Assembly (NCBI RefSeq): GCF_030295765.1
Contig: NZ_AP027292.1
Span: 1,364,001 to 1,428,000, forward strand
DNA from: Neptuniibacter halophilus
GTDB taxonomy: Bacteria; Pseudomonadota; Gammaproteobacteria; Pseudomonadales; Balneatricaceae
DNA length: 64,000 nucleotides
Reading direction: 5' to 3'
Shown here: piece by piece, positions 1 through 64,000 of the stretch
How the letters are laid out: each line of letters opens with the position of its first letter
How positions within the stretch are numbered: position 1 is the stretch's first letter
Notes under the pieces: model-generated
What the model saw: only the letters and a program-made list of their open reading frames with translations
What the model was told of the DNA's origin: nothing
The model's database searches: none
Program-made: the position numbers and the translations under genes

Positions 1-69
1 CAGCCTAGCAGTGGCAACAAAATCATTAAAATATATACTTATTATCAAATTGATAAATAAAGCTGATAG

Positions 70-954
70 ATGGACATTAAACACCTGCGTTACTTCAAAA
101 CCGTTGCCGATCTGCGCAGCTTTACCCAGGCCGCAGCGCTGTTGCACATCGCTCAGCCAGCGATCAGCATGGCGATCCGTAAGCTGGAGGAGGAGCTGGA
201 ACTCACCCTGTTTCATCGAAAAGACCGAAAAGTCAGCCTGACTGATGAAGGGCACCGCCTGTATGGGCATGCCGCACGTATTCTTCAGGCCACCGAAGAT
301 GCACTTCTGGAGATGCAGGAACTCAAGGGTCTGCTGCGGGGAGAGGTTCGGGTGGGAATACCCAGCATGCTCGGCTCCTATCACTTCCCCCCCATTCTGA
401 TGGCCTTTCGCCATCGTTATCCACAGCTTAACCTGACGGTCATTGATGGCGGTGCCGGCAAATTACAGCAACTGCTGGAACAGGGTGAACTGGATCTGGC
501 AGTGGTGGTGGATGAATCCACCCCGGAAACCCTGCAGTCTGAAGTATTTCTGCGTGAACAGATGATGGTGATCTGCCCGCGCGAGCACCCTTTTGCCGGC
601 CTCGACAGTGTCGATTATGAACAACTTTTCGCAGAAGAGCTGGTGATGTTCAACAGCGGTTATTTCCATCGCAACGTGGTCGACCGCCTTTCGAAACAGG
701 CGGGCCTGAAGCCGAATATCAGTTTTGAAACCAACCTGATCCCGCTGATCAAATCGATTGTCAGGCAGGGCTTTGCCATCTCAACACTGATGGAAATGGT
801 GATCCGCGATGAACCGGAACTGGTCGCCCGTCCCTTCACTAAGCCGGTCTGGCTTGACCTGTCTATCGCCTGGCGCCGGGATGGTTATCTGTCACAGGCC
901 AACCGGACTTTTGTTGACTTTGTTCTGGAGCAAAGCGGAAGGAACTGTCTATAG
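70..954 (+). CDS. LysR-family transcriptional regulator
   Basis: A 294-residue LysR-type regulator. The N-terminal winged helix-turn-helix (about residues 1-60) shows the family pattern: MDIKHLRYF start, SFTQAAALLHIAQPAIS recognition region, then the linker helix. Residues about 90-290 form the two-lobe effector-binding domain (LRGEVRVGIPSMLG opening). LysR proteins bind DNA as tetramers and respond to a small ligand, which cannot be named here. The ATG has only a weak ribosome-binding site. ppnP follows on the same strand 56 bases downstream with its own strong site. LysR genes usually control a divergent neighbour, but the upstream neighbour is outside the window, so the target is unknown. 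Family call is secure; role is not. Confidence 0.9.
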   Translation: MDIKHLRYFKTVADLRSFTQAAALLHIAQPAISMAIRKLEEELELTLFHRKDRKVSLTDEGHRLYGHAARILQATEDALLEMQELKGLLRGEVRVGIPSMLGSYHFPPILMAFRHRYPQLNLTVIDGGAGKLQQLLEQGELDLAVVVDESTPETLQSEVFLREQMMVICPREHPFAGLDSVDYEQLFAEELVMFNSGYFHRNVVDRLSKQAGLKPNISFETNLIPLIKSIVRQGFAISTLMEMVIRDEPELVARPFTKPVWLDLSIAWRRDGYLSQANRTFVDFVLEQSGRNCL

Positions 955-1010
955 ATTGCAGCGATCTGCATTTATCTTTATGATTCGCGCAAATTTCAGG
1001 AGATCTGATC

Positions 1011-1292
1011 ATGCTTAATGTGAATGAATATTTCGATGGTAAAGTAAAATCCATCGGCTTCGAAAACAGTGAAGGTAATGTAACCTCCGGTGTTATGGCT
1101 CCGGGTGAATATGAGTTCGGCACCAGTGAAGATGAGCTGATGAAAGTGGTCAGCGGCGAACTGATCGTCAAACTGCCGGGCAGCGATGAATTTCAGTCGT
1201 TCCCTGGTGGCACCGAGTTCAAAGTCGCTGCGAATCAGAAGTTCCAGCTAAAAGTAGAACAGGCAACCGCCTACCTCTGCTTCTACGGTTAA
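1011..1292 (+). CDS. ppnP: pyrimidine/purine nucleoside phosphorylase PpnP (YaiE/DUF1255 family)
   Basis: A 93-residue single-domain cupin, the usual family length (about 94). It begins [19 protein letters not shown] and contains the conserved [12 protein letters not shown] and [16 protein letters not shown] stretches. PpnP catalyses phosphorolysis of a broad range of nucleosides to free base and ribose-1-phosphate, in the cytoplasm. AGGAG lies 9 bases before the ATG. It follows the LysR gene closely, so co-transcription or LysR control is possible but unproven. A GC-rich hairpin follows the stop. Confidence 0.9.
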
Positions 1293-1299
1293 TTCCGTT

Positions 1300-1326
1300 C
1301 CGGGAGAGAGCCTCACTCTCTCCCGG
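1300..1326 (+). terminator. GC-rich hairpin after ppnP
   Basis: A perfect inverted repeat (CCGGGAGAGAG, 5-base loop, CTCTCTCCCGG) starts 8 bases after the ppnP stop. No T-run follows, so it may be a weak terminator or an mRNA 3' stabiliser. Confidence 0.4.
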
Positions 1327-1505
1327 CAAACCGCGGTTAAAATTCAATCGCCTCATCTCAAGTTGAATATTTTTCCACCAAACCCGCCGGAACTTTCATC
1401 CCTTTCAACTTTGCCTGTGCTAATATTCGCCCTCAGAATTAAGCATTAAACCCGTGGCATCCGTACTGAACGTGCCAGGCCACGCCAAAAAAAGAGCTGC
1501 ACACC

Positions 1506-2738
1506 ATGACTCAAACAACCTCTCTTGATAAGAGCAAGATCAAGATTTTGTTGCTGGAAGGCGTTCACCAGTCTGCTGTGGATACCTTCAATCAGAATGG
1601 TTATACCAACATTGAATTCCTCACCGGCTCCCTGCCGGAGGAAGAGCTGATTGCACGTATCAAAGATGTGCACTTTGTCGGTATCCGTTCCCGTACTCAG
1701 CTAACCGAAAAAGTTTTTGAAGCCGCTGAGAAGCTGGTTGCCGTAGGTTGTTTCTGCATCGGCACCAATCAGGTAAATCTGGAAGCAGCGACTATGCGCG
1801 GCGTTGCTGTATTCAACGCACCCTACTCCAACACCCGTTCCGTTGCGGAACTGGTTATTGCCGAAGCGATCCTGCTGCTGCGTGGCGTCGCTGAGAAAAA
1901 CGCCAAGGCACACCGTGGTGAGTGGCAGAAAACTGCGAAAAACTCCTACGAGATCCGTGGCAAGAAACTGGGTATTGTCGGCTACGGCAGCATCGGTTCC
2001 CAGTTGAGCGTTATCGCTGAGTCTCTGGGCATGGACGTTTACTTCTACGACGTTGTCACCAAACTGCCACTCGGTAATGCAACTCAGGTTGGCTCTATGA
2101 AAGAGCTGCTGAACATGAGCGACATTGTTTCCCTGCACGTTCCGGAAACACCATCGACCAAAAACATGATGGGTGAAGCTCAGTTTGCAGAAATGAAACA
2201 GGGTTCCATCTTTATCAACGCGGCGCGCGGCACTGTCGTAGTGATCGATGAGCTGTGCCAGGCACTGGATTCCGGCCGCCTGCTGGGCGCTGCGATCGAT
2301 GTATTCCCGGTTGAACCACGCACCAACAATGACGAGTTCATCTCGCCACTGCGTGAGTACGACAACGTCATCCTGACGCCACACGTGGGCGGTTCCACTA
2401 TGGAAGCTCAGGAAAACATCGGTTACGAAGTATCTGAAAAGCTGATCAAGTACAGCGATAACGGCTCTTCCATCACCTCCGTTAACTTCCCTGAGGTGGC
2501 TCTGCCGGAACATCCGAATGTACACCGTCTGCTGCACGTTCATAACAACGTGCCGGGCATCATGACAGCGATCAACAGCGTGTTCTCTGAGAACAGCATC
2601 AACATCAGCGGTCAGTACCTGCAGACTAACGAGAAAGTGGGTTACGTAGTGATCGACGTTGACGCAGATTACTCCGACGTTGCGCTGGAAAACCTGAAAC
2701 ACATCGATGGCACTATCCGCTGCCGTCGCCTGTTCTGA
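1506..2738 (+). CDS. serA: D-3-phosphoglycerate dehydrogenase SerA
   Basis: A 410-residue enzyme, the same length as E. coli SerA. It oxidises 3-phosphoglycerate to 3-phosphohydroxypyruvate with NAD, the first step of serine synthesis. Visible features: N-terminal substrate domain, Rossmann motif GYGSIGS (about residues 159-165), the ARG and DVFPVEP motifs of D-2-hydroxyacid dehydrogenases, catalytic His in LTPHVGGST, and a C-terminal ACT domain (from about residue 335, HNNVPGIM), the usual site of serine feedback. It stands alone; a terminator follows about 20 bases after the stop. Confidence 0.97.
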   Translation: MTQTTSLDKSKIKILLLEGVHQSAVDTFNQNGYTNIEFLTGSLPEEELIARIKDVHFVGIRSRTQLTEKVFEAAEKLVAVGCFCIGTNQVNLEAATMRGVAVFNAPYSNTRSVAELVIAEAILLLRGVAEKNAKAHRGEWQKTAKNSYEIRGKKLGIVGYGSIGSQLSVIAESLGMDVYFYDVVTKLPLGNATQVGSMKELLNMSDIVSLHVPETPSTKNMMGEAQFAEMKQGSIFINAARGTVVVIDELCQALDSGRLLGAAIDVFPVEPRTNNDEFISPLREYDNVILTPHVGGSTMEAQENIGYEVSEKLIKYSDNGSSITSVNFPEVALPEHPNVHRLLHVHNNVPGIMTAINSVFSENSINISGQYLQTNEKVGYVVIDVDADYSDVALENLKHIDGTIRCRRLF

Positions 2739-2756
2739 TCAGGTTCTTTACCTTTC

Positions 2757-2791
2757 AAACGGGCAGCCTCAGGGCTGCCCGTTTTCGTTTT
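2757..2791. terminator. bidirectional terminator between serA and the hydrolase gene
   Basis: Hairpin GGGCAGCC-CTCA-GGCTGCCC with A-rich and T-rich flanks serves both converging genes. The TGA stop of the minus-strand hydrolase gene lies in the loop, so the hairpin is partly coding. Confidence 0.8.
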
Positions 2792-3746
2792 CCCACTGCT
2801 GTAAAATCTGCTCTATTCTGTTGAAAACCCGGTCCCGATAGTGAGCCGTTTCATTCACCAGATGGTGCCTTGCTTCCTCAATCAGCAACAAATCCAGCTC
2901 GGGGTAAAGCCGCCCCAGTACCGCCATATTATGCCGCCAGTCTACTGTGCCATCGCCAGTTCCCTGAATCATATGTATCCCTCCGGGCACCGGTTTGTGC
3001 TGCTCAACCCAATCTCCCCAGGCGAGCATCGCTCCCACCCAACTGACCGGAATGTCCCGGTGCTGCAGCGGGTCCTGCTCGCTGATAAAACGGCAGAACA
3101 CTTTGTCATGTGAATTCAGACTGTAACGCCGTGGCACCCGCCGCAGAAAGTATTTCAACAGGCGGAATTTACGCCGGATAGAACGCCACAGGGCAGGGCG
3201 AACCAGCGGCGCCAACAGAATCCGCTGCCCCAGCGGCACCATCTGTTGCGTGCTGAACAACAACTGATGGGCCATAATCACCGCCGCTCCGGTACTCTGT
3301 CCAAGCAGATGCACCGGATGCACCAGCGTTGATTGCAGGCAGGTCAGCAGCTCAGCTAACTGACTCGCATAATGCTGAAAATCATCCACCGCCAGCGCAT
3401 CGCCATCGGAGAGCCCGTGACCACTGAGATCGTAACAGAGCAGATCATAACCCTGCCGGTGCAGGTCGTGGATCAGGCGCTGGTAGAGCCCGACATGATC
3501 CATGTAACCGTGCAGAATCACCACGGTCCCGCGACTGCCCTGCCCCGTTTTCTGACCATAAAATTGCAGCGTTACCCAGGTATCATCCAGACAGATCCGG
3601 CCGATCCGGTACTCCGCCCCGGCGACCAGATCCAGCAGGTGGTAGGTCGCCAGATAAGCGCGAACGCTCTCGCTCGGCACACCTGAACCGGCCTCGGTGA
3701 AATTTGCCAATCCCCGAATAAGAATATCCCTGTCAAAACGCTGCAT
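2769..3746 (-). CDS. alpha/beta-hydrolase, lysophospholipase/monoacylglycerol-lipase-like
   Basis: A 325-residue serine hydrolase. Visible elements: oxyanion motif HGYMDHVGLY (about residue 80), the second motif YDLSGHGLSDG, nucleophile elbow GQSTG (about residue 150), and a plausible catalytic His in EARHHLVNE near the C-terminus. No signal peptide, so probably cytoplasmic. Substrate unknown; the family includes lysophospholipases and monoglyceride lipases. I take ATG at 3746 over the GTG one codon upstream; a GGAGAG site precedes both. The last codons and the stop are inside the shared terminator with serA. Confidence 0.8.
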   Translation of the reverse strand: MQRFDRDILIRGLANFTEAGSGVPSESVRAYLATYHLLDLVAGAEYRIGRICLDDTWVTLQFYGQKTGQGSRGTVVILHGYMDHVGLYQRLIHDLHRQGYDLLCYDLSGHGLSDGDALAVDDFQHYASQLAELLTCLQSTLVHPVHLLGQSTGAAVIMAHQLLFSTQQMVPLGQRILLAPLVRPALWRSIRRKFRLLKYFLRRVPRRYSLNSHDKVFCRFISEQDPLQHRDIPVSWVGAMLAWGDWVEQHKPVPGGIHMIQGTGDGTVDWRHNMAVLGRLYPELDLLLIEEARHHLVNETAHYRDRVFNRIEQILQQWENENGQP

Positions 3747-3832
3747 CACTGATCAGCTCTCCTCCTCAACGCCTCTGAAACCGGCGGTTTCTCTACCTGC
3801 ATTCTAGTTCATCCGCTACCCCATTCGTTCAA

Positions 3833-3941
3833 CTTATACCGATTATAAGGCCCGTTTATCATACTTTTGGGTCGAGTTGGGCGACAATAACCCGGCATTG
3901 CGCTACTGTTGCAATGCACAATACAAGCTGCCCCGGGCAGC
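3833..3941 (+). promoter_or_regulatory. two dyads upstream of glcB
   Basis: The malate synthase leader contains the inverted repeat CTTATA-ccgat-TATAAG (3833-3849) and the 15-base palindrome GCTGCCCCGGGCAGC (3927-3941). Their position 66-175 bases before glcB makes them operator or leader-hairpin candidates. No known binding consensus was matched. Confidence 0.25.
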
Positions 3942-4007
3942 AATAACATCCAGTTCACGGTTGCCTCGCGCCGGGACTGACAGAACATATAACTGAGGCA
4001 ATTGATT

Positions 4008-6185
4008 ATGAGTCAAAGGGTACAGAGCGGCGGCCTGCAGGTTGCACAGGCTCTTTACGATTTCGTGAATAACGAAGCACTGCCAGGCACTGGCGTAACC
4101 AGCGAACAGTTCTGGGCCGGCTTCGATGCCATCGTCCACGACCTGGCACCCAAAAACCGCGCACTGCTGGCAAAACGTGATGCCATTCAGGAGCAGATCG
4201 ACAGCTGGCACCGTGAACGTCAGGGTCAGGCATTCGATCTCAACGCGTACAAAGAATTCCTCAGTGAGATCGGTTACCTTCTGCCGGAAGGCGAAGATTT
4301 CACTGCATCCACCAGCAACGTGGATCCAGAGATGGCCACTATGGCTGGCCCGCAGTTGGTAGTACCAGTGATGAATGCCCGCTTCGCACTGAACGCGGCC
4401 AACGCACGCTGGGGCAGCCTGTACGATGCACTGTACGGCACTGACGCGATCTCTGAAGACAACGGCGCGGAGAAATCCGGCGGTTATAACCCGGCCCGTG
4501 GCGCTAAGGTCATTGCCGCAGCACGTGATTTCCTCGATCAGTCAGCACCGCTGGCTACCGGTTCGCACAAAGATTCTGCGTCCTACACGATTGCTGACGG
4601 TAAACTGGTTGTTGCCATGACTGATGGTACGACCACGACACTGGCCGATGCAGACAAACTGGTCGGCTATAAAGGCGAAACCAGTGCGCCGCAGTCTATC
4701 CTGCTGGTCAACAACGGTCTGCATTTTGAGATCCAGATCGACCGCAACAGCCAGATCGGTCAGGAAGACGCCGCCGGTATCAAAGATATCGTCATGGAAT
4801 CCGCGCTGACCACAATCATGGACTGCGAAGACTCCGTTGCTGCAGTAGACAGTGCCGATAAAGTAGTGGTTTACCGCAACTGGCTGGGCCTGATGAAAGG
4901 CGATCTGTCCGAGGACGTTTCCAAAGGTGGTAAAACCTTCACCCGTACTATTAACGGTGATCGTGAATATACCGCGCTGGACGGCTCTACCCTGGCACTG
5001 AAAGGCCGCAGCCTGATGTTCGTGCGCAACGTAGGTCACCTGATGACCAACGAAGCGATCCTCGACAAAGAGGGTAACGAAGTACCGGAAGGCATCATGG
5101 ACGGCATGGTAACGACCCTGATCTCGATCCACGATATCAAAGGTAATGGCAAATTCAGCAACACCGTCACCGGTTCGACCTACATCGTAAAACCGAAGAT
5201 GCACGGCCCTGAAGAAGTGGCTTTTGCCAACGAACTGTTTGCCCGTATTGAAGATGCACTGGGTCTGGAACGCTACACCATGAAGATGGGTATCATGGAT
5301 GAAGAGCGTCGCACCACCGTCAACCTGAAAGAGTGTATCCGCGCGGCTAAAGAGCGTGTGGTATTTATCAACACCGGCTTCCTTGATCGTACCGGTGACG
5401 AGATCCACACCTCCATGGAAGCAGGTCCGATGATCCGTAAAGGCGACATGAAGCAGGCTTCCTGGATCGCTGCTTATGAAGACTGGAACGTTGATAACGG
5501 TCTGCTCTGCGGCCTGCAGGGACGCGCTCAGATCGGTAAAGGTATGTGGCCGATTCCAGATCAGATGGCTAACATGCTGCAGGCAAAGATCGGCCACCCG
5601 ATGGCCGGTGCCAACACCGCATGGGTGCCTTCACCAACCGCAGCGACCCTGCATGCGATGCACTACCACAAAGTGGATGTATTCGCCCGTCAGGACGAGC
5701 TGAAGAGCCGCAGCCGTGCCAATCTGGATGATATCCTGACCATCCCTGTTGAGAGCAACCCGAGCTGGAGTGCAGAAGAGATTCAGCAGGAGCTCGATAA
5801 CAACGCACAGGGCATCCTTGGCTACGTAGTACGCTGGGTTGATCAGGGTGTGGGGTGCTCCAAAGTGCCGGATATCAATGATGTAGGCCTGATGGAAGAC
5901 CGTGCGACACTGCGTATCTCCAGCCAGCACATCGCAAACTGGCTGCGTCACGGTATCTGCTCTGAAGCACAGGTGATGGAAACCATGAAGCGTATGGCCG
6001 AAGTGGTAGACCGTCAGAATGCTGCGGATCCTGAATACCGTCCGATGGCACCGAACTTCGAAGACAGCGTCGCCTTTGCCGCCGCCTGCGAACTGGTCAT
6101 CGAGGGCTGCAAGCAGCCAAACGGTTACACCGAGCCGGTACTGCACCGTCGCCGTATCGAAGCCAAAGTTAAATTCGGCGCTTAA
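4008..6185 (+). CDS. glcB: malate synthase G
   Basis: A 725-residue malate synthase of the long G isoform. It condenses glyoxylate with acetyl-CoA to give malate in the glyoxylate shunt and in glycolate use. Conserved stretches include [11 protein letters not shown], the Mg-site region [28 protein letters not shown], and the late cysteine-containing HGICSEAQV. The frame is open from a TTG at 4002, but I choose ATG 4008 because GAGG lies 9 bases before it. No isocitrate lyase is nearby. A strong terminator follows. Confidence 0.97.
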
Positions 6186-6217
6186 TCGCTCATCCGAATA
6201 AAACGTCAGTCCGTAAT

Positions 6218-6250
6218 AAAAGCCGTGCCCTCAGGGCGCGGCTTTTTTGT
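6218..6250 (+). terminator. terminator after glcB
   Basis: GC-rich stem AAAGCCGTGCCC/GGGCGCGGCTTT followed by a T-run, about 35 bases after the glcB stop. Confidence 0.85.
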
Positions 6251-6293
6251 TTCAGTTAGACTGAGCAGACTCGAATGAACAGGCGTCCCGGCT

Positions 6294-7121
6294 ATGTCCC
6301 ATGCAGAACAACTTGCAGATTTTATTCACAATCACCCGGATCTGGTGGTGCTCACCGGTGCCGGAGTCAGTACCGATTCCGGGATTCCCGCCTACCGTGA
6401 CCGTGACGGCAAATGGCAGCATAGCGCCCCGGTCCAGCATAAAGAATATATGCAGAGCCATTACGCCCGGCAGCGCTACTGGGCGCGCAGTCTGATCGGC
6501 TGGCCGTTGATCCGCGATGCAGAGCCGGGCCCCGCTCACAGGGCACTTGCAGAGCTAGAACGCCTTGGTCACATCCGTTTGCTGATTACGCAGAATGTTG
6601 ATCGCCTGCACCAGCGCAGTGGCAGCCGGAATGTACTGGATCTGCATGGTCGATCTGATCGGGTAAAGTGCATGCAATGTGAAGAAGACTTTGATCGCCG
6701 CCGGATTCATCAGCGCAGCGCTGTGGACAACCCCGGATTTGAAGCTATGGCTGCCAGCCCTCGCCCCGACGGCGATGCGGATCTTGAATCAGAGGTATTT
6801 AAGCATTTTAACGTGCCCGAGTGTGAATACTGCGGCGGGATACTGAAACCCGATGTGGTGTATTACGGGGATAATGTTCCCAAACAACGGGTATTCAGTG
6901 CTTTGGATGAATTGCAACAGGCCGATGCACTTCTGACGATAGGCAGTTCACTGATGGTGTATTCGGGGTATCGTTTCTGTAAAAAGGCCGCCGAGTGGAG
7001 CAAACCGATCGCAGCACTCAATCTGGGGATGACCCGGGCTGATCCGCTGCTGAGCCTGAAGCTGGATGCGCCTGTCGCAGCCACGCTGGAAACGGCTGTG
7101 GCGCTACTGAAAGGAAATTAA
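6294..7121 (+). CDS. NAD-dependent protein deacylase, sirtuin (Sir2) family
   Basis: A 275-residue class-II-like sirtuin that uses NAD to remove acyl groups from protein lysines. Motifs seen: GAGVSTDSGIPAYRD (NAD binding, about residues 21-35), TQNVDRLHQRSG with the active-site region, catalytic HGR, and two Cys pairs (CMQC and CEYC) for structural zinc. The insert between the Cys pairs is long, as in sirtuins of this subgroup. It converges on bfd: the two stop codons overlap by 4 bases. The specific acyl group cannot be told from sequence. Confidence 0.9.
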   Translation: MSHAEQLADFIHNHPDLVVLTGAGVSTDSGIPAYRDRDGKWQHSAPVQHKEYMQSHYARQRYWARSLIGWPLIRDAEPGPAHRALAELERLGHIRLLITQNVDRLHQRSGSRNVLDLHGRSDRVKCMQCEEDFDRRRIHQRSAVDNPGFEAMAASPRPDGDADLESEVFKHFNVPECEYCGGILKPDVVYYGDNVPKQRVFSALDELQQADALLTIGSSLMVYSGYRFCKKAAEWSKPIAALNLGMTRADPLLSLKLDAPVAATLETAVALLKGN

Positions 7122-7312
7122 GCCGGAACAGCCAGGTCGTAATCGGACTCGGCCAGATGCTCTTTGATCACCTTACGGGTAGCACAGACACATTTGCCAC
7201 ATTGACTACCGAGATCCATTGAGCGGTTCAGATCACGAACAGAGCGGGCACCGTTATCTACCGCTTCGCGAATTTCACCACAGGTAATGTTTTCACAGAT
7301 ACAAACAAACAT
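7118..7312 (-). CDS. bfd: bacterioferritin-associated ferredoxin Bfd
   Basis: A 64-residue [2Fe-2S] protein beginning MFVCICENITCG, with the full Bfd ligand set: CxC near the N-terminus and CxxC in QCGKCVC. Bfd docks on bacterioferritin and donates electrons through the haem so that stored Fe(III) is released as Fe(II). The frame extends upstream to 7414, but that extension is AT-rich, spans a Fur palindrome and resembles no Bfd, so I start at 7312. It is divergent from the two bacterioferritin genes. Two perfect Fur-type sites upstream predict iron repression. Confidence 0.92.
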   Translation of the reverse strand: MFVCICENITCGEIREAVDNGARSVRDLNRSMDLGSQCGKCVCATRKVIKEHLAESDYDLAVPA

Positions 7313-7346
7313 AATACTGATAACCAATCTCAACAAGGACTGGTAT

Positions 7347-7361
7347 TGATAATAATTATCA
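7347..7361 (-). promoter_or_regulatory. Fur box, proximal to bfd
   Basis: TGATAATAATTATCA is a perfect 7-1-7 Fur palindrome (TGATAAT-N-ATTATCA), 35 bases upstream of the bfd start, where it would overlap a promoter. Predicts repression of bfd by Fe-Fur. Confidence 0.85.
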
Positions 7362-7398
7362 CCTCGATCAATTACAACTATAACAACAAGAATGTTTA

Positions 7399-7413
7399 TG
7401 AAAATTATTCTCA
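7399..7413 (-). promoter_or_regulatory. second Fur box upstream of bfd
   Basis: TGAAAATTATTCTCA fits the Fur core TGARAAT-N-ATTYTCA exactly and is spaced about 52 bases (roughly five helical turns) from the first site. The pair could bind Fur cooperatively. It also faces the bfr genes but is about 345 bases from their start. Confidence 0.75.
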
Positions 7414-7757
7414 TTTTACTTAATGCAGCCGAAACAGATTCAACTAAGGCCGTTTCCGGAAAACCAAAATTCTGTTGAGGGCCCGGCCTGCACAGGCTTC
7501 AGACCCCGCTTATGCATCATCGCGGCGTTCCCGCTGCCCGATAACCGTTTGAATTTACCGCGATACCCCGGTATACCCACACAAAACTGATTAGTATTTA
7601 TACAGAACAATAATGAGAATCCAACTCATTAGGGTTTTCAACCCATTGTTTTTAAAGGAGTTTTGATTTTAATTCGGTTCTAACCTAGACTGTTGCAACG
7701 TTCTGACACCAAACCCGACAATAATGCTGGGTAATGAGCAGATTTTAAGGAGATCCC
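7414..7757 (+). other. intergenic region upstream of the bfr genes
   Basis: About 340 bases without a convincing gene. It contains a partial dyad AATGAG-aatccaa-CTCATT (7612-7630) that matches a Fur half-site on each side but not the centre, and it ends in the AAGGAG ribosome-binding site of the first bfr gene. The GC-rich stretch at about 7480-7580 has no recognisable RNA family. Confidence 0.5.
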
Positions 7758-8222
7758 ATGCAAGGTGATAAACAAGTCATCGGCTATCTGAACAAGGTTC
7801 TTACCAGCGAACTGACCTCCATCAACCAGTTTTTTCTCCACGCGCGGATGTATAAAAACTGGGGCCTCGATGAGCTGAATGAGAAGGCTTACAAAAAGTC
7901 GATTAAAGATATGAAGCAGGCCGATGATCTGATCGAGCGGATCCTGTTTCTGGAAGGTCTGCCGAACCTGCAGCAGTTAGGTCGTTTACGCATCGGTGAA
8001 CACACCGAAGAGATGCTGGCCTGCGATATGGAGTTCCAACTGGAACAACTGACACTGCTGCGGGAAGCGATCGCCCAGTGTGAAACCTCCGGCGACTACG
8101 TCAGCCGGGATATTCTGGAAGATATTCTCGAATATGAAGAGGATCACGTGGACTGGATCGAAACCCAGCAGTATCTGATCGCCAATACCGGCATCGAAAA
8201 CTATCTGCAGTCACAGATTTAA
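7758..8222 (+). CDS. bfr: bacterioferritin, haem-ligand subunit with a degenerate ferroxidase site
   Basis: A 154-residue ferritin-like four-helix protein, collinear with E. coli Bfr. Met52, the haem ligand, is present (KDMKQAD). The di-iron site is incomplete: Glu18, Glu127 and His130 are kept, but Glu51 is Asp, His54 is Gln and Glu94 is Gln. I infer a subunit that binds the inter-subunit haem and docks Bfd but oxidises iron poorly alone. It is 12 bases from the second bfr gene, which has the opposite pattern, so the two probably form a mixed 24-mer shell. AAGGAG precedes the ATG. Confidence 0.93.
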   Translation: MQGDKQVIGYLNKVLTSELTSINQFFLHARMYKNWGLDELNEKAYKKSIKDMKQADDLIERILFLEGLPNLQQLGRLRIGEHTEEMLACDMEFQLEQLTLLREAIAQCETSGDYVSRDILEDILEYEEDHVDWIETQQYLIANTGIENYLQSQI

Positions 8223-8234
8223 CGGAGAGCAAAG

Positions 8235-8711
8235 ATGAAAGGTAATCAACGTGTAATCGACGCCCTGAACAGCCTGCTGGCGATGGAGCTGGCGGCGATG
8301 GATCAGTACTTCATTCACTCCCGTATGTACGATGACTGGGGCCTGCACAAGCTGTACGAACGCATCGACCATGAGTTCGATGACGAGAAGGGCCACGCCG
8401 CCGCACTGATCGAACGGATGCTGTTTCTGGAAGGTACACCGGATATGGTCACCCGTGACGGGTTTAAAGTAGGTACCGATGTTCCCTCTATGCTTGAGAG
8501 CGATCTGCGAGTCGAGTACGAGGTCGCACAACGCTTGAAAGACACCATCAAACTGTGTGAAGAAGAGCAGGACTACCAGACCCGTGAAATTCTGGAAAAA
8601 CTTCTTGAAGACACCGAAGAAGATCACGCTTACTGGCTGGAAAAACAACTGGGGCTGATCAAACGCATTGGCCTGCAGAACTACCTGCAGTCACAAATGG
8701 GCGACGGTTGA
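8235..8711 (+). CDS. bfr: bacterioferritin, ferroxidase-competent subunit lacking the haem Met
   Basis: A 158-residue bacterioferritin. The di-iron ligands are complete: Glu18, Glu51, His54, Glu94, and the late Glu/His pair at 128/131 (one-residue insertion relative to E. coli). Residue 52, Met in haem-binding subunits, is Lys (DEKGHAA), so haem binding between two copies of this chain is not expected. It complements the preceding gene. Role: oxidise Fe(II) and store Fe(III) inside a mixed shell. Same operon as the first subunit. Confidence 0.93.
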
Positions 8712-8798
8712 AGCAACGCCGTCAGGGCGCTCTATCTGCGCCCTGATTCCCGTCCGTTTTTCCGCTAGAATAGCGAACCCTTTTCTGGAGATCGTTAA

Positions 8799-9080
8799 AT
8801 GGCAAACCGTGCCTGCGCCCGCCACATTCTGGTAAAAACCCGTGATCAGGCTGAGAAGCTTAAAAAACAGATACAACTCGGCGCTGACTTTGGCAAACTG
8901 GCCAAGAAGCACTCCCTGTGCCCTTCCGGCCGCCGCTTTGGTGATCTGGGCGAGTTCCGCCGGGGTCAGATGGTCAAGCCTTTCGAAGATGTTGTTTTCA
9001 GAAAGCCCCTGCACGTAGTCCACGGCCCGGTCAAAACCCGCTTTGGCTGGCATCTGATCGAAACCATTTACCGCAAATAG
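8799..9080 (+). CDS. ppiC: parvulin-type peptidyl-prolyl isomerase (PpiC-like)
   Basis: A 93-residue single-domain parvulin, the size of E. coli PpiC. The rotamase motifs are clear: ARHILVKTRDQAEKL at the start, the SLCPSGRRFGDLGEF loop, and VKTRFGWHLIE at the end. No signal peptide, so cytoplasmic. CTGGAG lies before the ATG. A weak hairpin (8722-8746) separates it from the bfr genes; no functional link is evident. Confidence 0.93.
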   Translation: MANRACARHILVKTRDQAEKLKKQIQLGADFGKLAKKHSLCPSGRRFGDLGEFRRGQMVKPFEDVVFRKPLHVVHGPVKTRFGWHLIETIYRK

Positions 9081-9132
9081 TGCCCCATTTCGCGGGTCTT
9101 GATCCGCATCAACACTCAAACCCAATCTTTAT

Positions 9133-9147
9133 GTATAATCATTCTCA
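9133..9147 (+). promoter_or_regulatory. Fur-like site upstream of the di-haem peroxidase gene
   Basis: On the minus strand it reads TGAGAATGATTATAC, a 12 of 15 match to the 7-1-7 Fur palindrome, 36 bases before the ATG of the next gene. Suggests iron repression. Confidence 0.6.
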
Positions 9148-9182
9148 TTACTTAATGCATTTGATTATTAAAAGAATTCGGA

Positions 9183-10361
9183 ATGATTAAATCACCTGTT
9201 CTGGTATGCCTGGTCAGCCTCAGTCTGGTCAGTGCTTTAACCGCCTGCTCACAACCACAGCCTCCGGCTCAGCAGATACTGAGTAAGCCTCTGCTGGGTC
9301 AGCAGTTGTATTTTGATACCAACCTGTCACAGCAACGCACACAATCCTGTGCCAGTTGCCACGCGCCAGAACAGGGCTTTATTGATCCGCGGGATAACGG
9401 TGTTAACGGGGCCTACTCTCTGGGAGATGATGGCCACTCGCTGGGTGACAGAAACGCTCCGACAGCAGCCTATGCCCTGTTCAGCCCGGCCTTCCATCTG
9501 AATAAAGAGGGCAGATACGTGGGCGGTCAGTTCCATGATGGCCGCGCCGGCAGTCTGGCCGATCAGGCCGCCGGCCCTCCGACGAATCCTGCGGAGATGG
9601 GAATGCCCTCGAAAGCGGCGACCGTAGAACGACTGCTGGAAAACCCGCTGTATGTTGCTGCGTTTAAATCCATCTATGGTGAACAGATTTTTAGCCAGCC
9701 TGAACAAGCTTACGCGGCTATGGCTGACAGCATCGCCAGCTTTGAACGTACTGAACTGTTCGCACCATTCGATTCCCGGTATGACCGTTACCTGAAAGGC
9801 GAATATAAACTGACGCCTCAGGAAGAGCTGGGCCGAACGCTGTTCTTCTCCCAGCAGTTCACCAACTGTAACCTCTGCCACCAGTTGAACCGCTCCCAGC
9901 GCCACCCTCAGGAAACATTCAGCAATTATGAGTACCACAACATCGGCGTGCCCACTAATTTCAAAGGGCGTGCCCTGAATGGCGTAGCGGCCGCAACACA
10001 GGATCTGGGGCTACTCAACAATCCACGGGTGGATGATCCGGCTCAGGCTGGAAAGCTCAAGGTACCGACGCTGCGTAATGTGGCGGTGACCGGCCCGTAT
10101 ATGCACAACGGCGTATTTCAGGATCTGCGCACCGTTATCCTATTCTACGACAAGTACAACAGCCGCAGTGCCAGTCGCCAGATCAATCCGGAAACAGGTG
10201 AAGCCTGGGGGCCTCCGGAAGTCGCTGAGAACATCTCGTGGCAAGAGCTGGAAACCGGGCCAGCCCTTAAATCGCAGCGAATCGATGCTCTGGTGGCATT
10301 TTTAGAAACACTGACAGATCGGCGCTACGAACACCTGCTGGAAAATCGCGTCGCTCAGTAG
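9183..10361 (+). CDS. di-haem cytochrome c peroxidase/MauG-family lipoprotein
   Basis: A 392-residue protein with a lipoprotein signal (lipobox LTAC, Cys about residue 22), so it is probably membrane-anchored facing the periplasm. Two haem-c sites, CASCH (about residue 56) and CNLCH (about residue 233), match bacterial di-haem peroxidases. The MauG/CCP motifs FDxxLS and NAPTAAYALFSPAFHLNKEG are also present, as is PTLRNVAVTGPYMHNG near the C-terminus. Classical CCPs remove periplasmic H2O2; MauG-type relatives modify proteins. Which applies here is open. An upstream Fur-like site hints at an iron-related role. It appears monocistronic. Confidence 0.85.
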   Translation: MIKSPVLVCLVSLSLVSALTACSQPQPPAQQILSKPLLGQQLYFDTNLSQQRTQSCASCHAPEQGFIDPRDNGVNGAYSLGDDGHSLGDRNAPTAAYALFSPAFHLNKEGRYVGGQFHDGRAGSLADQAAGPPTNPAEMGMPSKAATVERLLENPLYVAAFKSIYGEQIFSQPEQAYAAMADSIASFERTELFAPFDSRYDRYLKGEYKLTPQEELGRTLFFSQQFTNCNLCHQLNRSQRHPQETFSNYEYHNIGVPTNFKGRALNGVAAATQDLGLLNNPRVDDPAQAGKLKVPTLRNVAVTGPYMHNGVFQDLRTVILFYDKYNSRSASRQINPETGEAWGPPEVAENISWQELETGPALKSQRIDALVAFLETLTDRRYEHLLENRVAQ

Positions 10362-10391
10362 GCTTTCTGCCCCGGCTGTGCTAATACTAAC

Positions 10392-10410
10392 CTGCCCGTT
10401 AACCGGGCAG
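10392..10410 (+). terminator. hairpin after the di-haem peroxidase gene
   Basis: Inverted repeat CTGCCCG-ttaac-CGGGCAG about 30 bases after the stop, with only a short T/C stretch following. Possible terminator. Confidence 0.4.
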
Positions 10411-10447
10411 TTCCATTCAATCTATCTTATCCACAGGGAATGCAGTG

Positions 10448-10855
10448 ATGAGTGACAGTAATATCTATCAGGCTCCGGAAGCCGATCTTGCCCAACCGGG
10501 TGACCTTAATAACTCAGGACAGGGTAAAGTGGCCAGTTACCCGGACGGGGTCAGAGGCTGGTCCTGGGGAGGTTTTTTCTTCAACTGGTTGTGGGCGATC
10601 TTTAACCGAACCTGGATCGGCCTGCTGGCTCTGGTGCCTTATATCGGGTTTGTTATGGTAATAGTGCTGGGCATCAAGGGCCGTCAGTGGGCCTGGGAGA
10701 ATAAACGCTGGGATAGCGTCGAGCATTTCCAACGGGTACAACGCCGCTGGTCGATCGCCGCCCTGATCTTTTTCCTGATCGCTCTGGTTGGCATCCTCGC
10801 CGCCATCGCCATCCCCGCCTATCAGGATTATGTTATCCGCGCCAGCGGAGGCTGA
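10448..10855 (+). CDS. small membrane protein with a C-terminal pilin-like helix
   Basis: A 135-residue protein of unknown function. The soluble N-terminus has the pattern IYQAPEADL. The middle is aromatic (GWSWGGFFFNWLW) with a hydrophobic span around WIGLLALVPYIGFVMVIVLGI, then a basic WENKRWDS region as in DUF2628-like small membrane proteins. The last about 30 residues form a second hydrophobic helix, GILAAIAIPAYQDYVIR, nearly identical to the N-terminal helix of type IV pilins but placed at the C-terminus with no prepilin cleavage site before it. I prefer ATG 10448 over GTG 10445. Function not known. Confidence 0.75.
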   Translation: MSDSNIYQAPEADLAQPGDLNNSGQGKVASYPDGVRGWSWGGFFFNWLWAIFNRTWIGLLALVPYIGFVMVIVLGIKGRQWAWENKRWDSVEHFQRVQRRWSIAALIFFLIALVGILAAIAIPAYQDYVIRASGG

Positions 10856-10915
10856 CCCAACTCCCTCTGAGGATTTACCGGGGCTCAGGCCCCGGTCTGC
10901 GGTATCACAGGGTCA

Positions 10916-11533
10916 TCAGGCCGGGCGCGGGATCGAGAGCAGCTCACCAAAGGTCTGATACTCGGTACCACCCAGCCTGCCCAGCGGATCTACCGCTGCG
11001 GCATCAACCTTCAGACGGCCTTTACTGTCCTCGGTTACGACCTGATCATCCAGCCAGATCTGTTCGATCTTACCAAACACCAGATGCTGCTGACTGTTGC
11101 CAATATCCTGCTGCTGGTAAAGGCTGCAACTCATGGCAATTTTGGGCCCCAGCACCCGCGGCAGCCCGGAGCCCGGGAAATCAGTCACTTCAAGACCGCA
11201 ATGCGCCAGCTCTGAAGTTCCCTGCGGCAGAGAGGCGGAACTCTCGGTTACCTGTCCCGCCATATCGGCACCGGCAATATGCACCACAAAACGCTCATTC
11301 CTGAGGATATTCCGATAACTGTCTTTTTCACTGCCATCCGGTTTGCTGGCACCGATCGACAGCATAATCAGGGGCGGATCACTACACACTGCGGCAAAAA
11401 ATGAGAACGGAGCCAGGTTGTAGTCACCGTCAGCCTCTTCAGTCAGCACCCAGGCGACCGGGCGTGGAATCACGACCTGAGTCAGGGTGTGATAGGCCTG
11501 CAGTTTTGCCATTTCTGCCATATTCAGAATCAA
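10916..11533 (-). CDS. flavin reductase-like FMN-binding split-barrel protein
   Basis: A 205-residue member of the flavin-reductase-like family (HpaC/DUF447 relatives). Family signs: VIPRPVAWVLTEEADGDYNLAPFSFFAAVCSDPP-like FMN-binding opening and GxxSPP-like phosphate region; ends with a loop YQTFGELLSIPRP. These proteins bind FMN and either reduce flavin or serve unknown oxidoreductase roles. Start TTG at 11533 is supported by a perfect GGAGGA 7 bases upstream; an internal ATG at 11521 is the alternative. It runs in the same direction as ilvIH but lies beyond their terminator, so it is a separate unit. Confidence 0.8.
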   Translation of the reverse strand: MILNMAEMAKLQAYHTLTQVVIPRPVAWVLTEEADGDYNLAPFSFFAAVCSDPPLIMLSIGASKPDGSEKDSYRNILRNERFVVHIAGADMAGQVTESSASLPQGTSELAHCGLEVTDFPGSGLPRVLGPKIAMSCSLYQQQDIGNSQQHLVFGKIEQIWLDDQVVTEDSKGRLKVDAAAVDPLGRLGGTEYQTFGELLSIPRPA

Positions 11534-11550
11534 AATCCATTCCTCCAGAT

Positions 11551-11585
11551 AAAAAAAACCGCCTGCAGCAAGGGCAGGCGGTTAT
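11551..11585 (-). terminator. terminator after ilvH
   Basis: Read on the minus strand: stem AACCGCCTGC/GCAGGCGGTT followed by a run of eight T residues, 25 bases after the ilvH stop. Confidence 0.9.
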
Positions 11586-11609
11586 AGATTGACACAGGCT
11601 GATACCGGA

Positions 11610-12104
11610 TTACAGCGTCAGCACTTTCTCACCACGGGCAATACCCGATACACCGGAGCGCACCACTTCCATGATGTTAGCCGTACCCAGTGCCTCAATA
11701 AAGGCATCCAGTTTGCTGCTCGCACCGATCAACTGAACGGTGTAAGTGTTTGGCGTTACATCAATGATGGTGCCACGGAAGATATCCGCAGTACGCTTGA
11801 TCTCTGCACGAACGGTGCCGCTGTTGGCTTTCATCTTGATCATCATCAGCTCGCGCTCCAGATGATCACCTTCCGTCAGATCAACAACCTTCACCACATC
11901 AATCAGCTTGTTTAGCTGCTTGGTGATCTGCTCAACCACACGGTCATCACCAACCGTCGTCACGGTCAGGCGGGACAGCGTTTCATCTTCAGTCGGGGCC
12001 ACGGTCAGTGACTCGATGTTGAAGTTACGCTGAGAGAACAGACCCACTACGCGGGACAATGCGCCCGGCTCGTTTTCCATCAATACCGAAATAATGTGTC
12101 GCAT
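11610..12104 (-). CDS. ilvH: acetolactate synthase small (regulatory) subunit
   Basis: A 164-residue regulatory subunit with an N-terminal ACT domain (MRHIISVLMENEPGALSRVVGLF) and the conserved C-terminal half. It stimulates the large subunit and gives valine feedback. The frame opens at 12134, but ATG 12104 matches the family start and has GGAGAG 9 bases upstream. The ilvI stop is 2 bases before it, implying translational coupling. Confidence 0.96.
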   Translation of the reverse strand: MRHIISVLMENEPGALSRVVGLFSQRNFNIESLTVAPTEDETLSRLTVTTVGDDRVVEQITKQLNKLIDVVKVVDLTEGDHLERELMMIKMKANSGTVRAEIKRTADIFRGTIIDVTPNTYTVQLIGASSKLDAFIEALGTANIMEVVRSGVSGIARGEKVLTL

Positions 12105-12106
12105 GA

Positions 12107-13828
12107 TTAAGTTCTCTCCGTTTTGCTCAGCCACATATCACGCATAGAACCACGTGGAACCTGCATCGGATACACGTGCTCAAACGGATCAACTGCGATA
12201 TCCATAAATACCATACGGTCCTTCAGAGAGAACGCTTCACGCATAGCACCTTCCAGATCTTCGTAACGCTCAACCTTGATACCCACGTGGCCGTAGGACT
12301 CAACCAGCTTCATAAAGTCAGGCAGTGACTTCATGTAGGACTGAGAGTGACGCGACTCGTAGTTCATATCCTGCCACTGACGTACCATGCCCAGCGACTG
12401 GTTGTTGAGGCAGATAACCTTGATCGGGATATCGTACTGGCTGATGGTAGACAGTTCCTGAATATTCATCTGGATACTGCCTTCACCGGTTACGCATACC
12501 ACTTCATCATCCGGGAAGCTGAGCTTAACACCCATCGCCGCCGGCATACCAAAGCCCATGGTGCCGAGGCCACCGGAGTTGATCCAGCGGTTTGGCTTGT
12601 TGAACTTGTAGTACTGCGCTGCGAACATCTGGTGCTGACCCACATCGGAACAGACAAATGCATCGCCGTTGGTTACCTTGCTCAGCATCTCGATAACCTG
12701 CTGCGGTTTCATCAACTGAGAATCATCGGTACGGTAACGACCACCGTGACGCGCACGCCACTCTTCGATCTGTTCCCACCAGCCCTTAATACTTTCTGCA
12801 CAAGGCTGTTTTTTCGCCGCCTTAACCTGATCCAGCATCTCTTTCAGAACCGCTTTAGCAGGACCTACGATCGGTACATCCGCTTTGATGGTCTTGGAGA
12901 TAGAAGCCGGGTCGATATCGATATGGACAATTTTCGCCGTTGGGCAGAACTTGTCAGTACCATTGGTAACACGGTCATCAAAACGCGCACCCACTGCCAG
13001 AATCATATCGCTGTGGTGCATCGCCATGTTTGCTTCATAGCTGCCGTGCATACCCAGCATACCGACAAACTGTTTGTCGGTGCCCGGGTAACCACCCAGA
13101 CCCATCAGGGTATTGGTAACCGGATAACCCAGCTCTTTCGCCAGGTGAGTCAGCTCTTCGCTGGCATCACCCATGATGACACCACCACCGGCATAGATAA
13201 TCGGACGCTTGGCAGCCAGCAGCATATCCACTGCTTTCTTGATCTGACCGGTATGACCTTTAGAGATCGGATTGTATGAACGCATTTTCACGCTCTTCGG
13301 ATACTCATACTCAAACCGATCTGTCGGCGTGGTCATATCCTTAGGAATATCCACCACAACCGGACCCGGACGGCCACTTTCAGCAATGTGGAACGCTTTC
13401 TTAATGATCGAAGGGATCTCTTCCGGCCGCTGCACGCTGAAACTGTGCTTCACCACGGGACGGGAGATACCGATCATGTCGGTTTCCTGAAATGCGTCTT
13501 CACCAATCAGGTGTGACATAACCTGACCTGTGATAACGACCATCGGAATAGAGTCCATGTAGGCGGTCGCAATACCTGTAACAGCATTGGTTGCACCCGG
13601 ACCAGAAGTTACCAGCGCTACCCCGGCTTTACCGGTAGCACGGGCATACGCATCTGCCATATGCGTGGCAGCCTGTTCGTGGCGGACCAGAATGTGTTCG
13701 ACGTCATCCTGTGTAAAGATGGCATCATAGATATGCAGCAGTGCACCGCCGGGATATCCGTAAATATATTTAACGCCTTCATCACGAAGCGCGCGAACAA
13801 CCATTTCTGCGCCTGAAAGTAATTCCAC
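12107..13828 (-). CDS. ilvI: acetolactate synthase large (catalytic) subunit, biosynthetic
   Basis: About 573 residues, ThDP-dependent. Makes 2-acetolactate or 2-aceto-2-hydroxybutyrate for valine, leucine and isoleucine. Motifs: [14 protein letters not shown], catalytic Glu in [14 protein letters not shown], and the ThDP site [15 protein letters not shown]...NN. The start needs care. GTG 13837 directly abuts the GAGG ribosome site, whereas GTG 13828 is 9 bases after it and gives the family start ([14 protein letters not shown]), so I use 13828. First gene of an ilvIH operon, with a long unusual upstream region. Confidence 0.95.
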
Positions 13829-13829
13829 T

Positions 13830-13955
13830 TTATTCACCCTCTAACGACGCCAGCGTCTCGTTGCTGACGTACTTAACAGTTTTTGTTTCTGTAACGTTGA
13901 ACGTGCCTGTACCAGACAAAATTGTTGAATCTCTAGCGGTCTCACTCTGAACCAT
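13830..13955 (-). other. 41-codon open frame ending one base before the ilvI start
   Basis: An ATG-initiated frame of 41 codons on the minus strand stops (TAA 13830-13832) one base before the preferred ilvI GTG. It is Thr-rich (8 Thr) with several Val/Leu but no run of branched-chain codons typical of an attenuator peptide, and it has no clear ribosome-binding site. It could be a leader ORF coupled to ilvI or chance. Confidence 0.3.
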
Positions 13956-14220
13956 TCCAGGGGTCGAGCTGCAGGTTCACGTTCGGGTGTGCGCCGGAGT
14001 TGGGGATCTCCCAACCGACAGACCTTTGTAAGAAACGGCTCTCAGAAAGCTGTCTCCCTGAGTTTCGGGGTTACCTACACACTCAAGGCCTCAAAATTCG
14101 AGTCGGCCATTTTCGCAAGCGACGTCTGTTTTTTCAACAAAAACCTACCGCAACTGCGGTATTCCGGGGCTTAAAGCTACCCTCAATGGCAGGATCAGGT
14201 TATAGTTTTGCTAACAAAAA
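13838..14220 (-). promoter_or_regulatory. hairpin-rich upstream region of ilvI, candidate leader RNA
   Basis: About 380 bases upstream of ilvI hold no convincing protein gene but several inverted repeats. On the minus strand these are ACCGCA-gt-TGCGGT, CTCAG...CTGAG, GTTGGG-agatc-CCCAAC, and an outer GAACC...GGTTC enclosing CAG...CTG. The density of stems suggests a structured leader RNA or attenuator acting on ilvIH, or a separate small RNA. No family match can be claimed. Confidence 0.4.
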
Positions 14221-14281
14221 CTCAGTCAGTGCCAAATTTCATCCAGCCCGGCGCTGAACATACTTGCTTCAGGAGATCCCT

Positions 14282-14548
14282 ATGAGTGTCGCTGAGATTA
14301 AGAATAAAGAGCGCGTAATTAACGAACTGATGTCTTTCATCCGCAAGGTTCTGGTTGAGCCGGAGATCTGCGAAAAAGCCCTGCAGATTGCCCGTGAGCA
14401 TCTGAACGATGAAAATGCAGCCGTCGTGATTGCGGATGAACTCTCCTCCACCACCAACATCAAAATCCCGGTGGAACACAGCGACGCAGACAAGCTGTTT
14501 CTTGAAGTACTGATCGATGTAATCAAGGACGAAAAAGCGCTCTACTAA
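14282..14548 (+). CDS. conserved-looking small protein of unknown function
   Basis: An 88-residue soluble, mostly helical, acidic protein (MSVAEIKNKERVINELMSF start; IVIADELSS-like hydrophobic centre). No signal peptide or known motif. AGGAG lies 8 bases before ATG 14282, which I prefer over the upstream in-frame TTG 14264. It is divergent from ilvI and ends in a strong terminator, so it is a single-gene unit. I do not recognise it. Confidence 0.7.
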   Translation: MSVAEIKNKERVINELMSFIRKVLVEPEICEKALQIAREHLNDENAAVVIADELSSTTNIKIPVEHSDADKLFLEVLIDVIKDEKALY

Positions 14549-14566
14549 GCACCTGTTCGTTAAATG

Positions 14567-14593
14567 AAAAAGGCTGCCAATGGCAGCCTTTTT
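14567..14593. terminator. bidirectional terminator
   Basis: AAAAAGGCTGCC-aat-GGCAGCCTTTTT, a symmetric stem with A- and T-runs, serving the small + gene and the converging response-regulator gene. Confidence 0.9.
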
Positions 14594-14613
14594 CTGTTCT
14601 GAAAAGCGAAAAC

Positions 14614-15402
14614 CTAAGCTTTGGCTTTTTTCCCGAGGCCGGAAATATAAGAGGTCAATACTTCGAGCTTTTCCGGATCGTTATCCACAAACTGAACCTC
14701 AGCACTGACGAAGGTTGTATCCACACTGCGCTCGTTAGCACTCAGGCCGCAGACAAAACCGTTCATCTGCGCCACACTGCTGCCGGAGGCCTGTTCAATA
14801 TCTACAACCACCTGTTCAAGAAGCTGCGGCACCCCCTCTTCCCGTTTAACCACCACCTGCACATTCTGCAGGGTGATCTCTTTAATCGCACAGCGTAACA
14901 CGCCTGAGGAGATACGCAGATGAGCCAGACCTTTCGGTTTTTTCTGCACTTTTTTTGCCGCAGCCGTTTTTCCCGCTGCCAGCATCTGCGCCGCTTTTCG
15001 CCGGGAATCGGCACTGCTCTCGATACGTTTACCGATAAACTTCTTCACTTTATCGATAAGCTGCTGATCTTCAAAGGGCTTACCCATGTAGTCATTCACA
15101 CCGGCCTGAATCGCCTGCAGCACATAATCCCGTTCACCACGGCTGGTCACCATAATAAAGGGAATATCCACGTATTTAGCCTGCTGGCGGGCCCACTGCA
15201 GCAGGTCCAGCCCTGACATGCCAGGCATCTCCCAGTCACACAGGATCATGTCGTACTGTTCCTTACTCATCATATTCCGACCGGCATCCCCATCTTCGGC
15301 CGCATCGATCTGATAATCAGGAAAGTGCTCATGGACTATGCGCGATACGTGGTCCCGAATAAACCGCGCATCATCAACGATCAGCACCTTGATTTGACTC
15401 AT
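14614..15402 (-). CDS. response regulator: CheY-like receiver plus PilZ-like C-terminal domain
   Basis: 262 residues. Residues 1-125 are a receiver with acidic pair D10/D11, phospho-acceptor Asp56 (LCDWEMPG), switch Thr in VTSRG and Lys in MGKPFED. A basic linker (about 130-160: RRKAAQ, AAAKKVQKKPK) leads to a beta-rich domain with PilZ-like layout. The canonical c-di-GMP residues are missing: no RxxxR, and EITLQN stands where D/NxSxxG is expected. So it probably does not bind c-di-GMP and may act by protein contacts. No partner kinase is nearby. Role, perhaps motility or surface behaviour, is inference. Confidence 0.8.
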   Translation of the reverse strand: MSQIKVLIVDDARFIRDHVSRIVHEHFPDYQIDAAEDGDAGRNMMSKEQYDMILCDWEMPGMSGLDLLQWARQQAKYVDIPFIMVTSRGERDYVLQAIQAGVNDYMGKPFEDQQLIDKVKKFIGKRIESSADSRRKAAQMLAAGKTAAAKKVQKKPKGLAHLRISSGVLRCAIKEITLQNVQVVVKREEGVPQLLEQVVVDIEQASGSSVAQMNGFVCGLSANERSVDTTFVSAEVQFVDNDPEKLEVLTSYISGLGKKAKA

Positions 15403-15536
15403 TTTATCCTCGGTAGTTAACTACTGGCGGCGGGCGGTCTGTTACCACCCTTGCCACAACACTCTATCCAGAATAGATGATAAGCGTTAGAAATAAAAAG
15501 GAAAATACCCTATAACCATGACCTGATGCAGACGGG

Positions 15537-16214
15537 TTATGGTTGAATAACCGGGATATTCAGTTCCGGGAACTGATATTTCAACGCCCAGAGCACCTGC
15601 TGCAGCTGCCCCAGATTACGGAATACCAGCACGCTGTCTTTTTCACTGAAATAGGGCCCCAGCAACCCCGGCAGACCCGTGCCAACCCGGTAGATATTCT
15701 GATTCGTCATTCCGGTACATTCGAAATACCCGGGCCTGGCTGGAAACTGCCACTTACCACCCTGCCAGACCGGTACCCCTGAAGCCTGACTGACCAGACA
15801 GAGTTTGACACTTTTCAGAACCAGCGCATAAGCACTGCCCAGACTGCTATTCTGGATCGCAATTACATTAGCCACCGGGCGCATACCGATACCACTGGTA
15901 AGATACCCCCAGCTCCCTCCCTGAGAGGCCTTGAACGCATACACTGTTTTCCGCCGGTCAGTTTCTGCAAGCGTATGACTGAACTCATAGCCGGTGAGCA
16001 GCAACCGGGGGTTGGTCAGGCTGTAGAAGGGCTCCCGCGCCATGGTGGTCAGCAGCGGCTGCAGATAGTCGGACTGAGGCGAAAAGCTGTGTAATTGAGG
16101 CAAACTGACGTTGATCGGCTCAACCCGATCAACAGGCGGAGCGACCTCCGGCAGTTTCTGCCCGGCACAACCCGCCAATAAAATGAAAAATGGTATCGCC
16201 AACAACCAACGCAT
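15537..16214 (-). CDS. putative lipoprotein of unknown function
   Basis: 225 residues with a lipoprotein signal (MRWLLAIPFFILLAGC; Cys16). Gly17 rather than Asp follows the +1 Cys, consistent with outer-membrane sorting. The mature part is about 210 residues with no recognised domain. GGGGGA precedes the ATG. It lies downstream of clpB on the same strand, beyond the clpB terminator. Confidence 0.65.
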   Translation of the reverse strand: MRWLLAIPFFILLAGCAGQKLPEVAPPVDRVEPINVSLPQLHSFSPQSDYLQPLLTTMAREPFYSLTNPRLLLTGYEFSHTLAETDRRKTVYAFKASQGGSWGYLTSGIGMRPVANVIAIQNSSLGSAYALVLKSVKLCLVSQASGVPVWQGGKWQFPARPGYFECTGMTNQNIYRVGTGLPGLLGPYFSEKDSVLVFRNLGQLQQVLWALKYQFPELNIPVIQP

Positions 16215-16325
16215 AGATCCCCCGCCTGAGATTCCTAAGTAAGCTTTGGCTCATTATAGGTAGTGGCGCTGCTTCAGGCCATGTCAAGCAGTAAAACGGT
16301 GATGCTTTTTGGAATGCCGAAGAGA

Positions 16326-16368
16326 AAAAACGAAAAAGGCTACCGACCCGGAACTGGGCCGGTAGCCT
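16326..16368 (-). terminator. terminator after clpB
   Basis: On the minus strand, AGGCTACCGGCCC/GGGTCGGTAGCCT stem followed by TTTTTCGTTTTTT, immediately after the clpB stop. Confidence 0.9.
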
Positions 16369-16381
16369 GACCGGCAGGTGT

Positions 16382-18961
16382 TTAACGGAAGGTAAACTCT
16401 CCCTGCTCCACATCCACCGCGATTTCGGTACCCGGTGGGTATTTACCCGCGAGAATTTCCTGCGCCAGCGGGTTCTCGATCCATTGCTGGATTGCCCGTT
16501 TCAGCGGCCGTGCGCCATAAACCGGCTCAAAGCCCACATCCACCAGCTTATCCATGGCGGTGCTGGTCAGCGTCAGGGTCAGGTCACGTTCCGCCAGGCG
16601 TTTCTGCAAACGCTGCAACTGAATGGAAGCGATACCCGCCACCTGAGATTTCTGCAGGCTGTGGAATACAACCACCTCATCGATTCGGTTGATTACCTCA
16701 GGCCGGAAGTGTGTGCCTACAGCCTCCATCACAGCGTTACGCATCAACTGGTAATCATCATCGTCGCTGAAGTTCTGAATCAGATCAGACCCCAGATTCG
16801 AAGTCATCACCACGATGGTATTGCGGAAATCCACAGTGCGACCCTGACCATCGGTCAGGCGACCATCTTCCAGAACCTGCAGCAAGATGTTGAACACATC
16901 CGGATGGGCCTTTTCGACCTCATCGAGGAGCAGTACTGAATAGGGTTTACGTCTGACCGCCTCGGTCAGATAGCCACCCTCTTCATATCCCACATACCCC
17001 GGAGGCGCACCGATCAGACGAGCCACGGAGTGTTTCTCCATAAACTCTGACATGTCGATCCGCACCATCGCCTCTTCTGTATCGAACAGGAAGCTGGCCA
17101 GCGCTTTACACAACTCAGTTTTACCGACACCGGTTGGCCCCAGAAACAGGAATGAGCCATTCGGCCGGTTAGGATCTGCCAGGCCGGCACGGGAACGACG
17201 GACTGCGTTGGATACCGCAACCACCGCTTCATCCTGACCGACCACCCGATCATGCAGCGCCGCTTCCATCCGCAGTAGTTTCTCCCGCTCACCTTCGAGC
17301 ATTTTGCTGACCGGAATACCGGTCCAGCGGGACACCACTTCGGCCACCTCCTCTTCGGAGACTTTGTTACGCAGCAGTTTGGTTTCCTGCTGGCCTGACT
17401 CTTCGGCTTCAGCGGCCGAAGCCAGTTGTTTTTCCAGTTCAGGAATACGGCCGTACTGCAGCTCCGACATCTTCTGCAGATCACCGGCACGGGTAAACTG
17501 CTCTAGTTCAATACGCGCCTGATCCAGTTCCTCTTTGATCTTCTGTGATCCCTGAAGGGCAACTTTTTCTGCCTTCCAGACCTCTTCCAGATCCGCAAAC
17601 TCTTTCTCTACCCGACCAATGGTCTCTTCCAGCTCCTGCAGGCGCTGTTTAGCCGCGGCGTCTTTCTCTTTTTTCAGCGCTTCCCGCTCCATCTTGAGCT
17701 GAATCAGACGGCGTTCCAGCCGATCCATATCCTCAGGCTTGGAATCCATTTCCATACGAATACGGGAAGCAGCTTCGTCGATCAGGTCGATCGCCTTATC
17801 CGGTAATTGCCGGTCAGTGATGTAGCGTTGTGAGAGTTTAGCGGCAGCGATGATCGCCGAATCGGTGATATCGACACCATGATGCACCTCATAGCGCTCT
17901 TTCAGACCACGCAGAATAGCAATTGTGGATTCCTCATCCGGCTCATCCACCAGCACTTTCTGGAAGCGACGTTCCAGCGCGGCATCTTTTTCCACATACT
18001 GACGATATTCATCCAGCGTGGTAGCGCCAACACAGTGCAGCTCACCCCGGGCCAGAGCCGGCTTGAGCATATTCCCCGCATCCATGGAGCCTTCACCTTT
18101 ACCCGCGCCCACCATGGTGTGCAGCTCGTCGATAAAGAGAATAATCTGCCCCTCCTGCTTGGAGAGTTCATTCAGAACCGCTTTCAGACGCTCCTCAAAT
18201 TCACCACGAAACTTGGCACCGGCAATTAATGCACCCATATCCAGTGACAGTACCTGCTTGCGCTTCAGGCCTTCGGGCACCTCGCCATTCACGATACGTT
18301 GCGCCAGACCTTCAACGATTGCGGTTTTACCCACGCCCGGCTCACCGATCAGCACCGGGTTATTTTTGGTACGGCGCTGCAGTACCTGAATGGTGCGGCG
18401 AATCTCATCATCACGACCGATGACCGGATCCAGCTTGCCCGCCTCAGCTCTTTCAGTCAGGTTGATACAGTACTTATCCAGTGCCTGCCGGTTCTCTTCC
18501 GCATTAGGGTCATTCACCGCCTCACCTCCGCGCGCCTGATTGATAACAGCTTCCAGACGTTGCGCTGTTACGCCTGCATCGCGCAGCAGCTTGCCCGCTT
18601 CAGATTTGTCATCGAGCAGCGCCAGTAACATCAGCTCACTGGCAATGTACTGATCGCCCCGTTGCTGTGCAATTTTGTCGGCTTTATTAAAGATCCGCGC
18701 CACATCCTGAGAGAGTCGGATCTCACCGTCAGGATCTGAAACCTGAGGCAGTTTTTGTAATGCCTGAGCCAGTTGGCTTTTCAGGCCGCTGATATTGGCG
18801 CCTGCCTGCATCAGCAACTGAGCGCAACTGCTCTGTTTCTGTTCCAGTAACGCACTGAGCAGATGAACCGGCTCGATGTAGTTGTGATCCATGCCAACAG
18901 CCAGAGACTGAGCCTCTGCCAGGGCTTCCTGTAGTTTGGATGTAAATTTATCCGGACGCAT
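16382..18961 (-). CDS. clpB: ClpB protein disaggregase
   Basis: An 859-residue Hsp100 ATPase that, with DnaK, extracts polypeptides from aggregates. Domain order: N-domain (1-145), NBD1 with Walker A GEPGVGKT, coiled-coil M-domain (about 400-520), NBD2 with GPTGVGKT, and C-terminal domain. No ClpP-binding loop is expected. ATG 18961 ([11 protein letters not shown]) with GGAGGT upstream is chosen over an eight-codon extension. A sigma-32-type promoter lies 90-119 bases upstream. Same place and direction as in P. aeruginosa. Confidence 0.97.
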
Positions 18962-19050
18962 ATGACCTCCACAGATTGCGCTCACTTACCCGCCCTTAAA
19001 TTGCCCTGAAGGCGGTCGGCGGGATTCGCTGATTTCGCGATATAACAGAG

Positions 19051-19080
19051 GTATGGGGGTAACTATCGGCGGCTTCAAGT
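19051..19080 (-). promoter_or_regulatory. sigma-32 (heat-shock) promoter of clpB
   Basis: Minus strand: -35 ACTTGAAG, about 14-base spacer, -10 CCCCATAC. Both halves match the RpoH consensus (CTTGAA / CCCCATnT). Confidence 0.85.
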
Positions 19081-19116
19081 CCAGCCCGATAAAAATTAGC
19101 AAGATCTGATATAAAT

Positions 19117-19143
19117 CAAAAAAGCCGGGATATACCCGGCTGT
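19117..19143 (-). terminator. terminator after the roadblock gene
   Basis: Minus strand: AGCCGGG-tatat-CCCGGCT followed by TTTTTT, 18 bases after the roadblock stop and upstream of the clpB promoter. Separates the GTPase cassette from clpB. Confidence 0.85.
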
Positions 19144-19160
19144 GCATTAAACGTAGCCCA

Positions 19161-19511
19161 TCAGGCCAGCATCTGGTCGACTTCCTGTTTCCGAAACTCT
19201 TTTAACAGTTCATGCACATGGCCACGTACCAGCATGACATTGGCATCTTTTGCTGAGAGGCAGATCAATACGACGCCCGGTTTCAGCACAAAGCCGCTGA
19301 GGCGTTTTTCACCAATCTCCAGATGAGCTTCATTATGCTTCGCTTTCAGCTTGGCCACATTGAGAAAAACATAACTGAACGCCTGCTTGGCAATAATTTC
19401 ATGGTTACGCAGTTCGGCCGGAAAGGAAGTCGCAGCAACCTCTTTCCCTTTCAGAATACAACTGCACTCAATCGTGCCCGGTTTGTCTACTTCAGCCAAC
19501 AGTTCAATCAT
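19161..19511 (-). CDS. roadblock/LC7 (MglB-like) domain protein
   Basis: 116 residues, essentially one roadblock/LC7 domain: first strands PGTIECSCILKGKEVAAT, a long central helix, then the strand pair LKPGVVLICLSAKDANVMLV and a last helix. In MglA/MglB pairs the roadblock dimer acts as GTPase-activating partner. The frame opens at 19523, but the second Met (19511) gives an ATGA overlap with the GTPase stop and has GGAG 6 bases upstream, so I use it. Coupled translation with the GTPase implies a complex. Family call is by fold pattern; biological role unknown. Confidence 0.7.
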   Translation of the reverse strand: MIELLAEVDKPGTIECSCILKGKEVAATSFPAELRNHEIIAKQAFSYVFLNVAKLKAKHNEAHLEIGEKRLSGFVLKPGVVLICLSAKDANVMLVRGHVHELLKEFRKQEVDQMLA

Positions 19512-20470
19512 TTGCGGCTCCATTGCAGAAGGTCTGAGGCCTGCTCTTTGACCACTTTGATACTCAGATCTTTGTCAGATACCAAACCTAACGCCTGCTC
19601 TTTTTCAACGAATACAGACAACGTCTCCTGCTGCGGCCCACAGAGCACCAGATCATCAATGTGCCCGAGGAAACCGGCTTTTTTCTCCAGCGCAGCCACC
19701 AGATTAACCATCGACTTCAGCAGGTCACGGCTCTCTTTATGCTGAACATTAGAGCTGATCACCTGACGATCTTCTCCCAGATGCATAGCGCCATTGATAC
19801 CCCGGGTATTCAGTGCCGCATCCAGCAGAGAGATCTCCTCGCTCTGGGCTTTGGCTGCCCCTTCGGCCTCGGCTTCAGCGCCCGGCATTGTGCTGTTCAC
19901 TTCCAGACGCTGTTTCAGCTCAGGCCAGTTGATATTTTTCTCGCGTGCGCCGACCAGTTCCTTCACCACTTTCAGCACTGAGGAAGGATCTCGGGCATCA
20001 ATAAAGATCACCGTGGTAAACAAGCCCATGGTTTTGAGCTCATTCATATAATAATCGTAATCGGGGTTCGCCTGTTCATCAGCATGGGTGACGGCGATAA
20101 TCAGCCGGCGCCGCACAATGAAGTCACGAAACTCTTCCACGTAGAAACGGATATCCTTGAACGGATCGTTTCGGGTGTTATCCACCAGCAGCACCAATCC
20201 CTCGGCATCATGTACCAGATCGCTCATCATCAACTGCCACATGAATTTGAAGCGCTCCTGTCCGGGCGTTCCATACAGGTGCAGGCGGGCACTATCGGAA
20301 AGATCGAGTACGCCATAATCCATGGCGATGGTGGTTTTTTGCTTTCGCCGGATCGCTGAGTCGCTGACATTCGCGTCAGTATCCACGGTTTCGATATCGC
20401 TTAACGAGCGGATCGCGGTGGTTTTCCCTGAGCAAACTGAGCCTGTGAACAGTACTTTATATTCTGTCAT
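19508..20470 (-). CDS. MglA-like small GTPase fused to a C-terminal roadblock domain
   Basis: 320 residues. Residues 1-185 are a Ras/Arf/MglA-like GTPase: P-loop GSVCSGKT (10-17), switch I KTTIAMDYG (45-53), switch II GTPGQERF (67-74), and THAD (128-131) at the NKxD position. An Ala/Glu-rich linker (about 192-212) leads to a second domain (213-320) with roadblock/LC7 pattern (NTRGINGAMHLGEDRQVISS...LVLCGPQQETLSVFVEK). It thus carries a partner-like domain in cis in addition to the separate roadblock protein coupled downstream. Related modules: MglA/MglB polarity switch and the conservon GTPases of actinomycetes. What it controls here is not evident. Confidence 0.8.
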   Translation of the reverse strand: MTEYKVLFTGSVCSGKTTAIRSLSDIETVDTDANVSDSAIRRKQKTTIAMDYGVLDLSDSARLHLYGTPGQERFKFMWQLMMSDLVHDAEGLVLLVDNTRNDPFKDIRFYVEEFRDFIVRRRLIIAVTHADEQANPDYDYYMNELKTMGLFTTVIFIDARDPSSVLKVVKELVGAREKNINWPELKQRLEVNSTMPGAEAEAEGAAKAQSEEISLLDAALNTRGINGAMHLGEDRQVISSNVQHKESRDLLKSMVNLVAALEKKAGFLGHIDDLVLCGPQQETLSVFVEKEQALGLVSDKDLSIKVVKEQASDLLQWSRK

Positions 20471-20704
20471 CCTGAATCCCTCACTGCTGCACAGAACCCC
20501 CCATGCAGCAATGAACCTTAGAGCACCAAAAGGGCCTGTTACCTGTGTCTCATAAGCGCATCAGCGCTTAACCGGGAATGCGGGGCATCAATGTTGAGGT
20601 TAAATAATTTTTAGCCTAATTGGCAAAAGTTTCAACCTGATTATCCTCAGCCCGGCACCACATATAAGGCGATAAGGTCATAGAATTCAAGTAATTGAGG
20701 CCTG

Positions 20705-21343
20705 TCAGGCAATTACAAAATCAAAATATTGATCCGGGCAGGGTTCATCCTGAAGGGTAAAATGCCACCACTCCTGCTGGAAAGGCACAAAACCATGCAA
20801 CTGCATAACCGACTGCAACAGCATCCGATTGGCCCGTGCCTGTGGGGAGACGGCCTGACTGTCGAACCAGGAAGCTTCGCCAAAGAAATCAAATTCAGTG
20901 CCCATAGCCAGCTCTTCAGCGTTCGCCAGATCGACCAGCGTCAGGTCAACCGTACTGCCCCGGGTATGACTGGAATGCCGAATAAGATAGCCCCGCGCAA
21001 ACAGGTCCGGGCGCTCCAGAGCAGGAAAGAAACGCTTCCGGGTCGGGGTATCTCCCGTTTCCGCGCACCAGGCGATGAAATGATCCACCGCCCGCTGCGG
21101 ACGGTAGGCATCGAATACTTTCAAACCCAGCCCAAAGCCCTTCAGTTCGTGCTGAACCCGTTGCAGCGCCAGTGCCGCCGGCTTAGTGAGCAGGCAGCGC
21201 TCTGCTTCGTATCCGTTGATCCGGCTACCGACAAAGTTATCACCGGTATAGTATTTCAGATCGATCAGAATACCCGGTTCCAACTGCTGCAGGTCGACAA
21301 ACAGTTCCGGCTGATGGCCCGGACACCCCGAATCCCGCTTCAT
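20705..21343 (-). CDS. ddpX: D-alanyl-D-alanine dipeptidase (VanX/DdpX family)
   Basis: 212 residues with the M15D zinc-peptidase set: DAYRPQRAVDHF, the zinc motif SSHTRGSTVDLTLVD (SxHxxGxxxD), and EWWHF with catalytic Glu and zinc His. It hydrolyses D-Ala-D-Ala. No signal peptide, so it acts in the cytoplasm. The ATG overlaps the pgeF stop (ATGA), so it is translated together with a peptidoglycan-precursor editing enzyme. There is no vanA/vanH nearby, so vancomycin resistance is not implied; precursor recycling or stationary-phase use of D-Ala is more likely. Confidence 0.9.
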   Translation of the reverse strand: MKRDSGCPGHQPELFVDLQQLEPGILIDLKYYTGDNFVGSRINGYEAERCLLTKPAALALQRVQHELKGFGLGLKVFDAYRPQRAVDHFIAWCAETGDTPTRKRFFPALERPDLFARGYLIRHSSHTRGSTVDLTLVDLANAEELAMGTEFDFFGEASWFDSQAVSPQARANRMLLQSVMQLHGFVPFQQEWWHFTLQDEPCPDQYFDFVIA

Positions 21344-22074
21344 GGCTTATCAATCCAGATCAGGCTGGCGAGCCGGCCGGTTTGCCCGTCCCGCCGGTAC
21401 GAATAAAAACGCGCTTTGTCGGTATAGGTACAGAGACCGCAGTGGCTGATCTGTTCCACCCCCGCTGAACGCAGGCGTAGCTCGGCCAGTCGGTAGATAT
21501 CTGCCAGATATTTGCCACTTTCAGTTGCGGGTTCAAAGGCCGCTTCCGATTCCGGCAAACGGGCCATAAACTGTTGTCTCACCTCTGCGCCTACTTCGAA
21601 GGCCTCGGGACCGATAGCCGGCCCCAACCACACAAGCACCTCCTGCGGATCAGCAAACCGGGCCAGGGTACTTTCCAGCACACCCTCAGCCAGACCACGC
21701 CAACCAGCATGCGCCAGTGCCACCTGTTTCCCGGCGGTATCGGTAAAGAATACCGGCAGGCAATCTGCCGTCATGATCACACAGGCCAGACCGGGCTGAT
21801 CCGTCCAGCAGGCATCAGCCTGTCGAATCTGCCCATCCGCCTGCGCCTCAACAACCTCAACGCCATGCACCTGAGTCAACCACTGGGCGGGTTTCTGCAA
21901 TCCCAGCTCATCCATTAATTGACGACGGTTTTGCGCTACAGCGGCCGGGGAATCCCCCACATGATCGCCCAGATTGAAGCTGTTAAAGGCACCCTCACTG
22001 GCGCCTCCCTGCCGAATGGTCGTTACGGCCCGGATATGTGAAGGGGCTTGCCAGTCGGCAGTTATCAGTTCCAT
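21340..22074 (-). CDS. pgeF: peptidoglycan editing factor PgeF (YfiH/LACC1 family)
   Basis: 244 residues. Family motifs: THVHG-like opening QVHGVEVVEA, the zinc ligands in TADCLPVFF and AHAGWRG, and SHCGLCTYTD with RRDGQTGR near the end. PgeF keeps L-Ser out of peptidoglycan precursors in E. coli; LACC1 relatives act on purine nucleosides. It is the middle gene of a tightly coupled rluD-pgeF-ddpX set: its start overlaps the rluD stop (TGATG) and its stop overlaps the ddpX start (ATGA). Confidence 0.93.
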   Translation of the reverse strand: MELITADWQAPSHIRAVTTIRQGGASEGAFNSFNLGDHVGDSPAAVAQNRRQLMDELGLQKPAQWLTQVHGVEVVEAQADGQIRQADACWTDQPGLACVIMTADCLPVFFTDTAGKQVALAHAGWRGLAEGVLESTLARFADPQEVLVWLGPAIGPEAFEVGAEVRQQFMARLPESEAAFEPATESGKYLADIYRLAELRLRSAGVEQISHCGLCTYTDKARFYSYRRDGQTGRLASLIWIDKP

Positions 22075-23042
22075 CAGTCCCTGAACTCCTGCTGTTCGGC
22101 ATCCCTTTGCAGCACATCCAACAGATGCTGGAAATCCGCTGGCAAATCAACCTCCCAGGAGACCAGCTCACCGGAATCCGGGTGCCAGAGTTCCAGCTTT
22201 TTCGCATGCAATGCCTGGCGTTTGAACTGGCGCAGTGTCTCGATCATCTCATCTGAACACCCTTTAGGCAGACGGAAACGCCCACCGTAGAGCTGATCAC
22301 CCACCAGCGGGTAATTGATATGCGCCATATGCACACGAATCTGATGGGTTCGGCCAGTCTCCAGCTTTAACCGGATATGGGTATGAGCACGCAGCTTTTT
22401 CAACACCCGATAGTGGGTTACCGCTTCCTTACCTACACCCACCACGGCCATCTTCTGGCGGTTTTTGCTGTGCCGGGCCATCGGCTCATCGACACTGCCG
22501 CCGCCGGTCATTACGCCATGAACAATCGCTTCGTACTCGCGCCCCATGGAACGTTCCTGCAACTGGGTCACCAGTTCGGTCTGGGCCGCAATGGTTTTTG
22601 CCACAACCATCAGGCCGGTGGTATCCATATCGAGCCGGTGAACGATACCTGCCCGCGGAACCTGAGCGATCTCAGGACAGTGGTGCAGCAGGGCATTGAG
22701 CAAAGTACCACTGCGATGACCTACCGCCGGATGCACTACCAGCCCGGCCGGTTTGTTAATAACCAGGATATGTTCATCTTCGTAGACAATATCCAGCGGT
22801 ATGGCTTCTGGCTGATGATCTTCGATCATCTCCAGCTCAGCATCGATAACGACGTTTTCTCCGCCCATCAGTTTATCGCGCGGCCGTTTAACCTCGCCAT
22901 TCACGGTAAGGGAGCCATCTTTAATCCAGCCCTGCAGCCGGGAACGGGAATAATCAGGGAATAACTGCGCGACAGCCTGATCCAGTCGTTTCCCGACCAG
23001 CTCATCTCCTACCCGCGCTTCCAGTTGTATTTGGTCAGACAT
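22074..23042 (-). CDS. rluD: 23S rRNA pseudouridine synthase RluD
   Basis: 322 residues: N-terminal S4 RNA-binding domain (RLDQAVAQLFPDYSRSRLQGWIKDG) and an RsuA/RluA catalytic domain with the HRLDMDTTG motif, whose Asp attacks uridine. RluD modifies U1911/1915/1917 of 23S rRNA. It is divergent from bamD as in many gammaproteobacteria. Confidence 0.96.
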   Translation of the reverse strand: MSDQIQLEARVGDELVGKRLDQAVAQLFPDYSRSRLQGWIKDGSLTVNGEVKRPRDKLMGGENVVIDAELEMIEDHQPEAIPLDIVYEDEHILVINKPAGLVVHPAVGHRSGTLLNALLHHCPEIAQVPRAGIVHRLDMDTTGLMVVAKTIAAQTELVTQLQERSMGREYEAIVHGVMTGGGSVDEPMARHSKNRQKMAVVGVGKEAVTHYRVLKKLRAHTHIRLKLETGRTHQIRVHMAHINYPLVGDQLYGGRFRLPKGCSDEMIETLRQFKRQALHAKKLELWHPDSGELVSWEVDLPADFQHLLDVLQRDAEQQEFRD

Positions 23043-23191
23043 TGAAACCTGTCAGAACTTCTAAATTGATAGGTCCGGGTCTGTTAACAGGCCCTATCAG
23101 TTGTGTTTAAATAGGCCGTTGAATTGCATTTGGCCTCGCTCCGCCCAGTATAACTGTTCGCGGAAGAGACTACACCGGGATTAATATAAAG

Positions 23192-24133
23192 ATGCGTATA
23201 ACCAAACCCCTTATCATCGCTCTGTTCTGCCTTATGACCACGGCTTGTTCCTGGTTCGAGGACATCCAGGAATATCCGGATGTGCCTGAACAGCAGCTCT
23301 ATCAGGAAGCGATGACTGCCATGGAAGAAGGCGCCCTAGAGGTTGCGATCGAAAAACTGCAATTACTGGAAGCACGATATCCGTTTGGCCGCTATTCCGA
23401 ACAGGCCCAGCTGGAGCTGATATACGCCTACTTTAAAAACTATGAGCCTGAAGCGGCCCGTGCCGCTGCTGACCGGTTTATCCGCCTGCACCCAAATCAC
23501 GAGAATATCGACTACGCCTACTACCTGAAAGGCCTGACTGCGTTCGAACAGGATATCTCCTGGATCACCCAGTACCTGCCGGTAGATGAAACCCAACGCG
23601 ACCCGGGTGCAGCCCTCGACTCATTCGACAGCTTTGCCACTCTGGTTGAGCGCTACCCGGAAAGCCAGTATGCGCCGGACTCTCAGCAGCGTATGGTTTA
23701 CCTGAAAAACCGCCTCGCTGCTTACGAAGTCCATGTAGCACGTTACTACATCAAACGTGAGGCCTTCGTCGCGGCTGCTAACCGTGGCCGCTACGTTATA
23801 GAAAACATGCAGGAAACACCGGCCGTACCGGATGCGCTGGCAGTGATGATCGAAGCCTATACCCTGCTGGGAATGCAGGATCTGGCAGCCGATACCCGTT
23901 CAGTACTGCAGCAGAACTACCCGGACTATGTCTACACCCCGGTTTATCGCGGCGAGAAAACCCTGTTTGATGCAGCGACCTTTGACATGTTCAGCGACAA
24001 TAAAGAGCCTCCCGTCCTGACACCGGTGCGCATGAGCCAGCATGAACCCGAGCCGGAACGCTCAGTGTTCAGCAAAGTCACCTTCGGCGTATTTGATGAC
24101 GACGAAGACGCGGAAGCAACAACACAAGAATAA
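23192..24133 (+). CDS. bamD: outer-membrane assembly lipoprotein BamD
   Basis: 313 residues, lipobox MTTAC (Cys19), five TPR-like repeats (from [21 protein letters not shown]). BamD is the essential lipoprotein that regulates BamA in beta-barrel insertion. It has an acidic C-terminal tail of about 65 residues beyond the E. coli length (about 245), as in pseudomonads. Own terminator follows. Confidence 0.95.
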
Positions 24134-24136
24134 GAT

Positions 24137-24160
24137 AAAGGCACCTGCGGGTGCCTTTTT
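24137..24160 (+). terminator. terminator after bamD
   Basis: AAAGGCACC-tgc-GGGTGCCTTTTT directly after the stop. Confidence 0.9.
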
Positions 24161-24233
24161 CAATCGGCCATCATGGCCAGCGAACCAACGACAAACCGGA
24201 GCCATCCGGTAAAGCACTACAGAGAGAGAGATA

Positions 24234-25067
24234 ATGCAGGCTGCAGCGATTATTAAAGAGATGCGAGTCCTCCCCGAAATCGAACCGGCAGAAGAGATCC
24301 GGCGCCGGGTTAGTTTTATCAAGCAGCAACTCAAAACCTCCGGACTGAAAACTCTGGTTCTGGGCATCAGCGGTGGCGTTGACTCTTCCACCTGCGGCCG
24401 TCTTGCACAACTGGCTGTTGACGAGCTGAACGCCGAAACCGCTGGCAATGACTACCGCTTTATCGCCATGCGCCTGCCTTTTGGTATACAGCAGGACGAA
24501 GAGGATGCGCAGACGGCTCTGGATTTTATCCGGCCAACGGAGCGCCTTACCGTTAATGTTAAACCCGGCGTCGACGGTATCCACTCTGAAGTTCTCAGCT
24601 CACTGCAACAGGCCGGTATCAGTTCAGCAAACGAAGCTGCTGTAGACTTTGCCAAAGGTAATGTAAAAGCCCGGGCACGCATGGTTGCACAGTATGAAGT
24701 GGCCGGTATTTTAGGTGCATTAGTACTGGGCACCGACCACTCCGCGGAAAACATCACCGGCTTCTACACGAAATGGGGAGACGGCGCCTGTGACCTTGCG
24801 CCACTGTTTGGCCTGAGCAAACGCCAGGTGAGACTGCTGGCGAAAACGCTGGGCGCTCCGGAACTGCTGGTTGGCAAAACCCCGACCGCTGACCTTGAAT
24901 GCCTGACACCCCAGAAAGCAGACGAACACGCACTGGGGCTGACCTACGATCAGATAGACGATTTTCTGGAAGGGAAGCCGGTCAGCGATGAGGTGCGGGA
25001 ACGTATCATCGCCATCTATCGGGGAACCGTTCACAAACGTGCTCCGATTCCCACCATATACGACTGA
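24234..25067 (+). CDS. nadE: ammonia-dependent NAD+ synthetase
   Basis: 277 residues, single synthetase domain of the short NadE type (no glutaminase domain). ATP-binding P-loop SGGVDSS (about residue 44) of the N-type PP-ATPases, and the [27 protein letters not shown] stretch with the NaAD/ammonia site. Makes NAD from NaAD, ATP and ammonia. GAGAGAGA precedes the ATG. It occupies the position between bamD and thiO where pilS-pilR lie in P. aeruginosa. Confidence 0.95.
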
Positions 25068-25094
25068 AGCTACCTGAGACGCCGGTAATGACCG

Positions 25095-26180
25095 CTAGCG
25101 ATCCATTCGATAGGGGTCAGCCGGAATAATCGGCTCACGTTGCATGAGTATATCTGCCAGCAACCGGGTTGAGGCCGGCGCCAGTACAAGGCCATTGCGG
25201 AACTGACCGGCATTGATATACAGGTTTTCAAATCCGCTGACCTGACCGATATAAGGAATACCCTGCGGTGACCCCGGGCGTAAACCGGACCAGTGGTGCT
25301 CAACCGGATAATCGGCCAGCGCAGGGGCTATATCCAGCGCTGTCTCGTACAGGGATTTTGCCGCCTCTTCTGTGGTACGCTTTTTAAAGCCGATGCGCTC
25401 CAGTGTACTGCCCACCAGAATACGGCCATCGTTCCGGGGGATCAGGTAGCGCCCACCTTTAAGGACAACCCGGTTCACTAATCCCGGCTCCGCCTTAAAC
25501 AACATCATCTGCCCATGTACCGGCTCGACCGGCAACGCTCTGCCCAGCAAACTCAGTAATTCAGCACTCCAGGCTCCGGCAGCGATTATGACCTGCTCAC
25601 CCCTGACCAGACCTGATGCGGTTTTTACGGCACTTATCCTGCCATTCTGCTGTTCAAAACCCTGCACCTCCTGATGCTCGAGTAGCGACACGTTCTCCAG
25701 CCGCAACAGACTTTCTCGTAATGCCCGGCCAAGGCGAGGGTTACGGATGCTGCAGACCTCGGGCATCCACAGACCTTCTTCAAGACCCGGGGTGAGAGCA
25801 GGCTCTTTCTGATAGATAAAATCGGCACTGACCCGACGCAGCGGGCGATGGTAACGCTGTGCCCAGTCAAGGGCATCCGTCTGGTCTTCAACCGCGACCA
25901 TCAGCATTCCCTTTTGCCGGAGTTCAGGGTCACAGCCCGTCTCTTCCAGCAGATCCTGCGCCAGATGCACGTAGCTGCTCTGCGACCAGGTAGCCAGTTG
26001 AGTCACAGCCTCCGGGTAGCGCCATGGGTAGAGGGGGGATACGATACCACCGCCCGCCCAGGAAGATTCCTGCGCACAGGCTTTGCGGTCGATCAGGGTA
26101 ATGCTTGCCCCCTCCTGAGCCAGCTCCCGCGCCAGCATCATGCCAATTACACCACCACCCACAATCAGAAAATCAGACAT
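25095..26180 (-). CDS. thiO: FAD-dependent glycine oxidase ThiO-type
   Basis: 361 residues of the DAO family. N-terminal Rossmann FAD site GGGVIGMMLARELAQEG, then DRKACAQESSWAGGG with the conserved flavin contacts, and the C-terminal GLRPGSPQGIPYIG / FRNGLVLAP motifs. ThiO oxidises glycine to iminoacetate/glyoxylate for thiazole synthesis, but no thi genes are near; a general D-amino-acid oxidase role is the alternative. I choose Met 26180 over the open frame from 26195, which lacks a ribosome site. Same neighbour of the fimT end of the pilin cluster as in P. aeruginosa. Confidence 0.88.
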   Translation of the reverse strand: MSDFLIVGGGVIGMMLARELAQEGASITLIDRKACAQESSWAGGGIVSPLYPWRYPEAVTQLATWSQSSYVHLAQDLLEETGCDPELRQKGMLMVAVEDQTDALDWAQRYHRPLRRVSADFIYQKEPALTPGLEEGLWMPEVCSIRNPRLGRALRESLLRLENVSLLEHQEVQGFEQQNGRISAVKTASGLVRGEQVIIAAGAWSAELLSLLGRALPVEPVHGQMMLFKAEPGLVNRVVLKGGRYLIPRNDGRILVGSTLERIGFKKRTTEEAAKSLYETALDIAPALADYPVEHHWSGLRPGSPQGIPYIGQVSGFENLYINAGQFRNGLVLAPASTRLLADILMQREPIIPADPYRMDR

Positions 26181-26267
26181 CTCACACCCAGTCATCGCTA
26201 AAACCAGCAGCTATTGTGCAGGGAGACCGGGCATCTTTCCATTGATATCGATTAGGGCTGATGCGAT

Positions 26268-26792
26268 TCAACGCACCCGGCCGGTCAGAGAGATAACCAA
26301 TGTCCGAACATCCTCCCCCCGACTCAGTGCAAAGGTTCCGTTAGAACCACCTGAGAGTGAGCCATCGGGCTGATAGACCAATACCTCCCCGCGGTTCCAG
26401 CTCACCCGGTTCTCCGCCTCAAATGCCTGAACACGGATCACTCTCTCTTCGGGAGAATTAAGCTGCTTGTCGCCGTTTTCATCGATGAATAACAACGCCC
26501 CCTGCCAGGTATACGACCCACTCTGAGCATACCCGCTACAGCCGCTGTTTCGATCCCAACGGCAGACCACCGCAGAAACACCACTGTGCACAGCACCTGA
26601 GCGCGCGAGTGAGAGCAAGCTGCGCAATTTTTGCTGGTCTGTTCCAAGCTGATAGTCTGTTATAAAACGGTTATAGGAGGGCACACCCACCAGCAAAAGG
26701 ATAGCAGCAACGCTCAGGGTAACCAGCAGCTCAATCAACGTAAGCCCGTCACTTCCACGCGCCGAAAAGCCTGGATTGCCCATACTATTCAT
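26268..26792 (-). CDS. fimT: FimT/GspH-family minor pseudopilin
   Basis: About 174 residues with a type III prepilin signal (GLTLIELLVTLS: Gly-1, Glu5) and hydrophobic helix, then the GspH-type beta domain including VCRWDRNSGC and the loop IDENGDKQLNSPEE. Cleaved by PilD and assembled at the pilus tip/priming complex; FimT relatives also bind DNA in competence. It is last in the operon. Start is either 26792, overlapping the pilE stop, or 26783 just after it. Confidence 0.85.
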   Translation of the reverse strand: MNSMGNPGFSARGSDGLTLIELLVTLSVAAILLLVGVPSYNRFITDYQLGTDQQKLRSLLSLARSGAVHSGVSAVVCRWDRNSGCSGYAQSGSYTWQGALLFIDENGDKQLNSPEERVIRVQAFEAENRVSWNRGEVLVYQPDGSLSGGSNGTFALSRGEDVRTLVISLTGRVR

Positions 26793-27204
26793 CCCAGCAC
26801 CGGGAACCGATACCCGTTGCTGCCCGGCGTCCCAGATGATCATAGATCAGCGAGCCACAGGGATCATCCGCCTGCCCGCCGATTGGCTGTGCCCGTAAAG
26901 TAAAAGAGTCAGGCTGAAGGACTGTCAGATCTATAGCATAGAACTTCGGATTTCCCTCCTTAGGCGATTTATCGAAAGGCAAAGCCAGCAACGCGCCGCT
27001 GGCAACATACCGCCCCTGAAGGGTGTAACCTCGCTCCAGCCACTGAGCCAGCTCGAGGAGATCACCCTGCGCGGCAGTACGCCTTGCTTCCTGCACATAA
27101 CGCAGATAAGAGGGGTAAGCAACGGCGCTGATGATCCCGAGCACAGCCACCACAATCATCAGTTCAATCAGAGAAAAGCCACAGAATTTACGCACAGGAC
27201 TCAC
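26785..27204 (-). CDS. pilE: PilE-type minor pilin
   Basis: 139 residues, prepilin motif FCGFSLIELMIVVAVLG (Gly-1, Glu5), long helix, then a small pilin domain with a C-terminal Cys pair (CGSLIYDHLG...CWDE). In P. aeruginosa PilE joins the PilVWX-Y1 priming subcomplex to the main pilus. GTG start overlaps the PilY1 stop (GTGA). Confidence 0.9.
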   Translation of the reverse strand: MSPVRKFCGFSLIELMIVVAVLGIISAVAYPSYLRYVQEARRTAAQGDLLELAQWLERGYTLQGRYVASGALLALPFDKSPKEGNPKFYAIDLTVLQPDSFTLRAQPIGGQADDPCGSLIYDHLGRRAATGIGSRCWDE

Positions 27205-30200
27205 CGGATCTGCAGCCAGGACTGTCGGCCTAAGCGGACTCCACCAGCCACATCACGAAGCGGCACATTACCTTCTTCGTCACTGTTATAGCTTTTTCCT
27301 GAACCTTCCGTATCAAGGATAACTGGCGAATCCATTAATCCAGCCTGATTTTTGACTGCTGAAGAGGCCTGATCTTTAACTCCATCAGCATCTGTATCCA
27401 ACCAGTCATTCTTGTCGATCCTGCCATCACCGTTGAGGTCAAAAACACCCCTCTCAATCACCTTTCCGGTCTGCGGCTCAAACGCAAAACTCCAGCTTTT
27501 GCCACCAAATTCACAGATGGAGGTATTCGGAACCAGTGTATTCAGGTGAACTACTTCGTCATACAACAGCGCATCGGCGACCACCCTCTCACCGGGGTAG
27601 TTCAGACTGTTAAAATCCAGATACCAACCCCGTTTACTGTTGTAATTAACCGGGTAATTACTCAAGGCCCGGGCATCATCCGTATAGCCGGTATCGGAGG
27701 CCAGCGCTTCGTAGGTAATTTCCTGATGCTGCAAGTCTGAGCGTTCAACCGGCGTCTTGCCCAGATCCTGAATGCCATAGTAGCTCTGCACCTGCGAGGT
27801 GTCGGTATTATCCCCCTCCGCAAAATATTGACCGGTACCAAAAAGCACCATTAAACCGCCGGATTTTGCCCGGATCACCAACGGCTTAGTGGTAATCGGT
27901 TGCGGCTTGAGACAAGGGCTCCCGGAACAGGCCTTAAACAGTGGCACAGCCTTGCCGGCCTGTTTAAAGGCCACATCCCACTGCCGGGGATCGTCCGATG
28001 AAACATCGAACTTCCACAGATTACCGTTGAGGTCACCCGCGTAGATGATGTCGGCGATACTGTCCCGGTTACTGTCTATGGCAACCGGGGTGGAGAGACC
28101 GTTACTGCCTGCGGCTCCAACCTCCTTCTGCCAGATAATTTCGCCGGTTTTCAAACCGATGATATACAGCACCGCTTTACCATGGGTACTGCTATAGCCA
28201 TTACCGAGAATCACCCCCCAGTCATTGTTGCCGGTGCCACCATCCGATTTAAGCTTAACCACTGCGGGGCGGGCAAAGGTATACCCGAGGTCGGCAAAGC
28301 TTTTTCCATTGGGGTCTGTGTCAGCCGCCGTATAGTCCCAGAGAATATCCTCCTCTGCGAATGCTTCCGGGTTGGATACATCCAGCGCAAACACGCCTTT
28401 CCCGCCAGCCCCCAGCGTGCCGACCAGCGCGCTCCCCCAGCGGCCACCACTCTCATTGGCAGCGCCCTCAAACGGTATAAATGCATCTCCGATTACCGCG
28501 CTGTTATTGACATAAAATCGATGGTTGTAATCAGGATCCGGAAGCTGATGGAGCTGATCGTGCAGGGCACGCGGGATGTAAGAAAACAGCTCTTTCCCTT
28601 CGCAGGCCTGAGTATCAGGATTACAATCAGGCCCCATTTCCCCGTCTGCAAGAAAGCCATGCAGCATTCCATCATTCGCCCCAACATAGATCATCGCAGG
28701 ACGTCCACCCTTCTCTCCTTTATCCGCATCCCCCCCGGCCAGATAGTCATCATAGGTGGACAAACCAGCCTCAGTTTCCAGAGCAAAATACCCTACACTC
28801 TCATCTGTGGTATAAACCGGTCTGGAATTAACAATATCGCCTAACCGGCTCCCACGACTGCGATACAAACTGCCTTCAAGGCTTGAATCCCCCCTCAGGT
28901 AGTGCACCGCAGCTTCATCCAACCCGGCCGCCGCCAGCGTTGCTGCAGCCTCTTCCCAACTGAATTCAACACCTCCTGCTCGTGGCTGATCCGATGTATA
29001 GATCTTTCGAAGGTGGGCAGCAGGTATCAGTTCCGCACTGTTCCACAGGAATCCATCGGGCGCACCCGTCTCGGGATTCAAACGGTAAGCTAACAGCTCA
29101 CCACTCCAGTCGCTGGTATTAAAGCGGACCTGATATAACTTTGAATGGCTATTCAGCCGGGAAGAATTTGTCGCCACTGAAGCAGAAGAGGAGGTGCGCG
29201 CAATAATACTCTTGATCGCCCCGTTCAGAGCGGCCTCCAGCGCATCAGGCGAGCGAGCCGACAGGAATTCGCCCCGGCCATTCCAGGCGGCGTGCCGCAT
29301 GTCATCGATGGTCGTATCCTGCAGCCTCACAGGGGTAGGCCATGGGAAGCTGTCTTCATCAGGCCCGGGGTTACGATCGAGGGTTCCATTAACCCCAAAG
29401 GCAACCGTGTAAGTCACCATATGCTGTTGCTTATTTGTATCTCGCGGCGATATATGGACTTTATCATCGAGACCGGGCATCAAATCCCGCTCATAGTAGT
29501 GCATCGCCACATCCGCCAGCGTACCCGATTGCCCCGGTTCTTTATCAGCATAACTGCCGCCATCATAGGCGCTGCTGTTATCACTGTCGGCATTCCCTAT
29601 TGCAGGTGCCACTGTGCTGGTCCAGGCACCATCAGACATCAGGATCGCAAAATTTTTCTGGCACTCTCCTCCCTTCTCAGCAGGAAGAATCGGCGATACC
29701 TGTGGTGTTGAAAATAACCCGGCGGGCTGTTTATTTTCAAAATACTGACCAACCTGATCCAGTTTGTGACGGAGCGCAGTCCCACCGGAGTAATAGTTCT
29801 TTAGAATCCCTTCCTTAATTTGCTCCCGATTGCTTTGATCCCGCATATCTGCGACAGGATAGCCCTCAATCCCCCTGAGATTCAGGGTACTGAGCCCCAT
29901 TCTGGCTCTGGAGTTATCCACAATAGGAAGCATCACTTTTTTAAGAATGTTTCCCCTTTTACGGTAATAGGTGTACCAGTTCGCAAAATTTGTTCGCTCC
30001 TCGGGTGTCATTTTATCTACCGTAATGAAATCCCGCTCATAGTCATAGCCGGGTAATGTCGGGTCAGGGCATTCTCCTTTGTCAAACACACCATCGCCAT
30101 CCTTATCATCCCATTCACTGTAGCCACGCTTTAAATTTACGCTGGGAAGGGAGATACCATCATTGTAATAAGAGCCGATGTAAGCTTGCGTCAGGTCAGT

Positions 30201-30638
30201 GGTTTCTGTTGGATCATAAGGATTTTCCCGAGCAGCCGTAATCGACTGATCGTCAAAGGCAATCCCCTCTTTATCTTTTCCCAACCAAGGGGTGTAAATA
30301 ACGTTGTTGTTGAAATACAGATGGTTATAACCAGCGCAGGTTTTCAGAATTGCTCCCTGATTATCAGGCAGGGGATATGGAAAAGCATGCAGCTCATTAG
30401 CCCACCACCTGTCCTTTTGACTCTTTGCCAGGGCCGGATATTCCGCTTCAGCCTCATTGGCATGAATCACGCTGTAGCTCATACTTCCGGAATCATCGAG
30501 CATAAAAAATATATTCGGCTGCACAGAGACATTCACCGAGAGCGGGTGATCAGCGATAGCCCCCTGGGTTTTATTCGGTATAAGCAGTACGAGTGGCAAT
30601 ACAACATGCGAGAGCCGGGTTATGCTGTCCTTATTCAT
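27201..30638 (-). CDS. pilY1: PilY1-type type IV pilus tip adhesin
   Basis: 1145 residues with signal peptide. A von Willebrand A-like region carries the MIDAS core DxSxS (Asp48, Ser50, Ser52 in LDDSGSM). A perfect EF-hand-type loop DKDGDGVFDKGE (178-189) is inserted within it. The C-terminal half is a beta-propeller (GANDGMLHGF, YIPRAL motifs) with the calcium loop DSNRDSIAD, and two more D-rich loops near the end (DLNGDGRIDKND, DTDADGVKD). PilY1 is calcium-dependent, primes assembly with PilVWX, and mediates adhesion and surface sensing. Located between pilX and pilE. Confidence 0.95.
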   Translation of the reverse strand: MNKDSITRLSHVVLPLVLLIPNKTQGAIADHPLSVNVSVQPNIFFMLDDSGSMSYSVIHANEAEAEYPALAKSQKDRWWANELHAFPYPLPDNQGAILKTCAGYNHLYFNNNVIYTPWLGKDKEGIAFDDQSITAARENPYDPTETTDLTQAYIGSYYNDGISLPSVNLKRGYSEWDDKDGDGVFDKGECPDPTLPGYDYERDFITVDKMTPEERTNFANWYTYYRKRGNILKKVMLPIVDNSRARMGLSTLNLRGIEGYPVADMRDQSNREQIKEGILKNYYSGGTALRHKLDQVGQYFENKQPAGLFSTPQVSPILPAEKGGECQKNFAILMSDGAWTSTVAPAIGNADSDNSSAYDGGSYADKEPGQSGTLADVAMHYYERDLMPGLDDKVHISPRDTNKQQHMVTYTVAFGVNGTLDRNPGPDEDSFPWPTPVRLQDTTIDDMRHAAWNGRGEFLSARSPDALEAALNGAIKSIIARTSSSASVATNSSRLNSHSKLYQVRFNTSDWSGELLAYRLNPETGAPDGFLWNSAELIPAAHLRKIYTSDQPRAGGVEFSWEEAAATLAAAGLDEAAVHYLRGDSSLEGSLYRSRGSRLGDIVNSRPVYTTDESVGYFALETEAGLSTYDDYLAGGDADKGEKGGRPAMIYVGANDGMLHGFLADGEMGPDCNPDTQACEGKELFSYIPRALHDQLHQLPDPDYNHRFYVNNSAVIGDAFIPFEGAANESGGRWGSALVGTLGAGGKGVFALDVSNPEAFAEEDILWDYTAADTDPNGKSFADLGYTFARPAVVKLKSDGGTGNNDWGVILGNGYSSTHGKAVLYIIGLKTGEIIWQKEVGAAGSNGLSTPVAIDSNRDSIADIIYAGDLNGNLWKFDVSSDDPRQWDVAFKQAGKAVPLFKACSGSPCLKPQPITTKPLVIRAKSGGLMVLFGTGQYFAEGDNTDTSQVQSYYGIQDLGKTPVERSDLQHQEITYEALASDTGYTDDARALSNYPVNYNSKRGWYLDFNSLNYPGERVVADALLYDEVVHLNTLVPNTSICEFGGKSWSFAFEPQTGKVIERGVFDLNGDGRIDKNDWLDTDADGVKDQASSAVKNQAGLMDSPVILDTEGSGKSYNSDEEGNVPLRDVAGGVRLGRQSWLQIR

Positions 30639-30647
30639 AATCCCTAC

Positions 30648-31145
30648 CTAGTATTTGAAAATGGTCTGCAGGATCACTTCTGTATTGCGATTCAAACCGG
30701 CGGAGCGTGATGTCACGCGGTAAAAGCGACGCGCTCGTTCAGGCTGATTCAGCTCAAGACTCCCTTCAGGAGCAGGACCATAGTCCTCGATGATATAAGC
30801 GGGGCTTTGTTCCAGCTCCTGAAACCCAACCCCGGTATAGGCCCTGACCTCGTTGCCGGCCCAATCAACCTCAAGCCAAACAGGCGCCCCTGTCCTGGCG
30901 GGCTGGAAAAACCCGTCACTGCCATCAAATGCGGGTAAATTGCCAGCTTTTATCAACGCTTCACCCTCCAGTAATGCGGCCTCTGCGGCCTGAAAGGCAA
31001 TGTTACGACTGCGGGCATTACCGGCGATTTTTTCCTCCATGCTCACCACCTCCATACCGGCCAGACCTATGACGGTAAGTATCAACAGGAAGATCATACT
31101 GATAATCAGGGTCGCGCCATTTTGCGTGTCGGACGGATGCTTCAT
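30648..31145 (-). CDS. pilX: PilX minor pilin
   Basis: 165 residues, N-terminal GATLIISMIFLLILTVIGLAG helix (PilX type, lacking Glu5 as is common in this family), then MEEKIAGNARSRNIAFQAAEAAL and a small globular domain. Start overlaps the pilW stop (ATGA). Part of the PilVWX-Y1 priming complex. Confidence 0.92.
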   Translation of the reverse strand: MKHPSDTQNGATLIISMIFLLILTVIGLAGMEVVSMEEKIAGNARSRNIAFQAAEAALLEGEALIKAGNLPAFDGSDGFFQPARTGAPVWLEVDWAGNEVRAYTGVGFQELEQSPAYIIEDYGPAPEGSLELNQPERARRFYRVTSRSAGLNRNTEVILQTIFKY

Positions 31146-32188
31146 AGCAGCTTATTCCTCAAAGCAATGGTACTGCTGAACACCTTACGCAGACGGCCAT
31201 CATCAAAGCGCTGTTGAACCCCGTTGAAGTGCAATATCTGAGGCGCTTTGGCAATATTATTCCGGGTAGTTTGCAGCAACAGGCTGACCCGTACACTGAC
31301 AATCTCATCCCTGTCTGCGACCCGGTCGAAAGGGATATACCGGTTGGCAGTACCGTCTTTATCGGTGTCTTCACCATAGAGGATCTGCATATCCTCAACC
31401 CCTTCGACCAGCTCATTGGATCTGAGAACCGGAATTCCCGATACTCGCTGTATGCTCTGGCGATAGAGGGACGTCCCCTCTCTGTCGTTAGCTGCGATGA
31501 AATACCGGGCAAATTTCAGGCGCCGCACCGTCCCTAGATTGAAAGCATATTGCTCCCCCAGAGTTGAGCTGCAATCGACATCGGGCCCCAGCCCTTTAGA
31601 GCAATTCCCTATTGAACTCCCATTGCCTGAATTGTGGACAATCGTATTCCCGGGGTTATCCGGCCCGGACATCATAAAAATTGCCGAGTGACTGCAATCC
31701 GTTGCAACCAGAACCTCACCCGGGCTGAATGCATGGTTTTCTTCGCAGTGCATGACTGCTGAGGCGGGATTATGGGTGCGTATAACACAACTTTCGCTGC
31801 CTGCATAACGAACCTCCAGCAGATCGGAACCGGGAACTGTCGTTCTGCTACCGAAACGCACAGAGCCAAGGTCGTTCTGACCATTGATTCCTGGCTCCAG
31901 ATCGAGGTAATCAACAGGCTGGGAACCATCTGTGCGTATGATATTTGTTTGGGAGGTATAGGCGCTGCAACCACTGTACCCCGTTAAGCGCAGATCACGG
32001 GTAAGTAGCGCCATTGCAATCCGGCCATTATCCTGCAAATTGGCCAGAGCCATATTAACGCTGTAGGTTACGGAGCTACTGCTGAAAATCTGCAGCACGC
32101 CCGCCATGAGTAACAGCCCCAGCAACAGAGCAATCATCAGCTCGACTAAACTGAACCCCGCCTGATGACTGATGCGGTATCCCTTCAT
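31142..32188 (-). CDS. pilW: PilW minor pilin
   Basis: 348 residues, prepilin motif GFSLVELMIALLLGLLLMAG, then the large PilW domain with several Cys and the loop DTDKDGTANRYIP typical of PilW proteins. Start overlaps the pilV stop (ATGA). Works with PilV, PilX and PilY1 at the pilus tip. Confidence 0.92.
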   Translation of the reverse strand: MKGYRISHQAGFSLVELMIALLLGLLLMAGVLQIFSSSSVTYSVNMALANLQDNGRIAMALLTRDLRLTGYSGCSAYTSQTNIIRTDGSQPVDYLDLEPGINGQNDLGSVRFGSRTTVPGSDLLEVRYAGSESCVIRTHNPASAVMHCEENHAFSPGEVLVATDCSHSAIFMMSGPDNPGNTIVHNSGNGSSIGNCSKGLGPDVDCSSTLGEQYAFNLGTVRRLKFARYFIAANDREGTSLYRQSIQRVSGIPVLRSNELVEGVEDMQILYGEDTDKDGTANRYIPFDRVADRDEIVSVRVSLLLQTTRNNIAKAPQILHFNGVQQRFDDGRLRKVFSSTIALRNKLL

Positions 32189-32691
32189 AGCTGCGCACTC
32201 ACAGCAAATTGAGTGATAGGTGAAGTGCGGTCGCCCCTGCCATCATGCCACCAGATATAAACAACGACCGGGTTAGCTGAATCATTCGCATCACAATCAG
32301 GCTGGCCCGGCTGATCGCCTGCCAGATTGCTGCGACATATTCTGCCTGCACCGTTTGCCAGTTCATCCCCGAGACGAGTCTGCCATTCTGCCAGATCATT
32401 TACAGCCATCTCCGCCGCGCTGCAACCACTCACCGGTCCGCTATAACTCATACAGTGGCTATGGGTTACCCCTTGTTCATTAAAATAGCTTCCCCGCGAT
32501 ACCGCTTCCCTGTTCGCCCGCATCCGGTCGATAATGTCATAAGCCAGCAACGTGGCCTGACTGCGCATATATGCGCTCTGGTTCAGCTTCAGCGAATTTA
32601 GCTGCATCGCCGCGAGCCCTAGCAAACCCACGCTCAATACCACCAGCGCAATCATGACCTCAAGCAGGTTAAAGCCGGACTGTTTAGTCAT
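32185..32691 (-). CDS. pilV: PilV minor pilin
   Basis: 168 residues, prepilin motif GFNLLEVMIALVVLSVGLLGLAAMQ and normal PilV length. First gene of the downstream minor-pilin operon (pilV-W-X-Y1-E-fimT), which follows a 407-base gap. Confidence 0.92.
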   Translation of the reverse strand: MTKQSGFNLLEVMIALVVLSVGLLGLAAMQLNSLKLNQSAYMRSQATLLAYDIIDRMRANREAVSRGSYFNEQGVTHSHCMSYSGPVSGCSAAEMAVNDLAEWQTRLGDELANGAGRICRSNLAGDQPGQPDCDANDSANPVVVYIWWHDGRGDRTSPITQFAVSAQL

Positions 32692-32875
32692 CGATACTCC
32701 CTATCCTATGAATACAGTTAACCTGAACAGGCTCAGCAAACGACAAACAGCCGGGTTTCTGAACACTGATAACGCCAATGCCGACAACCGGCCACAGATC
32801 CCATTCCCGCATTAAACTGACCAGGCCATACACGAATGTTCGCGCGGCAGGGAAACTACAATAAAGTATAGCCTT

Positions 32876-33004
32876 ATGGCGCTCAAAATAAATAGATCAC
32901 TACCAAAAAAGAAGACATCGTACTCTGATATCTACAGAGCATACGCACTAACGGGTGATAGAAATTCAGAAGCACCTGAAATTCTGGAAGAGCTCAATCG
33001 CTGA
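32876..33004 (+). other. 42-codon open frame between the pilin operons
   Basis: ATG to TGA, encoding a basic then acidic 42-residue peptide (MALKINRSLPKKK start, APEILEELNR end). No clear ribosome-binding site and no recognisable family. Possible small gene, possibly chance. Confidence 0.25.
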
Positions 33005-33037
33005 ATATGAAGGAAAATAAATCGCAGAAACGAATCG

Positions 33038-33065
33038 GCCCCTGCTAAAGCAGAGGCCGATTTAG
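33038..33065 (-). terminator. terminator after the upstream minor-pilin operon
   Basis: Minus strand: ATCGGCCTCTGC-ttta-GCAGGGGCCGAT, fully paired with one U-G, 34 bases after the stop, but with a poor T-run (TCGTTTC). Confidence 0.6.
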
Positions 33066-33098
33066 GTCTAAATAAGCCGATCCTGATCGATCGACTGA

Positions 33099-34829
33099 TT
33101 ATGGCGTGTCGGTCACTATAATATCGAAAGGAATATCCACATCGCCGGAGATTGGAGGGTATTCGCCTACACCGGCAGGGTCATCAAATACGATGGTATC
33201 TGGCGCAAAATCAAGCGATGAGGCAGCACCTGAGGCCATACTGATACTGATCGTACCGGTCCAGTTGTAATCAACGAAGCAGCGATACTGAATCGATTGA
33301 GTCGATTCTTCTTCAAGCACACACTCCTGAGCATTATCAGGCAGCGGAGTCAGACCCACTGAAATATCAGGCTTCAACGTGGTTGCATCGTCGCTGGCCC
33401 CTGAGACATCCAGGAAACCGTTAATCTCATAGGTCTTATTTACATATCCAAGAATAATCTCTTCATGGGGAATCTCTACCTCTTCACCACCCGAAGCAAC
33501 ATTCAGATATCCAAAGTTATCATTGCTTTGATCCGGGTAGCCTGACAAGTTGTGCAGAGCCGAGCTAAACAGCGGTTCATCGCCTTTACCACCTGTTGCC
33601 TGATCACAAACCGAGTACAAACTACCGGACCCTGTAGGCGTATCATCGGTAATAACAAAGTGCTGATTCTCCAGATTACCGGCCGTATTGGTTGGTCCGG
33701 GAACCTGAACCGTATTCTTATCGATCTCGCTATAGGTGTAGTAATAACCAAAGCCCGGATTGGCCGTCGAAGAAGCCAGATAAGGACCTGAACCTGCATC
33801 CGTAGTAAAACGGACCAGACCTGACTGACCGATAATAGCAGCAGCGTAATTAGTTCCGGCAACAGAGGCCGGATTTACCAGATAATATTTATACTCTCTG
33901 GGGGACAAGCATACAGAGTCAGCAGGCTTACCACTGTTTTCCAAGGCCAGAATCAGCGTAATGGTGCCGTACCAGCCTTTACCAAAGAGACAGGTATAGG
34001 CCGCCTGAGTACCAACTTGATAAACGGCACAGCCACCACCTTCAGAGGTCAGGACGTTGGGAGCGGCCGCTACATCATCAAAATCATTATCCGGCCCATC
34101 ATGAAAGTAGATATTACCGGTGATTTTGAAGATGGGACTGGTTGTATCGACCAGTTCGATAACAGAAACCACTTGGTCACAAGTATTACCACCATCTGTA
34201 CATTCAGCATCGGTGACCTTAATGCCATATTTGTCGTCACCAAGCGAGACCCAGTCACCCACCTCTTTACTGGCATCATGAGCCACATCGGTTGTAACTC
34301 GTGCAATTGCAATCGCAGCACCGCTTGGGCGCTCAATATCACCAATGTTAGCCCCGCCCCCGACACCGGCCTGATCATTGTTATCCAGAGACTCATCGGG
34401 ATCGTTCCAAACAAAGCGGCTACTCAGGGAAACCGATGCTGCATTCCCTCTGGGGTCCTGCCAACTGATAATGGAAGAGAGTTCATAGTGATCTTCAAAG
34501 CTGGTAGCCGCCGCGCTGGCCGGGGTCAGGGTTGTAACGTCCAGATCCAATGTATAGGTGGTATTACCAACCGCCAAAGACGCCGGGTAATCCAGCAAAG
34601 CCTGAGCCGCCATACTGGCGTAGCCGTTTAACAGAACAATATTGCGCTGTTCTTCCAATTCATTTTCAGCAAGTTTCAGGGCTACAGCACGCGCTTTAGA
34701 ATCGCCGGATTCTCTGACTAACTCGCTCTGAAACATCGCGGCCCCAAGCAAGCCCACTGCAATAATAACAAAGGCGATCAGTGCTTCAATAAGGGTAAAA
34801 CCGCTTTGAGGTGCTCGTAAAACTTTCAT
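33099..34829 (-). CDS. very large PilV-like minor pilin with duplicated C-terminal domains
   Basis: 576 residues, more than three times the usual PilV length. The N-terminus is a normal prepilin (GFTLIEALIAFVIIAVGLLG; Gly-1, Glu5). After a PilV-like region (to about 155) come two diverged copies of a beta-rich unit. Copy A (about 230-300) has ITGN, CAVY, YTCLF, WYGTITL; copy B (about 470-540) has INGF, CVLE, YRCFV, NWTGTISI. Such modular extension suggests an adhesive tip subunit. It is the last gene of an operon with no PilY1, so it may take that place. Function inferred. Confidence 0.8.
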   Translation of the reverse strand: MKVLRAPQSGFTLIEALIAFVIIAVGLLGAAMFQSELVRESGDSKARAVALKLAENELEEQRNIVLLNGYASMAAQALLDYPASLAVGNTTYTLDLDVTTLTPASAAATSFEDHYELSSIISWQDPRGNAASVSLSSRFVWNDPDESLDNNDQAGVGGGANIGDIERPSGAAIAIARVTTDVAHDASKEVGDWVSLGDDKYGIKVTDAECTDGGNTCDQVVSVIELVDTTSPIFKITGNIYFHDGPDNDFDDVAAAPNVLTSEGGGCAVYQVGTQAAYTCLFGKGWYGTITLILALENSGKPADSVCLSPREYKYYLVNPASVAGTNYAAAIIGQSGLVRFTTDAGSGPYLASSTANPGFGYYYTYSEIDKNTVQVPGPTNTAGNLENQHFVITDDTPTGSGSLYSVCDQATGGKGDEPLFSSALHNLSGYPDQSNDNFGYLNVASGGEEVEIPHEEIILGYVNKTYEINGFLDVSGASDDATTLKPDISVGLTPLPDNAQECVLEEESTQSIQYRCFVDYNWTGTISISMASGAASSLDFAPDTIVFDDPAGVGEYPPISGDVDIPFDIIVTDTP

Positions 34830-34863
34830 AACTCAGTACTCTGAAATTAATCGGTGGCGTTGG

Positions 34864-36069
34864 CTACCAGTCCTTCCAACTACCCCGTATGACCTGCATC
34901 GTCTTCAGCTTTGAAGTATTTTCTATTGTCGACTCATCATAATAAACATTCGCGGTACCGGTACCCATATCCAGCTCATTTTCCGATACGATACCACCTA
35001 CAACCGTCATTGTGCCGGCGACCTTGTCAACCCGACGCGCTACAACCACGCCATAAATGGTTGGACCACCGGTAATCTGAAGATCACCATCTGTGACAAG
35101 TACCACCGGATTCTCCCGGGTTCCGATGGTCCCGCCAGAAGGATCACCATTGAGTTTGGCATCGGTTAGATAGATCAGGTTGCCACTGATCTGGGCTGAG
35201 GTAGAGGCTTTTAACTCGTTACCGGTCATTTTCAGGGTGGCGGCTTCTGTCAGCTCATCCAGCGTTTTACCGAAAAAGTTTTGAATAAACTCCTCGGGAG
35301 TTGAACTGGATAGATTCGTATCCCCGTCAATCACATCCGGGCCTGTGGTGTTTTTGGTGGTACTTGAGATCGAATCGATATCATTCACTATGTCGAATGA
35401 CAATCCATTGTCGTAGTAGGTTGTCTCGATATAGTCCCCAAGATTGCCAGAAGTCCACCCACCACTATCATTCCAGCTTGGATCCCGAATATAGGTATCA
35501 GCCGAGCCCCAGGAGCTGATTGAGTCCCCGGACCAGATATTCAAATTGGTAAACAGGTTGTATACATTGAGGTTACCGGTTGCATCAACATACCCACGGG
35601 CCACAATGGGCAGATCGGGCGGGTTCGGTAACAATGGCACTTCACCAATCAGAACCGAGATAGTGCGTGAAATATTACCATCATCACTTTCCCCGATAGA
35701 CTCAACCTGAATCAGCGACATATCGGCAGCACTACTGATATCGCTCAAAGTGACCGAAAACTCTCCGACGCCAATAGATTCTGTGGCACCGGAAGCGCCG
35801 GACAGATCAAGAACACCATCATCATCCTGATCGAGACCAATACGAGCATAAGCGATGCCATAATCGACACCTGCCTGAGCAGCATGGAAGGCCTGCTTGG
35901 CACGGTACTCATTACCCACCACTTTTTTCTCCATAATCACCGTTTCAGAGGTGTAGAAGGAGATTCCCAATATCACAACCAGCAGTACCACAGCGGTCAA
36001 AAGGGTAGCAGCTCCGCGTTGATGAACAGGGCTACTGACGTGATCTGCTTTATTCGGCAAAAAAGTCAT
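34864..36069 (-). CDS. large PilX-like protein
   Basis: 401 residues, over twice the size of the downstream PilX. N-terminus GAATLLTAVVLLVVILGISFY followed by EKKVVGNEYRAKQAFHAAQAG is the PilX N-terminal signature. A D-rich loop DQDDDGVLD follows (about 80-90), then a long beta-rich region ending in VVLVTDGDLQITGGPTIYG and repeated short strands, as in PilX_N proteins with a C-terminal beta-solenoid-like part. Starts 20 bases inside the end of the preceding pilW-like gene. Probably a tip or priming subunit of the second pilus set. Confidence 0.8.
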   Translation of the reverse strand: MTFLPNKADHVSSPVHQRGAATLLTAVVLLVVILGISFYTSETVIMEKKVVGNEYRAKQAFHAAQAGVDYGIAYARIGLDQDDDGVLDLSGASGATESIGVGEFSVTLSDISSAADMSLIQVESIGESDDGNISRTISVLIGEVPLLPNPPDLPIVARGYVDATGNLNVYNLFTNLNIWSGDSISSWGSADTYIRDPSWNDSGGWTSGNLGDYIETTYYDNGLSFDIVNDIDSISSTTKNTTGPDVIDGDTNLSSSTPEEFIQNFFGKTLDELTEAATLKMTGNELKASTSAQISGNLIYLTDAKLNGDPSGGTIGTRENPVVLVTDGDLQITGGPTIYGVVVARRVDKVAGTMTVVGGIVSENELDMGTGTANVYYDESTIENTSKLKTMQVIRGSWKDW

Positions 36070-36724
36070 TTCGAATTCTCACTGATTCCTGCACGGTGGC
36101 CTGCCAGTCACTGTCATTATTAACCTGTGCAGAGATTTGGATATCAATCTCGCGGACCGATGCAACAGCGCCAGATGCAGCAGCCATTGAAGCCGGACAA
36201 GCGGCCGTAATCCCATCCTCTTTACACAAAGAACTATCGGCAAAAGATACGCCGGTTACGGTCATAAAGTTCAGATCCGTGACTGCTTCCCAGGTGCCTA
36301 CATTACAGGCGGTCATATTACCGCCGGATGCTTTTAACCAGATGGCCCCCCCATCGAGTTTAACCCCTCTGAGTTCATCCGAACCAATCACGTTGGAACC
36401 ATCTTCATTGGCGTCATAGCTGTATAACAAACATGTAGAACTGACACGGATAATATCTTCCCCTATCTCATCATAAGGGGTTGTATCACTGGCTCCCTGC
36501 CGCCAATGACCGGCTCTTCTGATATCACCTACGATAATCGACGTCACCGCCGCCAGCTCCTGGTTCAAACGTGCGCTGTATATTATGTCGCGACTACTTT
36601 TAAAGGTCACAATATAGGCATAGCCGATGCCTGAAAGCACAATCAACCCTACAACCAGGCCTATCATCAGCTCGATCAGGGTCACACCCGCCTGAGATTT
36701 AAATTTCTTTTGCTCTGTCATCAT
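36050..36724 (-). CDS. PilW-like minor pilin, second set
   Basis: 224 residues, prepilin motif GVTLIELMIGLVVGLIVLSG with charged leader MMTEQKKFKSQA, then a PilW-type domain shorter than the first PilW (348). Contains the D-rich loop DANEDGSNVIGSDE. Start 36724 makes an ATGA overlap with the stop of the preceding fimU-like gene. Confidence 0.85.
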   Translation of the reverse strand: MMTEQKKFKSQAGVTLIELMIGLVVGLIVLSGIGYAYIVTFKSSRDIIYSARLNQELAAVTSIIVGDIRRAGHWRQGASDTTPYDEIGEDIIRVSSTCLLYSYDANEDGSNVIGSDELRGVKLDGGAIWLKASGGNMTACNVGTWEAVTDLNFMTVTGVSFADSSLCKEDGITAACPASMAAASGAVASVREIDIQISAQVNNDSDWQATVQESVRIRNDFFAE

Positions 36725-37248
36725 GGGCAATCCGCATAAACATTGAGCGTACCAGAACAAAGTCGCAACCGACCCAACGTATTTAACTGGACCTCTGCGC
36801 TACCGTAGCCGGGGAGACTGATGGTAATGTCGCCGCTCTCCATAGATATAGCCCGGGGGGCGCTAAAACCAGAGTCATCGGCGGCAAAATCTGTGGTCAG
36901 TACTGTCTGTGGGTAATCGTTACCCTGCAAGGATCTGGCCTGAACACCATTAATCGTGCAGGCAGCCAGAGAAGCAGCGCAATCACAGGCAGCCCCATCA
37001 CTGATACCTACACACCAACCCGTTGCGCCGGTGCCTTTAAAGGCCACAAAGATATCTTCTCCGTTGGCAATAGATTCACTGCGGGCATACTGGATATGGC
37101 TGAATACCTCCTCTGCCGCGCCCGTAAGCTGAGTTTTCTGATTAAAATCACGGTAGCTGGGTACAGCAATAGCGGCAATCACGGCTATGAGCGCAACACT
37201 GATCATCAACTCGATCAGGGTGAAACCACCAGAACTACTACGACTCAT
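36721..37248 (-). CDS. FimU/FimT (GspH)-like minor pilin, second set
   Basis: 175 residues, prepilin motif GFTLIELMISVALIAVIAAIAVPSY, GspH-type beta domain with four Cys (CDC...C in the middle, CSG and CP at the end). GGAG lies 8 bases before ATG 37248, chosen over six upstream codons. Two bases after the pilE-like stop. Confidence 0.85.
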   Translation of the reverse strand: MSRSSSGGFTLIELMISVALIAVIAAIAVPSYRDFNQKTQLTGAAEEVFSHIQYARSESIANGEDIFVAFKGTGATGWCVGISDGAACDCAASLAACTINGVQARSLQGNDYPQTVLTTDFAADDSGFSAPRAISMESGDITISLPGYGSAEVQLNTLGRLRLCSGTLNVYADCP

Positions 37249-37250
37249 AT

Positions 37251-37667
37251 CTAACGCTCCCAGCAATCCGCATCCGCATTGCCACCGGAATAATCGGGAC
37301 CATTTTCATCTATGCCAAAGGTGCCGCATGCATCGCCTACCTGAACACCCGCCGGGGCTGCAGTCGCCGTAAATCCATTGGCCGCCCCGACAGTCGCCAG
37401 TGTATAGAAGCCTTCACGGGAATTATTCGTAAATCCAAGGTCGGCCAACGTTGATGTGTAACTGGGATTATTCGCCCGCCACTTTTCCTGGGCTATACGC
37501 AGATCAGCCAGACTCGCCATCGCGTCAGCACGTCGGCTTTTCTGGACATAATCTACATAGGAGGGATAGGCAACAGCAGCAATGATGCCCACAACTGCTA
37601 CCACAATCATCAGCTCAATCAGTGTGAAACCATGATGCCGCTTCTGAAAACTTACACTCGACGCCAC
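37251..37667 (-). CDS. PilE-like minor pilin, second set
   Basis: 138 residues, prepilin motif GFTLIELMIVVAVVGIIAAVAYPSYVDYVQ, small pilin domain with terminal Cys pair (CGTFGIDE...CWER). First gene of the upstream minor-pilin operon. GTG start is supported by AGGAG 7 bases upstream. Similar in design to the PilE of the downstream operon. Confidence 0.87.
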   Translation of the reverse strand: MASSVSFQKRHHGFTLIELMIVVAVVGIIAAVAYPSYVDYVQKSRRADAMASLADLRIAQEKWRANNPSYTSTLADLGFTNNSREGFYTLATVGAANGFTATAAPAGVQVGDACGTFGIDENGPDYSGGNADADCWER

Positions 37668-37847
37668 GTACTACTCCTTGTCACTTTCATTGTTGGCCAA
37701 AGGGGGCTTTAACTGCTGCAAGGCTGTCTGTACTGAAAACGACTAAACCAGCCAATTATGCAATAAGAAGCCCTCAGCTATAGATTAGCTGGTCGGGAAA
37801 GCATACGCCATTACAATGAGGGGTCTGCATAAAGCATAGCCTAAATA

Positions 37848-37882
37848 ATAAAAACCCGAATAGCATTATTCGGGTTTTTATC
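37848..37882. terminator. terminator after fkpB
   Basis: AAAAACCCGAATA-gcat-TATTCGGGTTTTT, symmetric stem with A- and T-runs 10 bases after the fkpB stop. It separates the ileS-lspA-fkpB operon from the pilin operon. Confidence 0.9.
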
Positions 37883-37891
37883 GACGAAAGG

Positions 37892-38320
37892 TCAGACTAC
37901 TTTAAGAATTCTGACCTCAAAATCTAATTTTTTCCCCGCCAGCGGGTGGTTAAAGTCTACCGACACACGCTGATCATCAAACTCGGCAATCACGCCGGGC
38001 AGTTCGCCGTTGCCGGGGTCGGAGAAAGAGACCACCAGCCCCTGTTCCAGCTCAATCCCTTCAAACTGACTGCGCGGCAATGTCTGGATATTACTCGGAT
38101 TAGCCATACCGAAACCATCTTCCGGGAGGATTTTCAGGGTCTGCTCCATCCCCTCTTCGAGGCCAAACAGTGCCTTTTCGAACCCTTCCAGCAGATTACC
38201 GTCACCCACAGTAAACGTGGCCGGTTCCGCATCGTAATTGGAATCGACTATCTGACCATCTTCCAGCTTAATGGCAAAATGCAGGGTGACCGTTTTACCC
38301 GGTCCGATCAGTTTACTCAT
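37892..38320 (-). CDS. fkpB: FKBP-type peptidyl-prolyl isomerase, SlpA/FkpB type
   Basis: 142 residues, SlyD/SlpA-like FKBP: KTVTLHFAIKLEDGQIVDS opening, the insert-in-flap region GLEEGMEQTLKILPEDGFG, and VDFNHPLAGKKLDFEVRILKV near the end. Lacks the SlyD metal tail. Start overlaps the lspA stop (ATGA). Same place as in E. coli and Pseudomonas (lspA-fkpB), but ispH, which follows there, is absent. Confidence 0.95.
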   Translation of the reverse strand: MSKLIGPGKTVTLHFAIKLEDGQIVDSNYDAEPATFTVGDGNLLEGFEKALFGLEEGMEQTLKILPEDGFGMANPSNIQTLPRSQFEGIELEQGLVVSFSDPGNGELPGVIAEFDDQRVSVDFNHPLAGKKLDFEVRILKVV

Positions 38321-38850
38321 GTCCGTGTCCTCAAAGATGTCGGCTTACGTTTGCCTTCCAGAAACAGCATATCCAGTACCAGCAGGATCGCCCCCAGCGT
38401 AATCGCACTGTCAGCCAGATTGAAAGCCGGGAAGTAGTAGCCGTTGTAGTGCAGTGAGATAAAGTCGATCACATACCCCTGCACGACCCGGTCATACAGA
38501 TTTCCTAGCGCTCCGCCCAGAATCAGTGAGAGTGACAAACCAACCCACCACAGGGTCCGCGGCGTACGTTTCAACCAGGCGATCAGCACCAGACTGACAA
38601 TCACTGCGACGGCCACGAAGAACCAGCGCTGCCAGCCCCCCGCGTCCGACAGGAAGCTGAAGGCGGCACCCCGGTTAAACAGCAGTGTCAGATCAAAGAC
38701 CGGCAACACCGGATTCGGCTCTGCATACTTGAGCAGCGAAATCGCCAGCTGCTTGCTGCCCAGATCGAGGATGATCACCAGCAGTGTGAGCCACCCCCAG
38801 ATCAAACAGCTTTTGGGAACCTCCTGTTCCCCTGTCTTCGTCTCAGTCAT
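38317..38850 (-). CDS. lspA: lipoprotein signal peptidase (SPase II)
   Basis: 177 residues, four membrane spans. Catalytic Asp residues lie in the two conserved blocks GNLYDRVVQGYVIDF and FNLADSAITLG. Cleaves prolipoproteins, which fits the several lipoproteins in this window. Start overlaps the ileS stop by one base (TGATG). Confidence 0.96.
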   Translation of the reverse strand: MTETKTGEQEVPKSCLIWGWLTLLVIILDLGSKQLAISLLKYAEPNPVLPVFDLTLLFNRGAAFSFLSDAGGWQRWFFVAVAVIVSLVLIAWLKRTPRTLWWVGLSLSLILGGALGNLYDRVVQGYVIDFISLHYNGYYFPAFNLADSAITLGAILLVLDMLFLEGKRKPTSLRTRT

Positions 38851-41666
38851 CAGGCAAACTGTCGGCTTTCGCCTGCACCGTTAACGTTCTCGACACAACG
38901 ACCACACAGCTCAGGTTCTTCCTGACTCTGGCCAATATCTTCGCGGAAATGCCAGCAACGCGGGCATTTTTCAGCAGCGCTCTTCAGCACTTTAACCTGC
39001 AGACCTTCCAGCTCCGTCGTCTGAGCAGCTTCGGCATCTGCCAGTGCAGCCACATCCGCTTTGGAGGTGATCAACACAAAACGCAGCTCATCGCCCAACT
39101 GAGACAGGGTTTTCAGCAGGTCATCCGCGCAGTACAGAGTCACTTCTGCTTCCAGACTGCCGCCAATAGCGCCGGCGTTACGCTGCTCTTCCAGCTGCTT
39201 GTTAACAGCATTCTTAACCGCCATTACCTGCTCCCAGTAAGCAGCATCCAGCGCACTGCCTTCAGGCAGCTTGTTCAGCCCTTCATACCAGGTATCCAGA
39301 TGTACGGATGCAGAACGCTCACCCGCCAGCGTTTTCCAGATCTCATCGGCAGTAAAGCTGCAGATCGGCGCAATCCAGCGGACCAGCGCTTCGACGATAT
39401 GGTAAAGCGCAGTCTGCGCAGAACGACGCGCATGAGAGTCGGTCGCGGCGGTGTACTGACGATCCTTGATGATATCCAGATAGAAACCACCCATATCCTG
39501 TGAGCAGAAGTGAGATACCTTCTGGAATACCTGGAGGAACTCGTAACGGTTGTAGTGAGCAACCAGCTCATCCTGCAGACGTGCCGCACGATCCACCGCC
39601 CAGGCATCCAGTGCAACCATATCGCTGGCAGCCACCAGATGCTGCGCCGGATCAAAACCACTCAGGTTGGCCAGCAGGAAGCGGGCTGTATTACGGATAC
39701 GGCGATAGGCGTCTGCCGCCCGTTTGAGGATATCGTCGGAGCAGGTCATCTCACCGCTGTAGTCGGTAGAAGCCACCCACAGACGCAGAATATCCGCCCC
39801 GTATTTGTTCATCACTTCCTGTGGTGCGACCACGTTACCCACAGATTTGGACATCTTGCGGCCCTGACCATCCACGGTAAAACCGTGTGTCAGCACCTGC
39901 TTGTAAGGGGCACAGCCTTTAATCGCGATACCGGTTTTCAGGGAGGACTGGAACCAGCCACGGTGCTGATCCGAACCTTCCAGATACATATCTGCCGGAA
40001 ATTCCAGATTATCCCGCTGATCAACCACAGAGTAGTGTGTCACGCCGGAGTCAAACCACACATCCAGCGTATCGGTTACTTTCTCGTACTGATCTGCATC
40101 GCCTCCCAGCAGCTCAGCCGAATCCAGATCAAACCAGGCATCCATACCTTCAGCTTCAACACGCTCAGCCACCTGTTCAATCAGGGCAGCCGTTTGTGGG
40201 TGAAGCTGCTGTGTCTCTTTGTGGATAAACAGGGCAATCGGCACACCCCAGGTACGCTGACGGGAGATACACCAGTCCGGGCTCTGCTCAACCATCGCCT
40301 CGATGCGGTTCTGCCCCCAGCCCGGGAACCACTCCACACCTTTAATCGCTTCCAGCGCGTCTGTTTTCAGCCCTTTAGCATCCATACTGATAAACCACTG
40401 CGGCGTCGCGCGGTAGATCAACGGCGTTTTGGTACGCCAGCAATGTGGATAGCTGTGCTGGAATTTATGTTCCAGAACCAGCGCTTTGTTTTCTTCCAGC
40501 AGCGCCACGACTTTGGCATCCACTTTATAAACATGCTCACCGGCAAAGACGCCTGCGCCTTCACCCAGAACACCAGACGCATCGACCAGATTCAAGGTGC
40601 CAATGCCGTATTTACGGCCGACTTCAAAGTCTTCCACGCCGTGATCAGGTGCCGTGTGTACCGCACCGGTACCGGCATCCAGCGTAACGTGATCACCCAG
40701 AATGACAGGAACCTGACGCTCATAAAACGGGTGCTGCAGGGCAACCTGCTCCAGTGCCTGCCCCTGACAACGGCCAACAACACTGTAGTCTTCAATGCCA
40801 TAACGCTTCATCGCATCTTCAACCAGCCCTTCAGCCAGCAGAATACGCTCAGGGCCCTGCCCCAGATCCAACTGAACCAGTACGTAATCCAGTTCCGCAT
40901 TCAGCGAAACCGCCTGGTTAGAAGGCAGAGTCCATGGCGTCGTCGTCCAGATAACAACCGCAGCCTGACCTTCGCCGCTGACATCGTCAAAACGCGACAG
41001 GAAGTCAGCCTGATCAACCGGCACAAAACGCACATCGATCGCGGTGGAGGTTTTGTCCTGATACTCAACCTCAGCCTCCGCCAGTGCAGAACCACCGACC
41101 ACACTCCAGTAAACCGGCTTGAAGCCTTTTACCAGATGGCCGTTCTCGGCGATTTTGCCCAGTGCACGGATGATGTTGGCTTCGGTATCGAAGTTCATGG
41201 TCAGGTAAGGATTATCCCAGTCACCAAAAACGCCCAAACGGATAAAGTCTTTCTTCTGACCTTCTACCTGCCGGGTCGCATACTCACGACATTTTTTGCG
41301 GAAATCCTTATGCGAGACCTTCACACCGGCTTTACCGATCTTGGTTTCAACCTTATGTTCAATCGGCAGGCCATGGCAGTCCCAACCCGGTACATAAGGG
41401 GCGTCAAAACCGCTCATGGTTTTAGACTTGATAATGATATCTTTCAGAATCTTGTTAACAGCATGACCAATGTGAATATCGCCGTTCGCGTAAGGGGGGC
41501 CGTCATGCAAGGTAAACTTGTCACGACCCGCACTCACCTCGCGAATTTTCTGATACAGATCCATCTTCTGCCAATCCTTCAGCATCTGCGGCTCACGCTG
41601 CGCCAGATTGCCTCGCATTGGGAAAGCGGTTTCCGGAAGGTTCAGTGTTGCTTTGTAATCGGTCAT
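38850..41666 (-). CDS. ileS: isoleucyl-tRNA synthetase
   Basis: 938 residues, class I synthetase of bacterial type: HIGH-like GHAVNK region preceded by [12 protein letters not shown], editing domain, KMSKS ([15 protein letters not shown]), and a C-terminal zinc finger CPRCWH...CGRC. ATG 41666 ([12 protein letters not shown]) matches the family start; the frame extends 19 codons further. ribF ends 16 bases upstream. Confidence 0.97.
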
Positions 41667-41682
41667 GGTTTTCGGTTCCGAA

Positions 41683-42615
41683 TTAACTACGGGTACGGGC
41701 GAAGTAAGCCCGCACATCATCAATATCTGTAAAAATCTGTTGTTTCAGTTGTTCCAGCCCATCGAACTTACGTTCGGCGCGGATAAACTGCTTAAACTCC
41801 ACGGTCATCAACTGACCGTAAATATCCTGATCAAACTCAAACAGGTGCACTTCAAGCACCGGCTGCTGACCACCCACTGTAGGCCGCAAGCCTACATTGC
41901 AGACTCCCTGAATGATCTGTCCGCCCAGACGCGCCTCTACGGCATAAACGCCGCGCAACGGGCAGGGGAAACGGTGCATCCGTACATTCGCCGTAGGCAC
42001 ACCTAACTGCCGGCCCAGCTTCTGGCCATGCATCACCCGGCCACTGACGGTATATGGACGGCCGAGTAACTGTTCAGCGGTATCCAGATGGTTCGCCATC
42101 AGCTCATTGCGGACCCGGGTACTACTCACCCGCTCCCCTTCACTGAAGAAAGTCGCGGTATTCACCACGGTGAAACCATGTTTTTCGCCGGTCTCTCTGA
42201 GCATAGAGTAATCACCACTGCGATCACAGCCGAAACGAAAGTCATCTCCCACAACAAAATGCTGTACCGCAAGGCCGCGCAACAACAGTTCATCCACAAA
42301 CTGCTCAGCGGACATGGCCCGCAGGCGATCATTAAAAGTCAGACAGAGGTGACGATCGATTCCTTCAGCCTGCAGCAAACGATACTTTTCGCTGAAACGG
42401 GTCAGTCGTGGCGGCGCTTTATCGCCGGCAAAAAACTCCTGCGGCTGCGGTTCAAAACTGATCACCACCGACGGCAGACCTAACTCCCGCGCCTTAGCTT
42501 TGACCTGCTCAAGAACCTGACGGTGCCCAAGATGGACGCCATCAAAATTACCGATCGTTGCCACGCAACCCCGGTGTTTCTCACGCAGGTTATGTAATCC
42601 GCGAATCAGCTCCAT
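41683..42615 (-). CDS. ribF: bifunctional riboflavin kinase/FAD synthetase
   Basis: 310 residues. N-terminal adenylyltransferase domain ([15 protein letters not shown]; later SSTRVRNEL) and C-terminal flavokinase domain ([20 protein letters not shown]). Makes FMN and FAD. Upstream of ileS as in E. coli and Pseudomonas. Confidence 0.96.
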
Positions 42616-42719
42616 CAGTTACTCTTACCAGCCCTGAAAAAATAAACGCGGCATTATAGCTCAGATAGTGTCCAACCTGTAGTTCTGACAGGGACTGAAA
42701 GGCCGCAGCAATTGAAAAT

Positions 42720-44285
42720 TCAGCTATGTCGCAGGTGCCCGGGCCTTAATCCGGCCGCAATTATCACCAGCAGATAGGTCACGGCACCGGCCACCACCAG
42801 AATCGCCATCTGTAATACCCGCTGCCACAGACTCATCTCCAGCCACAAAGTGGTCTCTTCAGCCAGCAACAGCAGCACTGCCAGCATCGCCAGATTAGCC
42901 AGTAACATCCGCAACAGGTGAGCGCCCCAGCCCGGACTCCAGTTCAACACCCCGGCCCTGCGCAGTCCGTAAAGCAACAATCCGGCATTAAGGAACGCCG
43001 ACATCGCGGTCGCGGCCGCCAGCCCCACATGTGCCAGAGGGCCGATCAGAATCAGGTTAAACACCATATTAGCAATAGCAGCCTGTATGCCGATTTTCAC
43101 CGGGGTTTTAGTATCCTGACGGGAGAAATACCCGGTCGCCAGCACTTTAATCAGCATAAACGCCAGCAAACCACAGGCATAGGCACGCAGGCTCATCGCC
43201 GCCATCATCACATCCCTGTCGGTCAGAGCGCCGTAATGAAACAGCGTAATCAGCATCGGCTCCGCCAGAACAAACAGAGCAACCGCCGCCGGCAGACCGA
43301 TCAGCAAGACCATCTGCATACCCCAGTTCAGTGTCGAGGAGAAATGTTCTGCCGAGCGGGACGCATGTTTACGCGACAGACTGGGCAGTACCACAGTCGC
43401 AATAGCGATACCGAACACGCCCAGCGGCAATTCAACCAGACGATCCGAGTAGTACAACCAGGAGACACTCCCGGTCTGCAGGAACGACGCCAGCACGGTG
43501 TCCAGCAACAGATTAATCTGTGCCACTGAGACACCAAACAGCGCAGGCAGCATCAATTTCAGGATCCGCCGCACGCCCTCATCCTGCCAGCCCCAACGTG
43601 GCTTGGGCAACAGTTTCAGACGAGCCATAAACGGCAACTGAAACACCAGTTGCAGGACACCGGCAATCATCACCCCCCAGGCCAGTGCGAGCACCGGCGG
43701 GTCAAACAGCGGACTGAGAAATACCGCCGATCCGATCAGAGAGATATTAAGCAAGACCGGCGTAAAAGCGGGCACCGCAAAACGTTCGTAGCTATTCAGC
43801 ACGGCACCGGCAAACGCGGTTAACGAGATCAACAACAGATAGGGGAAGGTGATCTGCAGCATCTGCGCAGCCAGATCGAACTTCGCCTGATCCTGCAGAT
43901 AAAAACCGGGCGCAAACAGGGCGGTCAGCATCGGCGCCCCGATCACCGCCAGCACCGTCAGTGCAATCAACACACTACCCAGTGTGCCGGCCACATAATT
44001 CACCAACTGCTGAACGGCAGCCAGATCACGCTGGGTACGATACTCGGACAACACCGGCACAAACGCCTGGGCGAAAGCCCCCTCTGCAAACAGACGGCGC
44101 AGAAAGTTAGGAATTTTAAACGCGACAAAAAAGGCGTCGGCACTGCCACTGGCCCCGAAGTAACCGGCAACAATCACATCCCGGGCGAGCCCCAGCACCC
44201 GAGACAGCATCGTCATCAGACCAACCACGACACTGGAACGAAGCAATCCGGCTGATTTTTTTACATTAGAAGGTTCTGCTGCCAC
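42720..44285 (-). CDS. murJ: lipid II flippase MurJ
   Basis: 521 residues, about 14 membrane spans, MOP superfamily. N-terminus LLRSSVVVGLMTMLSRVLGLARD, RRLFAEGAFAQAFVPVLSEY and FYSRQDTKTPVKIGI are typical MviN/MurJ stretches. Flips lipid II across the inner membrane for peptidoglycan synthesis. GTG start, divergent from rpsT. Confidence 0.95.
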   Translation of the reverse strand: MAAEPSNVKKSAGLLRSSVVVGLMTMLSRVLGLARDVIVAGYFGASGSADAFFVAFKIPNFLRRLFAEGAFAQAFVPVLSEYRTQRDLAAVQQLVNYVAGTLGSVLIALTVLAVIGAPMLTALFAPGFYLQDQAKFDLAAQMLQITFPYLLLISLTAFAGAVLNSYERFAVPAFTPVLLNISLIGSAVFLSPLFDPPVLALAWGVMIAGVLQLVFQLPFMARLKLLPKPRWGWQDEGVRRILKLMLPALFGVSVAQINLLLDTVLASFLQTGSVSWLYYSDRLVELPLGVFGIAIATVVLPSLSRKHASRSAEHFSSTLNWGMQMVLLIGLPAAVALFVLAEPMLITLFHYGALTDRDVMMAAMSLRAYACGLLAFMLIKVLATGYFSRQDTKTPVKIGIQAAIANMVFNLILIGPLAHVGLAAATAMSAFLNAGLLLYGLRRAGVLNWSPGWGAHLLRMLLANLAMLAVLLLLAEETTLWLEMSLWQRVLQMAILVVAGAVTYLLVIIAAGLRPGHLRHS

Positions 44286-44460
44286 AGGCCTGATCCGAAG
44301 TTAAATGAACGGGACTCATATAAAGGCGCATATTACTCGCTGAACGAGAAAATTTCTTCAGTTTTATTGACAGCGAAGGCACAAATATGAATAATCTCGC
44401 CTCTGATTTTTCGGCGCAAAGGCCGAATTTTATTCTTAACTTATTTAAAGGAGCCGGACT

Positions 44461-44727
44461 GTGGCAAATTCCGCAGGATCTCGTAAACGTGCTCGCCAGG
44501 CAGAGAAGCGTCGCCAGCATAACGCTAGCCTGCGTTCCATGGTACGCACTTACATCAAAAAAATCGTTTCCGCTGTAGAAGCTGGTGATCAGACTGCTGC
44601 ACAGGAAGCTTTCAAAACTGCACAGCCAATTCTGGACAGCTCTGTTACTAAAGGCATCTTCCACAAGAACAAGATCGCCCGTACTAAGAGCCGCCTGAGC
44701 AAGCGCATCGCTGGTCTGGCTGCTTAA
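44461..44727 (+). CDS. rpsT: 30S ribosomal protein S20
   Basis: 88 residues, GTG start with AAAGGAG 7 bases upstream, typical opening [17 protein letters not shown] and [12 protein letters not shown]. Binds 16S rRNA. E. coli rpsT also starts with a non-ATG codon tied to autoregulation, so GTG may be functional. Terminator follows. Confidence 0.97.
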
Positions 44728-44744
44728 TCGCATCCAACCAGACA

Positions 44745-44778
44745 TAAAAAAACCGGCGGCTGCCGGTTTTTTTATGTC
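44745..44778 (+). terminator. terminator after rpsT
   Basis: AAAAAAACCGGCGGC/TGCCGGTTTTTTT stem with flanking A- and T-runs; can also serve proB converging from the other side. Confidence 0.9.
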
Positions 44779-44799
44779 TCCAATTTGCCCCGGGCCAGA

Positions 44800-45924
44800 T
44801 CAGGCAAGCACCAGATTATCCCTGTGCACCAGCTCTTCCTCTCCCATAAAGCCCAGAGTCGACTCGATCTCCCGACTGGCCTTACCGATAATCTTCTGAG
44901 CATCTTCACAGCCGTAGTTAACCAGTCCGCGCGCTACAATCCGGGAAGACTCATCCGTCAGAATCACCATCTCACCACGGGAAAAATCACCACTGACCGC
45001 TTTAACCCCCGCCGGCAACAAGCTCTTACCCCGCTCTTTCAGGGCACGTACCGCACCCTCATCCAGAACCAGCGTACCTCGCGCCTGCAGATGCCCGGCA
45101 ATCCACTGTTTTCGCGCCACCATCGGCTCAGCCTCAGGCACCAGCAATGTCCCCAACTGCTCAGCCTGACGCAGCCTCAGCAGCACATCCTCCTCACGCC
45201 CACTGGCAATCACAGTGACCGCACCGGAACGCGCCGCCAGTTTAGCCGCACGCACCTTGGTCGCCATGCCACCACGACCCAGCTTGCCGCCATCACCCGC
45301 CACCGCTTCCAGCTCAGGATCACCGGCGCGCGCCTCAGAGATCAGGGTCGCATCAGGGTTATGCCGCGGATCTGCCGTAAACAAACCTTTCTGGTCTGTC
45401 AGCAGTATCAACGCATCCGCCTGAACCAGGTTCGCTACCAGCGCACCCAGCGTATCGTTGTCACCAAAGCGAATCTCCTTGGTCACCACGGTATCATTCT
45501 CATTAACCACCGGTACAACACCAAAATCCAGCAGTGTTCGCAGAGTCGCCTGAGCATTCAGATAACGCTTGCGATTGGAATGATCCTCATGGGTCAGCAG
45601 TATCTGCGCCGTATGTGTTTCATGGCGCTTGAAATTAGCCTCATAGGCCTGAACCAGCCCCATCTGGCCGACCGCAGCCGCCGCCTGCAGCTTATAAATC
45701 TCATGCGGACGATCAGACCAGCCGAGACGATTCATCCCTTCTGCCACCGAACCCGAAGAGACCAGTACCACCTCAAGCCCCGACGCCTTTAACGCTGCAA
45801 TCTGGTCAACCCAGCGACTGATCGCCTGCAGGTCCAGCCCCTGTCCATCATTGGTCAGCAAGGCACTGCCAATTTTCACCACCCAACGGCGACTTGCCTT
45901 GAGCTTATTCCTACCTAAGGTCAC
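44800..45924 (-). CDS. proB: glutamate 5-kinase
   Basis: 374 residues: amino-acid kinase domain ([44 protein letters not shown]) and a C-terminal PUA domain (from about 275). First step of proline synthesis. GTG start with GAGGTG upstream. Follows obgE on the same strand after 36 bases, as in Pseudomonas. Confidence 0.96.
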
Positions 45925-45960
45925 TTAACACCTCTAACCCATGGCTATTGAGCCAGCAAT

Positions 45961-47280
<1,320 letters not shown>

Positions 47281-47298
47281 AAGGTTAAAAACCGTCAA

Positions 47299-47556
47299 TT
47301 ACGCAGATACAACAGAGATGTATTTACGCTTCTGTGGGCCTTTAACTTCAAATTTAACTACGCCGTCTGCTTTCGCAAACAGAGTGTGGTCTTTACCGCA
47401 ACCAACGTTCTCACCAGCGTGGAACTTAGTTCCGCGCTGACGCATCAGGATGTTGCCAGCAACAACTGCCTGACCGCCGAAACGCTTGACACCTAGTCGT
47501 TTCGACTCGGAATCGCGACCGTTTTTAGTAGAACCACCAGCCTTCTTATGAGCCAT
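47299..47556 (-). CDS. rpmA: 50S ribosomal protein L27
   Basis: 85 residues, [28 protein letters not shown] opening, normal length. N-terminal tail reaches the peptidyl-transferase centre. 26 bases after rplU. Confidence 0.98.
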
Positions 47557-47582
47557 CTATCTAACTCCCAACCAGGTTAATA

Positions 47583-47894
47583 TTAGGCAGAAATGCCAGT
47601 AATTTTTACTTCAGTGAACCACTGACGGTGGCCCTGACGCTTCATGTGATGCTTACGACGCTTGAACTTGATGATCTCAACTTTCTTAGCGCGGCCGTGC
47701 TGAACAACTTCAGCAGTTACCTTAGCACCATCAACAACCGGCGCACCGATTTTGATGTCATCGCCATTGCCTACCAGCAGAACACGGTCAAACTCAACGT
47801 TTGCACCAGCTTCAGCCTGCAGTTTTTCCAGTTTCAGGGTTTCACCTTCCTGGACGCGGTACTGTTTACCACCGCTTACGATTACTGCGTACAT
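47583..47894 (-). CDS. rplU: 50S ribosomal protein L21
   Basis: 103 residues, [18 protein letters not shown] opening and [20 protein letters not shown] end. Binds 23S rRNA. First gene of rplU-rpmA, divergent from ispB as in E. coli. Confidence 0.98.
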
Positions 47895-48065
47895 GTTTTT
47901 CTCCGTAATTTGCCCACCCAGCTACTAAAAAAGGTACCTACTTCTAATGGCTTCACCATATGGTAGGGAGCGGATATTGGATGGGTCAGGGCGCGCGATT
48001 ATATAGTAAACAGCCGATCTCTACAACATTTACCCCGCTTTAAATGCTCACTTCCTGTTCATTTC

Positions 48066-48094
48066 TTGACAGCTCGGAAGCCGCCCCCTAGCAT
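48066..48094 (+). promoter_or_regulatory. candidate sigma-70 promoter of ispB
   Basis: TTGACA, 17-base spacer, TAGCAT, 43 bases before the ispB ATG. The -35 is perfect, the -10 is 4 of 6. Confidence 0.5.
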
Positions 48095-48136
48095 GCGCGC
48101 TTATAGTTTTTTATTCGCCTGAGCAGTCGTTATATT

Positions 48137-49105
48137 ATGCAACCACACCAACTCAACCCAGTGATTGAGCCACAGTTTGAAGCCGTAAACGATTACATCA
48201 TCAACCACCTCGGCTCTAACGTCCCGCTGGTCGAAAAAATCGGTCACTATATAGTTGAGAGTGGCGGCAAGCGTCTGCGCCCGCTACTGGTGCTACTGGC
48301 CGCCAATGCAGCAGGCTATCAGGGCCAGCAACATGTTCCTCTGGCAGCGATCATCGAGTTTATCCACACCGCTACCCTGCTGCATGACGACGTGGTGGAT
48401 AACTCAGAGCTACGCCGGGGCAAAGACACTGCCAACGCCAAATGGGGTAATGCACCCAGCGTATTGGTTGGCGACTTCCTCTACTCCCGCGCATTCCAGA
48501 TCATGGTTGAGATCGGCTCCATGAAGATCATGCAGGTGATCTCTAACGCCACCAACGTGATCGCCGAAGGCGAAGTCCTGCAACTGCTGAACACGAAAAA
48601 CCCGGACACCACCGAAGAAGCCTATATGCAGGTCATTCTTGGCAAGACCGCAATGCTGTTCGAAGCAGCCACTCAGGCGGGCGCCATTCTGGCTGATGCA
48701 GATGAGCCGGCTGAAGAGGCACTGCGCCTCTACGGGTTACACCTGGGCACTGCCTTCCAGCTGATTGACGACGTGATGGACTACCTCTCCAGCGCTGAAG
48801 AGATGGGTAAAAATGTCGGCGATGATCTGGCCGAAGGTAAAGCGACACTGCCACTGATCCACGCCATGCGTGAAGGCAACGAAGAGCAGCGCCAACTGAT
48901 CCGACAGGCGATCCGTAAAGGTGGACTGGATGACCTGAACCCGATCATGGAGATCGTTCAGCAGACCGGCGCCATTGAGTACACTCAGGAAAAAGCCCGT
49001 CAGGAAGCGGACAAAGCTGTCGCCGCTCTGAACGTACTGCCTGAGAGTTCCTTTAAGGCAACGCTGGTGCAACTGGCTGATATCGCGGTTAAGCGAAATC
49101 ACTAA
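48137..49105 (+). CDS. ispB: octaprenyl diphosphate synthase (ubiquinone side chain)
   Basis: 322 residues, trans-polyprenyl synthase with the two aspartate-rich motifs: LLHDDVVDN (DDxxD) and LIDDVMDY. Elongates farnesyl diphosphate for the quinone tail. Chain length (8 or 9) is inferred from family. Divergent from rplU. Confidence 0.94.
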   Translation: MQPHQLNPVIEPQFEAVNDYIINHLGSNVPLVEKIGHYIVESGGKRLRPLLVLLAANAAGYQGQQHVPLAAIIEFIHTATLLHDDVVDNSELRRGKDTANAKWGNAPSVLVGDFLYSRAFQIMVEIGSMKIMQVISNATNVIAEGEVLQLLNTKNPDTTEEAYMQVILGKTAMLFEAATQAGAILADADEPAEEALRLYGLHLGTAFQLIDDVMDYLSSAEEMGKNVGDDLAEGKATLPLIHAMREGNEEQRQLIRQAIRKGGLDDLNPIMEIVQQTGAIEYTQEKARQEADKAVAALNVLPESSFKATLVQLADIAVKRNH

Positions 49106-49288
49106 AACATGGGCGACACGCCCTTTTTTCAAGCCAGATAACCGAGAAAATAGCGTTTGTTCTGAGCAATTAGTCAAAAATGGACAACTTTTTGCCGAAT
49201 AAACATGACTCAGATCGTGCCTACGACCCCTCATGTCTGTATAATTGCGCGATATTTTGACTTATAAAAACCGGATATACAGAAGCTA

Positions 49289-49804
49289 ATGACAAGACCT
49301 TCCTCTTTTAATCGCGATGAACTGCTCTCCTGCGGTCACGGCGAAATGTTTGGACCGGGCAATGCGCGTCTGCCGATCGGTAACATGCTAATGATGGACC
49401 GCATCCTGAAAATCACTGAAGACGGTGGTGAATTTGGCAAAGGCGAAATTGTAGCCGAGCTGGATATCAACCCTGATCTCTGGTTCTTCGGCTGCCACTT
49501 TGAGGAAGATCCGGTTATGCCTGGTTGTCTGGGCCTTGATGCTATGTGGCAACTGGTTGGCTTCTACCTGGGCTGGAAAGGCAACCCGGGCCGCGGCCGC
49601 GCACTGGGCTCCGGCGAAGTAAAATTCTTCGGTCAGGTACTGCCTACCGCCAAGAAAGTGACTTACCACATCCAGTTGAAGCGCGTTATCGAGCGCAAAC
49701 TGGTTATGGGTATCGCCGATGGCAGCATGTCTGTCGATGGTCGTGAAATCTACACCGCAAAAGACCTGCGTGTAGGACTGTTCACCTCAACGGACAGTTT
49801 CTAA
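49289..49804 (+). CDS. fabA: beta-hydroxydecanoyl-ACP dehydratase/isomerase
   Basis: 171 residues, typical Fab[23 protein letters not shown] contains the active His and Asp. Introduces the cis double bond at C10, the branch to unsaturated fatty acids. Paired with fabB downstream, as in Pseudomonas. Confidence 0.97.
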
Positions 49805-49953
49805 ACCCGAACAAATATAAGTTCTGTAAACTAAGGCTCTGATTTCAGGGCCTTTCGTATATATGCCGTAGAGTTTTTTCACGATTCAGGTGGCAAAACG
49901 CCCCTGATTCACGGAAAATAGGCAGCCTAATTATAGAAAAGAGAGAGAAGCAC

Positions 49954-51171
49954 ATGCGTCGCGTTGTTGTTACTGGTATGGGAATTGTTTCTTGTCTGGG
50001 TACAGATAAAGAAGCTGTTCTGGAATCACTGCAGCAGGGTCGTTCTGGCATCAAATTCCAGGAAGACTACAAAGAGCGCGGTTTCCGTAGCCAGGTAGCC
50101 GGCAGCATCGATATCGATTTCTCTGAGAAGATCGATCGCAAACTGTTACGCTTTATGGGTGATGCTGCGGCATACACCTACATTGCTATGCAGGAAGCTA
50201 TCGCAGACTCCGGCCTCAGCGATGACCAGGTTTCTAACGAACGCACCGGTCTGATCGTAGGTTCCGGTGGTGCGTCTGCAGACAACATTGTTGAAACCGC
50301 TGATATCACTCGTGAGAAGGGCGTTAAGCGTGTAGGTCCATACCGCGTAACCCGCACCATGGGCTCAACCGTTTCTGCTTGTCTGGCTACGCCGTTCAAG
50401 ATCAAAGGGGTTAACTACTCCATTACTTCCGCCTGTGCGACCAGCGCACACTGCATCGGTAACGCGGCAGAACAGATCCAGCTCGGCAAACAGGACATCG
50501 TCTTTGCCGGCGGTGGTGAAGAACTGCACTGGGTTCAGACAGCGATGTTTGATGCCATGGGCGCACTGTCCAGCAAATACAACGAAACCCCGGAAAAAGC
50601 TTCCCGTGCCTACGATGCAAACCGCGATGGTTTCGTCATCTCCGGCGGCGCAGGCATTCTGGTGATTGAAGAGCTGGAACACGCTAAAGCACGTGGCGCT
50701 AAAATCTACGCAGAGCTGGTTGGCTACGGTGCAACCTCTGACGGTTACGATATGGTGGCACCTTCCGGTGAAGGCGCTGCACGCTGCATGAAACAGGCGA
50801 TGGCAACCGTCGATGGCGATATCGACTACATCAACGCTCACGGTACCTCCACACCCGCAGGTGATATGCAGGAACTGAAAGCGATGAAAGAAGCCTTTGG
50901 CGACAAAATGCCAACCGTTACTTCAACCAAATCTCTGTCCGGTCACTCTCTGGGTGCCGCAGGCGTACAGGAAGCGGTTTACTCCCTGCTGATGCAGGAA
51001 AACAACTTTATCGCAGCCTCCGCCAACATCGACGAGCTGGACCCTGAAGCAGCAGGCATGCCGATTGCTGTAACCAAACAGGAAAATGTCGACCTGAAAC
51101 GGGTCATGTCCAACAGCTTCGGTTTCGGTGGCACCAACTGCACACTGGTATTCGAGAAAATGGACAGCTAA
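49954..51171 (+). CDS. fabB: 3-oxoacyl-ACP synthase I
   Basis: 405 residues, KAS I: active Cys in [11 protein letters not shown], His in [11 protein letters not shown] and in [11 protein letters not shown], and FGFGGTN near the end. Elongates cis-3-decenoyl-ACP made by FabA. 149 bases after fabA; terminator follows. Confidence 0.97.
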
Positions 51172-51187
51172 TTCGCTGATCCATGCA

Positions 51188-51220
51188 TAAAAAAACCGCC
51201 TTCTGGCGGTTTTTTTGTTT
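51188..51220. terminator. bidirectional terminator between fabB and plsC
   Basis: AAAAAAACCGCC-ttct-GGCGGTTTTTTT, between the two converging genes. Confidence 0.9.
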
Positions 51221-51231
51221 CTGTGGCAACC

Positions 51232-51972
51232 TCAGATAATCTTCAGTTGCTGCATATGCTGCTCAAGCCATTCAACCATATCCTGATGGATCTCATCCAC
51301 GCTGCGTCCTTCCACAGGAATAGGTTCACCCACGTGCACCTGAACGGTACCGGGCAGCTTGGCAAAACTTTTTCCCGGCCAGTAGAAACCCGCATCATGG
51401 ATCATCGGCACCAGCGGTACACCCGCACTCAGGGCCAGCATGGCACCACCCTTGTTGAATTTGCCGGTTTTACCTACCGGAACCCGGGTACCCTGCGGAA
51501 AGATAATCACCGGAATACCATCTTCAAGCCGCTCTTTACCCTCCGTCAGCAACTGTTTCAGTGCGCCACGGCGCTGACTGCGATCGATCGCTATCGGCTT
51601 TAACAGGCCAAGCGCCCAACCGAAAAACGGTATTTTCAGCAGTTCTTTTTTCAGTACCGTGCACTGCGGTCGCACCAATGTCTGCAGAAACAAAGTCTCC
51701 CATTCACTCTGATGGTTCGCTATTGCGACATAGGCCCCCTCAGCCGGCAGATTCTCACGCCCGGTCACTTTGACAGCGACACCACAGCAAACCCGCAGCC
51801 AGAACATATAGAAGTAATTAATCAGCGTGACAAAGCCAAAACGCTGGCGGAAGTTCATCACCGGTGCCAACAACAGGGACAGCGTGGCATGCACAACGGT
51901 TAACGGGTAAAACCCGGCATAAAACAGACAAGCGCGCAGGGCATGAAACAGGTTGGGTTTTGGCTGTGACAT
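51232..51972 (-). CDS. plsC: 1-acyl-sn-glycerol-3-phosphate acyltransferase
   Basis: 246 residues, LPLAT family: N-terminal membrane segment, motif I NHQSEWE (HX4E, the variant common in pseudomonad homologues), motif III FPQGTR (EGTR-like), GxPLVP. Acylates lysophosphatidate in the inner membrane. Placed 2 bases after moaD at the end of the Moco operon. A different lyso-lipid acceptor is possible. Confidence 0.85.
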   Translation of the reverse strand: MSQPKPNLFHALRACLFYAGFYPLTVVHATLSLLLAPVMNFRQRFGFVTLINYFYMFWLRVCCGVAVKVTGRENLPAEGAYVAIANHQSEWETLFLQTLVRPQCTVLKKELLKIPFFGWALGLLKPIAIDRSQRRGALKQLLTEGKERLEDGIPVIIFPQGTRVPVGKTGKFNKGGAMLALSAGVPLVPMIHDAGFYWPGKSFAKLPGTVQVHVGEPIPVEGRSVDEIHQDMVEWLEQHMQQLKII

Positions 51973-51974
51973 GA

Positions 51975-52226
51975 TTATCCCCCGGTCACTGGCGGAAAAA
52001 AGGCAACTTCGTCACCGTCCGCAATCGTCTGGTCCGGATCGCACATCTCCTGATTCACGGCACTCAGTACCTGACTCTGTAACAGAACCTCATGCCACAA
52101 TTCACCATGTGCCTCTGCCAGCGTCTGAAGGAGCTGTCCAACCGTGGTTGAATTGCCCAACTCAACACTCTCTTCAGCCACCCCAAGACGCTCACGCAGG
52201 CTGGCAAAGTAGATCACTTTAACCAT
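51975..52226 (-). CDS. moaD: molybdopterin synthase small subunit MoaD
   Basis: 83 residues, ubiquitin-like beta-grasp protein ending in the required Gly-Gly (PPVTGG). Carries thiocarboxylate sulfur for molybdopterin synthase. ATG 52226 is one base after the moaC stop; the open frame 12 codons upstream is not used. Its normal partner MoaE is not encoded next to it: plsC follows instead. Confidence 0.94.
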   Translation of the reverse strand: MVKVIYFASLRERLGVAEESVELGNSTTVGQLLQTLAEAHGELWHEVLLQSQVLSAVNQEMCDPDQTIADGDEVAFFPPVTGG

Positions 52227-52227
52227 C

Positions 52228-52707
52228 TTATTTCTCCACCTTCCAGTGGCCGCTTTTACCACCTTTCTTTTCCAGCAATTTGACGGAACTGATCACCATC
52301 CCTTTATCTACTGCTTTACACATATCGTAGATAGTCAGCCCGGCAACCGATGCTGCGGTCAGCGCTTCCATTTCGACGCCCGTCTGGCCGGAGAGCTTAC
52401 AGGTCGCAGTAATCTCCACACGGTTCAACGCTTCATTCGGCACAAGCTCTACCGCCACTTTACTCAGCATCAACGGATGACACAGCGGGATCAGCTCACT
52501 GGTCCGCTTCGCTGCCTGAATGCCCGCAATACGTGCGACGGCCAGCACATCGCCTTTTTTATGGCCACCGCTGGTAATCAGCTTCAGAGTATGCGGCAAC
52601 ATCTGCACCTCAGCGTAAGCTACCGCTTCGCGGAAAGTAACCTGCTTTTCGGATACATCCACCATACTGGCGTTACCTTGCTCATCCAGATGGGTCAGAC
52701 GGCTCAT
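52228..52707 (-). CDS. moaC: cyclic pyranopterin monophosphate synthase MoaC
   Basis: 159 residues, MoaC signatures: [31 protein letters not shown]. Converts the MoaA product into cPMP. Start overlaps the stop of the upstream acyltransferase gene (ATGA). Confidence 0.97.
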
Positions 52708-53825
52708 AACTCTCCCCTCAGCTTCTGCTGATTAATCACCGGATTCGCATACATCTGCCGGAGGATCTCATCAGCACCGGCGGAAACCTGTGCAACACGG
52801 CCTTCAAAAGCCTGCTGATGTTCCGGACTGACAGCATCCGAATCACCCTTCCCTGCCGCCAGCAGGTTCGAAGGATGGAGGTGATAATTAAGAATAATCT
52901 GTCGATCGATCTCTTCCGCTAAAGCCTCAGGTGTATCAAAGTCCGCTTCAACGGGCTCACCAAAAGCCACATGCACATGGCCTTTTTCCCCGGTTATTCC
53001 ACGCACAATACTCGAGATATCCTCGTACTGGGACTTTTCATAGGCCCCTTCCGTCGCTTTAGCATGCAGCTCATTCGCCTTTAGCGCATCACAGGGATCA
53101 TATTCATAGGCGATAGAGACCGGCACGATATTCAGCCGCTTTGCCTGCTCGGCAAAACTGCGTGATTTACGGTGAGCCATGTACAGCATCTTAAGGATCG
53201 CCGGGTCGGTAGCATCATTACCATCTTTAGCCCGCCCCTCACGCTGCGCCAGCCAGATGGAGTGCCCGCCCTGAATACTGTGATCAATGTAGGAGGACAG
53301 CTCGGTCAGCGCTTTCATCATCTCACGACCGGTCGCCGAGCGATTCACGATAAAACTTTTGTTCAGCCGCATAATGTCGGAAACATAGGGCTTACGCAGC
53401 AGGTTATCGCCAATCGCAATCCGCACCGTATCCATACCGTACTGGTGCCGGACCCAGTTAACAAAAGCCGGATCCATTGCGATATCACGATGGTTGGAGA
53501 CGAACAGATAGGCCTCTTCCGGATCGAGCTGATCAATGCCACTGCAGGTCAGGCGAGTGGTGGTGCGGGCGATCATCTTCTTCATATAGTTCGCCACCAG
53601 CATCTGAAACTCATAGACGCTGTCGATTTCGCCCACCTTAGCAGCCAGGGCAATACGCACAAACGGCTTCAGCAACCAGCCCAGGCTGGCGGACATTCGG
53701 GGAAACTGGTATCGGGTGACCGCAGAAACAAATTCATCATTATGAAGGATACGGGTCAGCACATCGGCCACTTCATCATCGTGATAGGGCCGGATCTCTT
53801 TATACGGGTCCTGCTGATCGGTCAT
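52704..53825 (-). CDS. LPLAT/PlsB-like acyltransferase embedded in the Moco operon
   Basis: 373 residues. The acyltransferase motif reads SNHRDIAMD, so five rather than four residues separate His and Asp (HX5D). Later motifs include [26 protein letters not shown] (EGR-like) and [11 protein letters not shown]. No membrane span is obvious. Probably acylates a lysophospholipid or glycerol phosphate; substrate unknown. It lies between moeA (79 bases) and moaC (4-base overlap), so it is co-translated with moaC without an obvious pathway link. Confidence 0.75.
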
Positions 53826-53904
53826 TCGTTCCTCGGGTATGCTTTAAAAATTTGGCGCTATTTTACCGTTTTCCCACTACCTATGCAGGGGAAATCCACA
53901 CGGA

Positions 53905-55122
53905 TCAGAAAAGCAGCTCAGAAAAGGGAATAAACGCGGTCGGATCACCCTGACGCACTTCGGTCTCAGGCGGAATCACCGCGATACCATCCGCCCAACT
54001 GGCGGACATCAGGACACCTGAACTCTGATTGGAAAAAGGCACCAGCGCCCCCTCTTCGACACGAACCCGCAAATACTCCTGACGCTGATTTTTGCGACCA
54101 CGACTAAAACCAGCGGGCAGTTGCAGTGTCAGCGGTGGTTTAAACCCGGCGCCCTGCAATTTCAGCAGACAGGGACGCGCCAGCAGACAGAACGTAACCA
54201 GCGTTGAGGTAGGATTACCCGGCAACCCCAGAAACGGGGTACCCTGCACTTCACCGTAGGCCACCGGCTTACCCGGTTTGATCTTGATTTTCCACATCGA
54301 CAACGAGCCAAGCTGTTCGACACAGGCTTTGACATGATCCTCTTCACCCACAGATACACCCCCGGTGCTGATAATCACATCAGCACCTGAGGCCGCTCTC
54401 TGCAGCGCTTCCAGTGTCGCTTCCCGGGTATCAGCCACACAGCCAATATCAACCGGCTCCATGCCGAGCCCGGCCAGCAGGCCTGTCAGGATATAGCGGT
54501 TCGAGTTATAGATCTGCCCTGCCGCCAGTGGACTCCCCGGCTCCACCAGCTCATCGCCTGTGGATAAAATGGCTACACGAAGACGTCGGTATACTTTAAC
54601 CTGAGCCAGCCCGACCGACGCCAGCATGCCCAGATCGGCAGGTTGCAGACGCTGCCCCGCAGGCAAGACCTCCTGCCCCTGCCGGATATCCTGTCCGGCA
54701 CAGCGGATGTTTTCACCCACGCTGACCGTCTGAGTTAGCTGAATTCCCCGGTCCAGAGCCCGGGTATTCTCCTGCATCACCACCGCATCCGCTCCGGGCG
54801 GGATCTCTGCACCGGTAAAAATACGGGCACAACTGCCCGGCAGCAATGGCTGTGGCGCCGTACCTGCCGGAATCCGCTGACTCACCGGAATAACAGCATT
54901 CTGATCAGACAGATCGGCTGTATTCAGTGCATAGCCATCCATACTGCTGTTATCTGCCGGCGGCACTGCCACAGATGCCATGGGCGATTCTGCCAATACC
55001 CGCCCTGCTGCCTCATGCAGCGCGACCAGCTCCGTTTCTACTGCACACTGGCTACCTTGCAGCAAACGCTGCAGCGCCTCATCAAAGGGGATCAGGCCCG
55101 GCTGAGTATCGCAACTGGCCAT
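53905..55122 (-). CDS. moeA: molybdopterin molybdotransferase MoeA
   Basis: 405 residues: SSMDGYAL, FTGAEIPPGADAVVMQE, STGDELVEPGSPL, and VSVGEEDH. Inserts molybdate into adenylyl-molybdopterin. Two bases after the moaB stop. Confidence 0.96.
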   Translation of the reverse strand: MASCDTQPGLIPFDEALQRLLQGSQCAVETELVALHEAAGRVLAESPMASVAVPPADNSSMDGYALNTADLSDQNAVIPVSQRIPAGTAPQPLLPGSCARIFTGAEIPPGADAVVMQENTRALDRGIQLTQTVSVGENIRCAGQDIRQGQEVLPAGQRLQPADLGMLASVGLAQVKVYRRLRVAILSTGDELVEPGSPLAAGQIYNSNRYILTGLLAGLGMEPVDIGCVADTREATLEALQRAASGADVIISTGGVSVGEEDHVKACVEQLGSLSMWKIKIKPGKPVAYGEVQGTPFLGLPGNPTSTLVTFCLLARPCLLKLQGAGFKPPLTLQLPAGFSRGRKNQRQEYLRVRVEEGALVPFSNQSSGVLMSASWADGIAVIPPETEVRQGDPTAFIPFSELLF

Positions 55123-55124
55123 AC

Positions 55125-55667
55125 TCAGGACTCCGCCTGATCCTGAAGGTGTTTGAGAATCAGGGTGACAAAGTTACAGGGCTTATGCCGATGATCGAGC
55201 TGCTCAGCGATCACTTCATCCCAGCCGGTGCGACAGGCACCGGTGGAACCCGGCAGACAAAAAATCACCGTACCGTTGGCCAGACCACCCAAGGCTCTGG
55301 ACTGGATCGTAGATGTTCCGATCTGCCCCGCCGAAACCTGACGGAAATACTCACCAAATCCCTCAATGGTTTTATCAAATAACGGTGCCATTGCCTCCGG
55401 CGTGGAATCACGACCAGAAAAGCCGGTACCCCCGGTGGAGACAATCACATGGATCTCCGGATCGGCAATCCAGCGCGAGGTGACCGCTCGCATCTGATAG
55501 ACATCATCTTTCACAATCTCCCGCGCGCCGAGGCAATGACCTGCAGCCTCCAGCCTGTCCACCAGAGCCTGTCCTGATGTATCGTTATCCAGACTCCGGG
55601 TATCAGATACCGTCAGTACCGCAATATTCAGTGGGACAAATTCAGCTTTCGCAGGGGTATGGGACAT
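55125..55667 (-). CDS. moaB: molybdopterin adenylyltransferase-type protein MoaB
   Basis: 180 residues, MogA/MoaB fold: VLTVSDTRSLDNDTSG, STGGTGFSGRDSTPEA. Adenylylates molybdopterin or is redundant with MogA. Upstream of moeA in the operon. Confidence 0.95.
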   Translation of the reverse strand: MSHTPAKAEFVPLNIAVLTVSDTRSLDNDTSGQALVDRLEAAGHCLGAREIVKDDVYQMRAVTSRWIADPEIHVIVSTGGTGFSGRDSTPEAMAPLFDKTIEGFGEYFRQVSAGQIGTSTIQSRALGGLANGTVIFCLPGSTGACRTGWDEVIAEQLDHRHKPCNFVTLILKHLQDQAES

Positions 55668-55728
55668 CGCTGTTTCCTTAAACGTAAGTATTCAGGGGAT
55701 AGTCGGACGCGGCCTGGGGATAACGCAG

Positions 55729-56733
55729 TCAGCCGCCGGTCATATTCATAAATCGCAGGATCTGCGGTTCGTCATCGAGATCAAACTCATGCTTCTCCGG
55801 TTTCAGGTCCATTGCCTGAATAATCACCTGACGAAGGCGCTCCTGATCACCCGGGTAACGCCGCAGGGTTTCGCGCAGATCAACCGAGTGCTCGTTGCCA
55901 AGACAGAGCAACAGACGCCCTTCAACCGTAACCCGAACCCGGTTACATTCAGAACAGAAGTTATGACTATGCGGTGAGATAAAACCGACACGGCTGTCAC
56001 TGTCAGCCATCCGGTAATAGCGGGAGGGGCCTGCGGTTCGTTCCGTGCTTGCCTGCAACGGGTAACGTGGTTCGATAATCGCCCGGACCTCGTCACTGGA
56101 GCAATAAACCTCGGAGCGGTCATGCTCAGCGATCTGCCCCAGAGGCATCTCTTCAATAAAACTGACATCAACGCCTTTATTACGGGCGAACTCGACCAGA
56201 TCGAGCACCTCATCGTCATTCCGGCCTTTCATGACTACCGCATTCAGCTTCACCCGATCGAAGCCCTGAGCTACCGCCGCATCGATGCCAGCCAGCACTT
56301 TAGGTAACTTTCCGGTACGGGTCATGTTACGGAAGCGTTCTTCCTGCAAACTGTCGATACTGATGTTCAGGCGATTCACACCGGCCTGCTTCAGCGCAGG
56401 GGCCATATCCGTCAGTTGCGAGCCATTCGTAGTGATGGCGAGCTCCGCATCCAGACGCCCGATACCCTGAATCAGCTTGATCACCTCACGACGCACCAGC
56501 GGCTCGCCACCGGTCAGACGGATCTTCTTCACCCCCAGAGAGACAAACGCAGCCGCAACCTGCTCGATCTCCTCAAGCGTCAGTACCTGAGCATGGGGCA
56601 GAAAGGTCATATCTTCCCCCATGCAGTAGACACAGCGGAAATCGCAACGGTCAGTCACCGACAGGCGTATATAGTCAACGGTACGACCGAAACGGTCGAC
56701 AAGTTTAGTGGGAGTATTTGTGCGATCAGACAT
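55729..56733 (-). CDS. moaA: GTP 3',8-cyclase MoaA
   Basis: 334 residues, radical [11 protein letters not shown] (CxxxCxxC) for the first cluster, GGEPLVR, second-cluster Cys in [10 protein letters not shown] and LCLG, and the C-terminal Gly-Gly (MTGG) needed for activity. First Moco step from GTP. ATG 56733 gives the family length; the open frame reaches 56808. First gene of the operon; no Moco riboswitch seen. Confidence 0.96.
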
Positions 56734-56850
56734 CAATTTCCACGACTGACTGGTAATCATATTAATAGGACAAGTGAACTGTAAAATAGCATAAATCTCG
56801 CCCGGCAACAGTTATACTCTGAGCCGACAACAGTCTACTTAGGAAGTCCA

Positions 56851-57228
56851 ATGTATCTGGCTATCAAGCATATCCACCTCACCAGTATCGCCCTCAGCCT
56901 CTGCCTGTTTCTGCTGCGGGGCTACTGGTCACTTTTCCTGCCGCAATTACTGAAAATGCGCTGGGTAAAGATACTACCGCATATTATCGATACCGTATTG
57001 CTGATCAGCGCCATCACGCTGGCCATCCTGCTACAGCAGTATCCTTTTGTTGATCACTGGCTTACCGCCAAAGTGATCGGCCTGTTACTCTACATAGGGC
57101 TGGGCACGGTTGCGATCAAACGAGGAAAAAGCCGCGGAACCAAAGCACTGGCCTTTCTGGGCGCACTGCTCTGCTTCGCCTATATTGCCAGTGTCGCAGT
57201 CAGCCACAATCCGCTGCCCTGGAGCTGA
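56851..57228 (+). CDS. SirB2-family membrane protein
   Basis: 125 residues, four hydrophobic spans, with HIHLTSIALSLCLFLLRGYW at the start, matching the SirB (Salmonella invasion regulator) family. Function unknown in most bacteria. Divergent from moaA; converges with the RmlD-like gene with 5 bases between stops. Confidence 0.82.
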   Translation: MYLAIKHIHLTSIALSLCLFLLRGYWSLFLPQLLKMRWVKILPHIIDTVLLISAITLAILLQQYPFVDHWLTAKVIGLLLYIGLGTVAIKRGKSRGTKALAFLGALLCFAYIASVAVSHNPLPWS

Positions 57229-57233
57229 ACCGG

Positions 57234-58148
57234 CTAATCTTTGTGTTTGTACATTATCCGCATCAGCCATTGCAGCTCGTGGCGCCAGGGGCGCTGACGG
57301 ATACCAAACACACTGAGAAGCTTACGACAGGTCAGGACCGAGGTGTTCGGACGTAACGCCTCGGTCAGATAATCCTTGCCGGAGATTGGCACCAGTTTCT
57401 CCACCTCAAAGCTTTCATAACTCCCCGCGGCAATCAGAATCTCTTTACAGAAGTCGTAACGATTAATGATCTCAGCGCCGCAGTAATGGTAAGTACCCCA
57501 GGCGTCAGCACCGTTGTGAATCTGCTTCAGCATCGCCAGAATCACCCGGGCGACATCTGAGGCTGCAGTTGGGCAACCTCTGCGGTCACTCACCGCTTCC
57601 ATTACTTTCTGCTTACGGGCAGTTTCCAGCGTACGCAGGACAAAATTATCTCCCTGCTCGCTAAACAGCCAACTGACCCGGAGAATGATATGTCTGGGCA
57701 ATAACTGTCGCAGGCGCTCTTCACCCTGCCACTTACTATCACCATAGACACCGAGGGGAGCTACTTCATCTTCCTCAGTGTAACCACTGGCATAGTGACC
57801 ATCGAACACATAATCCGTGGAGAGGTGAAACATGGGGATGGAAAAATCGCCACAAACACGCGCCAGCTTTTCCACAGCATCCGTGTTCACGCCGTAACAC
57901 AGTGCCTGATTCTGCTCCGCCAGATCAACGTAATCATAAGTCGCGCAGTTAACCACATAATCCGGCAGATGCGCTGCCAGAGCCTGCTGAATCTGATCCT
58001 CGTTGGTGATATCCAACTGGGCTTTACCCAAGGCGACAATCTCGAAGAAACCATCTTTAGCGGCCATACGGCTGAGCGCCGTTCCCACCTGGCCATGGGC
58101 TCCAGTAATTAATAATTTAACTGGCTTTAAAAGCAGATCCAGGTCCAT
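57234..58148 (-). CDS. RmlD-like NAD(P)-dependent sugar-nucleotide reductase/epimerase
   Basis: 304 residues, extended SDR of the RmlD substrate-binding family: GAHGQVG (GxxGxxG), LSTDYVFDG, catalytic YGDSK (YxxxK), and a C-terminal ELQWLMR. RmlD reduces dTDP-4-keto-rhamnose, but no other dTDP-rhamnose genes are near, so substrate is open. Start ATG 58148 with GAGG unusually close; a TTG at 58181 is possible. Confidence 0.8.
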   Translation of the reverse strand: MDLDLLLKPVKLLITGAHGQVGTALSRMAAKDGFFEIVALGKAQLDITNEDQIQQALAAHLPDYVVNCATYDYVDLAEQNQALCYGVNTDAVEKLARVCGDFSIPMFHLSTDYVFDGHYASGYTEEDEVAPLGVYGDSKWQGEERLRQLLPRHIILRVSWLFSEQGDNFVLRTLETARKQKVMEAVSDRRGCPTAASDVARVILAMLKQIHNGADAWGTYHYCGAEIINRYDFCKEILIAAGSYESFEVEKLVPISGKDYLTEALRPNTSVLTCRKLLSVFGIRQRPWRHELQWLMRIMYKHKD

Positions 58149-58321
58149 AACCTCACATATTCCGTGTACAGACGATAACAACGAAGAAAATCAATGCATC
58201 GGAGCAGACACCCACTGCGCCGACGGAAAAGGGCTCACGGCAAAAATATACCTTAAAGCGCCCGGCAGTTATATACCTGAGCCAGACACGCCACAACCTT
58301 TAAAGTGCACCGTTAAGACAT

Positions 58322-58347
58322 AAAAAAACCCCCTGAGGAGGGGGCTT
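58322..58347 (-). terminator. terminator after ssb
   Basis: Minus strand: AGCCCCCTCCTCAGGGGGT followed by TTTTTT, 19 bases after the ssb stop. Confidence 0.85.
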
Positions 58348-58365
58348 TCACAGAAACCGTTCAAA

Positions 58366-58905
58366 TCAGAACGGGATATCATCATCGAAATCGTCAAAGC
58401 CCGGTGCAGGCTGTGGTGCAGGCGCCTGCTGGGGAGCGGGACGCTGTTGCGGCGCCTGCTGCGGTGCATACTGCTGCTGAGGTGCCTGTTGCGGGGCTGC
58501 CTGCTGCTGTGGAGCCTGCTGCGAGTACCCCCCCTGCTGCTGCGGCTGATAACCACCACCATCGCCACCGCGGCTGTCGAGCAGCTGCATTTCACTGGCT
58601 ACGATCTCGGTTGTGTAGCGATCCTGTCCGCTCTGATCCTGCCACTTACGGGTGCGCAATGAACCTTCGACGTAGACTTTACCGCCTTTACGCATGTATT
58701 CACCGGCGATCTCCGCCAGACGATTAAAAAAGACAACCCGGTGCCACTCAGTACGCTCTTGCTGCTGACCGGTCTGCTTATCTTTCCAGGATTCAGAGGT
58801 TGCGATGGTAACGTTGGTTACCGCATTGCCATTAGGCATATACCGAACTTCAGGGTCACCACCCAGATTGCCCACAAGAATTACTTTGTTAACACCACGT
58901 GCCAT
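58366..58905 (-). CDS. ssb: single-stranded DNA-binding protein SSB
   Basis: 179 residues: OB fold (1-112: [21 protein letters not shown]) and a Gln/Pro/Ala-rich linker built of QQAPQQ-like repeats (about 120-165), ending in the partner-binding tip DFDDDIPF. Binds ssDNA in replication and repair. Divergent from uvrA as in E. coli. Confidence 0.97.
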
Positions 58906-59062
58906 TTTTATCTCCAGAATGCTTCTTCACAACCGATCGAACAGGCTGCGTATATAACGCTCAAGCTTAACATGCGACAGCCTTAACTCCCATAGCCAGC
59001 CACTCAGTTTTAGTGCCTGAAGCAAAACCCGGTTTAGTCCTACAGGGGACGTAAAAATTCTT

Positions 59063-59068
59063 TATAAT
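59063..59068 (+). promoter_or_regulatory. candidate -10 element of uvrA
   Basis: TATAAT 33 bases before the uvrA ATG; the -35 side is weak. No LexA box (CTG-N10-CAG) found in the ssb-uvrA interval. Confidence 0.35.
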
Positions 59069-59100
59069 GATGTGTTTTGTTTCTCCGCTCAGGAACCAAT

Positions 59101-61929
59101 ATGGATAAGATTCTGGTACGGGGTGCCCGCACCCACAACCTCAAAGACGTGGATCTGGAGATCCCCCGTGACAAGCTCATCGTGATCACGGGTCTGTCCG
59201 GTTCCGGCAAGTCCTCTCTGGCATTCGACACACTCTATGCTGAAGGACAACGGCGTTATGTCGAGTCGCTCTCCACATATGCCCGTCAGTTCCTGTCGAT
59301 GATGGAAAAACCTGATGTGGACCACATTGAAGGTCTTTCACCGGCCATCTCCATTGAACAGAAATCGACTTCGCACAACCCACGTTCCACCGTGGGTACC
59401 ATCACCGAGATCTATGATTACCTGCGCCTGTTGTTTGCCCGTGCGGGTGAGCCTCGCTGCCCGGATCATGACCTCCCCCTGGCTGCACAAACCATCAGCC
59501 AGATGGTAGATCAGGTGCTCGCCCTGGAAGAAGGCAGCAAGATGATGCTTCTGGCTCCTGTGATTCAGGGGCGTAAAGGTGAGCACTTACATACGATCAG
59601 TAACTTACGGGCCGAGGGTTTCATCCGTGCCCGGATTGATGGCATTGTGGTGGATCTGGATGCTGCCCCGGAGCTGGATAAAAACAAGAAACATACCATT
59701 GAGGTCGTCGTCGACCGCTTCAAAGTGCGCAGCGACCTGCAGACACGATTGGCAGAGTCCTTCGAAACCGCACTCAACCTGACCGACGGCATCGCCAAAG
59801 TGGCATACATGGATGGCGAGGCTGACGAGCTGATTTTCTCTGCCCGCTTTGCCTGCCCGGAGTGCGGACACAGCATTCAGGAACTTGAGCCGCGCCTGTT
59901 CTCATTTAACAATCCACATGGCGCCTGCCCAAGCTGCGACGGGCTGGGGGTAAAGCAGTACTTTGATCCGGTTAAAGTCGTGCACGACAATAGCCTGACT
60001 CTCTCCGAAGGTGCGATCCGCGGATGGGACCGACGCAGTCTCTACTACTTCCAGCAACTGAAAGCCGTCGCCGAGCAGTATGGCTTTGATATGGACACAC
60101 CGTTCAAGGCCCTGAGCCAGAAGCACCAGAGCCTGATACTGCAGGGCAGCGGCAGTGAAACCGTGACCTTCCGCTACCTCAATGATCGGGGCGATATTAT
60201 CAATAAAGCTCACCCTTTCGAGGGCGTCCTGAATAATCTCGAAAGACGCTATCGCGAGACTGAGTCAGACACCGTTCGCGAAGATCTGGCTAAATACCTG
60301 AATATGCAGCCCTGCCCCTCCTGTCATGGCAGCCGTCTGCGTCGCGATGCCCGGCACGTTTACATTGACCAGCATACCCTGCCCGAGATCGTCACCAAAC
60401 CGATCGGCGATAGCCTGAACTACTTTGAACAACTGCACCTCAGCGGCAAACAGGGCGAGATTGCGGAAAAGATTCTTAAGGAGATTCGCGAACGCCTCAG
60501 CTTCCTCGTTAATGTCGGTCTGGAATACCTTTCACTGGATCGGAATGCTGACACCCTCTCCGGTGGTGAAGCCCAGCGCATTCGTCTGGCCAGCCAGATT
60601 GGTGCCGGGCTTGTAGGGGTGATGTATATACTCGACGAGCCCTCTATCGGCCTGCATCAGCGCGATAACGAACGCCTGCTCAATACACTGGTACATCTGC
60701 GCGATCTGGGGAACACGGTCATTGTAGTGGAACACGACGAAGATGCGATTCGTCTGGCCGATTATGTAATCGACATAGGCCCCGGTGCCGGAGTCCACGG
60801 CGGACAAGTGATTGCTGCCGGCAAGCCGGAAGAGGTGATGAACAATCCGGAGTCGATTACCGGGCAGTACCTCAGCGGCGCAAAAGAGATTGCCGTCCCT
60901 TCAGAGCGCCACCCGGCTGATCCTAAGAAGATGCTGGAACTGATCGGCGCTGAAGGAAACAACCTCAATAAAGTCGATCTTAAGATTCCGGTCGGACTGT
61001 TTACCTGTGTTACCGGTGTCTCAGGATCCGGTAAGTCCACACTGATCAACAACACTCTTTACCCGGTAGCGGCGACGGAGCTGAATAACGCGACGACACT
61101 GGATCCGGCCCCTCACGCTGCAATCAAAGGGCTGGATAACTTCGATAAAGTGATCGATATTGATCAGAGCCCGATCGGCCGGACACCCCGCTCAAACCCG
61201 GCCACTTATACCGGCATCTTCACCCCGGTACGCGAGCTGTTTGCCGGCACACAGGAAGCCCGTTCACGCGGCTACAAGCCAGGCAGATTCAGCTTCAACG
61301 TAAAAGGCGGACGCTGTGAAGCCTGTCAGGGTGATGGCGTGATCAAGGTAGAGATGCACTTTCTGCCGGACATTTACGTACCCTGCGATGTCTGTAAAGG
61401 CAAACGCTATAATCGGGAAACCCTTGAGGTGAAATATAAAGGCAAGAATATTCATGAGGTACTCGACCTGACGGTCGAAGATGCCCGGGAATTCTTTGAT
61501 GCAATCCCGGCGCTGGCACGACGCTTACAAACCCTGATCGATGTCGGCCTCTCCTATATCCGCTTAGGTCAGGCAGCAACCACGCTCTCCGGTGGTGAGG
61601 CGCAACGGGTTAAGCTGGCGAAAGAGCTGTCTAAACGCGATACCGGCAAGACCCTGTATATACTCGACGAACCGACCACAGGGCTGCATTTCTACGATAT
61701 TCAGCAACTGCTGAACGTCCTCAACCGGCTACGTGATCATGGCAACACCATCGTGGTGATTGAGCACAACCTCGATGTGATCAAGACCGCAGACTGGATC
61801 GTCGACCTCGGCCCTGAAGGCGGTGTTAAAGGTGGCTACATCATCGCGGAAGGCACACCAGAGATGGTGGCAGACAATCCTGAATCGCATACCGGACGAT
61901 TTCTTAAAGGGATGCTTAACCCGCAATAG
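59101..61929 (+). CDS. uvrA: excinuclease ABC subunit A
   Basis: 942 residues, double ABC ATPase: [10 protein letters not shown], zinc finger CPECGH...CPSCDG, first signature [12 protein letters not shown], second P-loop GVSGSGKST, second zinc finger CEAC...CDVC, and [12 protein letters not shown]. Damage recognition in nucleotide-excision repair. ATG 59101 matches the family start ([15 protein letters not shown]); eight upstream codons rejected. Confidence 0.98.
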
Positions 61930-62023
61930 CGGGTTAAGCAGGCCGGTACGCCGCTCTGCGGCTACCCGCCAGAACCTCTACTTTCGTTAACTCAAAAAGC
62001 ACGCCCATCCTTTTTTCAGGCAA

Positions 62024-62052
62024 TAAAAAACCCGGCATAAGCCGGGTTTTTT
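62024..62052. terminator. bidirectional terminator between uvrA and rplQ
   Basis: AAAAAACCCGGC-ataa-GCCGGGTTTTTT, 15 bases after the rplQ stop; closes the alpha operon. Confidence 0.92.
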
Positions 62053-62067
62053 GATGATCAAGAAATC

Positions 62068-62457
62068 TTAATCTTCGGATTCGTCAGCAGCAATACCTGC
62101 AGGACGATCAACCAGTTCAACGTAAGCCATTGGCGCGTTGTCACCTGGGCGGAAGCCGCATTTCAGAATGCGAACATAACCACCCGGACGAGCGTTGTAA
62201 CGCGGGCCCAGTTCGTTGAACAGTTTACCAACAGCAACTTTGCTGCCAGTACGTGCGAATGCCAGACGGCGGTTCGCTACAGTGTCGTTCTTAGCCAGAG
62301 TAATCAGCGGCTCAGCATAGCTACGCAGCTCTTTTGCTTTAGGCAGAGTTGTACGAATCAACTCGTGCTCGAACAAAGAAACTGCCATGTTTTTAAACAT
62401 AGCTTTGCGGTGCGCACTGGTACGACTAAATTTACGACCAGATTTACGATGACGCAT
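62068..62457 (-). CDS. rplQ: 50S ribosomal protein L17
   Basis: 129 residues, [23 protein letters not shown] opening. Last gene of the alpha operon, 39 bases after rpoA. Confidence 0.98.
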
Positions 62458-62496
62458 GATAAATCCCTACCAAACCAGTCAGTTATTATCGCCGAA

Positions 62497-63501
62497 TCAG
62501 GAAGCGACTTTATCGTCGTTCTTCAGGCTAGCCGGTGGCCAGTTCTCAAGACGCATGCCCAGGGACAGACCCTTAGAAGCAAGTACATCTTTGATCTCTG
62601 TCAGCGACTTCTTACCCAAGTTCGGAGTCTTCAGCAGTTCGACCTCTGTACGCTGGATCAGATCACCAATGTAGTAGATCTGTTCTGCTTTCAGACAGTT
62701 GGCGGAACGTACAGTCAGCTCCAGATCGTCTACCGGACGCAGAAGGATCGGATCAATTTCCGGCTCTTCTGGTTCGTCTTTCGCCTGATCAGCGCCATCT
62801 TCCAGATCAACAAACACAATCAGTTGCTGCTGCAGGATAGTAGCTGCGCGACGGATAGCTTCTTCCGGGTCAATCGTACCGTTAGATTCGATATCGATAA
62901 CCAGTTTATCCAGGTCAGTACGCTGTTCTACACGAGCACTTTCTACTACGTAGGAAACGCGACGTACCGGACTGAAAGTAGCATCCAGTTGTAGACGACC
63001 AATCGCACGAGTCTCTTCTTCATCAGAAACACGCGCATCTGCTGGAACGTAGCCACGGCCACGGCTCACAGTCAGTTGCATGTTCAGACTCGCGCCTTCG
63101 TTAAGGTGAGCAATAACGTGGTCCGGGTTAGCGATTTCAACATCCTGATTCAGTTGAATGTCGCCAGCAGTTACAGGACCTGCTTCAGATTTGCTCAGAG
63201 TCAGGGTCACTTCATCGCTGTTGTGCAGCAATACAGAAACCCCTTTCAGGTTCAGGAGGATCTCAATGACATCTTCCTGAACACCTTCAATTGTGCTGTA
63301 CTCATGCAGCACGCCGTCGATCTCAACTTCTGTTACGGCACAACCCGGCATAGAAGAGAGAAGGATACGGCGCAGTGCATTGCCCAGCGTATGGCCAAAT
63401 CCACGCTCTAGTGGCTCAAGAGTCACTTTTGCGCGTGTTTTGCTGATTTCCTGTACGTCAATATGACGTGGACTTAGAAACTCATTTACCGAACGCTGCA
63501 T
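62497..63501 (-). CDS. rpoA: RNA polymerase alpha subunit
   Basis: 334 residues: alpha-NTD ([20 protein letters not shown]) and alpha-CTD ([22 protein letters not shown]). Normal length. 25 bases after rpsD. Confidence 0.98.
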
Positions 63502-63526
63502 ATTTCCACCAAATTAAAGTTAAAAA

Positions 63527-64000
63527 TTACTTCGAGTACAGCTCTACAATCAGCTGTTCGTTGATATCAGCAGACAGATCGGAGCGCTCTGGAGTAGCCT
63601 TGAAGGTACCTTCCATTTTGCCCGCATCTACTTCAACCCACTCAACTGGAGCACGCTGACCAGCCAGTTCCAGTGCGTTTTTGATACGCAGCTGAGTCTT
63701 AGCTTTTTCGCGAACTGCCACAACGTCACCTGCTTTAACCTGGTATGAAGCGATGTTCACAACCTGGCCGTTCACAGTGATGGAGCGGTGAGATACGATC
63801 TGACGTGCTTCAGCGCGAGTAGCACCGAAACCCATGCGATATACAACATTGTCCAAGCGACCTTCCAGAAGCTGCAGCAGGACTTCACCTGTTGCGCCAC
63901 TGCGGCGAGCCGCTTCTTTGTAGTAACTACGGAACTGTCGTTCCAGTACGCCGTACATACGACGAACTTTCTGTTTTTCACGCAGCTGCAGGCCGTAGTC
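63527..64000 (-). CDS. rpsD: 30S ribosomal protein S4 (partial, 5' end beyond the window)
   Basis: The C-terminal 157 codons of S4, open to the window edge. The residues before Met 63958 ([12 protein letters not shown]) are the normal internal S4 sequence, so that Met is not the start. S4 domain [20 protein letters not shown] visible. Missing about 50 N-terminal residues. Confidence 0.97.

Follow-up and report, generated by a model that had tools for sequence, protein, structure and literature searches.

What kind of switch does a bacterial MglA-like GTPase form when a predicted roadblock domain is fused to its own carboxy terminus and a second, stand-alone roadblock-like protein is encoded directly behind it, and how did such a layout arise? 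The question is raised by two genes, here called gA and pB, in a 64,000-nucleotide stretch of the Neptuniibacter halophilus genome (the window, meaning the whole stretch analysed), from a marine bacterium. The nearest named records are Neptuniibacter, classified there as Oceanospirillaceae, Pseudomonadota; four named relatives of gA were found, all from this genus and 72–83% identical. A preliminary description of the pair had stated no strand; gA and pB are both encoded on the minus strand of the window. The features are as follows.

19508..20470, minus strand: gA, a GTPase with a C-terminal domain of predicted roadblock fold, 320 residues (open reading frame, alignment, AlphaFold2, Foldseek)
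19161..19511, minus strand: pB, a stand-alone partner of predicted roadblock fold, 116 residues (open reading frame, AlphaFold2, Foldseek, VIA)
19937..20470, minus strand: G domain of gA, residues 1–178 (motifs, 45-row alignment)
19835..19936, minus strand: variable linker of gA, residues 179–212 (pLDDT, pN, length variation)
19517..19834, minus strand: fused C domain of gA, predicted roadblock fold, residues 213–318 (AlphaFold2, Robl_LC7 matches, hhalign)
19123..19141, minus strand: terminator-like hairpin and T-run 3' of pB (consensus match only)
19053..19079, minus strand: heat-shock-type promoter-like motif before clpB (consensus match), outside the cassette and marking its downstream border

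Reading from 20470 to its stop at 19508, gA is followed by pB, whose start ATG at 19511 shares the sequence ATGA with the TGA stop of gA and whose frame ends at 19161, which bears out the earlier account of a coupled partner of 116 residues. An alternative in-frame start at 19523 would lengthen pB to 120 residues; the start at 19511 is preferred because GGAG lies 6 nt upstream and because the longest possible frame begins there at three loci (L028, L029 and L037). Both proteins are under purifying selection. In six comparisons with a pS of 0.75–0.90, pN was 0.04–0.07 in the G domain, 0.11–0.18 in the C domain and 0.22–0.29 in pB, far below pS in all six, so that gA and pB look like real genes. 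The linker, whose length varies in the 45-row alignment, has the highest pN of the four parts compared (0.29–0.38).

The pair is flanked by a 212-residue upstream reading frame on the same strand and by a clpB-like frame downstream, which we take to be clpB, the name it was given earlier and one that fits its sequence. A terminator and a clpB promoter had been described at this border, and a terminator-like hairpin and a promoter-like motif are indeed found between the pair and clpB. Terminator-like sites in the region show no clear excess (3 found versus 1.8 in shuffles, sd 1.4), and the heat-shock-type motif at 19053–19079 on the minus strand is the single match in the window to the consensus, versus 0.02 expected. 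Stress response was among the roles suggested at first sight, and a link to it through clpB was rejected: the terminator-like site and the promoter-like motif separate the pair from clpB here, and in other genera the pair is located elsewhere, with no clpB seen beside it at L091–L098, L100, L101, L104 or L105 (reading-frame lists, by first residues and lengths). A defence system was likewise rejected, as PADLOC profiles gave no match at E ≤ 0.1. Elsewhere in the window (14614–15402, minus strand) lies a response regulator whose C-terminal ~140 residues lack a clear Pfam match; reading frames resembling it also occur in the G259 and G255 regions retrieved.

The G domain of gA contains all three of the motifs first noted in it (GSVCSGKT, GTPGQERF and THAD), with the P-loop at residues 10–17, TT at 46–47, GTPGQ at 67–71, THAD at 128–131 and DAR at 158–160. 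Across the 45-row alignment, which includes the window, no row departs from G15, K16, G67, P69, G70, Q71, T128 or D131, and the invariance of the glutamine and the P-loop lysine makes gA a likely active switch. For Group 3 MglA, the available part of PMC4316618 (Wuichet and Sogaard-Andersen 2014) describes GTPGQ in G3, a G2 in which threonine stands for the catalytic arginine, frequent lack of lysine in G4, DAR in G5 and a distribution confined almost to beta- and gammaproteobacteria; it gives the actinobacterial Group 2 part of the same set (GTPGQ and DAR). By its motifs, the G domain of gA carries the Group 3 set, with Group 2 sharing part of it, and has a threonine where Group 1 MglA is described, in the literature extracts available, as having an intrinsic arginine. 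Among relatives with the fused and the split form, TT is universal (51/51 fused and 69/69 split rows), GTPGQ occurs in 50 of 51 fused versus 54 of 69 split rows and DAR in 47 of 51 versus 41 of 69, and a lysine in G4 is found in none of the 51 fused rows versus at least 8 of the 69 split ones. Beyond the motifs, gA shares with Group 3 a gammaproteobacterial host and a coupled roadblock-type protein (by predicted fold, not by Pfam), but not the single-domain build of about 160–180 residues, as its 320 residues include a second domain. Group 3 genes may also have a receiver-like or winged-helix protein encoded alongside; the frames beside the pair here are the clpB-like one and that of 212 residues.

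Modelled as single proteins with AlphaFold2, gA residues 215–318 and pB share the predicted element order α-β-β-α-β-β-β-α of the roadblock fold (C-domain helices at 215–220, 245–264 and 304–318; strands at 225–231, 237–240, 273–278, 281–288 and 293–298). The pB model is of high quality by its scores (pLDDT 91.6, pTM 0.84), and that of gA is of middling confidence over the whole protein (pLDDT 75.2, pTM 0.54), with pLDDT below 50 at linker residues 195–212. Rag GTPases are eukaryotic nutrient-sensing proteins with archaeal relatives, and Foldseek searches of the PDB with the whole gA model returned Rag/Gtr-type GTPases at all of ranks 1–12 (the best 12 matches); superposition on Rag gives an RMSD near 20 Å, so the arrangement of the two domains belongs to the model only. 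The matches listed for pB are roadblock proteins or Rag GTPases, and MglB is about as good a match to pB as Ragulator and the Rag C-terminal domains are (Foldseek, VIA). With the gA model, VIA-align listed G domains throughout and no Rag row, and is thus uninformative on the C domain. The carboxy terminus of gA and pB are both predicted to adopt the roadblock fold, in agreement with the preliminary description, which had called each of them roadblock-like from their sequences.

Sequence searches barely detect this fold, and finding it by phmmer and profiles alone was rejected as a route. The proposed profile check failed for gA and pB of the window, neither of which matches Robl_LC7 (PF03259) in Pfam at E ≤ 1, and succeeded for a few relatives (10 of 45 gA rows, best E 0.0036; 1 of 48 pB rows, E 0.0034). 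Gtr1_RagA is matched by 11 of the 45 gA rows (best 0.0017), and is absent from the matches listed at E ≤ 1 for the window's gA. Against PDB sequences, phmmer with pB gave two ribosomal-protein rows only, at E > 1; searching with the pB profile yielded four rows, all weak, among them a single roadblock (7yh1, E 0.17), and the gA profile nothing at E ≤ 1e-8. Separately, long forms of pB (208–254 residues) occur at L021, L025, L053–L056, L075, L077, L080–L082, L084, L085, L098 and L158. They have an extra C-terminal part of about 90 residues with a recurring pattern around a conserved tryptophan, and this part of the L158 protein matches nothing in Pfam or NCBIfam.

Within the window's family gA is matched in 42 of 116 genomes; in 38 of these 116, from five genera (manual row count), the match reaches through the C domain. 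The partner pB is matched in 30 of the 116 and in no genome of genus g98. Outside this family fused genes are rare: of 194 genomes of the order 20 match gA, of 369 of the class 68 and of 398 of the phylum 57, with matches reaching through the C domain in the family's own G000 and G177 alone (order, match ranges), in G000 and in G612 of another family (class, in an open frame) and in G000 alone (phylum, match ranges). G206, with a G-domain-only match in a 329-residue frame, was not counted as fused. Alignments in G310, G540, G365, G478 and G1005 continue beyond stop codons into the region that follows, which hints at a separate roadblock downstream. Apart from the window's genome, 8 of 10 genomes of the genus have two gA genes in tandem; a single gA occurs in G255, in G256 and in the window's genome, where it belongs to copy 1.

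A tree of 120 G domains (51 fused and 69 split rows, with eukaryotic, archaeal and published MglA-group sequences left aside) places all 51 fused proteins in one clade (support 100/99) nested among split GTPases. The clade also holds the unfused L102, which has most plausibly lost its C domain. Roadblock or T2 profiles, partly built from the same loci, match within 2 kb of 61 of the 69 split GTPases, and nothing matches near the other 8. In hhalign the closest match of the C domain is to the roadblock whose gene follows split GTPases (E 5.5e-5, probability 66%, 89 columns; a profile of 16 sequences chosen by gene position), with values of 0.014–0.076 against four other profiles. That profile matches a second roadblock set at E 7e-25, and the C domain reaches only 0.029 against this second set; single hmmsearch matches between the C domain and neighbouring roadblocks are weak (best 0.04). 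For pB, hhalign gave no clear assignment to any of the other roadblock sets. The best match points to a GTPase that was probably joined once to its downstream roadblock gene. Nested as it is among split GTPases, the fused form seems to be a variant derived within bacteria, and its likeness to Rag to be convergence in layout. Direct descent from Rag was considered and rejected, given G motifs of the MglA type and the position of the fused clade among split GTPases in this tree of bacterial G domains.

Is pB the working partner of the fused domain? The neighbourhood survey proposed for the fused form yields 47 distinct adjacent gA–pB pairs (from 48 rows, leaving out L055:3384, a cut copy of L100:9081). 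Five fused rows have no adjacent pB: L057, L104 and L105, from genus g98 and with ample flank, and L060 and L062, whose loci end about 300 nt past gA. The g98 genes, from a genus in which no genome matches pB, indicate that pB is not always needed. Tree distances of pB correlate with those of the G domain (0.89) and the C domain (0.78), with none of 2,000 permutations as high in either case, and the correlation with the C domain given the G domain is 0.49; this agreement partly reflects shared species history. At four Neptuniibacter tandem loci the G domain, C domain and pB each split into copy 1 versus copy 2. In G295:C20 (L127:3811-4179) a stand-alone C domain, with no G domain in its gene, is followed by pB and a sensor, and this genome has other GTPases. 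In G285:C101 (L106:12207-12551) a pB match (E 3.7e-7), whose frame reaches the contig end, comes after a stand-alone C domain, with no G domain in the 12 kb upstream. That C domain and pB are kept together without a G domain at both loci argues, at the level of gene content, that they form a unit.

We therefore favour, at a probability of roughly 0.55, a reading in which a roadblock heterodimer of C domain and pB would regulate the tethered GTPase in cis. It builds on gene structure, selection, the single clade, adjacency and motifs, all of which are observed. The roadblock gene next downstream of a Group 3 MglA-type GTPase would have been joined to it, its product becoming a C-terminal domain attached through a flexible linker; paired with pB in a heterodimer, this domain would correspond to the roadblock layers in Rag–Ragulator and to the two roadblock proteins found in split systems. 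This heterodimer would dock on the tethered G domain and control its GTP/GDP state in cis, most likely as a GAP. Published extracts offer two precedents for hetero-roadblock control of MglA, the bipartite GAP complex of MglB with RomY (PMC9481161) and MglA–MglB–MglC (PMC10329633).

A layout of the Rag type is rather unlikely. Here gA would homodimerize through its C domains, as Rag/Gtr pairs do, with pB as a Ragulator-like scaffold placing the dimer at the membrane or at some other partner, and the roadblocks would be localizers, not GAPs. A homodimer is conceivable because the window's genome holds one such GTPase (at E ≤ 1e-3 gA matches itself alone), and the twelve best structural matches include LokiRagO, titled a homotetramer. 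The similar fit of pB to MglB, to Ragulator and to the Rag C-terminal domains, and the retention of the fused GTPase in g98 without a pB match, also agree with this layout. However, the G motifs are of MglA type, and the two loci that keep C domain and pB without a G domain favour pairing between these two. It is very unlikely that the C domain and pB, like other non-regulatory roadblock/longin proteins, are an adaptor that tethers the GTPase to a target at the pole or the membrane: both evolve faster than the G domain, as adaptors would, and have largely lost Pfam-level Robl_LC7 similarity, but five genera of the family, and a second family besides, retain the fusion, and pB covaries with the G domain (r 0.89).

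For the favoured cis-acting heterodimer, the genes behind pB suggest an input. A sensor gene follows pB in 7 of 18 loci inspected (G177, G263, G264, G291, G293, G295 and G612, the last from the second family), encoding proteins of 394–397 residues with two hydrophobic segments. The L158 and L100 sensors both have a bacterial kinase sensor domain and HAMP above the Pfam cut-off, dCache_1 being above it in L158 only, and both end 7–9 residues behind HAMP without an output domain; the other five are 54–86% identical to L100. No sensor was found in the other 11 loci, the window included (L088–L094, L096, L097, L219 and L220, by profile; L088 was judged from the window and L092 from a reading-frame list), and at L096 a sensor-like match lies in a 945-residue neighbour upstream. 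The L158 sensor has ten matches in the window's genome, all in frames of 546–1593 residues, and no receptor is linked to the pair there. Where a receptor without an output domain lies beside a GTPase–roadblock pair, its signal may pass straight to the roadblock unit, so that a Cache–HAMP membrane receptor would be the likely input in some relatives.

The window's genome also encodes a classical Robl_LC7 protein, in a second cassette of U (450 residues), T2 (210 residues), the roadblock, a PAS protein and a periplasmic-binding fold.

G000:C1 about 3846000-3850200 (L111:6046-10222): U-T2-Robl_LC7-PAS-periplasmic-binding cassette, no GTPase inside

Other families have a split GTPase between U (about 420 residues) and T2 (about 215 residues), followed by a Robl_LC7 protein. 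T2 (L111:7729-8361) weakly matches LAMTOR5, a subunit of Ragulator (E 0.027), and so may be another, hidden roadblock protein. A trans link between gA and this cassette is possible, and in one reading gA would be the displaced GTPase of the unlinked cassette, working with it in trans. All 45 distinct loci inspected in the window's family (62 genomes have U) hold U and T2 with no GTPase between them, and U is present in 38 of 38 family genomes with a fused gA versus 24 of 78 others, and within g98 in 9 of 9 versus 4 of 8 (p 0.03), counts that ignore kinship. Yet 21 family genomes carry U while lacking any MglA-type match, which argues that the cassette does not need gA; in genus g6 it is mainly the C-terminal half of U that matches, and a single clade of fused and cassette-type GTPases is disfavoured (p-AU 0.02, with the label of L013 doubtful). 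We regard displacement as quite unlikely.

Set beside known systems, gA and pB are closest in layout to Rag/Gtr and closest in lineage to Group 3 MglA. With Rag/Gtr and Ragulator/EGO they share a G domain followed by a roadblock domain together with separate roadblock proteins (from the extracts of PMC10933270 and PMC10329633), and Rag/Gtr are the best structural matches of whole gA; they differ in their MglA-type motifs, their single GTPase gene in place of a pair, their one small partner and their bacterial host. Group 3 MglA is alike in G motifs, host group and roadblock coupling, and in the tree gA is nested with split relatives, but here the roadblock is fused to the GTPase, and the available part of PMC4316618 names response-regulator/Robl_LC7 fusions and none of this kind. 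Myxococcus MglA–MglB, with RomY and MglC, likewise combines a Ras-like GTPase with roadblock regulators, and MglB forms complexes with other proteins (extracts of PMC9481161 and PMC10329633), but all parts are separate proteins. The actinobacterial conservons CvnA–D follow a similar logic of sensor, roadblock and GTPase and have GTPGQ and DAR motifs (PMC13343842 and PMC4316618, in part); CvnA is histidine-kinase-like, whereas the sensors found in some relatives of gA end behind HAMP, and CvnD is a separate small GTPase, unlike the fused gA. The layout had been called less familiar. As such it is not, since Rag/Gtr and the Asgard GTPase–roadblock fusions described in the extract of PMC10933270 share it, but for bacteria the description holds: the literature searched on MglA, roadblock, Rag and fusion, mostly open-access and available in part, yielded no bacterial GTPase–roadblock fusion.

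The available text of PMC10329633 likens MglA–MglB–MglC to Rag–Ragulator and proposes an ancient tuning of roadblock-pair contacts by GTPases. One might go further and see an independently evolved, Rag-like nutrient or environment switch in bacteria, in which a Cache–HAMP receptor would act, with no kinase, on the heterodimer of C domain and pB and so on the tethered GTPase, the GTPase of the window's family also serving the GTPase-less cassette; this wider picture is speculative and, taken whole, unlikely. Split relatives, the fused clade, L102 and the stand-alone C domains of G295 and G285 make the steps from separate to fused directly comparable, and, as gA (320 residues) and pB (116 residues) should be easily produced, cis action of a fused roadblock becomes testable. 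Bacteria seem to reach the Rag layout from the MglA side.
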